From an uncultured Lentibacter sp. (GTDB lineage Bacteria; Pseudomonadota; Alphaproteobacteria; Rhodobacterales; Rhodobacteraceae), in assembly GCF_937123735.1 (NCBI RefSeq), contig NZ_CAKZKL010000050.1, forward strand, positions 1-64,000: a stretch of DNA of 64,000 nucleotides, written 5' to 3'. The translations under genes and the position numbers were made by a program. The notes beneath the pieces are model-generated. The model did not search any database. It was not told where the DNA came from and saw nothing but the letters and a program-made list of their open reading frames with translations. Below, one piece after another: positions 1 through 64,000 of the stretch. Position 1 is the first letter of the stretch, and the number at the start of each line of letters is the position of its first letter.

Positions 1-2
1 AT

Positions 3-1092
3 GCCTTAAAGGATCAGTGGGACATTGAAGATGTGACTTGTGATTTGGGTGTGATGACCAAATTACAGCCCCGTTTGCGCAAAGGAAATTGGCAGGCGTC
101 TGTCGCCGTGTATCGCGATCACAAAACTGATCAGGCCCGTATTTTAGATGTGTGGCCAGGACTACACGAAGGTGGTCTATATGGTTTGGCCATCGATTTG
201 GGTTCAACCACGGTGGCGACACACCTGACCGATTTGACCACGGGCGAAGTGGTTGCAAGCGCAGGTGTGATGAACCCACAAATCCGATTTGGCGAAGATT
301 TAATGAGCCGCGTCAGCTATTCCATGATGAACCCTGGGGGAGACCGCGAAATGACGCGGGCGGTGCGCGATGCGATCAATACATTGGCAGAGGATATCGC
401 AAAAGACGCAGATATTGATCCAAGCCTGATTTTTGAGGTTGTCTTTGTCTGCAATCCCGTCATGCACCATTTGTTGTTGGGCATTGACCCCGTTGAATTG
501 GGTCAGGCACCCTTTGCCTTGGCCACATCTAAATCCGTGACATTACAAGCGTATGATCTGGACCTGACCAATATTGCAAAATCTGCGCAGATCTATGTCC
601 TTCCTTGTATCGCAGGGCATGTTGGCGCGGATGCGGCGGCCGTTGCATTGTCCGAAGAACCCGGAAAATCCAATGATTTGGTATTGATCGTGGATGTGGG
701 AACAAACGCCGAAATCCTGCTCGGGAATACATCGCGCGTTTTGGCCTGTTCTTCACCAACAGGTCCCGCATTTGAAGGGGCGCAAATCAGTTCGGGCCAA
801 CGCGCAGCCCCCGGTGCCATTGAACGGATCGAAATTGATCCTGTGACTAAGGAGCCGCGTTTCTGCGTGATCGGCAGTGATATTTGGTCAGACGAAGAAG
901 GGTTTGCAGAAGCAACCGCCGCCTCTGGCATCACAGGTATCTGCGGGTCAGGCATTATTGAGGCGGTCGCAGAATTGCGCATCGCGGGATTGATGGATGA
1001 AAACGGTCTGATCGGATCGGCCGAGGCCACAGGCACCGCGCGCAGTATCCCAGAGGGGCGCACGCATTCTTATTTGGTCTATGACGGCACCG
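3..1092 (+). CDS. RamA/RACo-like corrinoid-activation ASKHA-domain protein (DUF4445-like), 5' partial at window edge and 3' truncated by junction with ftsY
   Basis: Frame open from nt 3; motifs AIDLGSTTVATHL, NPQIRFGEDLMSRVSY, VGTNAEILLG, SPTGPAFEGAQISSGQRAAPGAIE, GICGSGIIEAVAEL, GRTHSYLVYDG; homology breaks off at YDG. Confidence 0.8.
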
Positions 1093-1235
1093 CCAAAGGC
1101 GGCGTCCTCGTGGCTCTGGCCGATAAATTCGGCCTGCCCATCCATGCCATCGGCGTCGGCGAACAGCTCGATGATCTCGCCCCGTTTGATCCGGAAGATT
1201 TCGCCGCCGCCCTCACAGGCCTGGAAAAAGAGTAG
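1083..1235 (+). pseudogene. ftsY: C-terminal ~47 aa of signal recognition particle receptor FtsY, in frame with the upstream RamA-like ORF
   Basis: DGTAKGGVLVALADKFGLPIHAIGVGEQLDDLAPFDPEDFAAALTGL is the diagnostic FtsY C-terminus; followed by DMT and yciB genes as expected after ftsY in Rhodobacteraceae. Confidence 0.85.
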
Positions 1236-1305
1236 GCTTCATGCCCTTTCTTATTGCCAGAAATATCCCTGGGGGTGCGGGGGGCTGGCCCCCCGCTGCC
1301 GCCCT

Positions 1306-2208
1306 TTGAGCACCTGGCTGATCTCGCTTGAGGGCACAGAGGCGGGCCACACCCTCGCGCTCGGTCTCGCCCTCACAGCGGCCTTCCTGCACGCCGTCTT
1401 CGGCGCTCTGCAAAAGGGGCGGCACGATCCTTGGCTCACCCGCGGCGCGATTGATTTCTGCTATGCTGCCATTGCGGCGCCCTTCGCCTTTTTCGTCGTG
1501 CCCTGGCCTGAGCCGCATATGTGGCCCATCTTCGCTGCCGTCTTTGTGATCCATGTGGGCTATAAGCTCATGCAAAGTTGGGCCTACTCCAAGGGTGCCT
1601 ACACGGTCGTCTACCCCGTGGTGCGCGGCACTGGCCCGCTTTTTACTGTCATCGGCGCCTATTTTCTCTTTGGCGAGCGTTTCAACCTTGTCCAATGGGG
1701 CGGGGTGGCCACGCTGCTTCTCGGCATCTACGGGCTTGCCGTCTACAACCTGCGCCATGTCACGGCCGAGCGCGACACGCTCAACTTTGCGCTCGTCCTC
1801 GCGGTGATCACGGGGCTTTTTGTGGCGCTTTACACCACATGGGACGCCTACGGCATCCGCGCCACGGCCAATCCCTTCACCTTCCTTGCGTGGTTTTTCT
1901 TCATCGACGGGCTGTTCTTCCCGTGGGTTGCCTATGCCCGCTACCGCTCGATGACACAGCCGCCCGCGCTTGGCCCGCTCATGCAGCGTGGCCTCATCGG
2001 GGCTTTCGTGGCCTTTGCCAGCTTTGGTTCAGTCATGCTGGCCACACGGCTTGATAACGTGGGCGAAGCGGCCATCCTGCGCGAAACCTCCACGGTTTTT
2101 GCTGCGCTCATTGGCTGGCTCGCCCTCAAAGAAACCGTCGGCCCGCGCCGGATTGCGCTTATGGCATTGATTGCTCTGGGCGCTGTGATAGTGGAAATGG
2201 GTGGATAA
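1306..2208 (+). CDS. EamA/DMT family transporter
   Basis: Multiple TM segments, DMT pattern; likely TTG start at 1306 inside the longer 1081-2208 ORF. Confidence 0.75.
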   Translation: MSTWLISLEGTEAGHTLALGLALTAAFLHAVFGALQKGRHDPWLTRGAIDFCYAAIAAPFAFFVVPWPEPHMWPIFAAVFVIHVGYKLMQSWAYSKGAYTVVYPVVRGTGPLFTVIGAYFLFGERFNLVQWGGVATLLLGIYGLAVYNLRHVTAERDTLNFALVLAVITGLFVALYTTWDAYGIRATANPFTFLAWFFFIDGLFFPWVAYARYRSMTQPPALGPLMQRGLIGAFVAFASFGSVMLATRLDNVGEAAILRETSTVFAALIGWLALKETVGPRRIALMALIALGAVIVEMGG

Positions 2209-2217
2209 GGAGATCTC

Positions 2218-2817
2218 ATGCCCGAGACAAAAGAAATCAACCCGCTGATGAAAACCGCGCTCGAGCTGGGGCCGGTGATCGCTTTTTTCGTGGCCTATAT
2301 GGTGTTCAAAGATGATGTCTTCACCGTCGCAGGGCGCGCGTATTCGGGCTTTATCTTTGTGACCGCGGGCTTCGTGCCGCTCATTATGCTCACAACAGGC
2401 ATTCTCTGGAAGCTCACGGGCCATCTCTCCAAAATGCAGATCATGACGCTGGTGCTGGTCATCGTCTTTGGCGGCCTCACCGTCTGGCTCAACGATCCGA
2501 AGTTTCTCAAGATCAAACCAACCATTTTCTTTACCTTGATGGGGGCGATCCTTGGCGTTGGCCTTCTGCGCGGCCAGTCCTATCTGCGCTATGTGATGGA
2601 AGGGATGATGCCGCTCAAGGATGAAGGCTGGATGATCCTCACCCACCGTTTCATGTGGTTTCTCTTTGCTACCGCGCTGGCCAATGAGCTGATCTGGCGT
2701 TTCATGTCCGAAACGACATGGGTCTATTTCAAAACCTTCGGCGATACGGCGGCGATGTTTGTCTTTTTCATCAGCCAGTCGAAACTTTTCACAGAATACG
2801 CAATCGAAGAAGAGTAG
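2218..2817 (+). CDS. yciB: Septation protein A / inner membrane-spanning protein YciB
   Basis: KTALELGPVIAFFVAYMVFKDDVF..., ELIWRFMSETTWVYFKTFG; ~200 aa multi-TM. Confidence 0.85.
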   Translation: MPETKEINPLMKTALELGPVIAFFVAYMVFKDDVFTVAGRAYSGFIFVTAGFVPLIMLTTGILWKLTGHLSKMQIMTLVLVIVFGGLTVWLNDPKFLKIKPTIFFTLMGAILGVGLLRGQSYLRYVMEGMMPLKDEGWMILTHRFMWFLFATALANELIWRFMSETTWVYFKTFGDTAAMFVFFISQSKLFTEYAIEEE

Positions 2818-3728
2818 CCTTTGGCGAAAAGGTGCCAGCGTGCGTTGTCAGAGCTTGCCTGTGCGGAAGGCGGCGACGCGCATATCGCCGACAAAGGCGT
2901 CCGCTCCGGATCTTCAATCAAGGCCTGATACAACCCGAACGTGCCGTCTCGTAGATAGGGCGACCAGTGACAAAATCGCTTGCGTTGGCGGGTGATCGGA
3001 AAGCCAGCCAGCGCCAGGTGGGCAAGTGTCTCGTCACAGTCGATCTGCAGCTTGTATGTGGTTGAACGCTGGCGCACACATTGGCTCCACGGCCGGTCTC
3101 CTGCATGTTCCGGTTTTGAAAGCCCGGCCATCAACAGATCAAAGAGCCTGTTCTCGCCGCTGGTCACGATCAGCGTCTCCGTCATCGGATGCCCGTTAAA
3201 CTCCAGCGCCCCCTCTGCCGCTTGGCGGTATTCGGCAGGGTTGAGCAGAATAATGCGGCGGAACGCGCCCAATTCTAGATGAAGTAGGCTTTGAAGGATG
3301 ACACGCGCGCCGAGCGAATGCCCGATCGCATAGATTGGCCTGTTTGGTGCAGCCGCGCGTAAAATCCTGACCGCCTGGGCAAGGGCGCGCCCCGCCTGTT
3401 TGGCACGTTGATAGACCTTATGGAACGGTCCTCGTGCATCCCAGCCAAAGGCCACAGCCAGCGCAGCATCTTCGCATGTCTCGCTTATTCCCAAACGCTT
3501 CGGCCAACTCACCACCTTTTCCCTGCGACGCGGCTCTGTCAGCGAAAAGATGTGTTCGTGCGGGCAGTGCCGGCCCTGATGGGGGCGAAACGAATAGCCA
3601 TGAATCATGAAAACAATTCGAGCCGAAGGGGACGTTGTTGCGGCGTGTTCAAGCAGGGAGCCTACCGATTGCGAGGCAAGGTGCGCTTGAAGGCCACCCT
3701 CGAAATAGTTGATCCTGCAAACCGGCAT
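2724..3728 (-). CDS. Alpha/beta hydrolase
   Basis: VFMIHGYSFRP and nucleophile elbow IGHSLGARV; 3' end overlaps yciB antisense so the C-terminus is uncertain. Confidence 0.7.
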   Translation of the reverse strand: MPVCRINYFEGGLQAHLASQSVGSLLEHAATTSPSARIVFMIHGYSFRPHQGRHCPHEHIFSLTEPRRREKVVSWPKRLGISETCEDAALAVAFGWDARGPFHKVYQRAKQAGRALAQAVRILRAAAPNRPIYAIGHSLGARVILQSLLHLELGAFRRIILLNPAEYRQAAEGALEFNGHPMTETLIVTSGENRLFDLLMAGLSKPEHAGDRPWSQCVRQRSTTYKLQIDCDETLAHLALAGFPITRQRKRFCHWSPYLRDGTFGLYQALIEDPERTPLSAICASPPSAQASSDNARWHLFAKGYSSSIAYSVKSFDWLMKKTNIAAVSPKVLK

Positions 3729-3870
3729 GTGGGTATCTCCACTATATCTTGTGGTTCCTCTATCTCAATTCGCTATGAAGCCTTTATGATGGGCCGGTGA
3801 CAGTCCTATGACATGGGATGGTCACAACCGGGCCTGAAACCCGCGATATTGACCTTTGAGGGCGAAAGCG

Positions 3871-3940
3871 CTAGGCGGTGCGCAGTGGCGATTTGTTACC
3901 AGATTGCGGGCCACGTTAAACATTCTGCTAAAAGGTCGGG
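3871..3940 (+). ncRNA. SAM-II riboswitch (metA motif)
   Basis: GTGGCGATTTG...GCGGGCCACGTTAAACATTCTGCTAAAAG matches the SAM-II core (GTGGTGATTTG ... CCACGTTAAAC ... GCTAAA), directly upstream of metZ. Confidence 0.9.
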
Positions 3941-3948
3941 AAGAAGGG

Positions 3949-3980
3949 GCTCCTTCGGCTTGGCCGATGGGGCTTTTTTT
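3949..3980 (+). terminator. Intrinsic terminator of the SAM-II leader
   Basis: GCTCCTTCGGC-TTG-GCCGATGGGGC stem-loop followed by TTTTTTT. Confidence 0.8.
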
Positions 3981-3995
3981 ACGGAGTCAAAACCG

Positions 3996-5177
3996 ATGGC
4001 AAAATCACATAAGAACCGCACAGCGCTTGTCCATGGCGGCACACGCCGCTCGCAATATGGCGAGGTGAGCGAGGCGCTCTTTCTCACACAGGGCTTTGTC
4101 TACGAAACAGCCGAAGCCGCCGAGGCGCGCTTTGTCAAAGCGGGTGAGGACGAGTTCATCTATGCCCGCTACGGCAACCCCACCGTGCGGATGTTTGAAG
4201 ACCGCATCTCAGGCTATCTCGGCTATGAAGACGGGTTCGCCTGCGCTTCGGGCATGGCGGCTGTCAATGGCGCGCTTATGGCCTTGCTCAAAGTGGGCGA
4301 TCATGTGGTTGCCTCCCGCGCGCTGTTTGGCTCTTGCCTCTATGTGCTGGAAGACATCCTCGCGCGTTTTGGGGTTGAGATCACGCTGGTGGATGGCACC
4401 GACAACGCCGCATGGGACGCCGCCATTCGCGATGACACCCGCCTTGTCTTTCTGGAGAGCATTTCAAACCCCACCCTCGAGGTGATTGATCTCAAACATG
4501 TTTGCGAGCTGGCCCATGCCAAAGGCGCACTGGTGCTGGTGGATGATGCCATGGCCACGCCCGTGTTTTCTTATGCCCGCGATTGCGGCGCCGACATCAC
4601 CATCATCTCCACGACCAAACATATCGACGGGCAGGGGCGGATGCTCGGCGGCATCATCTGCGGCTCCAAAGAGCTTATCCGCGGCCCCATCGAAACCTAT
4701 GTGAAGCACACAGGTGGCGCGATGAACCCCTTTACCGCCTGGTCACACCTGAAGTCGCTTGAAACGCTAGAGCTGCGGGTGCGCGCGCAGGCTGCGGCGG
4801 CGCTCAAAGTGGCAGAGGCCCTGATGGGGCACCCCAAGCTCTCTGCTGTGCGCTATCCGACTCACCCTGCCCATCCGCAGGCGGCACGCGCCCGCGCGCA
4901 GGGTGAATCCGGCGGCACGGTGCTGACATTTGAAGTGATCGGGGGGCGTGACGCCTGTTTTCGGATGCTCAACGCCCTCAAGCTTGTGACCATCTCCAAC
5001 AACTTTGCGGATTCAAAGTCCATTGCCACCCATCCTGCGACAACAACCCACCAGCGATTGCCACAGGCGCAAAAAGACCTGTTGGGAATCTCTGACGGCT
5101 TGGTGCGCTTTTCGGTTGGGTTGGAAGATGTCGAAGACATCATTGCTGATGTTCTCAGCGCGCTCAAAGCCGCTTGA
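3996..5177 (+). CDS. metZ: O-succinylhomoserine sulfhydrylase
   Basis: Cys/Met metabolism PLP enzyme: YARYGNPTVRMFEDR, STTKHIDGQGRMLGG; start reassigned from 3813 to ATG 3996 because the upstream part is the riboswitch. Confidence 0.9.
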   Translation: MAKSHKNRTALVHGGTRRSQYGEVSEALFLTQGFVYETAEAAEARFVKAGEDEFIYARYGNPTVRMFEDRISGYLGYEDGFACASGMAAVNGALMALLKVGDHVVASRALFGSCLYVLEDILARFGVEITLVDGTDNAAWDAAIRDDTRLVFLESISNPTLEVIDLKHVCELAHAKGALVLVDDAMATPVFSYARDCGADITIISTTKHIDGQGRMLGGIICGSKELIRGPIETYVKHTGGAMNPFTAWSHLKSLETLELRVRAQAAAALKVAEALMGHPKLSAVRYPTHPAHPQAARARAQGESGGTVLTFEVIGGRDACFRMLNALKLVTISNNFADSKSIATHPATTTHQRLPQAQKDLLGISDGLVRFSVGLEDVEDIIADVLSALKAA

Positions 5178-5369
5178 GCTGAGGGGGCATGGCACAGACG
5201 TGGGGCTCTGCTGTCCATACAGCCAGCCATACAGGGCGCCATACAGGCAGCCCCACACGGAATTTTGCCACCAAAGGGTGACGCTTGTGTGAAGTTTTTG
5301 GTCTGAGCTGGCCTTCGCTGCGTAGTCTTTCTAGGTTACACTGACAGGCACCCGAGGGGGGACGAGACC

Positions 5370-6470
5370 ATGAACAAGCAGGTTGGACCGATGATTGCCG
5401 CACCAGATCGCGCTGAAGCCGAGGCAGCCCTTGAGCGCCTGCGCAGTTGGGCCATGAGTGCAACAGCTGAAGAAGTTGCAGATCTTGATCCGGCGGTCGC
5501 GCGGCTGCTGCCTCAGGGAGCGGTTTCAAATTATCCTGCTTTGGCAAGGGCTTACCCCGAGGGTTTTGAGGTTGATGACGCTTACAAAGCAACTTTGCCT
5601 GATCTTCAGAACGGCCCCTCCAGCCTGATCAAAGGCGCGCCGCGGGTGATACAGCATGTTGGAATTTCCAATTTCCGGCTGCCGCTCAAGTTTCACACCC
5701 GTGACAACGGTGATCTGACTTTGGAAACATCGGTGACTGGCACGGTGAGCCTGGAGGCCGGTAAAAAAGGTATTAACATGTCGCGCATCATGCGCAGCTT
5801 TTATAAACATTCTGCTTCTACCTTCTCTTTTGACATCATCAAAGCCGCGCTTGACGACTACAAAACAGATCTTGAAAGTTTTGATGCCCGCATCCAGATG
5901 CGGTTTTCCTTCCCCATGAAGGTTTCAAGCCTGCGCTCGGGCCTAGAGGGCTATCAATATTATGACTTCGCGCTCGAATTGGTTGAAACTGACGGAATTA
6001 GACGCAAAATCATGCACTTAGACTATGTTTACTCGTCCACTTGCCCATGCTCGCTTGAGCTTTCCGAGCACGCACGCCAGACCCGTGGCCAGCTGGCCAC
6101 GCCGCACTCGCAGCGCTCTGTTGCGCGCATTTCGGTTGAAAGTAGCGGTGCAGAGCGCTTGTGGTTTGAAGACCTGATCGAGATGTGCCGCGCGGCCGTT
6201 CCGACCGAAACCCAGGTGATGGTGAAGCGCGAAGATGAACAGGCTTTTGCCGAGTTGAACGCGGCGAACCCCATTTTCGTGGAAGATGCTGCACGCCTCT
6301 TTGCCCAGAAGCTGGAGCAAGACGAACGGGTGGGTGATTTCCGGGTGATCGCCAGTCATCAAGAGAGCCTGCACAGCCACGATGCGGTGAGTGTGCTAAC
6401 CGAGGGTGAGCTGTTTGAGAGTGAAAGCCTTGATCCTAAAATGTTTTCCACGCTCTTTCATGTTGGCTAA
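5370..6470 (+). CDS. folE2: GTP cyclohydrolase FolE2
   Basis: KGINMSRIMRS, YSSTCPCSLELSEHA, HSQRSVARISVE. Confidence 0.92.
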   Translation: MNKQVGPMIAAPDRAEAEAALERLRSWAMSATAEEVADLDPAVARLLPQGAVSNYPALARAYPEGFEVDDAYKATLPDLQNGPSSLIKGAPRVIQHVGISNFRLPLKFHTRDNGDLTLETSVTGTVSLEAGKKGINMSRIMRSFYKHSASTFSFDIIKAALDDYKTDLESFDARIQMRFSFPMKVSSLRSGLEGYQYYDFALELVETDGIRRKIMHLDYVYSSTCPCSLELSEHARQTRGQLATPHSQRSVARISVESSGAERLWFEDLIEMCRAAVPTETQVMVKREDEQAFAELNAANPIFVEDAARLFAQKLEQDERVGDFRVIASHQESLHSHDAVSVLTEGELFESESLDPKMFSTLFHVG

Positions 6471-6583
6471 GCTATGCACGCGGCGCGGTTTAGATATGTG
6501 AGAACAGCATTTGTAAGGTAATATTTGCTGACCTATATTCAGGGTGAGGGAGGAAGCCACACCATTGAATATGAGGTTTCCAA

Positions 6584-6814
6584 ATGGCATATACGACTTT
6601 GAACACCACGGCCGAATTTGGCCTGTCGCGTTTTTTTTCTACGATCAAAGCAGGGTTCGTGCAGTGGGTAGAGCGGGCGGATGCGCAGCGCGTTGAACCT
6701 TACCGGCAGCGCATAGCGGCGCTCAAGGCGATGAGCGACGATGAGCTTTTTGCCTTGGGCCTTCAGCGCGGTGATATTGAACTGCGCGTGCTAAACCGCT
6801 TTTTCTATTGCTGA
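6584..6814 (+). CDS. Small DUF1127-like protein
   Basis: 76 aa; R..RI..L.AMSDDELFALGLQRGDIELRVLNRFFYC resembles the DUF1127 C-terminal pattern. Confidence 0.5.
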   Translation: MAYTTLNTTAEFGLSRFFSTIKAGFVQWVERADAQRVEPYRQRIAALKAMSDDELFALGLQRGDIELRVLNRFFYC

Positions 6815-6922
6815 AAATCTGAACGGATCTGATCTGGGCACCGTCAGAAACAGCCACTTTCCAACAGAGCCTTGGTCTGGCTGTGCTTGACAGATCGGCA
6901 GCTTAGCGCCAAGCCTGCGGCC

Positions 6923-8371
6923 ATGTTTGATCTGCGCCCTGTTGGATATGTTATCGGCCTGCTCGTCACTGCCCTTGGGCTGGCGATGCTGGGGCCCATG
7001 GCGGTTGATCTGATCGAGGGGCGCGGGCATTGGACAGCCTTTGCCGAAAGCGCCGTGATCACCGCGCTTGTCGGCGGGCTTGTGGCGCTGTCTTGCCAGA
7101 ACGGGGTGAAGGAAGGGTTGAGTATTCAACAAACCTTTCTGCTTACCACGGGCGTTTGGGTGGCGCTGCCGCTGTTTGGGGCTTTGCCCTTTATCCTTGG
7201 TGATTCCGCCCTCTCACTCATTGATGCGGTGTTTGAAGCCATGTCGGGCCTCACAACAACGGGCGCGACGGTCATGACGGGCCTTGATGACATGCCCCGT
7301 GGCATTCTGCTTTGGCGCGGTATCCTCCAATGGCTTGGGGGGATCGGGATTATCGTGGTTGCGATGGTTTTTCTGCCAGAGCTACGCGTAGGTGGGATGC
7401 AGATTTTTCGTGCCGAATCCTTTGATACATTTGGGAAAATTCTACCCCGGGCGACCCAAATCGCCTCTCAGATTTCAGCAATCTATGTCTCCGTCACCGT
7501 GGCGTGCATCAGCACCTACATCTTGCTTGGCATGTCAGTCTTTGATGCGGTCACTCATGCGTTCACAACGGTTTCGACTGGCGGTATGTCCAATTATGAT
7601 GCGAGCTTTGCCACGTTTTCTGGGCCGCTCGAATATGCCGCAGCCATCTTTATGCTGCTCTCGGCTTTGCCGTTTGTGCGTTATGTGCAAATGCTGAATG
7701 GCAAGTTTGATGCCCCGTTGTTGGACGTTCAGGTGCGGGGCTTTTTATATACGCTGGCCGTATTGGTTGCCCTAACGACTGTTCTCCTTACACAGATTTT
7801 TCCCCATCACTGGGAGCAGGCCTTTCGTGAGGCGCTGTTTAACATCACCTCCATTATCTCCGGGACAGGATATGCGAGCGTAAACTATATGCTCTGGGGG
7901 CCTTTTCTGATTACGATTTTTTTCTTTATCGGTTTGATTGGTGGCTGCGCTGGCTCCACGGCCTGTTCGATCAAGATCTTCCGGTATCAAATCCTCTTGG
8001 CGTCCATTGCCTCACAAATCAAGAAAATCAGGGCGCCACACGGGGTCTTTACGCCCAAATACAGTGGCCGCACAATCAGTGATGATGTTCTGAATTCGGT
8101 GATGAGCTTTTTTGTTTTTTTCACACTCACATTGGGGTTTGTCGCGGTCATGCTGTCCTTTACGGGGCTTGACTTTGTCACGGCCATTTCGGGCGCAGCG
8201 GCGACTTTGGCCAATATCGGCCCCGGTTTGGGCGATGTTATCGGGCCCGCTGGCAACTATGCGAGCCTCAATGATGCGGCGAAGGTGATCTTGACTTGTT
8301 CCATGTTGATCGGCCGGCTTGAGCTTCTGGTGGTGTATGCTTTGCTGATACCTGCTTTCTGGCGCGGGTAA
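6923..8371 (+). CDS. trkH: Trk-type potassium uptake protein TrkH
   Basis: TTTGATVMTGLDDMPRGILLWRGILQWLGGIGIIV, VSTGGMSNYDASF, GGCAGSTACSIKIFR. Confidence 0.9.
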   Translation: MFDLRPVGYVIGLLVTALGLAMLGPMAVDLIEGRGHWTAFAESAVITALVGGLVALSCQNGVKEGLSIQQTFLLTTGVWVALPLFGALPFILGDSALSLIDAVFEAMSGLTTTGATVMTGLDDMPRGILLWRGILQWLGGIGIIVVAMVFLPELRVGGMQIFRAESFDTFGKILPRATQIASQISAIYVSVTVACISTYILLGMSVFDAVTHAFTTVSTGGMSNYDASFATFSGPLEYAAAIFMLLSALPFVRYVQMLNGKFDAPLLDVQVRGFLYTLAVLVALTTVLLTQIFPHHWEQAFREALFNITSIISGTGYASVNYMLWGPFLITIFFFIGLIGGCAGSTACSIKIFRYQILLASIASQIKKIRAPHGVFTPKYSGRTISDDVLNSVMSFFVFFTLTLGFVAVMLSFTGLDFVTAISGAAATLANIGPGLGDVIGPAGNYASLNDAAKVILTCSMLIGRLELLVVYALLIPAFWRG

Positions 8372-8393
8372 CGGTTCTGGCGGCCAGGTCTCC

Positions 8394-10151
8394 CTAATCC
8401 CAGCAGCTGACGAGCACGGTCATATCCTGTGCCTGGGTTGTAAGATCTTCCGGTGCGATGCGCCCGGTAGGTTCGGTTTGGCCTGTCACCAGCCCCGCGT
8501 TTTGCGCAAGTTGGCGAATGCTTTCCGATCCGATGGCAAAACGCACCTCTTTGGGCAACTGGCGCGGACCGGGCTGAGGGGGAAGAAGCATCCCCAAAAC
8601 TGCGCCGGTTTCGTCAAAGACGGGCCCGCCCGCATCCCCCGGGAGCGCCGCAAGAGCCAGTCGCTTGACGAAGGGTTCCCCCTGAAGCCCTTTGACATCA
8701 TCCAACCGTCCGAAAGTGAGGGTGGGCGCACCCAAAACACCCTCGTAACTGAAGCCGGCCACGGCAACTTCGCTTTGCAAAAGCGGATTGCGTTGGGTCA
8801 GCTCGGCGGATTTGGCAGGGCTGAGCGGCACCGCTGTCTTGAGGAGCGCAATGCCGGTTTGGGAGTCATTTGCCAGAACGGAAACCGCGAGATCTTGTTC
8901 GATGGTCAAAGATGCACAGGCGTCAACAATCTCCGTCGTGGTGACAATATGGCCCGCAGCATCAAGGAAAAACCCTGAGCGCGACAGCTTGGGGCGGCGG
9001 ATTTCAAGGCCAGCCACAAGGTCAATGCTTTGATCGTCAACGCCTTCTGTTGGGTCTAGCACGCCGTCCAGCCGTTCAAACGAGCCACTCATTTCAGCGA
9101 GCAGGCGGCTGCGGCGCTCTTCATCGCCAGCGGGCCAGATTAGGGTAAAGCCCTTGATCTGCCCTGCCTCAAGGCTGACTTCGGTGTGCGAGATAAAGGT
9201 CGCGCTCTCTCCTACCAAGGTAAACTGCGTCTCTGTGATGCTGCGCGGGCCAGTGGGAGGCACGATCTCAAGCGTTTGCATGATGTCATAGAGACCGCGC
9301 AGGGTATCTTCAGTGCCGTCCTGGCTGATCAGCAGCAGGCGTGCATTGATATCGCTCGCACTTTCATATTTTGCAAAGGGTGGGCTGTATTCGGAGAACT
9401 CAATAACTTTGCGGGGTGCTTTGAGGGCAATGCCGGCTCCGGAATCCACAAGGCGCTCCAGCCCCAACCCGTTGAAAACGGCATTGTATTGGGCTGTCAG
9501 TTCGGTGCGTTGGGCTGTTGTAAGAACACCGTTCGCGGTGTGGCCGTTGGCAGCTTGCCACGCGGCCATCGCGTTTCTTGTGCCTCGCCCGAATGCTCCA
9601 TCAATTGCCGCCGTATAGTGGCCAGCCCATGCCAATGCTGTCTGAAGCGCGGCGCGCTCATCGGCCGTCAACCGCGCTTCTGAGGCGCGTGCTTGCGCGA
9701 TGGTTTCAGGCGGCTCCTGCGCAGGGGCTGGGGGGGTCTGCTGCGCCTCTGAGGCCGGTTCGCCCGCCTCAGCGGAGGCTTGCAGCGTTGCGGGGCTTGG
9801 CGCCTGCACCGGGGGTGTTGTGGGCGCGGCTGGCCAGAATTGTTGCTGGAAACTTGACGTATAAGCGATAAAGGAATCCCCCGGGATCAGACCGTCGCGA
9901 CGATAACGGCGCAAGAGATCACGCGCATCGTCCGCGGCGTAGGGGCCGAGCACAATACCATACCAACCACCGCCAAGGGCAAAGCCGCTGACGTTGGTCA
10001 GGCTGCTGGCGTAGCTGCGAATGCGCTCTTGGGCTTGGGTGAGGCTGGGCTGCGCTTCAATCTGAACCCAGACTGGCTCGCGATTTTGGCCCTGTGCCAC
10101 GCTGCTCCATAAGGTGACACAGAAGATAACAGACACAATAACCCGAAACAT
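8394..10151 (-). CDS. Secreted SPOR + peptidoglycan-binding + trypsin-fold protein lacking the catalytic triad (pseudoprotease)
   Basis: Signal peptide; SPOR-like segment; PG_binding_1 (AIDGAFGRGTRNAMAAWQ); trypsin-fold C-terminus with GDAGGP in place of GDSGGP. Confidence 0.7.
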   Translation of the reverse strand: MFRVIVSVIFCVTLWSSVAQGQNREPVWVQIEAQPSLTQAQERIRSYASSLTNVSGFALGGGWYGIVLGPYAADDARDLLRRYRRDGLIPGDSFIAYTSSFQQQFWPAAPTTPPVQAPSPATLQASAEAGEPASEAQQTPPAPAQEPPETIAQARASEARLTADERAALQTALAWAGHYTAAIDGAFGRGTRNAMAAWQAANGHTANGVLTTAQRTELTAQYNAVFNGLGLERLVDSGAGIALKAPRKVIEFSEYSPPFAKYESASDINARLLLISQDGTEDTLRGLYDIMQTLEIVPPTGPRSITETQFTLVGESATFISHTEVSLEAGQIKGFTLIWPAGDEERRSRLLAEMSGSFERLDGVLDPTEGVDDQSIDLVAGLEIRRPKLSRSGFFLDAAGHIVTTTEIVDACASLTIEQDLAVSVLANDSQTGIALLKTAVPLSPAKSAELTQRNPLLQSEVAVAGFSYEGVLGAPTLTFGRLDDVKGLQGEPFVKRLALAALPGDAGGPVFDETGAVLGMLLPPQPGPRQLPKEVRFAIGSESIRQLAQNAGLVTGQTEPTGRIAPEDLTTQAQDMTVLVSCWD

Positions 10152-10366
10152 TTATTTAACTTTCTTGACCAATCTTCCCCGCAACTGCGGTTTGCCATCT
10201 TGTAACAAATTCCGCTGCCCATGCACTCAAATAACGCGTATGAGGTGGGAATTGTTTGTTTTTTACCTTTGATTGGCAGCGAAGCGGGCGGGTTGATTGA
10301 CCTGCTGGCGCTGGCGTCATAGGTAATGCGCAAATGACAGTCCGAATGCTGAACAAAGGCAACGAT

Positions 10367-11296
10367 ATGGCCGAAAAAGCTGAGAAACCACGCAGTTTCC
10401 AAGAAATTATTTTGCGGTTGCAAACCTATTGGGCCGCGAAGGGCTGCGCGGTGTTGCAACCCTATGACATGGAAGTGGGCGCTGGGACGTTTCATCCCGC
10501 GACAACTCTGCGTTCTCTGGGGAGCCGGCCCTGGGCTGCGGCCTATGTGCAACCTTCCCGCCGCCCAACCGATGGCCGCTATGGCGAAAACCCGAATCGC
10601 CTCCAGCATTACTATCAGTATCAAGTGCTGATCAAGCCAAGCCCGCCTGAGTTGCAAACGCTTTATCTCGGCTCTCTGGAGGCGATTGGAATTGATATGG
10701 AGCGCCATGATATTCGCTTTGTAGAGGATGACTGGGAGAGCCCGACCCTTGGCGCCTGGGGCCTAGGTTGGGAAGTTTGGTGCGACGGTATGGAGGTGTC
10801 GCAGTTTACTTACTTCCAGCAGGTGGGTGGCCATGATTGCCATCCGGTATCGGGGGAGCTGACTTACGGGCTAGAGCGCTTGGCGATGTATGTGCTGGGC
10901 TGCGAGCATGTGATGGAAATGCCCTACAACGACCCTTCCGCCAGTATTGCGCTGAAATACGGAGATGTGTTCCGCCAGACAGAGCAGGAATTCAGCCGTT
11001 GGAACTTTGATGTGGCAGATACCGAGGTTTTGCTGCGCCATTTTGAAGATGCTGAAGCCGAATGTCAGCGCATTCTGGATCAGCCTGCTCGAGACCCGAA
11101 AACAGGCGCGCGGATCATTATGGCCCATCCGGCTTATGATCAGTGCATCAAAGCATCACATCTGTTCAATCTTCTGGATGCGCGTGGCGTTATTTCTGTG
11201 ACCGAACGGCAAGCCTATATTGGGCGGGTGCGGGCGCTGGCGAAGCTTTGTGCCGATGCCTTTGTGCAAACGCAAGCCGGAGGGCATGTGGCATGA
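10367..11296 (+). CDS. glyQ: Glycyl-tRNA synthetase alpha subunit
   Basis: [42 protein letters not shown]. Confidence 0.97.
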
Positions 11297-11811
11297 GCGG
11301 CAAGATTATTGCGGGGTTTATTGTTGTGATCTCTTTGATTGCGGGTGCTGCGATTTATTATTTGCAAGTCTATGCCTATTACGAGACCGTTTCGGCCCGA
11401 GGCCAGGAAGATGTGATGTTGACCGCTCTGAACAGCGGTGCGCCCGAGCCGGTTCTGCACGAGAGCTTTGAGGCGATCACGGCCACAAGCTCTCCTATCC
11501 GCTATCGCGCGTGTTTTAAGACGCCGCTCAGCATGGCTTTGCTCAGCGAAACATTTGAACCTTATGAGGATGCTGAACCCTTGGTCGCGCCAAGCTGGTT
11601 TGAGTGTTTTGATGCTGTTGAGGTTGGAGAAGCGCTTGAGAGTGGCGCGGCATTGTCCTTCTTGGGGCAAGAGAACATTCAATATGGGATTGACCGTGTT
11701 GTGGCCATCTTGCCAGACGGGCGCGGCTTTGTCTGGCATCAAATCAACGCATGTGGCGCAGAGGCTTTTGACGGTAAACCCGTGCCCGAAGGCTGCCCAG
11801 AGAAACCGTGA
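11293..11811 (+). CDS. Conserved membrane-anchored protein of unknown function between glyQ and glyS (DUF6446-like by recall)
   Basis: ATGA overlap with glyQ stop; single N-terminal TM. Confidence 0.65.
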
Positions 11812-11829
11812 GCGAAGAAAGCCCAATCC

Positions 11830-13932
11830 ATGCCAAATCTGTTGATTGAACTGTTTTCAGAAGAAATTCCTGCGCGTATGCAGCGCAAAGCGGCTGAGAA
11901 CCTTAAGACGCTTGTTACCAACGGGCTTGTAGATGCCGGGTTAACATATGCGGGCGCGCAGGCCTTTTGCACGCCGCGGCGTCTGGCCCTTGCCGTGGAG
12001 GGGCTTACGGCAGAAAGCCCAACACTGCACGAAGAGCGCAAAGGCCCCAAGGTGGATGCCCCAGAGGCCGCGATCGAAGGCTTTTTGCGCGGGGCGGGCC
12101 TCACGCGAGAGCAGCTGGAAGAGCGCGACACGCCCAAGGGCAAGATCTTCTTTGCCACTATCGAAAAGCCCGGCCAAAGCGCTCAGGTGATTGTGGCCGA
12201 CGTTCTGGAAAAAACGGTTCGAAATTTCCCTTGGCCAAAATCAATGCGCTGGGGTTCGGGCAGCTTGCGTTGGGTGCGGCCATTGCACTCTATTTTATGC
12301 CTGCTGGAAGATGAGTCGGGCAGCGAAATTGTGCCGCTTGATATTGACGGTATCAAGTCGGGTGACAGCACCGAAGGCCATAGGTTGATGAGCCCGGGGC
12401 GTTTTTCAGTTGCAAATTTCGAGCAATATGAAGCCCGTTTGAAGAAGGCCCATGTGATTTTGGACAGTGAAGAACGTGCGCAACACATCTGGCAGGATGC
12501 AATCAACCAAGCCTTTGCCAGTGGCCTTGATGTGGTGGAAGACACAGCGCTTCTCTCTGAGGTTGCGGGGCTCGTGGAATGGCCTGTCGTGTTGATGGGG
12601 CAAATTGGACAGTCCTTCTTGGATTTGCCGCCGGAGGTTTTGCAAACCTCGATGAAGGAACATCAAAAGTTTTTCTCTGTCAAAAATGCGCAAACTGGGC
12701 GCATTGAACGGTTTATCACCGTGGCCAACCGGGAGACTGTCGACAACGGAGACACCATTCTGGCGGGCAACCAAAAGGTTCTTGCCGCGCGTTTGAGCGA
12801 TGCAAAATTCTTTTGGGAGAATGATTTGCGCGTCGCCAAGGCGGGCCTCGATGTTTGGCGCGAGAAGCTTAAAAATGTTACCTTTCACAACAAGCTTGGA
12901 AGCCAGGATGCCCGTATTGAACGCATCTCTGCTTTGGCGCGCGACCTCGCATCAGCCGTGGGCGCTCACCCTGAGGCTGCGCAGGAGGCAGCCGGTGTTG
13001 CAAAATTAGATCTCAGCTCAGAGATGGTTTATGAATTTCCAGAGCTTCAAGGGTTGATGGGCCGCTACTATGCGCAAGCGGCAGGGCTCTCAAGCGAGGT
13101 TGCGGCGGTCTGTGAAGAGCATTACGCACCACTTGGGCCGCAAGACGCTGTGCCCAGCGCTCCTTTGTCCGTTGCGGTGTCTCTGGCAGATAAGCTGGAC
13201 ACATTGACCGGATTTTGGGCAATTGACGAAAAGCCGACCGGCTCTAAAGACCCTTTTGCATTGCGCCGTGCGGCTCTTGGGGTGATCCGCTTGGTGCGTG
13301 AGAACGGGCTCTCTCTGAAGCTGGAAACGCTGCTCACGGCCCAGCTTGAGCGCCATTTTGCAAATTTGCCTGCCCAAGGGACAAAGGCGGCTGGCAGCGA
13401 GATTGCGCAGGATCTCTTGGTGTTTTTCCATGACCGCTTGAAAGTGCACCTGAAGGATGAAGGCATCCGCCATGATGTTATTGATGCCTGCTTGTCGACA
13501 GATCGCAACGATGATCTGAATCTGGTCGCCACACGCGCGACGGCATTGGGGCAGGTGCTTGCGACGGATGAAGGGGCCAACCTTGTGCAGGGCTTTAAGC
13601 GCGCGAACAATATTCTGTCGCAAGCCGAGAGCAAAGATGGCGTCGAGTATAGCTTTGGTGCAAACGTAAAATTTGCAGAATCCGACGAAGAGCGCAGCCT
13701 GTTCACAGCGCTAGATGCCGCAGAGGCCACGATCCAATCTGCCATGAGCGAAGACGCGCATGAAGACGCGATGACAGCGATGGCGCAGTTGCGTGGGCCG
13801 GTGGATGCGTTCTTTGAGGCAGTGCAAATCAACGCTGAAAATGAAGTGCTCAGGCGCAATCGGCTCAACTTGCTGAGCCGTATTCGAACAGTTTGTGGCC
13901 GTGTCGCTGATTTGTCGCGCCTTGAAGGCTAG
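11830..13932 (+). CDS. glyS: Glycyl-tRNA synthetase beta subunit
   Basis: LLIELFSEEIPARMQRKAAENL, DKLDTLTGFWAIDEKPTGSKDPFALRRAALG. Confidence 0.97.
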   Translation: MPNLLIELFSEEIPARMQRKAAENLKTLVTNGLVDAGLTYAGAQAFCTPRRLALAVEGLTAESPTLHEERKGPKVDAPEAAIEGFLRGAGLTREQLEERDTPKGKIFFATIEKPGQSAQVIVADVLEKTVRNFPWPKSMRWGSGSLRWVRPLHSILCLLEDESGSEIVPLDIDGIKSGDSTEGHRLMSPGRFSVANFEQYEARLKKAHVILDSEERAQHIWQDAINQAFASGLDVVEDTALLSEVAGLVEWPVVLMGQIGQSFLDLPPEVLQTSMKEHQKFFSVKNAQTGRIERFITVANRETVDNGDTILAGNQKVLAARLSDAKFFWENDLRVAKAGLDVWREKLKNVTFHNKLGSQDARIERISALARDLASAVGAHPEAAQEAAGVAKLDLSSEMVYEFPELQGLMGRYYAQAAGLSSEVAAVCEEHYAPLGPQDAVPSAPLSVAVSLADKLDTLTGFWAIDEKPTGSKDPFALRRAALGVIRLVRENGLSLKLETLLTAQLERHFANLPAQGTKAAGSEIAQDLLVFFHDRLKVHLKDEGIRHDVIDACLSTDRNDDLNLVATRATALGQVLATDEGANLVQGFKRANNILSQAESKDGVEYSFGANVKFAESDEERSLFTALDAAEATIQSAMSEDAHEDAMTAMAQLRGPVDAFFEAVQINAENEVLRRNRLNLLSRIRTVCGRVADLSRLEG

Positions 13933-13970
13933 GCTTGCGCCGCTTTCAGAACTGGGGTTAATGTGCCGCA

Positions 13971-16514
13971 GTGCAGAAAGATGATCCACATACCACGCTG
14001 ATCACAGCAACAGCCCCGATTGCGCCAAATACGCATGGTGGGCGGGCAAAGTGTTTGCAGCGACTTGTCAGGCTTGACTTGCCTGTTCCAAGAACTGTGG
14101 CCCTCTCGTTCTCGGCCGTTCACGGGCTTGCGTCAGGTCAAATGCCCGACATGGCAAAGCTTTTGGCCCCTTTTGGTGAGCAGCCGCTTTTGTGCGTGCG
14201 GCCTTCCTCGGAAGATCCGGATTGGGGTGGTCCTGGCGCGGTTTTGAATATCGGTATGAATGACGCCATTTATGTCGATTTCTGCGATGCTTTGGGGCAG
14301 GAGGCGGCAGCCCAGATCTACCTGCGCTTTGTGCAATCCTATGCCATTCATGTTGCCCGGCTTGATCCTGATCTGTTTGAGGACATTGACTCAGACAGCC
14401 CTGACGGTTTGTCGGCGGCGCTCAAAGCCTATGAAGACGAGGCCGAGGAGAGCTTTCCTCAAGACCCGGCGGTGCAATTGGCAGCGGTTTTGCGCTCAAT
14501 GGCGCGTGCTTGGGAGGGAACAACCGCACGGCTATTGCGACAGGCCAAGGGCGCACCTGCTGACGCAGGCCTAGGCTTGGTCGTTCAGCAGATGGTGTTT
14601 GGGATTGGGTCTGGAGAGAGCGGCTCTGGGGTGATTCAGCTTGTTGATTCATCCTCTGGTGAGCCACAGATCACCGGGCGGTATCTGTCTCAAAGTCAGG
14701 GTCGGGACGCTCTTGTGAAAGGAGCAGAAGCGCTGTTTCTTGAAGCTGACGCGCGTGGCCCCTCACTTGAGGAGCTGGCCCCGCAGGCTTTCGCTGATCT
14801 TAAGGCCTATACCGCCTTGATGCGTCGCAAGTTGCGAGAGGAAATGCAGGCAGAGTTTGCCATCGAGAACGGCAAGGTTCACTTGTTGGACGGCGTGCGT
14901 ATTGCGCGCTCGGCGCGTGCGGCTGTACGTATCGCCGTGGATTTGGCGAAAGATAAAATTATCGCCAAAGAAGAAGCCTTGTTGCGGATTGAGCCGCGTG
15001 CTCTGAACGAGCTTCTACACCGCCAAGTTGATCCGGCTGCCATGCGCGATAGGATTGCCACAGGCGTGGCTGCCAGCCCGGGGGCTGCAACAGGTCGGAT
15101 CGTGTTTTCGTCTTCAGAAGCTCAGGCCAGTGCCGCGCGCGGGGAAGCCTGCGTGCTGGTGCGGCGCGAGACGGCACCGGAAGATATTCGTGGAATGCAC
15201 GCAGCCGTGGCCGTTTTGACAGAGCGGGGCGGCATGACCAGCCATGCCGCGGTCATTGGGCGTGGTATGGGGCTGCCCTGTGTCGTTGGGGCTTCTGAGC
15301 TGACATTCAACCTTCAAGCGCGCTTGATTTCAGCACCGGGAGGCCGCACCTTCAAGGAAGGTGATGTTATCACAATCGACGGCACCTCGGGGGATGTCCT
15401 GGCTGGAGAGCCTGCTATGCTTGAGGCGGCACATGATGACGCCTTTCAAGAACTGATGGTGTGGTCAGACGCTGTGCGCGACATTGGGGTGCGGGCCAAT
15501 GCCGATACGCCAACGGATGCCGCCACGGCGCGCAATTTTGGTGCTGAGGGCATAGGGCTTTGCCGCACAGAGCATATGTTTTTTGAGGCGGACCGTTTGA
15601 CGCCGATGCGCGAGATGATTTTTGCCGACAAAGCGCAGGATCGTCGGGCCGCTTTGGAACGCTTGCTGCCAATGCAACGGGAAGATTTTACTGAGCTTTT
15701 CCGGATCATGCAGGGAAAGCCTGTATGTATCAGGTTGCTTGATCCGCCTTTGCACGAGTTTTTGCCACATGACAAAGCAGGATGTCGCGAGCTTGCCGAG
15801 GCCTTGGACTTGCCGCTCTCAGATGTGACCCGACGGGTTGAAGCTCTGGGCGAGTATAACCCAATGCTCGGAATGCGCGGTGTGCGCCTTGGGGTGACCG
15901 TTCCGGAAATCTATGACATGCAGGCCCGCGCCATTTTTGAAGCGACGATTGCGGCCAGCCGGGAGGGAGCACCTGTTGTGCCTGAGATCATGATTCCGCT
16001 GGTTTCGGCCATGCGGGAGGTTGAACTCGTGAAAAGCCGTATTGACGCCGTGGCTGCTGAAGTCCGCTCTGAGACCGGGCAGGATTTTGAGTATCGGCTT
16101 GGCGTTATGGTCGAGACACCACGCGCCGCGCTGCGGGCTGATGAAATCGCAACGCAGGTTTCTTTTCTAAGCTTTGGCACGAACGACCTAACGCAAATGA
16201 CATATGGCCTGTCGCGCGATGATGCCGGGCGCTTTATGTCGGCCTATGTGCAGTTGGGGGTTTACCCGGAAGACCCGTTTCACACGCTTGACACGGATGG
16301 TGTGGGTGAGCTTTTGAAGATCGGGGCCGAAAGAGGCCGCGCGGCCTCGCCTGATTTGGTTTTGTCTATTTGTGGGGAACACGGCGGCAACCCTGAATCT
16401 ATCGCATTTTGCCGCAACGCGGGTTTCAGTTATGTGTCTTGCTCGCCCTTTCGCGTCCCTGTCGCCCGCTTGGCGGCCGCGCAGCTGGCCTTGCAAGACA
16501 AAATAGCACCCTAG
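13971..16514 (+). CDS. Pyruvate, phosphate dikinase-like PEP-utilizing enzyme, divergent paralog
   Basis: TERGGMTSHAAVIGRGMGLPCVVG phospho-His motif, GIGLCRTEHMFF, SFGTNDLTQMTYG, CGEHGGNPESI; N-terminal domain diverges from canonical PpdK; GTG start. Confidence 0.8.
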   Translation: MQKDDPHTTLITATAPIAPNTHGGRAKCLQRLVRLDLPVPRTVALSFSAVHGLASGQMPDMAKLLAPFGEQPLLCVRPSSEDPDWGGPGAVLNIGMNDAIYVDFCDALGQEAAAQIYLRFVQSYAIHVARLDPDLFEDIDSDSPDGLSAALKAYEDEAEESFPQDPAVQLAAVLRSMARAWEGTTARLLRQAKGAPADAGLGLVVQQMVFGIGSGESGSGVIQLVDSSSGEPQITGRYLSQSQGRDALVKGAEALFLEADARGPSLEELAPQAFADLKAYTALMRRKLREEMQAEFAIENGKVHLLDGVRIARSARAAVRIAVDLAKDKIIAKEEALLRIEPRALNELLHRQVDPAAMRDRIATGVAASPGAATGRIVFSSSEAQASAARGEACVLVRRETAPEDIRGMHAAVAVLTERGGMTSHAAVIGRGMGLPCVVGASELTFNLQARLISAPGGRTFKEGDVITIDGTSGDVLAGEPAMLEAAHDDAFQELMVWSDAVRDIGVRANADTPTDAATARNFGAEGIGLCRTEHMFFEADRLTPMREMIFADKAQDRRAALERLLPMQREDFTELFRIMQGKPVCIRLLDPPLHEFLPHDKAGCRELAEALDLPLSDVTRRVEALGEYNPMLGMRGVRLGVTVPEIYDMQARAIFEATIAASREGAPVVPEIMIPLVSAMREVELVKSRIDAVAAEVRSETGQDFEYRLGVMVETPRAALRADEIATQVSFLSFGTNDLTQMTYGLSRDDAGRFMSAYVQLGVYPEDPFHTLDTDGVGELLKIGAERGRAASPDLVLSICGEHGGNPESIAFCRNAGFSYVSCSPFRVPVARLAAAQLALQDKIAP

Positions 16515-16668
16515 GCATATTGTTGCCTGAATATGCCTGCAACTCTTGTTGAGGCGGCGTAAATATATCACAGAGCTGATTTTCGCGACATTACGCCCGC
16601 TTGCCATAACGGCACAAACCCTTAAGAGCACCGCAGATATGGATAACCACGTTAAGGAGGCCCTGCGT

Positions 16669-17301
16669 ATGCTGCGGCTGCTTTTGGCATTTTCGATCTT
16701 CATTTGTAGCGCCGGTTCGGTGTTTGCGGATGTGACTCTCAAGCAGCTCTTCAGCAATGAACAGCGTGCACTCAATGCGATTCCTGATGCACGGATTGCA
16801 ACGCTCTTTGAGCGTTCAAAGCAGGCGAAGCATAGTCTCAAAGACGTGACCTATACCAAGGGATGGCTGGCGGCTCAGCCAGATGCGACTGGTGGCGCGG
16901 AATGGCAGTGTCTGGCGGAGGCCCTTTATTTTGAGGCGCGCGGCGAGAGCGTGCGGGGGCAATTTGCTGTTGCCGAAGTTATTTTGAACCGCGTGAGCAG
17001 CACGCGCTACCCTGATACGATTTGCGAAGTTATCAACCAGGGAACGGGACGCAAACATGCGTGTCAGTTTTCATATACATGTGATGGCCATGCCGAAGTT
17101 GTTTCGGAGCCGCTGGCGTATGAGCAAGTGGCAAAAATTGCAGCCCTGTCCATGAAAGCCAGCGAGCGTCCGCTTACACAGGGGGCAACGCATTATCACA
17201 CAAAGGCTGTTTCCCCCCATTGGGCTCGGAAATTTCCCCGGACAACGACGATAGGCTTTCACCATTTTTATCGCCAGCCCACGCGTCTTTCCAAGAAATA
17301 G
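16669..17301 (+). CDS. SleB-type cell wall hydrolase
   Basis: CLAEALYFEARGESVRGQFAVAEVILNRV...CQFSYTCDG; signal peptide; AAGGAGG RBS before ATG 16669. Confidence 0.85.
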   Translation: MLRLLLAFSIFICSAGSVFADVTLKQLFSNEQRALNAIPDARIATLFERSKQAKHSLKDVTYTKGWLAAQPDATGGAEWQCLAEALYFEARGESVRGQFAVAEVILNRVSSTRYPDTICEVINQGTGRKHACQFSYTCDGHAEVVSEPLAYEQVAKIAALSMKASERPLTQGATHYHTKAVSPHWARKFPRTTTIGFHHFYRQPTRLSKK

Positions 17302-17365
17302 GTCCGGCTTCCTGCGCCTCGCTGACAGCCTGGGGTTTACCTTGTGGCTACGGCGTGTATAGGCG

Positions 17366-18316
17366 TTGCAACCGAAAATGGGGAGCCACGCTTTGAGCTG
17401 CGAGATTACACAAGCCTTCGACCATCCCGACGCGCGATCGCACGCCACATCGGAACGCGAGCCGCTCGACCGCATTTCTGTGCGCAATCACATTGTTGAG
17501 GTTGAGATTGGGGCATTCCAGACGGAACGCGGCACCATGCAGCGTGTCTGTTTCAACATTGTGGTCGAAGTGCGCCCGCTTGCCAACGCTGTCGATGATG
17601 ATGTGGATAAAATTTTATCTTACGACAAGGTGACTCAGGCAATTTCAATTGCGCTTGGGGAAGAGCGTTTGAATCTTCTTGAGACATTGGCTGAGCGTAT
17701 CGCCGAGCGTATCTTGTGGGAACCACAGGCTGTGCGCGTTTTTGTCCGGATCGAAAAGCTTGATCGTGGACCGGGTGCTTTGGGGGTTGAGATCGTGCGG
17801 GCGGTCTCTGAGGCCAATGTTCCGATGGCTCCTCAGGAAAAATTGCATCCTACGATTGTCTACCTTTCAAATGCGGCGATAGCGTCGGAAAATCTCAAGG
17901 GCTGGCTTGATCAGATTGTGGCGCAAGAGCGGCCCGTGTTGATCTGTTTAGACGGGCCTGCCGAGCCGGCCCCACGCTCAGCCGCGCCCCTGGCACAGCG
18001 TCGCATAGACCTTTTGGCGATAGAACAAAACGCCTGGGTGTTGGCAGGGCGTGATCAACGCTGTGTTGTCGTGCAAACCCGCACCGAGCTTGATTGGGCA
18101 ATGGAAAACGGCCAGATCAGCGTTTGGGCACCTTCCAAAATTGTTCTGGATGCCGTTGATGGGCCTGACGCAGAGCCCCAGAATGCTTTGGCGCTTGCGT
18201 TGTGGTTTGCAGAAGAAATGGAAGCAGCGCAGTTTGTGTCTTTGGGGTCAGCCGTGAAGAGTTCGGAGAAGCCATTCGATATTGTAAATGTCAGTCTTTC
18301 CGAGACGCGAGTGTGA
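17366..18316 (+). CDS. folB: Dihydroneopterin aldolase-family protein with long C-terminal extension
   Basis: DRISVRNHIVEVEIGAF...DDDVDKILSYDKVTQAI...LLETLAERIAERIL; C-terminal ~150 aa is extra. Confidence 0.75.
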   Translation: MQPKMGSHALSCEITQAFDHPDARSHATSEREPLDRISVRNHIVEVEIGAFQTERGTMQRVCFNIVVEVRPLANAVDDDVDKILSYDKVTQAISIALGEERLNLLETLAERIAERILWEPQAVRVFVRIEKLDRGPGALGVEIVRAVSEANVPMAPQEKLHPTIVYLSNAAIASENLKGWLDQIVAQERPVLICLDGPAEPAPRSAAPLAQRRIDLLAIEQNAWVLAGRDQRCVVVQTRTELDWAMENGQISVWAPSKIVLDAVDGPDAEPQNALALALWFAEEMEAAQFVSLGSAVKSSEKPFDIVNVSLSETRV

Positions 18317-18340
18317 TGTGCGGTGGGTGGCCCGGGACAT

Positions 18341-19357
18341 ATGAGCAAAGTCTATTTTCGCCCTCTGGTGCAGGTCGGGCCGCTGCGGCCCGAAGGAAGC
18401 CTCCCCTTGGCGGGAGGCTGGGGCTGGTTTACGCAGCTTGAAGTCTTGGAGCGCAACCGGGCTGGCTTCGTGATCTCTGCGGCGCAAGCCCCCCAATCAA
18501 TCCTGGACCTGTTGTGCCGCCCCCGGCCTGCTATCGCGGGCCTGTCTCTTGAACGCCCACGGTTGATGGGTATTCTCAACGTCACCCCTGATAGCTTTAG
18601 CGATGGTGGGCTCTTTGTTGAGCCCGAGGTTGCGCGCCGGCATGTAGAATACATGCTCACACAAGGGGCAGACATTATTGATATCGGCGGAGAAAGCACG
18701 CGCCCAGGGGCTTTGGAAGTCGCGGTAGAGGATGAAATTTCGCGCACAGCTCCGATCATTGAGGCGATTTGCGGATCTTTGAGCGCACCCGTTTCTATTG
18801 ATACACGTAAAGTAGGTGTTGCGGCAGCCGCGCTCGACAGCGGGGCCGTCCTTGTAAATGACGTGTCTGGCTTCACGTTTGATAGCGCTCTTGCGCCGCT
18901 TTGCGCTGAGCGTCATGCCGGTGTCTTCGTCATGCACTCTCAGGGCGCGCCGGATACCATGCAGCTTGATCCGCGCTATGATGATGTTGTGTTGGATGTG
19001 TATGATTTCCTTGAAGAGCGTATTTCTGCCCTCAAAGCTGCTGGCGTGCCTGCGACGCAGATTGTTGTTGATCCAGGTATCGGGTTTGGCAAAACACTGT
19101 CACATAATCTCAAGCTGCTTGAGAAAATCAGCCTCTTTCACAGTTTGGGCTGTCCGATCCTTCTTGGCGTGTCCCGCAAAGGATTCATTCGAAAAATCGG
19201 CCAAGTGGACGCGCCTGAAAAGAGCGCCCCCGGGTCTATTGGGGTTGGTTTGGCTGCGCTCTCACAGGGCGTTCAGCTCTTGCGTATCCATGATGTTGGT
19301 GAAACAAATCAGGCTGTAAAGTTATGGATGGCGTCGGTGCAAGGAGACTATGGATGA
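18341..19357 (+). CDS. folP: Dihydropteroate synthase
   Basis: [47 protein letters not shown]. Confidence 0.95.
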
Positions 19358-20697
19358 CACGAGAACTCTTCGGAACAGATGGGGTGCGTGGCACAGCAAA
19401 CACCTATCCGATGACCGCCGAAATGGCTCTCAAAATTGGCGCTGCTGTTGGACGGTATTTCCGCAAAGATAAATCTGTGGCCCACCGTGTTGTCATCGGA
19501 AAAGACACGCGCCTTTCTGGTTACATGTTTGAAAGCGCCCTGACTGCCGGCTTGACCAGCACCGGAATGAACGTGCTTTTGTTGGGCCCGATCCCAACCC
19601 CAGCAGTTGGCCTGTTGACGACCTCAATGCGTGCCGACCTTGGTGTGATGATTTCGGCCAGCCATAACCCCGCTGTGGACAACGGCATTAAGTTTTTTGG
19701 GCCAGACGGGTTCAAGCTTTCGGACGAAGCTGAGCTTGAAATTGAGGCCCTTGTAAAGCTTGGGGCAGAGCCGGCCCAATCGCGCAATATTGGCCGTGCA
19801 AAGCGCATAGATGATGGACGGTTTCGCTACATTGAGAGAGTGAAATCAACTTTTCCGTCGGGGATGCGCCTGGATGGCGTGAAGATTGTTGTCGATTGCG
19901 CAAACGGGGCCGCTTACCGAGCGGCACCTGAGGTTCTTTGGGAGCTTGGTGCCGAGGTTATCCCTCTTGCGGTATCGCCGGATGGTTTTAACATCAACAA
20001 AGACTGCGGTTCGACGAAACCGCGGATTGCTTCGGAAACCGTGGTGGCCCATGGCGCTGATCTGGGGATATGCCTGGATGGAGATGCGGACCGAGTGGTG
20101 CTCATAGATGAGACCGGGGCTGTTGCCGATGGTGACCAGATCATGGGGTTGTTCGCCAGCCGCTGGGCCGCAGAGGGGCGGCTTTCTGGCAAGGCTTTGG
20201 TTGCGACAGTGATGTCAAACTTGGGCCTTGAAACATTCCTGAATGCCCAAGGCGTTGGCCTTGAGCGCACGGCCGTCGGGGATCGCTATGTCGTTGAGAG
20301 GATGCGTGCGGGGGGCTTTAATCTCGGTGGTGAGCAATCTGGTCATATTGTGATGACAGATTATGCGACCACAGGGGATGGCTTGATGGCCGCGCTGCAA
20401 TTCTTGGCAGAGATGGTGCGGTCTGGCAAGCGGGCCTCCGAGCTGGCGCACGTCTTTGAAAAAGTGCCGCAGCTTTTGAAGAATGTGCGCTTTCAATCGG
20501 GTCAGATGCCGCTTGAAGAGGCTTCTGTGAAGGCGGAAATTGCGCGTGTAGAGCAGAACCTTGTTGGCCGCGGGCGCTTGCTTATTCGCAAATCGGGAAC
20601 CGAACCACTTGTCCGAGTAATGGCGGAGTGTGAAGATGAAGATCTGTTAAGCCAATCGGTAGAAGCGATTGTCACCGCTGTTGAGCAGGTCTTATAG
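19354..20697 (+). CDS. glmM: Phosphoglucosamine mutase
   Basis: [47 protein letters not shown]; overlaps folP stop. Confidence 0.97.
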
Positions 20698-20736
20698 CGC
20701 ACTGAGCCTGCTGAAAGCTGCGGCTTTTCAAAAAGT

Positions 20737-21612
20737 TCAAGAGCGCACAAATACTCTTTTTAAGGCGCTGAATTGGCTTAAGCCCACGCCGGCCAAGATC
20801 AGCGTGAGCGCTAAAAGCAGGCTTTGAGGGAGAGGCTCTGAGAGGAAAACTGCGCCCAGCACCACAGACCAGACAGGAACCTGATAATTGGTCAGGCTCA
20901 TAAAGACGGGGCCTGCTGTTCTGATGACCCAAACACGCAGGAAATTTGCGCCTGCCGTTGGAACAAGCCCGAGGAAGCACAGAATCGCAATCGTGCGGGC
21001 GTCCGGCATGGGGGGGATGCCTTCGCTCATGAAAGCTGTCGGGATGATCAGGGCCGAGCCAAAAAGCAACGGCACTGCGGCCAGCCCGATTGGGTCAATT
21101 GGAGGCAAGCGGCGCATGACGACCGAACTGACGGCGTAGCAGCAGGCTGCGCAAACACAGGCTATTCGCCCGGGGGTTTCCAAATGAACGCCGGTCGAGC
21201 TGAACGCCTGCCCGCCAATCAGGATCACAACACCTAAAAAACCAATCACGAAGCCAAGAACTTTGCGCTGTGTCAGCTGTTCTCCCGGAACAAAGAAATG
21301 TGCCAGCGGCAGCACCAGAAGTGCGACTGCGGCCATCGAAACACCTGCAAAACCCGAAGTTACAAATTGCTGACCCCAACTGAGCAGCATGAACGGAACA
21401 GCCGAGGACAACGCGCCGACACATACGAGCGAAGCCCAGGCCCGTTCTTCAGTGCGCCAGAGTTTGCCACCCAAGACGCGCCACACAAGCACTGTGGGCA
21501 GTGTCGCAATGCTGATCCGCGCTGCGGCGATCCAAAAAGGGGTCAAGGTCTCAAGAGCCAGTTCGATGACCAGAAAGGTGCCCCCCCAAGTCAAGCCCAG
21601 AGCTGCAACCAT
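20737..21612 (-). CDS. EamA/DMT family transporter
   Basis: 10-TM DMT pattern, LGLTWGGTFLVIELAL, PGRIACVCAACCYAVSSVVMRR. Confidence 0.85.
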   Translation of the reverse strand: MVAALGLTWGGTFLVIELALETLTPFWIAAARISIATLPTVLVWRVLGGKLWRTEERAWASLVCVGALSSAVPFMLLSWGQQFVTSGFAGVSMAAVALLVLPLAHFFVPGEQLTQRKVLGFVIGFLGVVILIGGQAFSSTGVHLETPGRIACVCAACCYAVSSVVMRRLPPIDPIGLAAVPLLFGSALIIPTAFMSEGIPPMPDARTIAILCFLGLVPTAGANFLRVWVIRTAGPVFMSLTNYQVPVWSVVLGAVFLSEPLPQSLLLALTLILAGVGLSQFSALKRVFVRS

Positions 21613-21774
21613 GAGCCAACTCGCGGCTGTTATATTGGGGGGCTGTGACAGAGGCGCGCCTTTCGATGTGAGCGAAACTGGTGGAACACAGGCGCGCCCG
21701 CTATGAGCCGGAGCGTATCATGTTGAAAGGGCGCCAGCTAGGGGCGCCCTCTCCGAACTTGTGTGCGCGAGAAT

Positions 21775-22914
<1,140 letters not shown>

Positions 22915-22930
22915 CTAACTTGGAAAATTT

Positions 22931-23386
22931 ATGCTTGATGATTTGGATAGGCGCATATTGCGACAATTTCAAGCGGCTCCTGACATCTCGGTGGCTGAGC
23001 TGGCTGAGCGTTGCGCCGTGACGGCGGCAAGCTGTTGGCGGCGATTGGAGAAGATGGAAAGCCACGGCGTGATCATTGGGCAAGAAACCGTCGTGGATTG
23101 GCAGGCGCTTGGCTTTGCTGTGGAGGTAAGCCTGCGGATCACTCTGGATAAAACCCAGACCAATGCATTCGATCTCTTTATTCGGAGCGCGCGTGAAGTG
23201 CCTGAGATCCTGGAAATTCAGACATTCCTGGGGCGTGTTGACGTGCGTTTGTCGGTGATAGCACGGGATATGGCGCATTATCAGCTCGTCTATCGTCAGC
23301 GCATTCTGACTTTGCCACATATCTCTGACATTGAAGCCTTGATGCATGTCGCGCAGATCAAGACAGATGAGAGCCTTCCAATATGA
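22931..23386 (+). CDS. Lrp/AsnC family transcriptional regulator
   Basis: LDDLDRRILRQFQAAPDISVAELAERCAVTAASCWRRLEKME; RAM-domain C-terminus. Confidence 0.9.
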   Translation: MLDDLDRRILRQFQAAPDISVAELAERCAVTAASCWRRLEKMESHGVIIGQETVVDWQALGFAVEVSLRITLDKTQTNAFDLFIRSAREVPEILEIQTFLGRVDVRLSVIARDMAHYQLVYRQRILTLPHISDIEALMHVAQIKTDESLPI

Positions 23387-23838
23387 TGGAACTGGATGAC
23401 GCTGATAAAGTATTGTTGCGCGCTCTGATGCAAGATGCGCGCTTAAGCAGCAAAGCTCTGGGAGAAAGGCTTGGCCTGTCTCAGCCCGCAACCTGGCGGC
23501 GCATTCAACGGCTCAAGGAGGTTGGTGTCATCAAGGGGCGAAAGCTTGTGCTGGACAGGGAGAAGCTTGGGCTGGGAGTAACGGTCTTTCTTGGCGTCAA
23601 GCTGGCGACGAAAGGGCGTGTTAGCCTCGAGGATTTTGAGCGGGCGGTATCAGCTATCCCCGAGGTCTTGAGTGTCGAACATGTGTTGGGGCTGTATGAT
23701 TACCGCCTCAAGGTTGTTGCGCGTGATATCCCTGATTTTGAGCGTGTCCTGCGGCGCAGGATCATGACTTTGCCTGGTGCGGGCGAAGTTGAAGCCAATG
23801 TTTTGCTGAGTGAGGAGCGGCGCCCAGGCCCAATTTGA
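23383..23838 (+). CDS. Lrp/AsnC family transcriptional regulator, second of a tandem pair
   Basis: LDDADKVLLRALMQDARLSSKALGERLGLSQPATWRRIQRLKEVGVI; 4-nt overlap with preceding gene. Confidence 0.9.
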   Translation: MMELDDADKVLLRALMQDARLSSKALGERLGLSQPATWRRIQRLKEVGVIKGRKLVLDREKLGLGVTVFLGVKLATKGRVSLEDFERAVSAIPEVLSVEHVLGLYDYRLKVVARDIPDFERVLRRRIMTLPGAGEVEANVLLSEERRPGPI

Positions 23839-23899
23839 GCTAGGCGGATGGAAAAGTTGCTGCTACCCAAAGTAGAAAATCGCGTAACGGAGATGGCCA

Positions 23900-25024
23900 A
23901 TGGCTCTTTTGCAAACAGTTGACCCTCAGGGTCTTGATGAATTTTCAGTTGTCTTCACGGACCGCTCCCTCAACCATATGAGCCAGCGTTTCCAAGCCGT
24001 CATGAACGATATCTCTGATATGTTAAAAGAGGTTTATCATGCAGATGCTGTGGCCTTGGTTCCCGGGGGAGGGTCTTATGCGATGGAAGCTGTCGCGCGC
24101 CAATTTGGCGCTGGCGCTCATGCTTTGGTGGTGCGCAACGGTTGGTTCTCTTTCCGGTGGAGCCAGATATTTGACGCGGGCAATTTCGCTGAGCAGGTGA
24201 GCGTGTTCAAGGCGCGTCAGACGGGAAATGGTGCTCAAACACCTTTTGCCCCTGCGCCGCTTGCGGAAGTGACGGCAGCCATCAAAGCACAAAAACCTGA
24301 TGTAGTTTTTGCACCGCATGTTGAGACATCGGCCGGGCTTATTTTGCCAGAAGACTATATCACAGCTTTGGCCGAAGCCGCTCATGAAGTTGGGGCTTTG
24401 TTGGTGCTGGATTGTATTGCCTCAGGATGCGCATGGGTTGATATGCGCAAAACCGGCGTTGATGTTTTGATTTCCGCGCCTCAGAAAGGATGGTCCGCAT
24501 CGCCTTCTGCGGGTCTTGTCATGTTATCGGAGCGCGCTACCGAGCGTTTGGAGCATACGGTATCTGACAGTTTTGCCATAGATTTGAAAAAATGGCGGGA
24601 CATCATGAAGGCTTATGAAAACGGTGGTCACGCCTATCACGCCACCATGCCAACCGATGCTTTGACGGCGTTTCGCGACACGATGCAGGAAACGAAAAAA
24701 TTTGGCTTTGACAGGTTAGAGACGGCGCAATGGGAGTTGGGAGAGCGTGTCCGCGCGCTCCTTGCGAACAAGGGCGTTCGCTCGGTTGCAGCCGAGGGGT
24801 TTGGTGCTCCGGGTGTTGTCGTTAGCTATACCAGTGATCCTGACATTCAGAATGGCAAAAAATTTGCAGCACAGGGTATGCAAATTGCGGCGGGTGTTCC
24901 GCTGGCTTGCGACGAACCCGCTGATTTTATGACATTCCGGCTAGGGCTTTTTGGGCTTGATAAACTTTATGATGTGGACGCAACCGTGGAGCGCCTCAAA
25001 ACTGTCCTCGACAAAGTGCTCTAA
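23900..25024 (+). CDS. Class V aminotransferase (alanine-glyoxylate/serine type)
   Basis: LVPGGGSYAMEAVARQF, LLVLDCIASGCAWVDMRKTGVDVLISAPQKGWSASPSAG. Confidence 0.85.
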   Translation: MALLQTVDPQGLDEFSVVFTDRSLNHMSQRFQAVMNDISDMLKEVYHADAVALVPGGGSYAMEAVARQFGAGAHALVVRNGWFSFRWSQIFDAGNFAEQVSVFKARQTGNGAQTPFAPAPLAEVTAAIKAQKPDVVFAPHVETSAGLILPEDYITALAEAAHEVGALLVLDCIASGCAWVDMRKTGVDVLISAPQKGWSASPSAGLVMLSERATERLEHTVSDSFAIDLKKWRDIMKAYENGGHAYHATMPTDALTAFRDTMQETKKFGFDRLETAQWELGERVRALLANKGVRSVAAEGFGAPGVVVSYTSDPDIQNGKKFAAQGMQIAAGVPLACDEPADFMTFRLGLFGLDKLYDVDATVERLKTVLDKVL

Positions 25025-26229
25025 AGCTTGACGCCAAGGCCTGCTTTCATGAGGGCTTGGCGGACAGGCTTGAAGCCATATAGCGCGCTGAGCCCGAAAG
25101 CTCTGATGTCGCGCAGCGGGCGCGCTGCGACCATCGAGGCTCGGTTGAGCGCGTCGATTCCTAAAATACGGGTGCGCACCTCGGCGTGTCGGCTGCGATG
25201 GTATGCGCGGAGCATTTGAGTGTTTCCGAGGTTTTCTGGTTCGGCTTTCGCCAAGTCAAACAAGCTTCGGACATCCCCAAGCGACATGTTAAGCCCTTGC
25301 GCCCCGATGGGGGGCACAACATGGGCAGCCTCTGCGACAAGGGCGGTGCGTTGGGCTGACATGTTGTCTGCATACTGTGAAATGATCGGCCAAAGAGAGC
25401 GGGGACTTGTCAGTTTAAGTGGCCCAAGTATCGCGCAAGAGCGTTCATTGAGAGCGGCCTCAAAATCAGCGACAGGAAGGTTTTGCAGGCGCAAAGCTTC
25501 AGGTGCACGCTCCATCCAGACAACGGCGGAGGCTGGGAGGCCATCGTGATCAGGAAGTGGCACAAGCGTAAACGGGCCGCCGGAGCGGTGGATTTCAGTT
25601 GAGACATTCTGGTGCGCTAGCGGATGTTGAACCGAAAAAGCGAGCGCTTTTTGTCCGTATCGTAGCGTTTTGACGTTTATGCCAACGGATTTGCGGACTG
25701 CGGAGTTTCGCCCGTCGGCAGCTACCAGAAGACGGGCTTCTATGGTCTCTCCTGAGCTGAGCGTGACAAGAGCGCAGGATGTGCGCGTGAAGACGGTATC
25801 GACCGACACACCTGTTTTGAATGTGATATTCTGATGCTGGCGTATCATGCTGACGCATTCCCGCCGCAACAGCCAATTGGGGAAATTCCAACCAAAAGGC
25901 TGGTCTGATATTTCACGCGCATCAAACTCTGATTGGATGCGAGGTTCTGGCGTAACCCCTCCTGCATCTATTATTCGCATAATTTGTAACGGTGCGGCCT
26001 CTTTTGCCAGATGTTCCCATAGGCCAATTTCAGACAACAGGCTCTTTGCTGGTTGCAAGAAGGCGGTGCTGCGCATGTCTGCGTTATGCGCGGTTCTTTC
26101 AGTGATGGGGGTATCGGGATCTGCGCAGACCACTTCAAAGCCAAGCGCTGCAAAGCTCAGAGCCGTGATCATACCTGCTATGCCGCCACCTGCGACAAAA
26201 ACATCTGTTTGACTGTGCTGCATGATCAA
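25021..26229 (-). CDS. UbiH/UbiF/COQ6-family FAD-dependent monooxygenase
   Basis: DVFVAGGGIAGMITALSFAALGFEVVCADP; LVAADGRNSAVR; AEAAHVVPPIGAQGLNMSLGDVRSL. Confidence 0.9.
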   Translation of the reverse strand: MIMQHSQTDVFVAGGGIAGMITALSFAALGFEVVCADPDTPITERTAHNADMRSTAFLQPAKSLLSEIGLWEHLAKEAAPLQIMRIIDAGGVTPEPRIQSEFDAREISDQPFGWNFPNWLLRRECVSMIRQHQNITFKTGVSVDTVFTRTSCALVTLSSGETIEARLLVAADGRNSAVRKSVGINVKTLRYGQKALAFSVQHPLAHQNVSTEIHRSGGPFTLVPLPDHDGLPASAVVWMERAPEALRLQNLPVADFEAALNERSCAILGPLKLTSPRSLWPIISQYADNMSAQRTALVAEAAHVVPPIGAQGLNMSLGDVRSLFDLAKAEPENLGNTQMLRAYHRSRHAEVRTRILGIDALNRASMVAARPLRDIRAFGLSALYGFKPVRQALMKAGLGVKL

Positions 26230-26354
26230 GCTCCAATAGATGCCTGCAAGTTAGCTTGGAGTTCGCGGCTTTCCAAGGTGTTGGGGCGCGTGAAAACAGC
26301 GCAATCCACGACAGCCGGGTTGTGCAATCTGTCGCAGTTTAGCGGTCACGAATT

Positions 26355-27005
26355 TCAGGCTTCACGCAGCGTATCCAAGAACGTGGAAAGGTGGTTTGTG
26401 TGGTGGTGAATATGATCTGCGGTTTCAGGTTGGGGAGCGACATGCACTGTGCGCATTCCCAAGGCATGTGGCACGATCAAGTTGCGTGGAACATCTTCAA
26501 ACATAGCTGACTTGCGAGGGTTGAGCTTTGCGGTTCTAAACACACGCTCAAAGGCACGCCTGCGCGGTTTGGGTTCAAACTCTGCATGTTCTATCCCGAA
26601 GACAGCATCAAAAACACCTTCCAGTCCGCGGGCCTGTAACACTTTTTCAGCATAGGGCTGAGTGCCATTTGTGTAGACAATTTTTTGACCAGGCAAACCC
26701 TCAAGAGCGGCCCTGAGATCTGGGTCCTCTTGAAGCGGATGAAAAGAAATATCATGAACCTCCTCAAGATAAGGGATGGGATCAACTGCATGATGTGTCA
26801 TCAAACCCGCAAGCGTTGTGCCGTAAGTCGCCCAGTAATTTTGTCGCAGCTGATCGGCTTCCTGTTGTGAAACCGTCAGTTCTCGCATGACGTAAGTTGT
26901 CATTTTGCGTTCAATTTGGTCAAAAAGCGCCATTTGCGGCGGATAGAGCGTATGATCGAGGTCAAAGACCCAGGTGTCGATATGGCTGAAGAGTTGTCTA
27001 TTCAT
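26355..27005 (-). CDS. HAD-superfamily pyrimidine 5'-nucleotidase
   Basis: WVFDLDHTLYPPQMALFDQIERKMTTYV; VYTNGTQPYAEKVL. Confidence 0.85.
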   Translation of the reverse strand: MNRQLFSHIDTWVFDLDHTLYPPQMALFDQIERKMTTYVMRELTVSQQEADQLRQNYWATYGTTLAGLMTHHAVDPIPYLEEVHDISFHPLQEDPDLRAALEGLPGQKIVYTNGTQPYAEKVLQARGLEGVFDAVFGIEHAEFEPKPRRRAFERVFRTAKLNPRKSAMFEDVPRNLIVPHALGMRTVHVAPQPETADHIHHHTNHLSTFLDTLREA

Positions 27006-27104
27006 TTGCAGAGGGTTACCCAAGCCTATGAGGTTTTGCAACGGATGCGGACTTGCACCTTTTTCTTGCCGCGATAGGGTAACGGGATGCCAAAGGGGGC
27101 CTCT

Positions 27105-27743
27105 ATGAAAGAAGTAAAAACATCACAGAAAGACGCTTATGGGCTTATCCTTGAGGCTATTGACAGAGGAGTTTATCGGCCCGGAGATCGCTTGGTTGAG
27201 AACGAGCTGGCCGAGCGTTTCGGGGTCTCGCGCACGCCCATTCGAGAGGCTTTGCAACGTTTGGAGACACAGTCTCTGTTGACACGCGACGGGCGCAGTT
27301 TGATTGTTGCCTCATTGGATCACAATCAGATGGCTGAGCTATATGCCGTGCGCACCGAGCTGGAAGGGTTGGCCGCTCAGCTTGCTGCGCGTCATGCAAC
27401 GGATGAGGAAATGCGCGTTCTGCGCGATATGATTGAAGAGGACCGTGCCCTGGTTGACAGCCCAAATGCGCTGGCACAGGCCAACCGTAGGTTTCACCAT
27501 CAGATACATTTGGCGTCACACAACAGGTTTTTGGTGCAACAGCTCAATCTGGTGCATCAATCGATGGCGCTGATGGCGACAACTTCGTTGGCGGCCGAAG
27601 GGCGCAGCGGGAAGGCTCTAGAGGAGCACGATATGATTGTGCGTGCAATAGAGGCGCGTGATGAGCACAAAGCGCGCGAAGCTTTGAAGTCCCACATATC
27701 AAAAGCCTTCATTACGCGCCTCAAGCTTGACGCCGGGACGTAA
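27105..27743 (+). CDS. GntR family (FadR subfamily) transcriptional regulator
   Basis: GVYRPGDRLVENELAERFGVSRTPIREALQRLE; FCD-like C-terminus; ATG 27105 chosen. Confidence 0.88.
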   Translation: MKEVKTSQKDAYGLILEAIDRGVYRPGDRLVENELAERFGVSRTPIREALQRLETQSLLTRDGRSLIVASLDHNQMAELYAVRTELEGLAAQLAARHATDEEMRVLRDMIEEDRALVDSPNALAQANRRFHHQIHLASHNRFLVQQLNLVHQSMALMATTSLAAEGRSGKALEEHDMIVRAIEARDEHKAREALKSHISKAFITRLKLDAGT

Positions 27744-29630
27744 GCGAGAGGGCGTGTTACGCACGCCGTTTTCCAGAGCTTTCAAGGAATGCCCATGCTG
27801 TGTCTTGTCCCAGTAAAAGGGTTTGACCAGCAGTTCCAGAAGGGCCTTGTAGGCGGCCATCGCCCCGAGCGGGTAGTAAAAATGCATCGTGGGCACCCAG
27901 ATAAACAGATGGCGCAGCGTGGGGCGTGATACCGCGGTCGCATTGATGAGCGCATTGATCAATTCAATAACCAGAAAGCTGGCACCAAGCGCCAATAGAA
28001 TATCGCGCGAGACAAAAGCCTCAAGAGGATGGGGCAGGCCCAATAGGACCAGCCAGAAACTCCACAAGATGGGGGCCAGTATGAATTGTGATAGAGCCGT
28101 CACGAAATGCGCCTGCACACCGCAAAAGCGCCAAACTCCGATCTCTCGCATGAGACGCCTTGGGCTGCGCATATGAACAAGATAAGTCACCATATAGCCT
28201 TTGAGCCAGCGAGAGCGCTGACGCACCCAGGGCCAAAGGCGGCAAACAGCTTCCTCCCCCGTACGAGTAGGGATGACATCTGTTCGATAGCCATAACGGG
28301 CGAGGCGAAATCCGAGATCAGCATCCTCGGTGACATTGTGTGCATCCCATCCACCGAGCTTTTCCAGCGCATCGCGCCTGAAAAACAAAGTGGTCCCGCC
28401 CAGGGGGATAATAAAGCCAAGCCGCGCCATGCCGGGTAAAATTAACCTAAACCATGCGGCGTATTCGATGGTAAAACAGCGTGCGAGCCAGTTTTGACGG
28501 CTGTTATAATAGTCCAAGACACCTTGAAGGCACACAAGATCCTCGCCCGCGGAGTGAAAATAATCGGCCACAACATGCAATTGATCGGCTGCCGGAGCAT
28601 CTTCGGCATCCCAAACACCGACAATGTCACCTTTGCAAAAGTCCAAAGCATAGTTCATCGCGCGTGGTTTTGTTTTGGGCACACCTTCGGGCACCTCCAC
28701 AACTGAGAGCCACGGCGGCAGCTCACAAGATCTCAAGACCTCCTGTGTCAGCTCGTCATTTTCTTCCACAACCAGAATAACGTCCAACAGGGCCTTCGGA
28801 TAGGTCAAGCGCTTTAAGCGCACAAGAAGCGCTGTGGCTATTTCTCGCTCCTTGAACAGAGGGACCATGACTGAGATGCGCGGGAGGTCTTTTTCGGGGC
28901 AGGTTGGGGGTGTTTGCTCAGGTTGCTTTGACATTTCGGCGATATACGAGACAAGGCGCATAACTGCGGAAATGATCAATGTTGTCACGGCCCAAATGGT
29001 GAGAATTCCGAGTGCAAGGCGCGGGAAGGCTGCAATGGCACCCACAAATGCGAGCAGTGCAAGAATCGTCATAACCAAACGCTTGCGGCTTGTGTGGTGT
29101 TGCCATGTGCGGCAGCTGAAGTCTTCTGATACGCGCGCTGATGCTCGCGTGCGCAGCGCAGATTTATGGTGTGTTGTGATCCAATCGATGATCTTGTCAT
29201 GCTCTGCAAAAGCGAAAGTGAATTTTGAGCGATCCTTCACATGGTGAGCCAAAAAATCTCGGTAGCTTTCAGGGCAAGAGGCAAGAAGTGTTATCTGGCC
29301 ATTGTTTTTTTGCCAGGGAATGATGGCGTAGCGCAGCAAGACCCCCGGATCAAAAAGAGCAGATAAGGTCTGATCAGGGGGGCTGGCAGTGAGGTCAATC
29401 AGCGGGAGGCGCAAAAAAGCTGCGTGGGCGTTGACGATTTCATCCGGGGTTAGAACGCTTTGCTGGCGTAAGCAGCGCTCAACACTGGTATCAAGGCGGC
29501 GAGCTTCGGTGACTGCGGCCATCAATGCACTGGGGCTGATTAAGCCGGCGTCCAAAAGGTAATGCCCAAAATCGCCTTGAACACCAGAAGGCCTGCGCTT
29601 TAACGGTTGCATCGCGGAACACTCACCCAA
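27699..29630 (-). CDS. Processive family 2 glycosyltransferase with N-terminal GspE/MshEN-like domain
   Basis: N-term FGHYLLDAGLISPSALMAAVTEARRL...LPLIDL; GT2 motifs DAEDAPA, TEDADLGFRL, RQRSRWLKG; TM segments. Confidence 0.85.
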   Translation of the reverse strand: MGECSAMQPLKRRPSGVQGDFGHYLLDAGLISPSALMAAVTEARRLDTSVERCLRQQSVLTPDEIVNAHAAFLRLPLIDLTASPPDQTLSALFDPGVLLRYAIIPWQKNNGQITLLASCPESYRDFLAHHVKDRSKFTFAFAEHDKIIDWITTHHKSALRTRASARVSEDFSCRTWQHHTSRKRLVMTILALLAFVGAIAAFPRLALGILTIWAVTTLIISAVMRLVSYIAEMSKQPEQTPPTCPEKDLPRISVMVPLFKEREIATALLVRLKRLTYPKALLDVILVVEENDELTQEVLRSCELPPWLSVVEVPEGVPKTKPRAMNYALDFCKGDIVGVWDAEDAPAADQLHVVADYFHSAGEDLVCLQGVLDYYNSRQNWLARCFTIEYAAWFRLILPGMARLGFIIPLGGTTLFFRRDALEKLGGWDAHNVTEDADLGFRLARYGYRTDVIPTRTGEEAVCRLWPWVRQRSRWLKGYMVTYLVHMRSPRRLMREIGVWRFCGVQAHFVTALSQFILAPILWSFWLVLLGLPHPLEAFVSRDILLALGASFLVIELINALINATAVSRPTLRHLFIWVPTMHFYYPLGAMAAYKALLELLVKPFYWDKTQHGHSLKALENGVRNTPSRLRPGVKLEARNEGF

Positions 29631-29666
29631 ACAAAACTATGACTGGTTGAGGGTATGTGAATTTGG

Positions 29667-29692
29667 TTAACTGGCCGTTAACTAAATCTTAA
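29667..29692. promoter_or_regulatory. Three TTAA half-sites each separated by 7 nt (CtrA-type TTAA-N7-TTAA)
   Basis: TTAA at 29667, 29678 and 29689: TTAActggccgTTAActaaatcTTAAC. Confidence 0.65.
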
Positions 29693-29720
29693 CAAGATGT
29701 TACCAGCTGCTCTTAAATAG

Positions 29721-30884
29721 TTAACGCGCCGCCATGTAGCCGGCAAACTTCTCAAACAGGTAAAAGCTATCTTGCGGGCCTGGGCTTGCTTCCGGATGGT
29801 GCTGGACAGAGTAAACTGGCCTGCCTTCAAGCGCGATCCCGCAATTTGACCCGTCAAAGAGCGATATATGGGTTTCGCGCACCCCTTTGGGGAGTGTTTG
29901 CGCATCAACCGCAAAGCCGTGATTCATTGAGGTGATCTCAACTTTGCCACTGTCGACATCTTTCACGGGGTGGTTGGCTCCGTGGTGCCCGTGGTTCATC
30001 TTGATCGTTTTCCCGCCCAAAGCCAACGCCAACATTTGATGCCCCAAACAAATGCCAAAAATCGGCAAGTCTGTTGTGTCCAAAATTTCGCGGATCATCG
30101 GAACGGCATAGGCGCCTGTGGCGGCCGGGTCTCCCGGTCCGTTTGACAGAAATACGCCATCCGGCTTGTGTGCAAGCACGTCTTCGGCAGTTGCTGTAGC
30201 TGGTAACACCGTCACGTCACAGCCAACTGAGGCAAGACACCGCAGGATGTTGCGTTTCGCCCCGTAATCGAGAGCAACAACTTTGTATTTTGGCGCTTCT
30301 TGTGCTGTGTAGCCTTCTGGCCAGGCCCAAAGCATTTCGTTCCATTGGTAGGTTTGCGCACATGTGACCTTTTTGGCGAGATCAAGACCTTCCAAGCCGC
30401 TAAAGCCTTTGGCCAAAGCCACAAGGGCGCTCGTATCAAAATTGCCGCTTGGATCGTGCGCCAGAGCGGCATGTGGTGCGCCCTGTTGCCGAATGGCACG
30501 CGTTAAACGACGGGTATCAACACCACCGATAGCAATACGTCCGCGCGCCGCCAGCCAGTTTGAAAGATCTTCTGTTGCGCGCCAATTGCTGGGGGATGTT
30601 GGATCCCATTTGACAACCATGCCTTCTGCAACAGGGTCTGCTGTCTCGTTGTCTTCTGTATTGACGCCCGTATTACCAATGTGGGGAAAGGTAAATGTCA
30701 CGATCTGCCCAGCATATGAGGGGTCAGTCATGATTTCTTGATAGCCTGTCATGGCTGTGTTGAAGCAAAGCTCGGCAACACACTGTCCCGTTGCCCCAAA
30801 CCCGTGTCCGTAAAAAACTGTTCCGTCAGCAAGTGCAAGACATGCTGTCGGATGCGAGGGGGTTGCCTGCGCCATTTGGGTCAC
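29721..30884 (-). CDS. carA: Carbamoyl-phosphate synthase small subunit
   Basis: FNTAMTGYQEIMTDPSYAGQIVTFTFPHIGNTGVN; FGICLGHQMLALALGGKT. Confidence 0.97.
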   Translation of the reverse strand: MTQMAQATPSHPTACLALADGTVFYGHGFGATGQCVAELCFNTAMTGYQEIMTDPSYAGQIVTFTFPHIGNTGVNTEDNETADPVAEGMVVKWDPTSPSNWRATEDLSNWLAARGRIAIGGVDTRRLTRAIRQQGAPHAALAHDPSGNFDTSALVALAKGFSGLEGLDLAKKVTCAQTYQWNEMLWAWPEGYTAQEAPKYKVVALDYGAKRNILRCLASVGCDVTVLPATATAEDVLAHKPDGVFLSNGPGDPAATGAYAVPMIREILDTTDLPIFGICLGHQMLALALGGKTIKMNHGHHGANHPVKDVDSGKVEITSMNHGFAVDAQTLPKGVRETHISLFDGSNCGIALEGRPVYSVQHHPEASPGPQDSFYLFEKFAGYMAAR

Positions 30885-31019
30885 TCCAGCCAGTAAATTG
30901 GCGCATTCCTACGTCTGAGGCCCGCGAGCGTCAAGGCCTCATGCGCCTGTTGTCTCGGGGCCCAGTCTTCGTTAATGTTGATAAGCTGATCCTCAACCTA
31001 GCTTAAAGGCGATTCAATC

Positions 31020-31478
31020 ATGCGCGAAGAAATTACAGCCGCACTCAAGCAGGCTATGCGAGACAAGAACAGCGCGCGCCTGTCGACGCTTCGCCTGATC
31101 AGCGCTGCGATCAAAGATAGAGATATTGCCGTGCGCAGCGAAGGCAATGACAGCGGCGTGAGTGATGAGGAGGTCTTGGCTATTTTGGTTAAGATGGTGA
31201 AGCAGCGCCAAGAAAGTGCGCGGGTCTATGAAGAGGGTAACCGGCTTGACCTTGCCGAACGTGAGCTCTCGGAGGTTGTTATAATTAACGAGTTTTTACC
31301 ACAGCAGCTGAACGCCGAAAAAACAGAAGAAGCGATTGCACAGGCAATCGCCGACACGGGCGCCGAAAGTATTCGTGACATGGGCAAGGTTATGGGCGAG
31401 TTGAAGTCAAAATTCACCGGTCAGATAGATTTTGGTGCGGCTGGCGCCAAAGTAAAGGCCGCTCTGACCAACCGTTGA
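31020..31478 (+). CDS. GatB/YqeY domain-containing protein
   Basis: LKQAMRDKNSARLSTLRLISAAIKDRDI; MGKVMGELKSKFTGQIDF. Confidence 0.93.
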   Translation: MREEITAALKQAMRDKNSARLSTLRLISAAIKDRDIAVRSEGNDSGVSDEEVLAILVKMVKQRQESARVYEEGNRLDLAERELSEVVIINEFLPQQLNAEKTEEAIAQAIADTGAESIRDMGKVMGELKSKFTGQIDFGAAGAKVKAALTNR

Positions 31479-31638
31479 GCACCGTGGCATCGCAGGCCTG
31501 CTCTCAGCCGGCTACGCGCGCGCAGCGCGCGCTGCTGTGAGGCACTGTTAACCATTCATAGATAATTCCCTGAACTCTGCGGGTTACCGCAAGATTTTGA
31601 ATGCTCAATCTGCCTTTGCGGGCGAGGAAAGGGACACT

Positions 31639-33927
31639 ATGAACAAAGTGATTACGGACGGTGTGCAGCTGATGCCGCCAAAATTCGTGGATGGTCTTGA
31701 TCTTTGGTCAAGTCAAAACGGAACGCCTGGCTCTGATACCTATGCCAACAGCCCGAACGCTGCCTTTGTGCCCGCAGACCCTGACTTTGGTGGCTGCCTT
31801 GAGCTTGTAAAATCGGATGCCACCCAAAAACTGCGGTCTATGGCGCAGACACCCATTCTGCCCGGGTGCTACCTTCAAGTCCGTGCAAAGGTGAAAGCTG
31901 TCAGTGGTCCGCTGCCCAGCGTCAGAATAGCGGCTTGGGCGGGATCTTCCTCGGGAGGGCATTTGGCCGGGGTGATCGAGCAAGGACCAGAGGTGCCTCT
32001 GAGCTCTTACGGTGAGGTGAACGAAGTTTCAGCGATTATTGGCATGGGCAACCGAAGCGGAGTGGATCTGGCTTGGGGGCGTGAGGCAGCCTTTGCCCAT
32101 ATTGGCCTTGATTTGAGTGGGACAACGGGTGGAGTCGTGCGCATTGATGATATCGTCGTAGAAGACATCACAAGCGCGTTTCTACGCGATATGCTCGCGA
32201 TGGTGGATGTGCGAGATTTTGGTGCCGTCGGCGATGGTGTTTCAGATGATTTGGCCGCCTTTGAGGCGGCGGATGCGGCGGCGGATGGCCGTTGCATTCT
32301 TGTGTCCAAGGGCACTTACTTTCTCGGAGACAGCATCACATTTGAGCACCGTGTTCGCTTTGAGGGCACCATCACCATGGCGGACGATCATGCTTTTGCC
32401 CTGACTAAGAACTTTGATTTGCCGGCCTATATCGACGCGTTTGGCGATGAAGAACTTGCTTTCAAGAAAGCACTGCAAGCTCTGTTTGGCAGCTCTGATC
32501 ATGAATCCCTGAATATGGGTGGCCGCCGCATCAGCATCACGCAACCCATTGATGTGCAAGCGGTTGTTGGACGTGATACTTATTCAACGCGCCGTCACAT
32601 CCACAGCGGTCAATTTGACGTAAAGTCTGGGGCCGCTTGGGATACGGAGGTCTTCTCAGGGCAGGGAACTTATTCAAGCTCAAACAGCTTCAAACTAACT
32701 GGGGTCACAAATATTGCGACTATTCCTGTTGGTGCTTTGGTGGAAGGAAATGGTGTTGGGCGTGAAGTATACGTCCGTGCAAAAAACATTGCGGCCCAAG
32801 AAATCACGCTGTCCAAACGGCTTTATGATGCCGAGGGCACCCAAAACTATACCTTCCGCCGTTTCAAATACGTCCTGGATTTTTCGGGGATGCAGGATCT
32901 GGATCGCTTCTCGCTTGAAGATATAGAGTTTCGCCTTCAAGGAGAGGCCAGCGGTATTCTTCTCGCGCCGACAGGGCTGATTTTTTCTGTCGAAAACTGC
33001 TTTTTTACAGGCCCAAAAGATCGTGGCATCACCAGCCCAGGGGAGGGGTGCCAAGGGCTTCATGTGGACAGGTGCCAATTTCTCTCAAATGAAAACCCAG
33101 TGCCCTCGCAAGATCGGACCACCATTGCTCTGAATACCAATGGCAACGATATTAAGTTGCGCAACAATCGGGCGGTCAAATTCCGCCATTTTGCTGTCAT
33201 TGGGGGGTCCGGCTCGATTATCACGGGCAACCATTTCTTTCAGGGCGATGGGGAAACCAATGGATTGCGCCTCGGGGGGCTTGTGCTTACGGGCTCCAAC
33301 ACGCGCGCGACGATTGATGGCAACTACATTGACAACTGTTTTATCGAGTGGACCAATGAACATGATGACGAACCTGGGTTTAGTGCGGAGTATTCGTTTA
33401 GCCAGCTCAACATCTCCAACAATATTTTCCTCGCAAGCCATGTGGCGCCTTGGTTCAGCTACTTTGTTGTCAAACCTCATGGCAGTGGTCACTTCATCAA
33501 TGGGTTGAATGTGCAGGGCAATTTCTTCCGAATTATCGGTGGATCAATTGAGCGGGTGGAGCGAATTGATACCAGCTTTGCCGACTTCAACTATAGCCGC
33601 ATGAAAAATATTGTCTGGCGTGACAACATGTATGCAGCTGTTGACGTGGCAACGGTCAACCCGCTGGTGTTTTCGCATACAGAGCAGACCGAGAGTGACC
33701 GTTGGGTTATCTCGGGAAGTCCGCAGCTTCCGTTCGGAGGTTGGGTTCGCAAGGTAGAATCTGTGGTTGCAGAAGGGGCCATCCGCAACGCCTCCAATGT
33801 GAAGCGGTTTGACATGCCTTATGTCGATATTTCTCAAGGAACCAACAACGATCAGGTTTATGTCAATTGGGAGCAGCCAGTGCGCGGCCAGGTCGTCGTG
33901 ACGATGCGGATGGATACACCAATTTAG
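31639..33927 (+). CDS. Right-handed beta-helix, GH28-related/Pectate_lyase_3-type protein; possible GTA head-spike (GhsA/GhsB-like) homolog
   Basis: VDVRDFGAVGDGVSDDLAAFEAADAAA hallmark; N-terminal ITDGVQLMPPKFVDGLDLWSSQNGTPGSDTY module; beta-helix repeats. Confidence 0.65.
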   Translation: MNKVITDGVQLMPPKFVDGLDLWSSQNGTPGSDTYANSPNAAFVPADPDFGGCLELVKSDATQKLRSMAQTPILPGCYLQVRAKVKAVSGPLPSVRIAAWAGSSSGGHLAGVIEQGPEVPLSSYGEVNEVSAIIGMGNRSGVDLAWGREAAFAHIGLDLSGTTGGVVRIDDIVVEDITSAFLRDMLAMVDVRDFGAVGDGVSDDLAAFEAADAAADGRCILVSKGTYFLGDSITFEHRVRFEGTITMADDHAFALTKNFDLPAYIDAFGDEELAFKKALQALFGSSDHESLNMGGRRISITQPIDVQAVVGRDTYSTRRHIHSGQFDVKSGAAWDTEVFSGQGTYSSSNSFKLTGVTNIATIPVGALVEGNGVGREVYVRAKNIAAQEITLSKRLYDAEGTQNYTFRRFKYVLDFSGMQDLDRFSLEDIEFRLQGEASGILLAPTGLIFSVENCFFTGPKDRGITSPGEGCQGLHVDRCQFLSNENPVPSQDRTTIALNTNGNDIKLRNNRAVKFRHFAVIGGSGSIITGNHFFQGDGETNGLRLGGLVLTGSNTRATIDGNYIDNCFIEWTNEHDDEPGFSAEYSFSQLNISNNIFLASHVAPWFSYFVVKPHGSGHFINGLNVQGNFFRIIGGSIERVERIDTSFADFNYSRMKNIVWRDNMYAAVDVATVNPLVFSHTEQTESDRWVISGSPQLPFGGWVRKVESVVAEGAIRNASNVKRFDMPYVDISQGTNNDQVYVNWEQPVRGQVVVTMRMDTPI

Positions 33928-33964
33928 GCTTGTTCTATAGGGTGGGGCGTTGGCGCGCCTCGCC

Positions 33965-34621
33965 CTAAAACGCTTTCCAAAGTCCGATCTTTAGCCCGTA
34001 TTCGCGCCCGCCGGTCAGAGCGACGGAAGCGCCGAGCTCAAAATGCGCAGACGGGCCCATGGGCAAAGCAAACGACGGCGCTATGCGCAAAAAACTTGGG
34101 TCACCTCTTTGGCGACCCGCCTGAATTTGCCACATCGATTTGAAGCCACCGCGATGGTTTCTGCCGTAGGTTAAGTCAAGTTTTCTATCCGTTCGATTGC
34201 GCCCCAAATGGTGTTCCAACAAAATATCAACGGTCATCCAGCCCGAGCCTGTGCCATTTGAAAAACTGCGTCCGTAGGTCAGGCCTGGCCGGACAACAAA
34301 GTCTTCGGCAACTTTGCCAATTCCCAACTCTGCGGCAAAGAGATGTGGGGTAATCTGGCGAAATATGGGGCTGCGCAGGAACAAGATCGCCTTTGAGTCC
34401 CCCGAAACAGAATGACCAATGTCTGTTCCCAGTGTGAGCTCTTTGGTGAGGCCATATTCAATGTAGTTGCTCACATAGTAGTTTGCGGGCGTCCCCAGGT
34501 TTGGCGCGCTGATCTGAAGAGAGGTCATGGCGAAAATGTTACCAGCCCCGCGTGGCCAAGGTCCCGCGAGGGCAGTGCTGGCAAAGGCCAGCAGGAAAAA
34601 AAGAACACATCTGAACATCAT
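33965..34621 (-). CDS. Secreted/outer-membrane protein of unknown function
   Basis: Signal peptide MFRCVLFFLLAFASTALA; alternating beta-strand character; terminal aromatic F. Confidence 0.6.
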   Translation of the reverse strand: MMFRCVLFFLLAFASTALAGPWPRGAGNIFAMTSLQISAPNLGTPANYYVSNYIEYGLTKELTLGTDIGHSVSGDSKAILFLRSPIFRQITPHLFAAELGIGKVAEDFVVRPGLTYGRSFSNGTGSGWMTVDILLEHHLGRNRTDRKLDLTYGRNHRGGFKSMWQIQAGRQRGDPSFLRIAPSFALPMGPSAHFELGASVALTGGREYGLKIGLWKAF

Positions 34622-34728
34622 GCTTAATCCGGTGTTCACTTTCCTTAAAATGAATGAAGGTTTGGTTAACGCGCTTGAAGCCAGCACAAGGCACCTTATC
34701 TTGTTAAAAACTCAGGAAAGGTGCGACT

Positions 34729-35016
34729 ATGAAATGTCCAGTTGACGGAGAACTGCTTGTCATTACCGAGCGCAGCGGTGTGGAGCTTGACTATTGCCCG
34801 CGCTGTCGCGGGGTTTGGTTGGATCGGGGCGAATTGGACAAGATTATCGCCGTTGCGGCCAGCGAACCTGCTCTGCGCCCGGAACCAGCTCGGAGTGCGC
34901 AGACGGAACATGATTCGCGGCGCGAAGATGCGCGCGGTTATCGCGAGACGAGCCGCAAAAAGAAACGCAAAAGCGGTTTTGCGGATATCTTGGAAGATTT
35001 GTTCGATTTTGATTGA
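34729..35016 (+). CDS. TFIIB-type zinc-ribbon protein
   Basis: MKCPVDGELL...LDYCPRCRGVWLDRGELDKII. Confidence 0.85.
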   Translation: MKCPVDGELLVITERSGVELDYCPRCRGVWLDRGELDKIIAVAASEPALRPEPARSAQTEHDSRREDARGYRETSRKKKRKSGFADILEDLFDFD

Positions 35017-35102
35017 GAAACTGCGCTCCGCTCGCCTCTGTTCCGGCTTCCTTTGACCAATTGGGCTTTTGCAGGCTACAAATGGATAAAAAAGGAAGAA
35101 TA

Positions 35103-35177
35103 ATGCGATATTTTTTGTGTTTGACGGCTCTTGGGATGCTTTCCGGCTGTGGCGTGCCGTTTGTCCCGTTTGTTTGA
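35103..35177 (+). CDS. 24-aa micro-lipoprotein MRYFLCLTALGMLSGCGVPFVPFV (not in supplied ORF track)
   Basis: AAGGAAG RBS upstream, signal peptide, lipobox LSGC, stop 12 nt before the next gene. Confidence 0.6.
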   Translation: MRYFLCLTALGMLSGCGVPFVPFV

Positions 35178-35189
35178 GGCGATTTTCTG

Positions 35190-35774
35190 ATGAAACGCTT
35201 GGTTTTAACGTGTTTTCTGGCAGCAAGTGCCGCACAGGCGCAGGATGTTTCAATCACCAAGTCCATGCGCTCTGTTTCGGTGCAAACGCCGCAAGGAGAG
35301 GTTAAAATTTCGCGTATTCAGGACCTTGAGAACAAGATTTCGGGTGACTGGGCGCTGACCTCGCGGGAATGTCCCAATTTTTGCGTTCAACCCATCATTC
35401 CGGCGCCCGGTGTGACGCCGATTGGCGAGCTGGAGCTTCTGGAATTTCTCAATGATCCCGAAGTTGTGGTGATCGACGGGCGCGTGCCGCGCGACTTTGC
35501 GGGCGGGGCCATTCCGGGGGCTGTGAACGTGCCCTATACGGAGGCCGCCGACAGGCTGGGCGAGCTGGGCTGCGAGCCTGATTTTGACGGGTTTATCTGT
35601 GAGGGAGAGGGCGTGAAAAGCGCGGCGCTCTATTGCAACGGGCCGTGGTGCGGCCAGTCGCCCACCGCCGCGCGCCGCATGATCGAAGCGGGCTTTCCCG
35701 CCGAAAAGCTCTATTATTACCGCCCCGGGATGCAGGGCTGGCGTATGCTCGGGCTGACTGTGACGGGGAAGTGA
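35190..35774 (+). CDS. Periplasmic rhodanese-like domain protein
   Basis: Signal peptide; VVVIDGRVPRDFAGGAIPGAVNVPY; active-site loop YCNGPWCGQS. Confidence 0.85.
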   Translation: MKRLVLTCFLAASAAQAQDVSITKSMRSVSVQTPQGEVKISRIQDLENKISGDWALTSRECPNFCVQPIIPAPGVTPIGELELLEFLNDPEVVVIDGRVPRDFAGGAIPGAVNVPYTEAADRLGELGCEPDFDGFICEGEGVKSAALYCNGPWCGQSPTAARRMIEAGFPAEKLYYYRPGMQGWRMLGLTVTGK

Positions 35775-35903
35775 GGTGCGCGTCGTTGGGCCGGGGTGCG
35801 GCGATTGAAAGGTAGGTTTATGGCGCTTTATGCCAGCCAAATCCTTCTAACATCACTACATTGCGCATACTTCAGCCAAATCGCCGTGCCGTGGGGCGGC
35901 CCA

Positions 35904-35966
35904 GTCACATTGCCAAAAGCAATGTGACCCGTTGCGCGGCGGCCTGCGGCCTTGATTCCGCGCACA
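35904..35966. repeat. Intergenic element: perfect 10-bp inverted repeat plus CGGCGGCCTGCGGCCTTGATTCCGCGCA tail (copy 1)
   Basis: GTCACATTGC-caaaa-GCAATGTGAC; tail nearly identical to the one at 46609. Confidence 0.6.
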
Positions 35967-36013
35967 GAAGAAGCCAATAAGTTAGGGGAGTGCCCTTCTT
36001 CAATATCAATAGC

Positions 36014-38212
36014 TTACCGCCCCCGCCGCTTTACATTCCCGCCCCTTTGCCCCGGGCGGCCGGCTGTTGAGCGGCCGCGTGCTTTTTTGGCTTCGTCAGC
36101 CGCGGCCTCGACGGCGGATTGGCGCGCCAGCGGGTCGTCGGACACAGCCAAATCCACAGCTTCAAGCCGTTTGACCTCGTCTCTGAGCCTTGCGGCCTCT
36201 TCGAACTCGAGGTTTTCGGCGGCTTTGCGCATATCAAGGCGCAGGCCTTCGAGCACGGTTTGCAGGTTGCCGCCTTGCAAGGCCGGGTCAATCTTGGCGG
36301 TGACGCGGTTCATATCCACATCGCCCTGATAAAGGCCGGAGAGGATGTCATCGACGTTTTTCTTGACGGTCTCGGGGGTGATTCCGTGTTCTTCGTTGTA
36401 GGCGATCTGTTTGGCGCGGCGGCGGTCTGTTTCGCCCAAAGCGCGCTCCATGGAGCCTGTGATTCGGTCGGCATACATGATCACGCGGCCTTCGGCGTTG
36501 CGCGCGGCGCGGCCGATTGTCTGGATGAGCGAGGTTTCGGAGCGCAAAAACCCCTCCTTGTCAGCGTCCAGAATGGCCACAAGCCCACACTCGGGAATAT
36601 CAAGCCCCTCGCGCAGAAGGTTGATGCCGATGAGCACATCAAACGCGCCAAGCCGCAGATCGCGCAGGATTTCGATCCGCTCCAAAGTGTCGATGTCAGA
36701 GTGCATGTAGCGCACGCGCACGCCCTGTTCGTGCAGATATTCGGTCAGGTCTTCGGCCATGCGCTTTGTCAGCGTGGTGCAAAGCACGCGCTGGCCGAGA
36801 GCGGCGACGCGTTTGACCTCATCGAGCAGGTCATCGACCTGTGTTTCAACGGGGCGGATTTCGACCACGGGGTCAAGCAGGCCCGTGGGGCGGATGACCT
36901 GCTCGGCAAAGACGCCGCCGGATTGCTCCAGCTCCCATTTGGAGGGGGTCGCGGAGACAAAAACCGACTGGGAGCGCATGGCGTCCCATTCCTCGAACTT
37001 GAGCGGGCGGTTGTCCATGCACGAGGGCAGGCGGAAGCCATGCTCGGCGAGGGTAAATTTGCGGCGGTAGTCGCCCTTATACATCCCGCCGATCTGGGGC
37101 ACGGAGACGTGTGACTCGTCAGCAAAGACAATGGCGTTGTCGGGGATGAACTCAAACAGCGTGGGGGGCGGCTCGCCTGTTTTGCGCCCCGTGAGGTAGC
37201 GCGAGTAGTTCTCGATCCCGTTGCAGAAGCCTTGGGCTTCCATCATCTCAAGGTCAAAGTTGGTGCGCTGCTCAAGGCGCTGGGCTTCGAGCAGTTTGCC
37301 TTCGCTCACAAGCTGGTCAAGGCGGGTGCGCAGCTCGGCCTTGATCTGCTGGATGGCTTGCAGAAGGGTTGGTTTGGGGGTGACATAGTGCGAGTTGGCG
37401 TAGACGCGCACCTTGTCCATATTGCCGGCCTTCTCGCCGGTGAGCGGGTCGATTTCCTGAATGCTCTCAAGCTCTTCACCAAAAAAGCTCAGTTTCCAGG
37501 CGCGGTCGTCAAGGTGGGCAGGCCAGATCTCGAGGCTATCGCCGCGCACGCGAAAGGAGCCGCGCTGAAAGCCCGCATCGTTGCGCTTGTATTGTTGCGC
37601 GACAAGGTCGGCCATGATGCTGCGCTGGTCGTAGGTCTCGCCGACTTCGAGGTCTTGGGTCATCGCGCCGTAGGTTTCAACGCTCCCGATGCCGTAGATA
37701 CAGGAGACCGAGGCGATGATGATGACATCGTCACGCTCAAGCAGCGCGCGGGTGGCGGAGTGGCGCATTCTGTCGATCTGTTCGTTGATCTGGCTTTCCT
37801 TCTCGATGAAGGTGTCAGAGCGGGCGACATAGGCTTCGGGCTGGTAGTAGTCATAGAAGCTGACAAAATATTCGACCGCGTTTTCAGGGAAGAAGCCTTT
37901 GAACTCGCCGTAGAGTTGGGCGGCGAGGGTTTTGTTGGGGGCAAGGATGATAGCGGGGCGCTGGGTTTCTTCGATAACCTTGGCCATGGTGAAGGTTTTG
38001 CCTGTGCCGGTTGCGCCCAGCAACACCTGGTTGCGTTCGCCCTCAAGGATGCCCTGGGCCAGCTCTGCGATGGCTGTGGGCTGGTCGCCCGCTGCCGTAA
38101 AGGGTGTGTGCATCACAAAACGCTTGCCGCCTTCGAGCTTTTCGCGGCCGCGCACATCGCTTGAGGGGGCATTGATGAGGGCGGGCGTTGAATCGGTGTG
38201 GACATGGGGCAT
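36014..38212 (-). CDS. uvrB: Excinuclease ABC subunit B
   Basis: [42 protein letters not shown]. Confidence 0.98.
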
Positions 38213-38375
38213 GAGGAGCTCGCAATTGGTGCAGTCTTATAACTTGAGCTATTGGGGCTAAATTGCAAGGCCTTGCGCATGACGGGTTTGCGCAAACGAT
38301 AAAGGCCTTTGTTTTTCTGTCTTGCAGCCTCAGGGCAAATCTTGGATAACCTCTGACAGTTAGAGGAGCCTCCCC

Positions 38376-38687
38376 ATGCGCGCACGCATTTACAAGCCCG
38401 CCCGAAACGCCATGCAATCGGGAACAGCCAAGACGAAAAGCTGGGTTCTGGAGTTTGCACCATCGTCGCCCCGTCAGGTTGATCCTTTGATGGGCTGGAC
38501 CTCATCTGATGATACGCAGGCCCAAGTGAAGCTGCGCTTTGAGAGCAAAGACGCCGCACTTGAGTATGCGCAGGCACATGGCCTTGAGGCTGTGGTGCGA
38601 GAGCCAAAACCGCGCAAGGCCAACATCCGCCCCGGTGGCTATGGCGAGAATTTTGCCACCAACCGCCGCGGCGCCTGGACCCACTGA
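38376..38687 (+). CDS. NDUFS4-like ETC complex I subunit
   Basis: [27 protein letters not shown]...[19 protein letters not shown]...[15 protein letters not shown]. Confidence 0.9.
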
Positions 38688-38795
38688 AACGCCGGCGGCT
38701 TGGCCCAGGATTTTTCAAAAATCCTGCGGTGGGGCCGCTTTGGGCACACTCCGCTATTGCCTTCTGCGCAGGCTTTGCCCAAAACATCGTCTGAC

Positions 38796-38872
38796 GGTCC
38801 TGTAGCTCAACTGGATAGAGCAGCTGACTTCTAATCAGCAGGTTGAGGGTTCGAGTCCTTCCGGGATCGCCA
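38796..38872 (+). tRNA. tRNA-Arg (anticodon TCT)
   Basis: Full cloverleaf: GGTCCTG/CGGGATC acceptor, GCTGA-CTTCTAA-TCAGC anticodon arm, GGTTCGAGTCC T-arm, encoded CCA. Confidence 0.95.
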
Positions 38873-38889
38873 TTTACCGAGAGTTTTGG

Positions 38890-39222
38890 CTACCGGCAGG
38901 TTGCGCCAGCGGGGGCGCAGAAAAGGCGGTAGAGCATGGAGATGACCTCCGAGGTTTTCTCGTCGGCCAAAGCATAGAAAATCGTTTTGCCTTCGCGGCG
39001 GGTGGTGACAAGGCCATCATCGCGCAGGCGGGCCAGCATCTGGCTCACAGCCGCCTGGCGCAGATCGAGCAGCTGCTCAAGCTCACCCACCGATTTTTCA
39101 CCTGATCCGAGATGACACAAGATCATCAGCCGCCCCTCATGGGCCAGCGTCTTGAGATAGGAGGCCGCATCGGCGGCGTTCTGGGCCATTTCAGAGGGCG
39201 GTGCGGAAGGCTCTTGCAGCAT
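38890..39222 (-). CDS. ArsR-family regulator, SqrR/BigR-like (sulfide/persulfide-sensing type)
   Basis: LAHEGRLMILCHLGSGEKSVGELEQLLDLRQAAVSQMLARLRDDGLV; Cys pair ILCHL and LFCAPAG. Confidence 0.8.
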   Translation of the reverse strand: MLQEPSAPPSEMAQNAADAASYLKTLAHEGRLMILCHLGSGEKSVGELEQLLDLRQAAVSQMLARLRDDGLVTTRREGKTIFYALADEKTSEVISMLYRLFCAPAGATCR

Positions 39223-39231
39223 GGTTTACTC

Positions 39232-39251
39232 ACATAGGTTTTCCCCTATGT
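39232..39251. promoter_or_regulatory. 20-bp palindromic candidate operator upstream of the ArsR-family gene
   Basis: ACATAGG-TTTTCC-CCTATGT, perfect 7-bp arms. Confidence 0.6.
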
Positions 39252-39276
39252 ATCACGCCGTTTTGGTTTTGGCGAG

Positions 39277-40509
39277 TTAGAGGGTTGTCGCAGGTGCGCC
39301 GCCTTGGAAATTGTTGCCATTTTGATAGTCACAGGGCTCTTCCTGCATCTGCAAATGCAGGGCCTCGCCATGATAGGGGTGCGCCCGGGCCAGCTCTTCA
39401 TTGACCTCAATTCCCAGGCCGGGCGCTTCAGAAAGGCGCACAAAGCCGTTCTCCACACGGATTGAGCCGTGAATGAGTGCATCGTGGAAGTCTGTCTCGA
39501 TCGTTTCGGCGATGAGCAGATTGGGGATCGAGGTGGCCAGATGCAGGTTTGCGGCCCATTCAACAGGCCCGGCATAGAGGTGTGGTGCCATTTGCACGTT
39601 GTAGCATTCCGCCATGGCGGCAACTTTCTTCATCTCCCAGATGCCACCCGCGCGGCCCAAGGCAGGCTGCAAAATTTCGGCAGCGCCTGCGCGCAGGACA
39701 GCGCCGAACTCGGCCTTGGTGGTCATCCGCTCGCCTGTGGCCACGGGGATGCGCACGTTGCGCGCGACACGGGCCATATCCTCGATATTGTCAGGCGGGG
39801 TTGGTTCTTCATACCAGAGGGGAGAGTAAGGCTCGATGGCCTGACCGAGGCGGATGGCACCGCCTGTGTTGAACTGGCCATGAGTGCCAAACAGGAGGTC
39901 GGCTTTATCGCCCACCGCTTCGCGGATGGCTTTGCAGAAGGCGACGGACATGGAGATGTCGCTCATTGCGGGCATATGGCCGCCGCGCAGGGTGTAGGGG
40001 CCTGCGGGGTCAAACTTGACGGCGGTATAGCCGCGCGCGACACAGTCCAGCGCGCTTTCGGCGGCGGCGTCGGGGTCGATGAAGAAGCTGTCCATATCGT
40101 GATGCGGCAGCGGGTAGAGGTAGGTGTAGGTGCGGATGCGCGCGTTCATACGCCCGCCAAGGAGGGCATAGACGGGGCGGTTGCGTGCCTTGCCCAGAAT
40201 ATCCCAGCAAGCGATTTCAAGGCCTGAGAAGGCCCCCATGACGGTCAGATCGGGGCGTTGGGTGAAGCCGGAGGAGTAAACGCGGCGGAACATCAACTCG
40301 ATGTTTTCAGGGTTTTCGCCTTCCATATGGCGCGCAAACACATCTTCAATCACCGCGCGCATGGCGTTTGGGCCAACAGAGCTTGCATAGCACTCGCCCC
40401 AGCCCACAAGCCCCGTGTCTGTCGTGACTTTCACCAAGATCCAGTAGCGCCCGCCCCAGCCGGGCGCAGGAGGGGCTGTCACGATGATATCGAGGTCTTT
40501 GAGGTGCAT
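39277..40509 (-). CDS. Mandelate racemase/muconate lactonizing (enolase superfamily) protein, galactonate dehydratase-like
   Basis: GLVGWGECY, AFSGLEIACWDILGKARNRPVYALLGG, GEPTPPDNIEDM-type region, EILQPALGRAGGIWEMKK. Confidence 0.8.
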   Translation of the reverse strand: MHLKDLDIIVTAPPAPGWGGRYWILVKVTTDTGLVGWGECYASSVGPNAMRAVIEDVFARHMEGENPENIELMFRRVYSSGFTQRPDLTVMGAFSGLEIACWDILGKARNRPVYALLGGRMNARIRTYTYLYPLPHHDMDSFFIDPDAAAESALDCVARGYTAVKFDPAGPYTLRGGHMPAMSDISMSVAFCKAIREAVGDKADLLFGTHGQFNTGGAIRLGQAIEPYSPLWYEEPTPPDNIEDMARVARNVRIPVATGERMTTKAEFGAVLRAGAAEILQPALGRAGGIWEMKKVAAMAECYNVQMAPHLYAGPVEWAANLHLATSIPNLLIAETIETDFHDALIHGSIRVENGFVRLSEAPGLGIEVNEELARAHPYHGEALHLQMQEEPCDYQNGNNFQGGAPATTL

Positions 40510-40512
40510 GGG

Positions 40513-42221
<1,709 letters not shown>

Positions 42222-43304
42222 TTAAAAGACGATGACGTTACGCTTGGCCTTGCCTGTCTTGGTGTCGGCGATGGCCTCGTTGATCTGCTCAAGCGTGAAG
42301 CGGTTGGAGATCAGCTCATCAAGCTTGAGGCGGCCCTGACCGTAAAGATCGACCATCCAAGGGATGTCGCGCTGGATGACGGTATCGCCCATTTTGGAGC
42401 CGATCATGGACTGGCCCACGGCGGCGAAATTGGCTGGCTCATAGCTGGAAAACGCGCCCGTTGCGGGCATACCGACCATGATGACCTTGCCGCCATAGGC
42501 AAGATAGCGCGGGGCCTCGTCATAGGCGCGTGGGGCACCGACGGTGACAAGCACGGCATCTGCGCCACGGCCCATGGCCTCTTTTGCGGCGCGCCAAGGG
42601 GATTTTTCGGTGGCGAGCACGCCGTCTGTTGCGCCGAACTGCTTGGCGACCTCGAGTTTGTCCTCGCTCATGTCGACAGCCACGATACGCCGCGCGCCAG
42701 CGATGCGCGCGCCCTGAATGGCGTTGAGGCCCACGCCGCCTGCGCCGATGACCACGACATCCTGACCGGCCCTGAGCTGGGCGGCATTGACCACCGCACC
42801 GACGCCGGTGATGACCCCGCAAGAAATCAGCGCGGCGGCGTCTTTGGGCATCTCATGCGGGATAACGACGATCTGGCTCTGATCGACCACGACTTTCTCG
42901 GCGAAAGCGCCACAGGCCATGGCCTGGTGCAGCTTGCCGCCGTCGGCGGTTTTGAGCGGGCCGTGGTCGCCATCATAGGGCGTTTGGCAGATGACGGGTT
43001 TGCCACCCGCGCAGGAGGGGCAGGTGCCGCAGGCGCGGATGAGCGTGACGATGACACTGTCGCCCAAAGCAAAGCCTTTGACACCCGCGCCAAGGGCTGT
43101 GATGCGCCCTGCGGCCTCGTGGCCATAGACCGCCGGAAGCGAGCCGCCCCACGCGCCATCGGCATAGGAAATATCGGAGTGGCAGATCGCTACGGCGTCG
43201 AGAGTGACTTCGACTTCGCCGTCTTGAGGCGCGCGCAGCTCGACAGTTTCGACGGTCAGAGGTTTGCCGAATTCGTGGCAAACGGCGGCTTTGATTGTTG
43301 TCAT
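42222..43304 (-). CDS. Zinc-dependent alcohol dehydrogenase
   Basis: VAICHSDISYADGAWGG, GHEAAGRI, CGTCPSCAGGKPVIC, VVIGAGGVGLNAIQGA. Confidence 0.88.
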   Translation of the reverse strand: MTTIKAAVCHEFGKPLTVETVELRAPQDGEVEVTLDAVAICHSDISYADGAWGGSLPAVYGHEAAGRITALGAGVKGFALGDSVIVTLIRACGTCPSCAGGKPVICQTPYDGDHGPLKTADGGKLHQAMACGAFAEKVVVDQSQIVVIPHEMPKDAAALISCGVITGVGAVVNAAQLRAGQDVVVIGAGGVGLNAIQGARIAGARRIVAVDMSEDKLEVAKQFGATDGVLATEKSPWRAAKEAMGRGADAVLVTVGAPRAYDEAPRYLAYGGKVIMVGMPATGAFSSYEPANFAAVGQSMIGSKMGDTVIQRDIPWMVDLYGQGRLKLDELISNRFTLEQINEAIADTKTGKAKRNVIVF

Positions 43305-43373
43305 ATGACTCTCCCTGTTTGGAGCGAGCCTGACAAGCCTTGCGCGGGGCTGCAAGCCTGAATGACGACGTCG

Positions 43374-44594
43374 TTACGTCGCGTTTTGGATATGGCGGCT
43401 GGTTTTGTCGCTGATGTAGAGGATGAGCGCCAGACCCATGATGAGCGCGGCCAACAAGAAGGGCGCACCGGGCAGATAGAGCGCGGCCTCAGGGCGGGAG
43501 AATTGTGCGAAAGCCTGGGTCATGATCAATGGAGACAGGATCATGGAGAGCGACGCGAGCGAGCCAAGCACGCCTTGCAGCTCGCCCTGAGCATTGTCAG
43601 GCGCGGCTTTGGACATGGCCCCCTGAAGGGCGGGCATGGCGATGGCACCGAGCGAAAACAGCGGGATCAGCCAGAGCAGCAAGGTGCCATCGGTGATGAC
43701 AGTGAGCATCAGAAAGGAAGCCATGCTAAAGCCCATGCCCGTGACAACAGCGCGCCGCTCGCCCAGGATCCGCATGGCAGGGCGCACGAAAAGCCCCTGT
43801 GCAAAGGCAAAGCCAATGCCATAAAGGCCGAGGCTGAGGCCGATGGTGCTTGCTGGCCAGGCGAAGCGCTCGGTCACGAAATAGGCCCAGACGGCTGGGT
43901 AAACATGCGTGGCGATATTGAAAAAGAAATAGACCGCCAGCAGCCGTTTGAGCCCGTCAAGCCGGGCGACCGCGCGCAGGGCCCCAAAGGGGTTGGCGCG
44001 GCGGGCCTCAAAACGCCTGACCCTGCGCCGGGTCACGGTTTCACGCAGCACCACATAGCCGAGCCCCGCGTTGAGCAGCGCCAGCGCCGCCGCAGCCCAA
44101 AAAGGCGCACGGGTGCCGTAATCGGCCAAAAGCCCGCCAAAAACCGGGCCAATGACAAATCCGATCCCGAAACCGGCCCCGATAAGGCCAAATCGGGCGG
44201 CTTTTTCATGCGGGGCCGAAATATCGGCCATATAGGCCATCGCGGTGCTGTGAGTCGCCGCTGTGATCCCTCCGATCAGGCGGCCAGCCAGCAATAGCCA
44301 GATCGACCCTGCAAGAGCCATGACAACGTAATCCGCAGACATGACCAAAAGACTAACAAGCAGGACGGGGCGGCGCCCGAAGCGGTCGGAAAGCGCCCCC
44401 AACAAAGGGGAAAACAGAAATTGCATCACCGCAAAGGAGGTGGCGAGAATACCGCCCCATACGGCAGCCTGCCCCAGATCGGCCCCCTGAACCTCGCGCA
44501 AGAGCGCGGGCATCACCGGCACGATGAGGCCGATGCCCATGGCATCAATCACCACGGTCATGACGATGAAAAAGACGGGCAGGCGCGAGGACAT
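43374..44594 (-). CDS. TetA-type MFS transporter
   Basis: MGIGLIVPVMPALLREV, GALSDRFGRRPVLL motif A, 12 TM pattern. Confidence 0.85.
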   Translation of the reverse strand: MSSRLPVFFIVMTVVIDAMGIGLIVPVMPALLREVQGADLGQAAVWGGILATSFAVMQFLFSPLLGALSDRFGRRPVLLVSLLVMSADYVVMALAGSIWLLLAGRLIGGITAATHSTAMAYMADISAPHEKAARFGLIGAGFGIGFVIGPVFGGLLADYGTRAPFWAAAALALLNAGLGYVVLRETVTRRRVRRFEARRANPFGALRAVARLDGLKRLLAVYFFFNIATHVYPAVWAYFVTERFAWPASTIGLSLGLYGIGFAFAQGLFVRPAMRILGERRAVVTGMGFSMASFLMLTVITDGTLLLWLIPLFSLGAIAMPALQGAMSKAAPDNAQGELQGVLGSLASLSMILSPLIMTQAFAQFSRPEAALYLPGAPFLLAALIMGLALILYISDKTSRHIQNAT

Positions 44595-44667
44595 GGGCGG
44601 GCTTTCGAAGTAAAACGCCTCACAAGGGATGCTTGCGAGGCGCTTAAAGGTTTGGTTTTACAGAGGC

Positions 44668-45270
44668 TTAGCCGAGGCGGCTGGCCACGTTTTCCCAGTT
44701 TACCAGATTGTCGAGGAAGTTGGTGAGGTAAGCGGGGCGCTTGTTGCGGAAGTCGATGTAGTAGCTGTGCTCCCAAACATCGCAGCCGAGCAGGGCTGTC
44801 TGACCAAAGCAGAGCGGGTTGACGCCGTTTTCGGTCTTGGTGACGGCGAGGGAGCCGTCGGCGTTTTGCACAAGCCAGCACCAGCCGGAGCCGAACTGGC
44901 CCGCGCCTGCGGCGGCGAAGTCTTCCTTGAATTTGGCGACCGAGCCAAAGCTCTCGGTGATGGCTTTTTCGAGCGCGCCAGGCATGGCTGTTGTGGTTGG
45001 GCTCATCATCTGCCAGAATTCGTTGTGGTTCCACAACTGGCTGATATTGTTGAAAATACCATTCTGCGCCACGGCAGATTTGTCGTAGGTTCCGACGATG
45101 ATCTCTTCGAGGCTCTTGCCTTCCCACTCGGTGCCGGCGATGAGCTTGTTGCCGTTGTCGACATAGGCTTTGTGGTGCAGATCGTGGTGGTATTCGAGGG
45201 TCTCGGCAGACATGCCGTGGCCTGCGAGCGCGTCGTGTGCATATGGAAGGTCTGGAAGTTCAAAAGCCAT
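44668..45270 (-). CDS. sodB: Superoxide dismutase (Fe/Mn)
   Basis: FELPDLPYAHDALAGHGMSAETLEYHHDLHHKAYVDN; DVWEHSYYIDFRNKRPAY. Confidence 0.95.
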   Translation of the reverse strand: MAFELPDLPYAHDALAGHGMSAETLEYHHDLHHKAYVDNGNKLIAGTEWEGKSLEEIIVGTYDKSAVAQNGIFNNISQLWNHNEFWQMMSPTTTAMPGALEKAITESFGSVAKFKEDFAAAGAGQFGSGWCWLVQNADGSLAVTKTENGVNPLCFGQTALLGCDVWEHSYYIDFRNKRPAYLTNFLDNLVNWENVASRLG

Positions 45271-45426
45271 TGGTGTCCCCTTTGGAGTTCGCGTTTATCT
45301 TGTGCTCAGATGGGGCCTTGGGGCGGGAAAGGTCAAGGGGCAGGGGGCAAAAAAAGCCCTCATTTGAGCACCGTCCCAGCGGGTTAACGGCGCTCAACCC
45401 TGCCAATAATAGGGGGGGTGATATGC

Positions 45427-45466
45427 GTGCACAATCCGTGCACCAAGCGTGCACCGCCTGATGCAC
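45427..45466. repeat. Three GTGCAC palindromes at exact 11-bp spacing plus a degenerate fourth
   Basis: GTGCAC at 45427, 45438, 45449; ATGCAC at 45461. Confidence 0.7.
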
Positions 45467-45510
45467 CGTTTTTGTTAAGACAAAATTAGCTAATGCGCCG
45501 TGCGCAGCCT

Positions 45511-46500
45511 TTAGGCGGTGTTTACCAGAATGGCCCCGTGGCGGTTTGCGGCCTCCACGGCCTCATGGGCTTTTGCAGCCTCTGCCAGATCAAAGACTTT
45601 GTGCACCCGCGCGGTGAGCGCCCCTGCGGTGAGTGCGCGGTGGATGTGCGCGATGGCCTGCGCCCGCTCGGCCTCGCGCAGGATGTAAACCAGCGCAATG
45701 TCGATGGTGATCGCTTTGAAGAGGAGCGGGCCGAAAGGCAGAGTCGGCGTCATCTCAAGGGCAGAGCCGTAGGCGGAGATGGTCCCGTTGGGAGCCATGA
45801 CCTCGGCCAGTGTCGCGATGTTTGCGCCGAACTCGCATTCAACCGCGCGGTAGATGAAGTTGCCCGAGGTGGCTTGCAGGATATCCTCGGCCAGAGTGGG
45901 CGAGTGGTGATCAAGCACCAGATCGGCCCCCGCAGCGGCGGCATGATCGGCCGAGGGGCCGGCGGAGGCGGTGGCGATCACACGCGCGCCCGCCCATTTG
46001 GCGAGCTGCACGGCCATGAAGCCGACAGAGCCGCCGCCGCCCGACACCAGCACGGTTTTGCCCGCCACATCGCCACCGCCGAGCACGCAATGCGCGGCTG
46101 TCATGGCGGGGATGCCAAGGCTTGCGCCGGTTTCAAAGCTGTGATCGCCAAGCGGCACGGCCTGGGCGGCGGGCAGCGCGATATATTCGGCGCAGGTGCC
46201 TTGGGCGCGCTGCCACTGGCCGTTGTAGACCCAGACGCGCTCGCCCACGCGGGCGGGGTCAATGCCCGCCCCCACGGCCTCGATCACGCCTGCGCCATCG
46301 GAGTGAGGGATGATCTGGGGGAAAGGCGGCTTTGTGACGCCGGGGCGCCCGCCTGCGCGGGCCTTCACATCCGACGGGTTCACGCCGGAAAGCGCGAGGC
46401 GCACCAGCACCTCGCCGGCTTGGGGCGTCGGGGTCTCAAGCTCGGTGAGAGCGAGCACCTCGGCGGCGGGGCCGAAGGCGGAATAGGTGATGGCGCGCAT
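45511..46500 (-). CDS. NADPH:quinone reductase-like MDR oxidoreductase
   Basis: MRAITYSAFGPAAEVLALTELETPTPQAGEVLVRLALSGVNPSDVK; VLVSGGGGSVGFMAVQLAKW. Confidence 0.88.
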   Translation of the reverse strand: MRAITYSAFGPAAEVLALTELETPTPQAGEVLVRLALSGVNPSDVKARAGGRPGVTKPPFPQIIPHSDGAGVIEAVGAGIDPARVGERVWVYNGQWQRAQGTCAEYIALPAAQAVPLGDHSFETGASLGIPAMTAAHCVLGGGDVAGKTVLVSGGGGSVGFMAVQLAKWAGARVIATASAGPSADHAAAAGADLVLDHHSPTLAEDILQATSGNFIYRAVECEFGANIATLAEVMAPNGTISAYGSALEMTPTLPFGPLLFKAITIDIALVYILREAERAQAIAHIHRALTAGALTARVHKVFDLAEAAKAHEAVEAANRHGAILVNTA

Positions 46501-46569
46501 AGGGTGTCTCCTTTTGGGGCGAGACTAGCGCAGGGGCGGGGGGCGTCAAGGCGCGCAAATCGAGCGTCA

Positions 46570-46640
46570 GCCGAGCATCGCCTGCCCGTGGGACGGTCAG
46601 CCGATGCTCGGCGGCCTGCGGCCTTTACTCCGAGCAAGGC
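46570..46640. repeat. Intergenic element: perfect 11-bp inverted repeat plus CGGCGGCCTGCGGCCTTTACTCCGAGCA tail (copy 2)
   Basis: GCCGAGCATCG ... CGATGCTCGGC; tail shared with 35936-35966. Confidence 0.6.
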
Positions 46641-46668
46641 AGAAACTGGAGGTTATGAGATTCCGCCC

Positions 46669-47097
46669 TCAAGTGCGGCGCAGGCGGATGACCACATCGA
46701 CGGAGGCGATTTCGGCATCGGCGGGCGCGCTGGGCAGGTTGGTGATTTCCATGCGCTCGGTGGAGGCATCTGTCAGCTCGCCGCTGTCTTCCCAGAAGAA
46801 ATGTGGGTGCTCGGATGTGTTGGTGTCAAAGTAGCTTTTGTTGCCGTCGACCGTGATCTCATGCATGAGGCCTGCCTCGCAGAAGGCGCGCAGGGTGTTA
46901 TAGACCGTGGCCAGAGAGACGGTTTCTGCACAGCCCTGAGACGCTTCAAACAGGCTCTCGGCGGTGACATGGCGGTGCTTGCCATCGCCCACAAGCAACT
47001 CGGCCAGAGCAAGGCGCTGGCGCGTGGGGCGCAGACCTTTCTGGGCCAGCCATTGGGTGCTGCGCGCTTTGGGTGTGGAAGCCTGTGGCAGGGTCAT
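46669..47097 (-). CDS. irr: Fur-family iron response regulator Irr
   Basis: [43 protein letters not shown]; adjacent to fabA. Confidence 0.88.
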
Positions 47098-47293
47098 AGG
47101 TGTTGTGTCTCTTTCAGGCGCGGCTGCGCAACGGGCCCAATATAGGGCGAAACATGCCATGCTTTCAAGAGAGTGTGCGAATGCTTCGCAACTTGCTTTG
47201 AGGCGCAGGGCGCGGGCGCACCCTTGCAAGGGGCTTGGGCCGGGTGCTAGAGGAGGTCAACAACCCTTACGCAGAGACAGAAAGGCGGCCCCC

Positions 47294-47803
47294 ATGGCTC
47301 ACTATCCCAGCAGTTTTGATCGCGAAGACCTGCTCAAATGCGCCCGTGGCGAGCTATTCGGGCCCGGCAATGCCCAGCTTCCCGAGCCGCCCATGCTGAT
47401 GATGGACCGGATCACCGATATTTCGCAGGATGGTGGCGCGCATGGCAAGGGGCATGTGCTGGCGGAGTTTGATATCACGCCGGAGCTTTGGTTCTTTGAC
47501 TGCCACTTCCCCGGCAACCCGATCATGCCTGGCTGCCTGGGGCTGGACGGGCTGTGGCAGCTCACCGGCTTCAACCTTGGCTGGCGCGGCTGGCAGGGGC
47601 GCGGCTATGCGCTGGGTGTGGGCGAAGTGAAGCTCAAGGGCATGGTGCGGCCTGACCGCAAGATGCTGACCTACAAGATCGATTTCACCAAGGCGATCCA
47701 GACCCGCAGGCTGACCATGGGTGTGGCTGACGGGATCGTGGAGGCCGATGGTGAGGTGATCTATGAGGTCAAGGATATGAAAGTGGCGCTCAGCGAGAGT
47801 TGA
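47294..47803 (+). CDS. fabA: 3-hydroxyacyl-[ACP] dehydratase/isomerase
   Basis: [42 protein letters not shown]. Confidence 0.97.
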
Positions 47804-47953
47804 TCCTGAAACAACAGGTTATGTGACATCAGCGGTCCCGTATGGTTTTGGAACTGTCGCGATTTCAATGGTTTGCGCGAACGTGTTTTAAGGTTGCTTT
47901 ATTGAGTTGGGTTACTGTCAAACTTAGTGGCCGTTTTTTTGGGAGGAAGTTAA

Positions 47954-48718
47954 ATGATTTGGAAAGCTTTGATGAGTTTTACGGCAATGTTAGCTTTGTC
48001 GACACAACTGCAGGCCTCTAACGAGACATTTCGCGACCGCGACTGGAATGTCAGGGCCGTAGATAACTGTGGCTTTCCAAACACCAGCCGAAAGGACCCG
48101 TCGGTTTCATGGGTAAGAATTAATGGCGACAAGAAGCTGAAATTCACTTTACGACAGGGCGAAAAAGGTAAGTGCTCCACTGATCAGAAGCCGCGCCATC
48201 GGGCCCCTTATTGGGAGCGTGCCGAAGTCCGCCAAGACCCCAAAATGAGACTCGGCTCTATCAGCATGATCTCCTTTGAAGCGACTTTTCTGGAAGGGTT
48301 CACGGGTGACAGGGAAACCTTTTTCCAGATACATTCTTGGGACAACGGCTGCAGCGCTTATCCGCTTGCTATGATGAAATCCCAAAAGGGAAGATTGGTT
48401 GTCTGGTCGTTGCATAAGGTGAGCGGAGACGGGACTGGTGCAGGAGCTGGCCAGCATCGTGAAGTGCAAGCCCAGTCGGTGCGAATTCCTCAGCTCTATG
48501 GAAAGCCGATAAAGTTCGAATTGGACCTGGATACAAGAACTTCGCCCGGCAAATTGTCAGTACGAATGAATGGCAGGACGATTGTATCAGATGCGGCAAC
48601 CAGTTTCGCGCCCTGCGCAAGACCACACATGAAGTTTGGCGTGTATCGGCCAGGCGGCGCGGGCAGCAGTACATCGACCGTGCTCATAGACGATGTGGTT
48701 GTGAAGAAAGGCAAGTGA
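47954..48718 (+). CDS. Secreted polysaccharide lyase-like (heparin lyase-type fold) protein
   Basis: Signal peptide; APYWERAEVRQDP, FEATFLEGFTGDRETFFQIHSWDNGC, MKFGVYRPG. Confidence 0.55.
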   Translation: MIWKALMSFTAMLALSTQLQASNETFRDRDWNVRAVDNCGFPNTSRKDPSVSWVRINGDKKLKFTLRQGEKGKCSTDQKPRHRAPYWERAEVRQDPKMRLGSISMISFEATFLEGFTGDRETFFQIHSWDNGCSAYPLAMMKSQKGRLVVWSLHKVSGDGTGAGAGQHREVQAQSVRIPQLYGKPIKFELDLDTRTSPGKLSVRMNGRTIVSDAATSFAPCARPHMKFGVYRPGGAGSSTSTVLIDDVVVKKGK

Positions 48719-48822
48719 GCATGCGCATTGCTCGGCTTCAGGCGCTTATCCCGTGACCAGCTGCTAACATCTGGACAGGCCGCCGCATTGTTTGGCGTTG
48801 TAGCACACGTCAAGCGCTTGCC

Positions 48823-48869
48823 CTCCTACCAATGCTCGCCTACACAGGCATTAGCACCAAAGTAGGAGG
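48823..48869 (+). promoter_or_regulatory. Predicted hairpin sequestering the fabB Shine-Dalgarno
   Basis: CCTCCTAC (48823-48830) complementary to GTAGGAGG (48862-48869) just before ATG 48874; inner AATGC/GCATT stem. Confidence 0.55.
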
Positions 48870-48873
48870 CCAC

Positions 48874-50103
48874 ATGCGCCGAGTAGTTGTCACAGGGTTG
48901 GGCGTTGTCTCATCCATCGGGAACAATGCAGAGGAGGTTCTGGCTGCGCTCAAGGCGGGCACCTCGGGGATCACCTTCAACGAAGATATGGCCGAGCACG
49001 GCTTTCGCAGCCGGATTGCGGGCAATGTAAAGCTCGATGTGGCCGAGCATGTGGACAAGCGCACGCTGCGCTTTATGGGCCCCGGAGCGGCCTATGCGCA
49101 TATTGCCATGGGGCAGGCGATTGCCGATGCGGGGCTTGAGCCAAGCGATGTGGTCAACGAACGCACAGGGCTTGTGGCCGGCTCGGGCGGGCCATCCACC
49201 AGTGCCATGCTGACCGCGCATCAGGCGGTCTTGAGCTCGGGCGCGACCAAGCGGATCGGGCCGTTTGCGGTTCCCAAGACCATGTGTTCAACTGTGAGCG
49301 CGAATCTCTCGACGGCCTACCAGATCAAGGGGATCAACTATTCGATCACCAGCGCCTGCTCGACAAGCCTGCATTGTATCGGCAATGCGGCGGAGCAGAT
49401 CATGATGGGCAAGCAGGACATCATGTTTGCCGGGGGGGGCGAGGAGCTTGACTGGACCTTGAGCTGCCTGTTTGACGCCATGGGCGCCATGAGCAGCAAG
49501 TATAACGACACGCCGCAGAAAGCGAGCCGCGCCTTTGATGCGCACCGTGACGGCTTTGTCATCGGCGGCGGCGGGGGCATCTTGGTGCTCGAAGAGCTGG
49601 GCCATGCGCAGGCGCGGGGGGCGAAGATCTATTCAGAAGTCACCGGCTATGGCGCGACCAGCGATGGCGCCGACATGGTTGCCCCATCAGGTGAAGGCGG
49701 GATGCGGGCGATGAAGCTGGCGCTCTCCACGCTGCCCGAGGGGCGGCGGGTGGATTACATCAACGCCCATGGCACCTCCACGCCTGTGGGCGATGTGGGC
49801 GAGGTGGAAGCGGTGCGCAGCGTTTTTGATGGGATGAAACAGCCGCTGATAAGCTCGACCAAGTCGATGACGGGCCATTCACAGGGCGCAACGGGTGCGC
49901 AGGAGGCGATTTACTGTCTTCTGGCGCTGGAGCACGACTTTATCATCCCCAGCATCAACGTGGAAACGCTCGACCCGGCCATTCGCGAAGGCGAGATTGC
50001 CACGAAGCTCGTTGAAAATGCGGGGCTGGACAGTGTGATGACCAATTCCTTCGGCTTTGGCGGCACGAATGGGTCGATGATTTTGTCAAAGTTCAAGGGA
50101 TAA
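48874..50103 (+). CDS. fabB: Beta-ketoacyl-ACP synthase I
   Basis: [57 protein letters not shown]. Confidence 0.96.
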
Positions 50104-50108
50104 CGCAG

Positions 50109-50897
50109 ATGGGCGCGATGACAGGAAAACGCGGGCTGATCATGGGCGTTGCGAATGAGCGTTCGATCGCCTGGGGCATTGCCAAGGCGATGGCGGAGGC
50201 CGGCGCCGAGCTGGCGTTTACCTATCAGGGCGAGGCTTTTGGCAAGCGGCTGGAGCCGCTGGCAGCCAGCGTGGGCAGCGACTTTATGGTCGATGTGGAT
50301 GTCACCGATGATGCCTCGCTCGATGCGGCTTTTGAGCAGCTTCAGGCGCGCTGGGGCACGCTTGATTTTGTTGTCCATGCGATTGCCTACTCTGACAAGA
50401 ACGAGCTCACCGGGCGTATTCTCAATACCAGCCGCGAAAACTTCCGAACCTCTCTGGATATCAGCGCTTACAGCTTTATCGAGGTGGCGCGGCGTGCGCA
50501 CCCAATGATGGTGGAAAACGGCGGCACGCTTTTGACGCTGACCTATATGGGCTCCACGCGAGTCACGCCAAATTACAACGTGATGGGCGTGGCCAAGGCC
50601 GCGCTGGAAGCAACTGTGCGCTATCTGGCGAATGACCTTGGGGCTGAGGGCATCCGTGTGAACGCGATCAGCCCCGGCCCGATGAAGACGCTCGCCGGTG
50701 CGGCCATAGGCGGCGCGCGGGCGACGTTTAAACATACCGACAAGAACGCGCCCCTGCGGGCCAATGCGACTCTGGACGCGGTGGGTGGCACGGCTGTCTA
50801 TCTGGCCTCTGAGGCCGGCGCCTGCACCACCGGTGAGATCATTAGGGTGGATGGCGGCTTTCATGTGCTGGGAATGCCGCAGCAGGAGAACCTCTGA
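50109..50897 (+). CDS. fabI: Enoyl-ACP reductase
   Basis: GLIMGVANERSIAWGIAKAMAEAGAELAFTYQGE; YNVMGVAKAALEATVRYLA. Confidence 0.96.
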   Translation: MGAMTGKRGLIMGVANERSIAWGIAKAMAEAGAELAFTYQGEAFGKRLEPLAASVGSDFMVDVDVTDDASLDAAFEQLQARWGTLDFVVHAIAYSDKNELTGRILNTSRENFRTSLDISAYSFIEVARRAHPMMVENGGTLLTLTYMGSTRVTPNYNVMGVAKAALEATVRYLANDLGAEGIRVNAISPGPMKTLAGAAIGGARATFKHTDKNAPLRANATLDAVGGTAVYLASEAGACTTGEIIRVDGGFHVLGMPQQENL

Positions 50898-50929
50898 GAG
50901 CCTTCGAATTTGCTTTGCAAATCCGATCC

Positions 50930-50976
50930 GCGGGGGCGTCGCCCCCGCACCCCCGAGAGTATTTTGCCAAGAAAAG
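50930..50976 (+). repeat. Intergenic GC hairpin + CCCCGAGAGTATTTT..CCAAGAAAAG element
   Basis: GCGGGGGC-gtc-GCCCCCGC-acccccgagagtattttgccaagaaaag; related elements at 1255-1300, 51135-51160, 57325-57412. Confidence 0.7.
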
Positions 50977-51164
50977 CCTGAAGATTCAGAGAATATTAAC
51001 CTGCGGTGGTTAGTGTGAACGGGCGTCACAGGCTGGAGAGCCGATGGGCGTCCAAGGAAAAGCCGCCCTGTTTGTGATGACGCGTCTTGTTCGTGTCAGG
51101 CGCGCCGGATCAGACAGGGTGCATCTTTCGGTTTTTTCTTGGTGAAAATACTCATTGCCCGTGC

Positions 51165-51887
51165 TCAGCTTTTGCGAAACGTCAGGTAGTGGGGCGTCCG
51201 GCCCTCGCGCAGGGCCTTTTGTTCGTAGCGTGTCGGGATCCAGTCTTCCCAGGGGGTGCGCCAGTCTGAGGGGCCTTCCGCGAGCCATTTAAAGCCCGCT
51301 TTGGGGGTTTCTTCCAGCGTTTGGCGCACATAGTCGGGGATATCGGTGGCCACGCGCAGATGTGCCCCCTGCTTGAGTTTGGCGCTCAGGGGGATGAGAT
51401 GTTCTTGGGTGACAAAGCGGCGCCGGTGGTGGCGTTTTTTGGGCCAGGGGTCTGGATAGAGCAGAAAGGCGCGCGACAGGCAGCCATCGGGGAGCACATC
51501 AAAAAGGTCGCGGGCGTCGCCGGGGTGGATGCGGATATTTTGGCTTTTGGCCTTGCGGATTTTGCCCAGCAGCATCGCGACGCCATTGATATAGGGTTCA
51601 CATCCGATAAAGCCGGTATCGGGGTTTTGGCTGGCTTGGTGCACCATATGCTCACCACCGCCAAAGCCGATTTCCAGCCAGATGTCGCGCGTGCCAAAGA
51701 GCGCGTTGAGGTCGATCTTTTTGCGGGTGGGGTTTTCCTCCCAGCTGACCGCACCGGGCGAGAGGCTTTTGAGATCTTCTTCCAGATAGCCTTCTTGAGA
51801 AGGGCGCAGGCCCTTGCCTTTGAAGCGGCCATAAAAGTTGCGCCAGGGCGCGCCGGAGGGGTGTTTTTCGGGGTGTTTATCGCTCAT
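51165..51887 (-). CDS. trmB: tRNA (guanosine(46)-N7)-methyltransferase
   Basis: WLEIGFGGGEHMVHQA; FLLYPDPWPKKRHHRRRFV. Confidence 0.96.
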   Translation of the reverse strand: MSDKHPEKHPSGAPWRNFYGRFKGKGLRPSQEGYLEEDLKSLSPGAVSWEENPTRKKIDLNALFGTRDIWLEIGFGGGEHMVHQASQNPDTGFIGCEPYINGVAMLLGKIRKAKSQNIRIHPGDARDLFDVLPDGCLSRAFLLYPDPWPKKRHHRRRFVTQEHLIPLSAKLKQGAHLRVATDIPDYVRQTLEETPKAGFKWLAEGPSDWRTPWEDWIPTRYEQKALREGRTPHYLTFRKS

Positions 51888-51987
51888 GGGCCGCCTTTAG
51901 CGCGAAATCCAAGCAGGCGCAACGGGGCGGAGCCTGTGAAAAAGGCGCAAGCTGTTCTGTGCTTGCGCCGTCTTGTGGGTTGTCGGA

Positions 51988-53169
<1,182 letters not shown>

Positions 53170-53173
53170 GAGC

Positions 53174-53220
53174 TGCTCCATTGATGTTATTCCGCTCCGT
53201 CAGGAAGCCGTTGGAGCGGC
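53174..53220 (-). ncRNA. SAM/SAH riboswitch in metK leader
   Basis: Minus strand CCGCTCCAACGGCTTCCTGACGGAGCGGAATAACATCAATGGAGCA matches NNCAACGGCUUCCUGRCGNN...AUUGGAGCA; pseudoknot includes the metK SD. Confidence 0.93.
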
Positions 53221-53266
53221 GGATTTTGAAACCGTGGACTGTTGGTCGCTGCTTAGGGGGGAAATG

Positions 53267-54865
53267 TCAATGCGCTTTGGGCGCAGGCGGGGTTCTGCGC
53301 TTTGGCGCGCGCAGAGAACCGGCCAGCAGCGCGAGGGCCAGCGCGATGGCGGGGATGTCTTTGGTGCGCGCATAAAGTGTTGGCGCAGGCAGCGGCGCGG
53401 GCAGGGGGGCGTCCAGATATCCGCTTTCGCCAAGCTTCAGGGCGGCGGTGACACGGCCTTGGGCGTCAATGATGGCGGAGATGCCGGTGTTGGCGCTGCG
53501 GATCATGGGTTTGCCCTGTTCTATGGCGCGCATCCGGGCCTGTGCGAGATGTTGCTGTGGGCCGGAGAAGCGGCCGAACCAGGCGTCATTGGTGATTTGC
53601 AGCAGATGGGTGCTTTGCTCGTGAAAGGCGTTGGCATAGGCGGGAAAGACGGCCTCATAGCAGATCAGGGGCGCAAAGCGGCCAAGGCCGGGGATGTCGA
53701 TGAGCTTGGGCCCTGAGCCGGGCGAGAAGCTGTAGAGGGCGCGCTCGGCCAGACCGCGCAGCCCGAGGCGGGCGAGGGCCGTGCCAAAGGGCAGATACTC
53801 GCCGAAGGGCACGAGGTGATGCTTGTCATAGAGCGCGCTGATTTGGCCTGTGCCGGACAGCAGCGCCAGCGTGTTGTGCAGTTTTTGCCCTTCAAAGCGC
53901 TGAATTCCGAAGACTACCGGCACATCGCCCGCCGCCTCGGATATTTCGGCCAGCTCCGGCCCGGCCTGAGACAGGCTCCAGGGCAGGGCTGTCTCGGGCC
54001 AGACAATCAGATCGGGGCGCTGGCCGCCCGCTGCAGGCGCGCGCGTGAACGCCAGCTGGCGGGCATAAAACACGGGGATCCTGTCGGGTGACCATTTCTC
54101 GTGTTGCGCGGCGTTGGGTTGGATCAGGCGGATCAGCGGCGCATTTGCGCGCGCAGGGCTGTCTTGACGCAGCAAGGGCGTGAGTGCGAAGGCCACAAGC
54201 AAGGCCAAGAGGGGCAGAAGGGCGCCCAAAGAGGCAGGGCGGGGCCTTGTGGCCCTCCCTTTGGCCATCAGGGCCGCGCCCGGCAGCCTGCTCAGCACCA
54301 GAGCTGGCACAGCCAGCGCCAGAGCACTTGCGCCTGCCAGCGCCAGAAGGGTCAGCCCATGCGGGCCGATAAAGGCAGCCAGAAGCGCCAGCGGGCTGTC
54401 GGTCCAGATATATCCGAGCAGCGCCCAGGGGAAACCTGTGAACAGATGGGCGCGGGCAAATTCGGCCAGCCCAAGCGCGCCGATCAGGCCCAGGCGGCCG
54501 CGCCCCTGCGCCAGAGCCGCCGCGCCTGCCCAGAAAAGGGCCAGGCCTGCGGACATGAAAAACAAGGCAAAGGGCGCCATCCAGCCATGTCGCCAGGGCT
54601 CGATCAGGAAAGGTTCCACGATCCAGATCAGGGCGAGGGCAAAATAGCCTGTGCCGGCGGCCCAGCCCAGTGCGGCGGCGTGTCGCCGCCCTCGGGCGCG
54701 CAAAAGCCCCTCAAGCAGCGCGGCCAGAGCGAGCAGCGCCAGTGGCCAGAGATTGAAAGGCGCAAGCCCCAGAGCCGTGCCAGCGCCCGCCAGCGCCGCC
54801 AGCGCCATCTGGCGATGCTGCGGCGTATTGGGGCCGCTGGCGGCAGGCTCAGGAGGCTGCGGCAT
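53267..54865 (-). CDS. lnt: Apolipoprotein N-acyltransferase
   Basis: DLIVWPETALPWSL; FAPLICYEAVFPAYA; TNDAWFGRFSGPQQHL. Confidence 0.93.
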   Translation of the reverse strand: MPQPPEPAASGPNTPQHRQMALAALAGAGTALGLAPFNLWPLALLALAALLEGLLRARGRRHAAALGWAAGTGYFALALIWIVEPFLIEPWRHGWMAPFALFFMSAGLALFWAGAAALAQGRGRLGLIGALGLAEFARAHLFTGFPWALLGYIWTDSPLALLAAFIGPHGLTLLALAGASALALAVPALVLSRLPGAALMAKGRATRPRPASLGALLPLLALLVAFALTPLLRQDSPARANAPLIRLIQPNAAQHEKWSPDRIPVFYARQLAFTRAPAAGGQRPDLIVWPETALPWSLSQAGPELAEISEAAGDVPVVFGIQRFEGQKLHNTLALLSGTGQISALYDKHHLVPFGEYLPFGTALARLGLRGLAERALYSFSPGSGPKLIDIPGLGRFAPLICYEAVFPAYANAFHEQSTHLLQITNDAWFGRFSGPQQHLAQARMRAIEQGKPMIRSANTGISAIIDAQGRVTAALKLGESGYLDAPLPAPLPAPTLYARTKDIPAIALALALLAGSLRAPKRRTPPAPKAH

Positions 54866-55844
54866 TGCCGCTGCTGTTGGCGGGGGGCGTGGTGTTGGGC
54901 GCGGTTTTGGGCGTGGCCGCTGTGGCACGGGCGGCGCGCTCGGCATGATCCGGCAGGCGCACGCGCAGCCGCTTGATGCGGCGCGGATCAGCATCGACCA
55001 CCTCAAACTCAAAGCCCTCAGGGTGTTTCACGACCTCGCCGCGCACCGGCACGCGGCCTGTGAGCATGAAGACAAGGCCGCCGAGCGTGTCTACCTCTTC
55101 GCCGTCGACTTCATCGACATCGGTGAGGGGCAGGCCGATTTCCTGCTCGAACTCGTCCAAAGGCGTCTTTGCAAGCGCGAGGTAGCCGCCTTTCTTGTCG
55201 GCGGTGAAATAGACATCTTCCTCGGCGTCATGCTCATCCTCGATCTCGCCGACGACCTGTTCGATCAGGTCTTCGATGGTCACAAGCCCGTCAACGCCGC
55301 CGTATTCATCAATCACCAATGCCATATGTTTGCGCTCGGCCTGCATTTTGGCCAGCAGAACGCCGATGGGCATGGACGGGGGCACGAACATCAAGGGACG
55401 CAGAAGCGCCTTGAGCGAGAAGCGCCCCTTGGCCGCGCCGTTAAAGCCGTGTTGGAGTGCGAAGTCCTTGAGGTGCGCCATGCCGATGGGGCTGTCGAGC
55501 GTGTCTTCATAGACGGGCAGGCGGGTGAGACCACTCTCGCGAAACACGGTGACGAGCTCGTCTTTGGTGATGTTTGCGGGCACCGCCACGATTTCGGCGG
55601 CGGGCAGCATGACATCTTCCACGGCCATGCGCCGCAGGTTGAGCACCCCATGGGCGATATGCGCCCCCGGCGTATAGGTCGGCACGGGCGCGCCCTGGCG
55701 GGGGGCTTTGGGGCCGAGGGCTGAGAAGATGCGCTTGAACACCCCTGTTTTCACAGGGGGCTGTGGCTCTGATTGTGATGTGAGGGGAGGGTGGGGGAGC
55801 GCGCTTTGCGCTGCGCTAGAAGATCCGTCTTTGCTGTCGCCCAT
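54849..55844 (-). CDS. CBS-domain hemolysin/CorC-family transporter-associated protein
   Basis: DVMLPAAEIVAVP; MALVIDEYGGVDGLVTIEDLIEQVVGEIEDEHD; CorC_HlyC C-term. Confidence 0.93.
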   Translation of the reverse strand: MGDSKDGSSSAAQSALPHPPLTSQSEPQPPVKTGVFKRIFSALGPKAPRQGAPVPTYTPGAHIAHGVLNLRRMAVEDVMLPAAEIVAVPANITKDELVTVFRESGLTRLPVYEDTLDSPIGMAHLKDFALQHGFNGAAKGRFSLKALLRPLMFVPPSMPIGVLLAKMQAERKHMALVIDEYGGVDGLVTIEDLIEQVVGEIEDEHDAEEDVYFTADKKGGYLALAKTPLDEFEQEIGLPLTDVDEVDGEEVDTLGGLVFMLTGRVPVRGEVVKHPEGFEFEVVDADPRRIKRLRVRLPDHAERAARATAATPKTAPNTTPPANSSGNAAAS

Positions 55845-55880
55845 AATACCTTACCTTGCGGGACTGTCCGCGTATCTTGT

Positions 55881-56384
55881 CTAATATGGGTTAGCAATGC
55901 CCAATTTGCCAAGTATTTCTGTCTCGATCGTTTCCATCAGCGTGGCATCTTGGTCACGGATGTGGTCATAGCCCAGCAAATGCAGGGTGGCATGGATGAT
56001 GAGATGGGTGACATGGGCCTCAAAAGCCTTGCCCTGATCGGCGGCTTCGCGCGCGCAGGTGTCATAGCTGATGGCGATGTCGCCGAGAAAAACCACCTCG
56101 TCGGGCCCTTGCAGGCCCGCCTCGGGGCGCGTTGGTGTGTCGCCGTCGGCTTTGGGTGCGAGATCGGTTTCGGGCCAGCTGAGCACGTTTGTGGGCGTGG
56201 CCTTGCCGCGAAATGCGGTGTTGAGCGTGGCGATGCGGCTGTCATCACAGGCGAGCAGGGCGATTTCACAGGCTTCTGGCGCAAGGCCGAGTTCCGCCAG
56301 CGCCGCCGTTGCGGCTTTCTCTGCGAGAGGGGCGAGGCCGGTCGTGTCCCAGCGGGGGTCTTCTGTGACGAGATCTATCAGCAT
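55881..56384 (-). CDS. ybeY: Endoribonuclease YbeY
   Basis: DEVVFLGDIAISYDT; HLIIHATLHLLGYDHIRDQDA. Confidence 0.95.
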   Translation of the reverse strand: MLIDLVTEDPRWDTTGLAPLAEKAATAALAELGLAPEACEIALLACDDSRIATLNTAFRGKATPTNVLSWPETDLAPKADGDTPTRPEAGLQGPDEVVFLGDIAISYDTCAREAADQGKAFEAHVTHLIIHATLHLLGYDHIRDQDATLMETIETEILGKLGIANPY

Positions 56385-56499
56385 GCGCGGGAGATAGCCG
56401 CTTCTGGCCGCAGGATAAAGCCCATTGCTTGACAGTTGGGCGGGAAAGATTTTATCTGACAAAAAGAATCAGGTATACGTTTTGAGAAAGGATTGTAGG

Positions 56500-57285
56500 A
56501 TGTCACAGACCGAGATGGCGCGCGCAGCCGCTTGCCCGCGCATGGAGATGTCGCGCCGTAGGGCGTTGGCCGGGTTGGCGGGGGCTGTTGTCACATTGCC
56601 TTTATTGGGGGCCGCAGCGGCCCGGGCCACGCAGCTGGCCGAAGCGGGTGCGGCGGCGTTGGACGCGGGGCCGGCGGGGCTGCTCACCCGGCTGGGGTAT
56701 TTTGAAGCGACTTACCGGATTGTTGCGGCGCTCTATTTGGGCGGCGCGCGCGCTTTGGCGCGGGCGCATCTGGAAGAGTCCCATCATGCGTTTTACGAGG
56801 ATATCGCGCCTGCGTTGACTGAACTGGGCGCGCCCGGTTTTGCCGCAGAGGCGGGAGACTTTCTGGGCGCGGTGAAAGGGGGCAGGGATGTTGAGGCCGT
56901 TGCGGCGGCCTATGAGGCGCTTTTGGGCGCGCTGGCGCAGAATGGGGCGTTCGCAAGGCCAAGTGCTTATGACAGGCTCATTTCCGTGCACGCGCTGCTC
57001 ATGCTGGCGGCGGCGGAATATGCGGGCGGTGTAGACGCGGGGCGCGTGGTGATGGCGATTGAGTATCGCGACAGCTGGGGGTTTTATGCCACCGCCCAGG
57101 CCCGGGCCGAGGCGATGGCGGCGAGCGGTGATCTTGGGCTTGTCAAGGCCGGGGCAGATGTGTTGGCGCAGCTGGACGGGGTTGAGGCGTTGTATCCGGG
57201 GTTGACGGCCAAAACGACCTCTGGGGATGTGTCGCGCTTGAGCGCGGCGGCGGGTTGGGCCCAGATCATTGCGCTGAGGGTGTGA
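56500..57285 (+). CDS. Ferritin-like domain protein with twin-arginine-like signal
   Basis: MSRRRALAGLAGAVVTLPLLGAAAA; helical body with YFEATYRIV, LEESHHAFYEDI. Confidence 0.55.
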   Translation: MSQTEMARAAACPRMEMSRRRALAGLAGAVVTLPLLGAAAARATQLAEAGAAALDAGPAGLLTRLGYFEATYRIVAALYLGGARALARAHLEESHHAFYEDIAPALTELGAPGFAAEAGDFLGAVKGGRDVEAVAAAYEALLGALAQNGAFARPSAYDRLISVHALLMLAAAEYAGGVDAGRVVMAIEYRDSWGFYATAQARAEAMAASGDLGLVKAGADVLAQLDGVEALYPGLTAKTTSGDVSRLSAAAGWAQIIALRV

Positions 57286-57324
57286 GGCGGCGTGAGGTTT
57301 CGGATTGCCTTGTAGGACCTCCGG

Positions 57325-57412
57325 CGCGAGAGGGGCGCTGCCCCTCTCGGGTTCAAAAGCCTGTTGGCTTTTGAACCCTCACTCCCCGAGGTATTTTTGA
57401 CCAGAAGAAGGG
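57325..57412 (+). repeat. Double hairpin + CCCCGAGGTATTTTTGACCAGAAGAAG intergenic element
   Basis: CGAGAGGGGC-gct-GCCCCTCTCG and GGTTCAAAAGCC-tgtt-GGCTTTTGAACC inverted repeats. Confidence 0.75.
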
Positions 57413-57457
57413 CTGGAGCTGTGATCGTGTGTCCGGTGGCCTTGGGGCCTGAGCGGG

Positions 57458-58558
57458 TCAGCCTTGTGGCGCGTCGGCGTCGTAGGCTTTGATGATGGCG
57501 GCAACGAGCGGGTGGCGGACCACATCATCGGCGGTGAAATAGTTGAAGCTGATGCTGGGGATGGTTTTGAGCAGGCGCTCGGCATCGGCGAGGCCGGAGG
57601 TGACGCCGCGGGGGAGATCGACCTGGGAGCGATCACCGGTGATGACCATGCGCGAGCCTTCTCCGAGGCGGGTGAGAAACATTTTCATCTGCATGGCAGT
57701 GGCGTTTTGGGCTTCGTCGAGCACCACGAAGGCATTGGCGAGGGTGCGCCCGCGCATGAAGGCCAGCGGGGCGATCTCGATGCGCTTTTCCTCGATCAGC
57801 TTGGCGAGCTGTTTGCCGGGGAGAAAGTCGTTCAGCGCGTCATAGAGCGGCTGCATGTAGGGGTCGACCTTGTCTTTCATGTCACCGGGCAGGTAACCGA
57901 GCTTCTCGCCGGCCTCGACGGCGGGGCGCGAGAGGATGATGCGATCAACATGGCCCTCGATGAACATATTCACGCCCACGGCCACGGCGAGATAGGTTTT
58001 GCCTGTGCCGGCGGGGCCGATCCCGAAGCCGAGCTCGTTGTGAAAGAGGTTTTGCACATAGGCTTTTTGCGCGGCGGTGCGCGGCTCGACGGTTTTCTTG
58101 CGGGTGCGGATTTCGATCTTGCCGGATTTGAACATTTCCATCTGGCCTTCCGGCGCGCGCGTCAGGCTGGCGCCGGTTGCATCCAGGCCCGCATCGAGGC
58201 GATAGGCGCGGTCGATATCGCCCGGCTCGACGGGGCGGCCCGCCTCCAGGCGCCCGTAGAGGCTGTGCAGGATTTTGGAGGCGGCCTCTGTCTGGAAGGC
58301 ATCGCCGATCACCGCGAGATGGTTGCCGCGGCGCAGGATCTGGACGGCGAGCTTTTGCTCGATGTCGGCGAGGTTGCGGTCAAATTCGCCGCAGAGCTCG
58401 ATCAGCAGGCGGTTGTCGGGAAAATCGAGCAGGACCTCGCTGGGCGTGGCGCGGTCTTTGGGAGCGGCGGCCTGGGCCGATGTTTCGCTGGGGGGCGGTG
58501 TTGACGGGCTCACGCGAACCTCCTGAAGCCTGTATCTGTCCTCCCACTTATGGGGCAA
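57458..58558 (-). CDS. phoH: PhoH-family ATPase
   Basis: FGIGPAGTGKTYLAVAVGV; FVVLDEAQNATAMQMKMFLTRLGEGSRMVITGD; exact start uncertain. Confidence 0.95.
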   Translation of the reverse strand: MPHKWEDRYRLQEVRVSPSTPPPSETSAQAAAPKDRATPSEVLLDFPDNRLLIELCGEFDRNLADIEQKLAVQILRRGNHLAVIGDAFQTEAASKILHSLYGRLEAGRPVEPGDIDRAYRLDAGLDATGASLTRAPEGQMEMFKSGKIEIRTRKKTVEPRTAAQKAYVQNLFHNELGFGIGPAGTGKTYLAVAVGVNMFIEGHVDRIILSRPAVEAGEKLGYLPGDMKDKVDPYMQPLYDALNDFLPGKQLAKLIEEKRIEIAPLAFMRGRTLANAFVVLDEAQNATAMQMKMFLTRLGEGSRMVITGDRSQVDLPRGVTSGLADAERLLKTIPSISFNYFTADDVVRHPLVAAIIKAYDADAPQG

Positions 58559-58642
58559 TCCGGGGGGGGCTACAAACGTTTTCAGGCCGCGGCGCTTGCT
58601 GCGCTGCGGCCGGCTCGTTTTTGGCCTCTCCCGGACATGCGC

Positions 58643-58993
58643 TTAGAGCGGGTCGGTGATGGTTTGATCGCCTTTGTAGGGTCCGATGGCCGTATTGGGC
58701 GGGGCAATTCCGGAGCAGACAGGCTTGCCGTAGGGGTCAAGCCGCTGGCTGAGGTAGCCTTCGATGCCGTCGTCAATGATCCAGTGGTCACAGCCGTTTG
58801 GATCAACCCAGATGCCGGCGACAAGGTTGGAGAGGTGTTCCTCTTCTTCGGAGCCTTGGCCGTAATCGAAGGTTTTATCGGTGTTGACGCGCCCTTGGCC
58901 GCCCTCGGCCCCGAGACCGACAAGCATGGCTTCGCTGCACCCTGTGATCAGCAGGGCACCCGAGAGCATGGCTGCGAGTTTGATGTTAAGCAT
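58643..58993 (-). CDS. Small lipoprotein sharing a domain with the adjacent OmpA protein
   Basis: Lipobox LLITGC; IWVDPNGCDHWIIDDGIEGYLSQRLDPYGKPVC. Confidence 0.75.
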   Translation of the reverse strand: MLNIKLAAMLSGALLITGCSEAMLVGLGAEGGQGRVNTDKTFDYGQGSEEEEHLSNLVAGIWVDPNGCDHWIIDDGIEGYLSQRLDPYGKPVCSGIAPPNTAIGPYKGDQTITDPL

Positions 58994-59006
58994 GGTTTTG
59001 CTCCCT

Positions 59007-59573
59007 TTAGCGCACACAGATGATTTCAACGCGGCGGTTTTGCTTCATGCCGCCGGCTGTCTTGTTGGAGGCGACGGGCATCCGCTCGCCATAGCCGCGC
59101 ACATCGGCGATTCTGGCTCCGGCAGATTTGGCCACGGCGGCCACCGCATTGGCGCGGTTGTAGCTGAGCTTCATGTTGTATTGGTCAGAGGCGCGGCTGT
59201 CGGTGTGGCCGGCAATGATGAAGGCCGTGGCCTTGGCGGTGCGGAAGAACTCGGCGAGGCTTTCGCGGCCTGACGCGCTGATCTTGTAGCTGTTGGTGGC
59301 AAAGAACTGGTCGGAGTTCATTACGCCGCACACATCGCCGCGATGGCAGACGGGAATGCCCTGGCGGGTTGTATGTGGCGACATATAGCCTTCAAAGCCG
59401 TCGTCCATGACCCAATGTTCACAGCCGTCTGGATCAACCCAGATGGTTGGCGCATATCTTTCGCCGGTTACAGTGCGCGTTGCGTCTTGTGCTTGGGCGG
59501 CGCTGACTGTCATCACCGCGCCCATGGCAAAAGCAGCAAGGCTTGTTACTGATTTTGAAATCAAATTCGCCAC
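59007..59573 (-). CDS. OmpA-family protein
   Basis: Signal peptide; TAFIIAGHTDSRASDQYNMKLSYNRANAVAAV...YGERMPVASNKTAGGMKQNRRVEI; N-term domain shared with adjacent lipoprotein. Confidence 0.9.
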   Translation of the reverse strand: MANLISKSVTSLAAFAMGAVMTVSAAQAQDATRTVTGERYAPTIWVDPDGCEHWVMDDGFEGYMSPHTTRQGIPVCHRGDVCGVMNSDQFFATNSYKISASGRESLAEFFRTAKATAFIIAGHTDSRASDQYNMKLSYNRANAVAAVAKSAGARIADVRGYGERMPVASNKTAGGMKQNRRVEIICVR

Positions 59574-59844
59574 AGCAGATGTCCTTACAATTGTTACCCC
59601 CGATCAGGCCCATAAAATGGTATGGCAGCCATAGGCTCTGACACTCGTCTACGGGGGCAGTCTAGCAAGATTGCGGCGCTTGTGAAGTGGAGAAATCACA
59701 ATATCTTGTGGGTAACTTTCATTTCATGCGCAGTCTGGGTGGTTTTGTGCCGGTCCCGCGAAAGCCTGCAGGGCGCAGCTGTGGCCCTGGGCGCAGGGCC
59801 AGCGTAAGGTTTGGCACCGCTGTGCGCCGTTGGGGTTTTGCGGC

Positions 59845-61167
59845 TCAGGCTGTGATCAGCTCACCGGCGAGGGAGTTGCGCACGCTCTGGACAATGCGCA
59901 CCCGTGCCATCGCGCCGCGCGGCAGGGGGCAATCCTTGACATGGACCGCGTGAAGGTAGCCGGTTTTGCCCATCATCTGGCCTTCAAGCTTGCCGGGTTT
60001 TTCAAAGAGCACATCGAGCTCGCGCCCGACCATGCTGTCCTGGATCGTCTTTTGCTGCTGGGCGATGAGCGCTTGCAGCTCTTGCAGGCGCGCGTCGGCC
60101 AGGGCGGGCTCGACCTCGGGGCGCTCGGCGGCGGGGGTTCCGGGGCGGGGGGAATATTTGAACGAAAAGGCCTGCCCGTAGTTCACTTCGCGGATGAGAT
60201 CCATGGTGTCGGCGAAGTCCTGATCGCTCTCTTCGGGGAAGCCGACAATGAAATCACCGGAGATGAGAATATCGGGGCGAGCGGCGCGGATGCGCTCGAT
60301 GAGGCGCAGGTAGCTGTCGCGGGTGTGGCTGCGGTTCATCCGTTTCAGGATCCTGTCGGAGCCGGACTGCACGGGCAGATGTAGGTAGGGCATGAGCTTG
60401 GCGCAGGTGCCGTGGGCTTCGATGAGATCATCGGTCATGTCGTTGGGGTGGCTTGTGGTGAAGCGGATGCGCTCCAGCCCGTCGATTTTATCGAGCTGCC
60501 AGATGAGCTGGGCAAGGGTGGCTTCCGCGCCGGTTTCACCAAGGCCGTGGTAGGCGTTGACGTTCTGGCCCAGGAGGGTGATCTCGCGCACGCCGCGCGC
60601 GACCAGATCGCGTGCTTCGGTGAGGATGCGCGCCACGGGGCGGGAGACTTCGGCACCGCGCGTGTAGGGCACAACGCAGAAGGCGCAGAACTTGTCGCAG
60701 CCCTCCTGAACGGTGAGAAAGGCCGTGGGGCCGCGCGCGGCCTTGGGGCGGGCGGCGAGGTGCTCGAATTTGTCATCGATGGGGAAGTCGGTGTCGAGCG
60801 CCTTTTCGCCGGCGCTGGCCTTGGCCTCAAGCTCGGGCAGGCGGTGATAGCTTTGCGGGCCGACGACCAGATCGACCATCGGCTGGCGGCGCATGATCTC
60901 GGCGCCTTCGGCTTGGGCCACACAGCCGGCGACACCGATTTTCAGATCAGGGCGGGCCTCTTTGAGCGGTTTGTAGCGGCCCAGCTCGGAATAGACTTTT
61001 TCGGCGGCCTTTTCGCGGATGTGGCAGGTGTTGAGCAGAATCATATCCGCATCATCAGGGGTGTCGGTTTGTTCGTAGCCCTTGAGCGCCTCGGCCATGC
61101 GCTCGCTGTCATAGACATTCATCTGGCAACCATAGGTCTTGATGAAGAGCTTTTTGGGGCTGGTCAT
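59845..61167 (-). CDS. miaB: tRNA-2-methylthio-N6-dimethylallyladenosine synthase
   Basis: [47 protein letters not shown]. Confidence 0.97.
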
Positions 61168-61274
61168 GGCTATCTGTCCTGAGTGCGCGGTTTGGGCGTT
61201 GGTTAGCGAAAATGCTGCCCACTTGCAATGCACGAAGAATTCCCCAATTCTGCGCCAACAGAAGGCCGAGGTTT

Positions 61275-62150
61275 ATGCAGAGTTCATTTACGAGTTTGAA
61301 GAGTTTTCTCGCCGAGGGCGCAGGCGCGCTGGCCAAGGGGCCGGTTGCGCTGGTGTTTGCCGAAGACGGGGCGGAGCTTGACACCACGCTGCGCCATCAT
61401 CAACAGCTGGGCTTTCAGACGGTGATCGGCTTTGTGCCGCCGGAGTTTGACCTCGCGCCAGACCTTGAGGAAACGGTGGTGCGCGTCTGTTATGATGCGC
61501 GTGTCCAAGGGGGGGCGCTGCCGGCGATCAATGCGCTGATCCCGCGGGCGGTGGGGCAATGGCTCTATTTTTGCTATAATGCGGAATATCTCTTTTATCC
61601 GTTCTGCGAAACGCGCGCCGTGGGGGAGATGCTGGCCTTTCACACCGAAGAGCGCCGCGACGCGTTGCTGACCTATGTGATCGATCTTTATGCTGACGAT
61701 CTTGAGCGCCACCCCAATGCGGTTTCGCTGGACAGTGCGTTTTTGGATCGCACGGGCTATTATGCGCTCGCCCGCCCGGATGCGGCCAATCACAACCACC
61801 CCAAGGAGCGCCAGCTTGATTTTTTTGGCGGTTTGCGCTGGCGGTTTGAGGAGCATGTGCCCCTGCGGCGGCGCAAGATTGACCGGGTCTCGCTGTTTCG
61901 GGCCAAGCCTGGCTTGGAGCTGCGCGCCGATTTTACCTTCAACGATGAGGAATATAACACCTACGCCTGCCCCTGGCATAACAATCTCACGGCGGCGGTG
62001 TGCTCGTTTCGCACCGCCAAGGCGCTCAAGCGCAATCCTGGCTCGACCTATGATATAGAGACCTTCCAGTGGCACAATTCGGTGCCCTTTGAGTGGCATT
62101 CGCGCCAGCTGCTCGATCTGGGATTGATGGAACCAGGCCAGTGGTTTTAG
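61275..62150 (+). CDS. Conserved hypothetical protein (weak family 2 glycosyltransferase-like character)
   Basis: Long ORF with coding-like composition; [22 protein letters not shown]; function not recognised. Confidence 0.6.
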
Positions 62151-62238
62151 AAGCGGTTCGGCCCCCTGTTTGAGCGGTGGACCTTGGCTTGAGCCTCGTC
62201 TAAAACGCTGGGAACACACTCGCGGGGACCAGACCAAT

Positions 62239-63585
62239 ATGTCATCACATGGCGCAGCACTTCCAATGCTTTCACGTAAGAGCACAGGCCTGTCGGGGCA
62301 GGCGCATGTGCCGGGCGATAAATCCATATCGCACCGGGCGCTTATTCTGGGCGCGCTCGCGCTGGGAGAAACCCGGATCACCGGGCTTCTGGAGGGGCAG
62401 GATGTGCTTGATACGGGCCGCGCCATGCGCGCCTTTGGGGCCGAGGTGGAAGACCTTGGCAGCGGCAACTGGCGGGTGCAGGGCGTGGGCGTGGGCGGCT
62501 TTGGCGAGCCGGATCACGTGATTGACTGCGGCAATTCGGGCACCGGTGTGCGCCTGATCATGGGCGCGATGGCCACTTCGGATATGACGGCGACCTTTAC
62601 GGGCGATGTCTCGCTCAACGGGCGGCCCATGGCGCGGGTGACAGACCCGCTGGCGCTTTTTGGCGCGCGCGCTTACGGGCGGCGCGGCGGGCGCTTGCCG
62701 ATGACCATTGTGGGCGCGCCCGATGCCGCGCCTGTGCGCTATGAGGTGCCTGTGCCGAGTGCGCAGGTGAAATCGGCGGTGCTTTTGGCGGCGCTCAATG
62801 CGCGCGGCGAGACACAGGTGATTGAGCGCGAAGCGACGCGCGACCATACCGAACGGATGCTGGCGGGCTTTGGCGCGACCCTCGAGACCGAGGACACCGC
62901 CGAGGGGCGGCTCATCCGCCTTGAGGGGCAGCCCGAGCTGAAGGCGCAGGACATCACCGTGCCGCGCGATCCGTCTTCGGCGGCCTTTCCTGTCTGTGCG
63001 GCTCTGATCACCGAGGGTTCGGATGTGTTTGTGCCCAACATCGGCCTTAACCCGACGCGCGCGGGGCTGTTCACCACATTGCAGGAGATGGGGGCTGACC
63101 TCACCTATGAGAACCTGCGCGAGGAGGGCGGCGAGCCTGTCGCGGATTTGCGCGCCCGCTTTTCGCCCGAGCTGAAGGGGATAGAGGTTCCGCCTGCGCG
63201 CGCGGCGAGTATGATTGACGAATATCCGGTGCTCTCTGTTGTGGCCGCTTTTGCCGAGGGGCGCACCGAGATGCGCGGCGTGAAAGAGCTGCGTGTGAAG
63301 GAGAGCGACCGCATTGACGCGATGGCCAAGGGGCTGCGCGCGGCGGGAGTGAGCGTGGAGGAAGGCGAGGACTGGTGGATCGTCGAGGGGCGCGGCCATG
63401 GCCATGTGGCGGGCGGCGTGACGGTGGAAAGCCGGCTCGATCACCGGATTGCGATGTCCTTCCTTATTCTGGGCATGGCAAGCGAAAAGCCCATGCAGGT
63501 GGATGATGGCGGGCCGATTGCCACCTCCTTCCCGATTTTCGAGAGCCTTATGGGCGGGCTTGGCGCCGTGATCGAGCGGGTGTGA
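62239..63585 (+). CDS. aroA: 3-phosphoshikimate 1-carboxyvinyltransferase
   Basis: [51 protein letters not shown]. Confidence 0.97.
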
Positions 63586-63587
63586 GC

Positions 63588-64000
63588 ATGGGCTTTGCCA
63601 TTGCGATTGACGGGCCGGCGGCGGCGGGTAAGGGCACGATCTCCAAGGCTGTTGCGGCGCATTTCGGCTTTGCGCATCTGGACACGGGGCTGCTTTACCG
63701 CGCGGTGGGTGCGAAGGTGCTGACGGGCGTTGACCCGATCGAGGCGGCCCGCGCGCTTGTGGCCGAGGACCTGGACAACGCCAGCCTGCGCAGCGCTGAA
63801 GTGGCCGAGGCGGCGAGCCGCGTGGCGGTGATTGGCGAGGTGCGGGCGGCATTGGTCGATTTTCAACGCGCCTTTGCGCGCCGCGCGGGCGGAGCCGTTC
63901 TGGATGGGCGCGATATTGGCACGGTGATTTGCCCGGATGCACAGGCGAAGCTTTTTGTCACCGCGAGCGCTGAGGTGCGCGCTGCGCGCCGACTGGCCGA
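63588..64000 (+). CDS. cmk: Cytidylate kinase, 3' partial at window edge
   Basis: [63 protein letters not shown]. Confidence 0.95.

Follow-up and report, generated by a model that had tools for sequence, protein, structure and literature searches.

Genes at the start of the contig

The window analysed here is a stretch of 64,000 nucleotides that starts with the first base of contig C50 (85,393 bp) of the host genome, G000, an assembly of 2.92 Mb in 50 contigs that is 99.8% complete, with a reported contamination of 0.83%. The first open reading frame (ORF), at 3–1235 on the forward strand, is open, and its first listed start codon is a GTG at 33, giving 400 aa. The earlier note on this DNA described this 400-aa ORF as a RamA-like, DUF4445-like protein that switches in frame to FtsY. 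The in-frame chimera was confirmed: ORF 3–1235 is of the RACo type up to approximately base 1082 and continues with the C-terminal 50 residues of FtsY. The frame itself was also found. However, with the contig beginning at base 1, the gene is open on its left side as well, and the figure of 400 aa does not give its true length.

Bases 1–1082 (+) are assigned, from Pfam domains, DNA identity and a tree, to a foreign, internal piece of a gene for a corrinoid reductive activator of the RACo/DUF4445 type, derived from another marine bacterium, a HIMB11-like member of the Rhodobacteraceae. The piece begins at the contig edge. Pfam RACo_linker covers ORF residues 1–56 (E 1e-12), with the match beginning at linker position 37, Raco_middle covers residues 60–217 (E 2e-47) and RACo_C_ter covers residues 226–361 (E 2e-37), the last truncated to 120 of 261 profile positions (2–120 of 261). 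A whole RACo/DUF4445 protein, with full linker, middle and C-terminal ASKHA domain, is therefore not encoded by the ORF, whose N-terminus lies beyond the contig edge. Of the family name first proposed, the DUF4445 part stands and RamA proper does not; the RamA model (TIGR04270) gave 75 bits (74.7, on a fragment) against a cut-off of 500. The protein is better named a RACo, or DUF4445-ASKHA corrinoid activator.

The remainder of the ORF, at 1083–1235 (+), is identified by TIGR00064 and by same-genus amino acid identity as the last 50 codons and stop of the host's own ftsY, truncated by the join. Its match to the Pfam SRP54-type GTPase domain spans ORF residues 361–404 (profile positions 151–194 of 196, E 4e-9), and its match to the NCBIfam FtsY model TIGR00064 spans positions 235–278 of 279 (E 2e-11). 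It resembles FtsY in these last 44 model positions, in its correct stop and in its correct downstream genes. Unlike FtsY, the signal recognition particle receptor, the ORF has no membrane-targeting part and only a small remnant of the NG GTPase domain; a complete NG domain is absent, and the score of 44–49 bits lies below the TIGR00064 cut-off of 260.7. The tail shares 94–96% amino acid identity with FtsY of most same-genus genomes and 94% with that of the same-genus genome G001.

Downstream of the ftsY stop lies an intergenic spacer (1236–1305) with a copy of a dispersed hairpin repeat, which is native to G000 as judged by the other copies in this genome and an orthologous copy in the same spacer of G006 (L135 5961–6018). 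The repeat, TTTCTTATTGCCAGAAATATCCC-GGGGGTGCGGGGGGCTGGCCCCCC, is GC-rich, approximately 50 bp long and intergenic, forms a strong hairpin and occupies window positions 1242–1297. It is present in approximately 40 copies in G000 and occurs across the host genus and other Rhodobacteraceae genera (also in L116, L135, L137, L091, L042 and L118). In G001, the DMT frame begins 5 bases past the ftsY stop, leaving no space for the repeat. It is a candidate terminator or mobile small repeat; a literature search on this dispersed repeat found nothing specific.

A DMT/EamA-type transporter gene, the normal neighbour of ftsY, follows at 1306–2208 (+). The ORF list places its start at 1081, which extends the gene mechanically too far; the TTG at 1306 agrees with the start in G001. 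The second normal neighbour, a gene for a yciB-like inner-membrane septation protein, lies at 2218–2817 (+), as indicated by its ORF, same-genus identity and gene order. The claim that DMT and yciB normally follow ftsY was borne out, with the order ftsY–DMT–yciB–metZ kept in G001, G004 and G006. Window positions 1083–2820 share 76–82% DNA identity with four same-genus genomes. On these comparisons, everything from 1083 onwards is assigned to the host genus.

A SAM-alpha riboswitch (Rfam RF00521, 55.7 bits) was observed at 3875–3951 (+), directly upstream of the metZ-like sulfhydrylase gene. The true start of this gene is probably later than its mechanical ORF start at 3813, as the latter lies upstream of the riboswitch. 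A SAM-SAH riboswitch (Rfam RF01727, 57.3 bits) is present at 53174–53222 (−).

The junction and the change of lineage

The two parts of the ORF meet at 1083–1094 (+), where sequence comparison revealed 12 bases, GACGGCACCGCC, that ftsY shares with the RACo gene of Rhodobacteraceae bacterium HIMB11. Identity to the HIMB11 RACo gene spans 1–1102, and identity to FtsY begins at residue 360–361 (base 1080–1083). The breakpoint is thus placed within 1083–1094 or shortly after, no further than 1102, and the switch is exact to approximately 20 bases. At the junction the HIMB11 gene has TATGACGGCACCGCCGATGGCGGACCG, the ftsY of a relative such as G013 has CTGGACGGCACCGCCAAAGGCGGCGTG, and the window is HIMB11-like before GACGGCACCGCC and ftsY-like after it. 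Of the same-genus ftsY genes, the two closest that were checked have only 6–8 bases in common with the RACo gene here; judging from the host's own sequence past the join, the full 12-mer would belong to the ftsY of G000.

The idea that both families carry a D-G-T/S-A..GG stretch at this point proved correct, with motifs such as DGTADGG and DASAEGG in RACo proteins. Since D-G-T-A-x-G-G is encoded in the same frame by both genes, the join leaves the reading frame open and has the look of a fusion gene. A degenerate junction pattern searched against 396 other genomes of the family gave one match, an ordinary RACo with exactly DGTAKGG as its native motif, and no fusion. The same fusion in related genomes had been named in advance as evidence against misassembly; as none was found among these 396 genomes, neither a conserved natural fusion nor a refutation of misassembly emerged. 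Likewise, the exact junction had no match in viral contigs, and in plasmid records RACo matched only weakly and ftsY separately, with no fusion.

Each side of the junction is best matched by a different lineage. Bases 1–1102 share 92.4% DNA identity and 97% amino acid identity with the HIMB11 RACo (L015), and 90.8% DNA identity with the RACo gene of the metagenome-assembled genome (MAG) MOX_bin107 (L016). As in HIMB11, bases 1–1082 code for linker and middle regions followed by the beginning of the C-terminal ASKHA domain; the window piece differs in lacking the N-terminal part, at the contig edge, and approximately half of the C-terminal domain. As a control, metZ, DMT and other genes of window 1–7000 were compared with HIMB11 and were only 65–71% identical. 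Same-genus genomes show the reverse, with 75–82% identity downstream of the junction and 69% for the RACo part, and the lineage signal therefore flips at the junction.

A search for an intact RamA-like gene elsewhere in the assembly, which the earlier note had called for, located the host's own full RACo on contig C39 in a frame of 715 aa, which shares 69–70% amino acid identity with the window piece. In a maximum-likelihood tree of 29 sequences, the window piece clusters with HIMB11 and MOX_bin107 (support 100/99), and the C39 copy falls with those of six same-genus genomes. Apart from the window piece, nothing of the 7-kb HIMB11 RACo neighbourhood was found above 75% identity anywhere in G000. 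HIMB11 and MOX_bin107 both possess their own intact ftsY elsewhere in their genomes.

The rise in base composition that had been noticed at the switch was also seen: GC is 0.526 for 1–1082 and 0.586 for 1083–2820, and GC3 is 0.53 for 1–1082 and 0.70–0.75 for the FtsY tail, DMT and yciB. Composition was rejected as proof of foreign origin and alone proves nothing, because other ORFs of the window are equally low in GC3 (0.52–0.57). The step is real, and at most supportive of a foreign origin.

The missing part of ftsY

No intact ftsY was found among the G000 contigs, either by family search or by search with the G001 FtsY. The family search returned Ffh, the FtsY tail on C50 and one weak GTPase match, and no full FtsY. 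A full FtsY above the cut-off is present in 97 of 101 genomes of the family. The other three genomes without one are only 74–84% complete, which makes the 99.8%-complete G000 an outlier.

With the G001 FtsY (462 aa) as query, residues 3–95 were found encoded at C36:63031–63291 of G000. Contig C36 is 63,292 bp long, and the ftsY start occupies its last 262 bases. The contig ends inside 13.7 perfect CCAGAG units (C36:63211–63292), which encode the FtsY Pro-Glu repeat; the continuation of ftsY thus breaks off at a hard-to-assemble sequence. Upstream on C36 lie a formate-dehydrogenase/nuoEF-like gene and a yhhN-like gene, as before ftsY in G001. In the G001 protein the Pro-Glu repeat spans residues 55–152 and DGTAKGG begins at 413, so that approximately 260 codons plus repeats are absent between C36 and window position 1083. 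Since the normal upstream context is present on C36 and the normal downstream context on C50, the ftsY start and tail are read as belonging to a single locus and not to two copies. On the same comparison, the true order is given as C36(+), the missing ftsY middle (approximately 260 codons plus repeats) and C50(+) from 1083.

FtsY of the host genus has a long, length-variable Pro-Glu repeat before the NG domain, coded by a hexamer (CCAGAG in G000). This repeat measures 98 residues in G001 (gene L134 7051–8439), and it repeatedly ends contigs. The hexamer array in ftsY looks like a recurrent assembly break, because a contig of G006 likewise ends inside the Pro-Glu repeat (L135 6940–7045) and in G005, G007 and G008, too, the ftsY frame reaches a contig end. 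A lytic-transglycosylase-like gene adjoins ftsY in G001 and G004 and does not do so in G000, where the only match lies elsewhere, at C4:85150–85578, with 30% identity and one stop.

The proposed chimeric contig end and its alternatives

It is proposed, with a probability of approximately 95%, that ORF 3–1235 is a chimeric contig end produced by assembly error and not a gene fusion. The note had left a choice between a misjoin and microhomology recombination. It had also reasoned that a real fusion would require an intact ftsY elsewhere, and none was found among the contigs. The absence of an intact ftsY, the end of C36, the HIMB11-like 1.08 kb and the shared 12-mer speak for the misjoin and against a real fusion. 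The corollary that the first ~1.08 kb would then not belong here is supported, this stretch being HIMB11-like.

Recombination in the cell, in which a fragment of a HIMB11-like RACo gene would have been taken up and inserted into ftsY through microhomology to give a genuine fusion gene, would fit a join that is in frame and placed at a microhomology, and horizontal transfer is common between Rhodobacteraceae. However, such an event would have destroyed the only ftsY of G000, a gene kept in every near-complete relative sampled and essential in E. coli. Furthermore, the rest of the RACo gene from the source of the fragment was not found elsewhere in G000, the first base of the RACo part coincides with the contig edge, with the ftsY start on C36 across the same gap, and the junction pattern occurs in no relative as a fusion. 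Such recombination is considered very improbable. A recent microhomology fusion in a strain that carries the RACo–FtsY chimera with a broken or partly duplicated ftsY, and lives without a normal FtsY, is harder still to credit.

A merodiploid state, with a real fusion as a harmless remnant beside DMT and yciB and a second, intact ftsY left unassembled, ranks no higher than recombination in the cell. The ftsY start on C36 attests to a normal ftsY in part or in whole, and the contigs could miss an intact copy; however, the surroundings of that start (nuoEF-like, yhhN-like) and of the C50 tail (DMT, yciB) correspond to a single locus, and only one copy of the FtsY C-terminus is present in G000. 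The least probable reading, at a negligible level, is that the resemblance to FtsY is spurious, with a divergent RACo C-terminus at the end of the ORF. Both families do carry D-G-T/S-A-x-G-G here, but RACo sequences continue with PRITVT or similar after the motif, RACo similarity stops at approximately residue 367–373, and the tail is up to 94–96% identical to same-genus FtsY over approximately 50 residues, with an FtsY model E-value of 2e-11. Identity to FtsY past the motif already refutes a divergent RACo. The chimera had been said to fall if no FtsY similarity followed residue 350; it stands, with similarity present from residue 360–361.

An assembly error could have produced the chimeric contig end as follows. 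The true locus comprises the formate-dehydrogenase/nuoEF-like gene, the yhhN-like gene, ftsY, DMT, yciB and metZ. An assembly gap at the (CCAGAG)n array splits ftsY, with its left part ending C36 and its right part on C50, which would be expected to start near the array. Instead, the sequence upstream of the DGTAKGG codons is replaced by 1,082 bases of a HIMB11-like RACo gene; the switch, at the short common sequence GACGGCACCGCC, could have been made through a chimeric read or template, or through overlap-based extension of the contig end. As 12 bases of identity are shorter than usual assembly k-mers, either the donor allele has more bases in common or the template or read was itself chimeric; RACo genes with native DGTAKGG exist and are compatible with such a donor allele. 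Library preparation or assembly, and not an event in a cell, is the presumed origin of the switch, and the particular step suggested is likewise presumptive. A chimeric contig end explains together the edge position, the foreign edge piece, the missing ftsY middle, the end of C36 in a repeat and the absence of the fusion from every relative sampled.

Chimeric contigs formed by misassembly are a recognised class of error in prokaryotic genomes and MAGs (GUNC paper, PMC8201837). The present contig resembles these GUNC-type cases (PMC8201837) in joining two lineages, with a lineage signal that changes sharply at one point, and differs from them in that the foreign part is only ~1.1 kb, lies at a contig edge and stays within one family. 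For these same reasons, gene-marker contamination scores would hardly register it.

The RACo–FtsY ORF offers no new biology; its value is as a curation warning on the contig. Bases 1–1082 of C50 should be trimmed, and the predicted 400-aa fusion protein should stay out of databases. A kilobase-scale, within-family chimera of this kind can pass both completeness and contamination checks. The apparent loss of ftsY in G000 is an assembly gap, and its recurrent cause is the Pro-Glu-coding hexamer array in ftsY, which breaks assemblies of this family at one gene.
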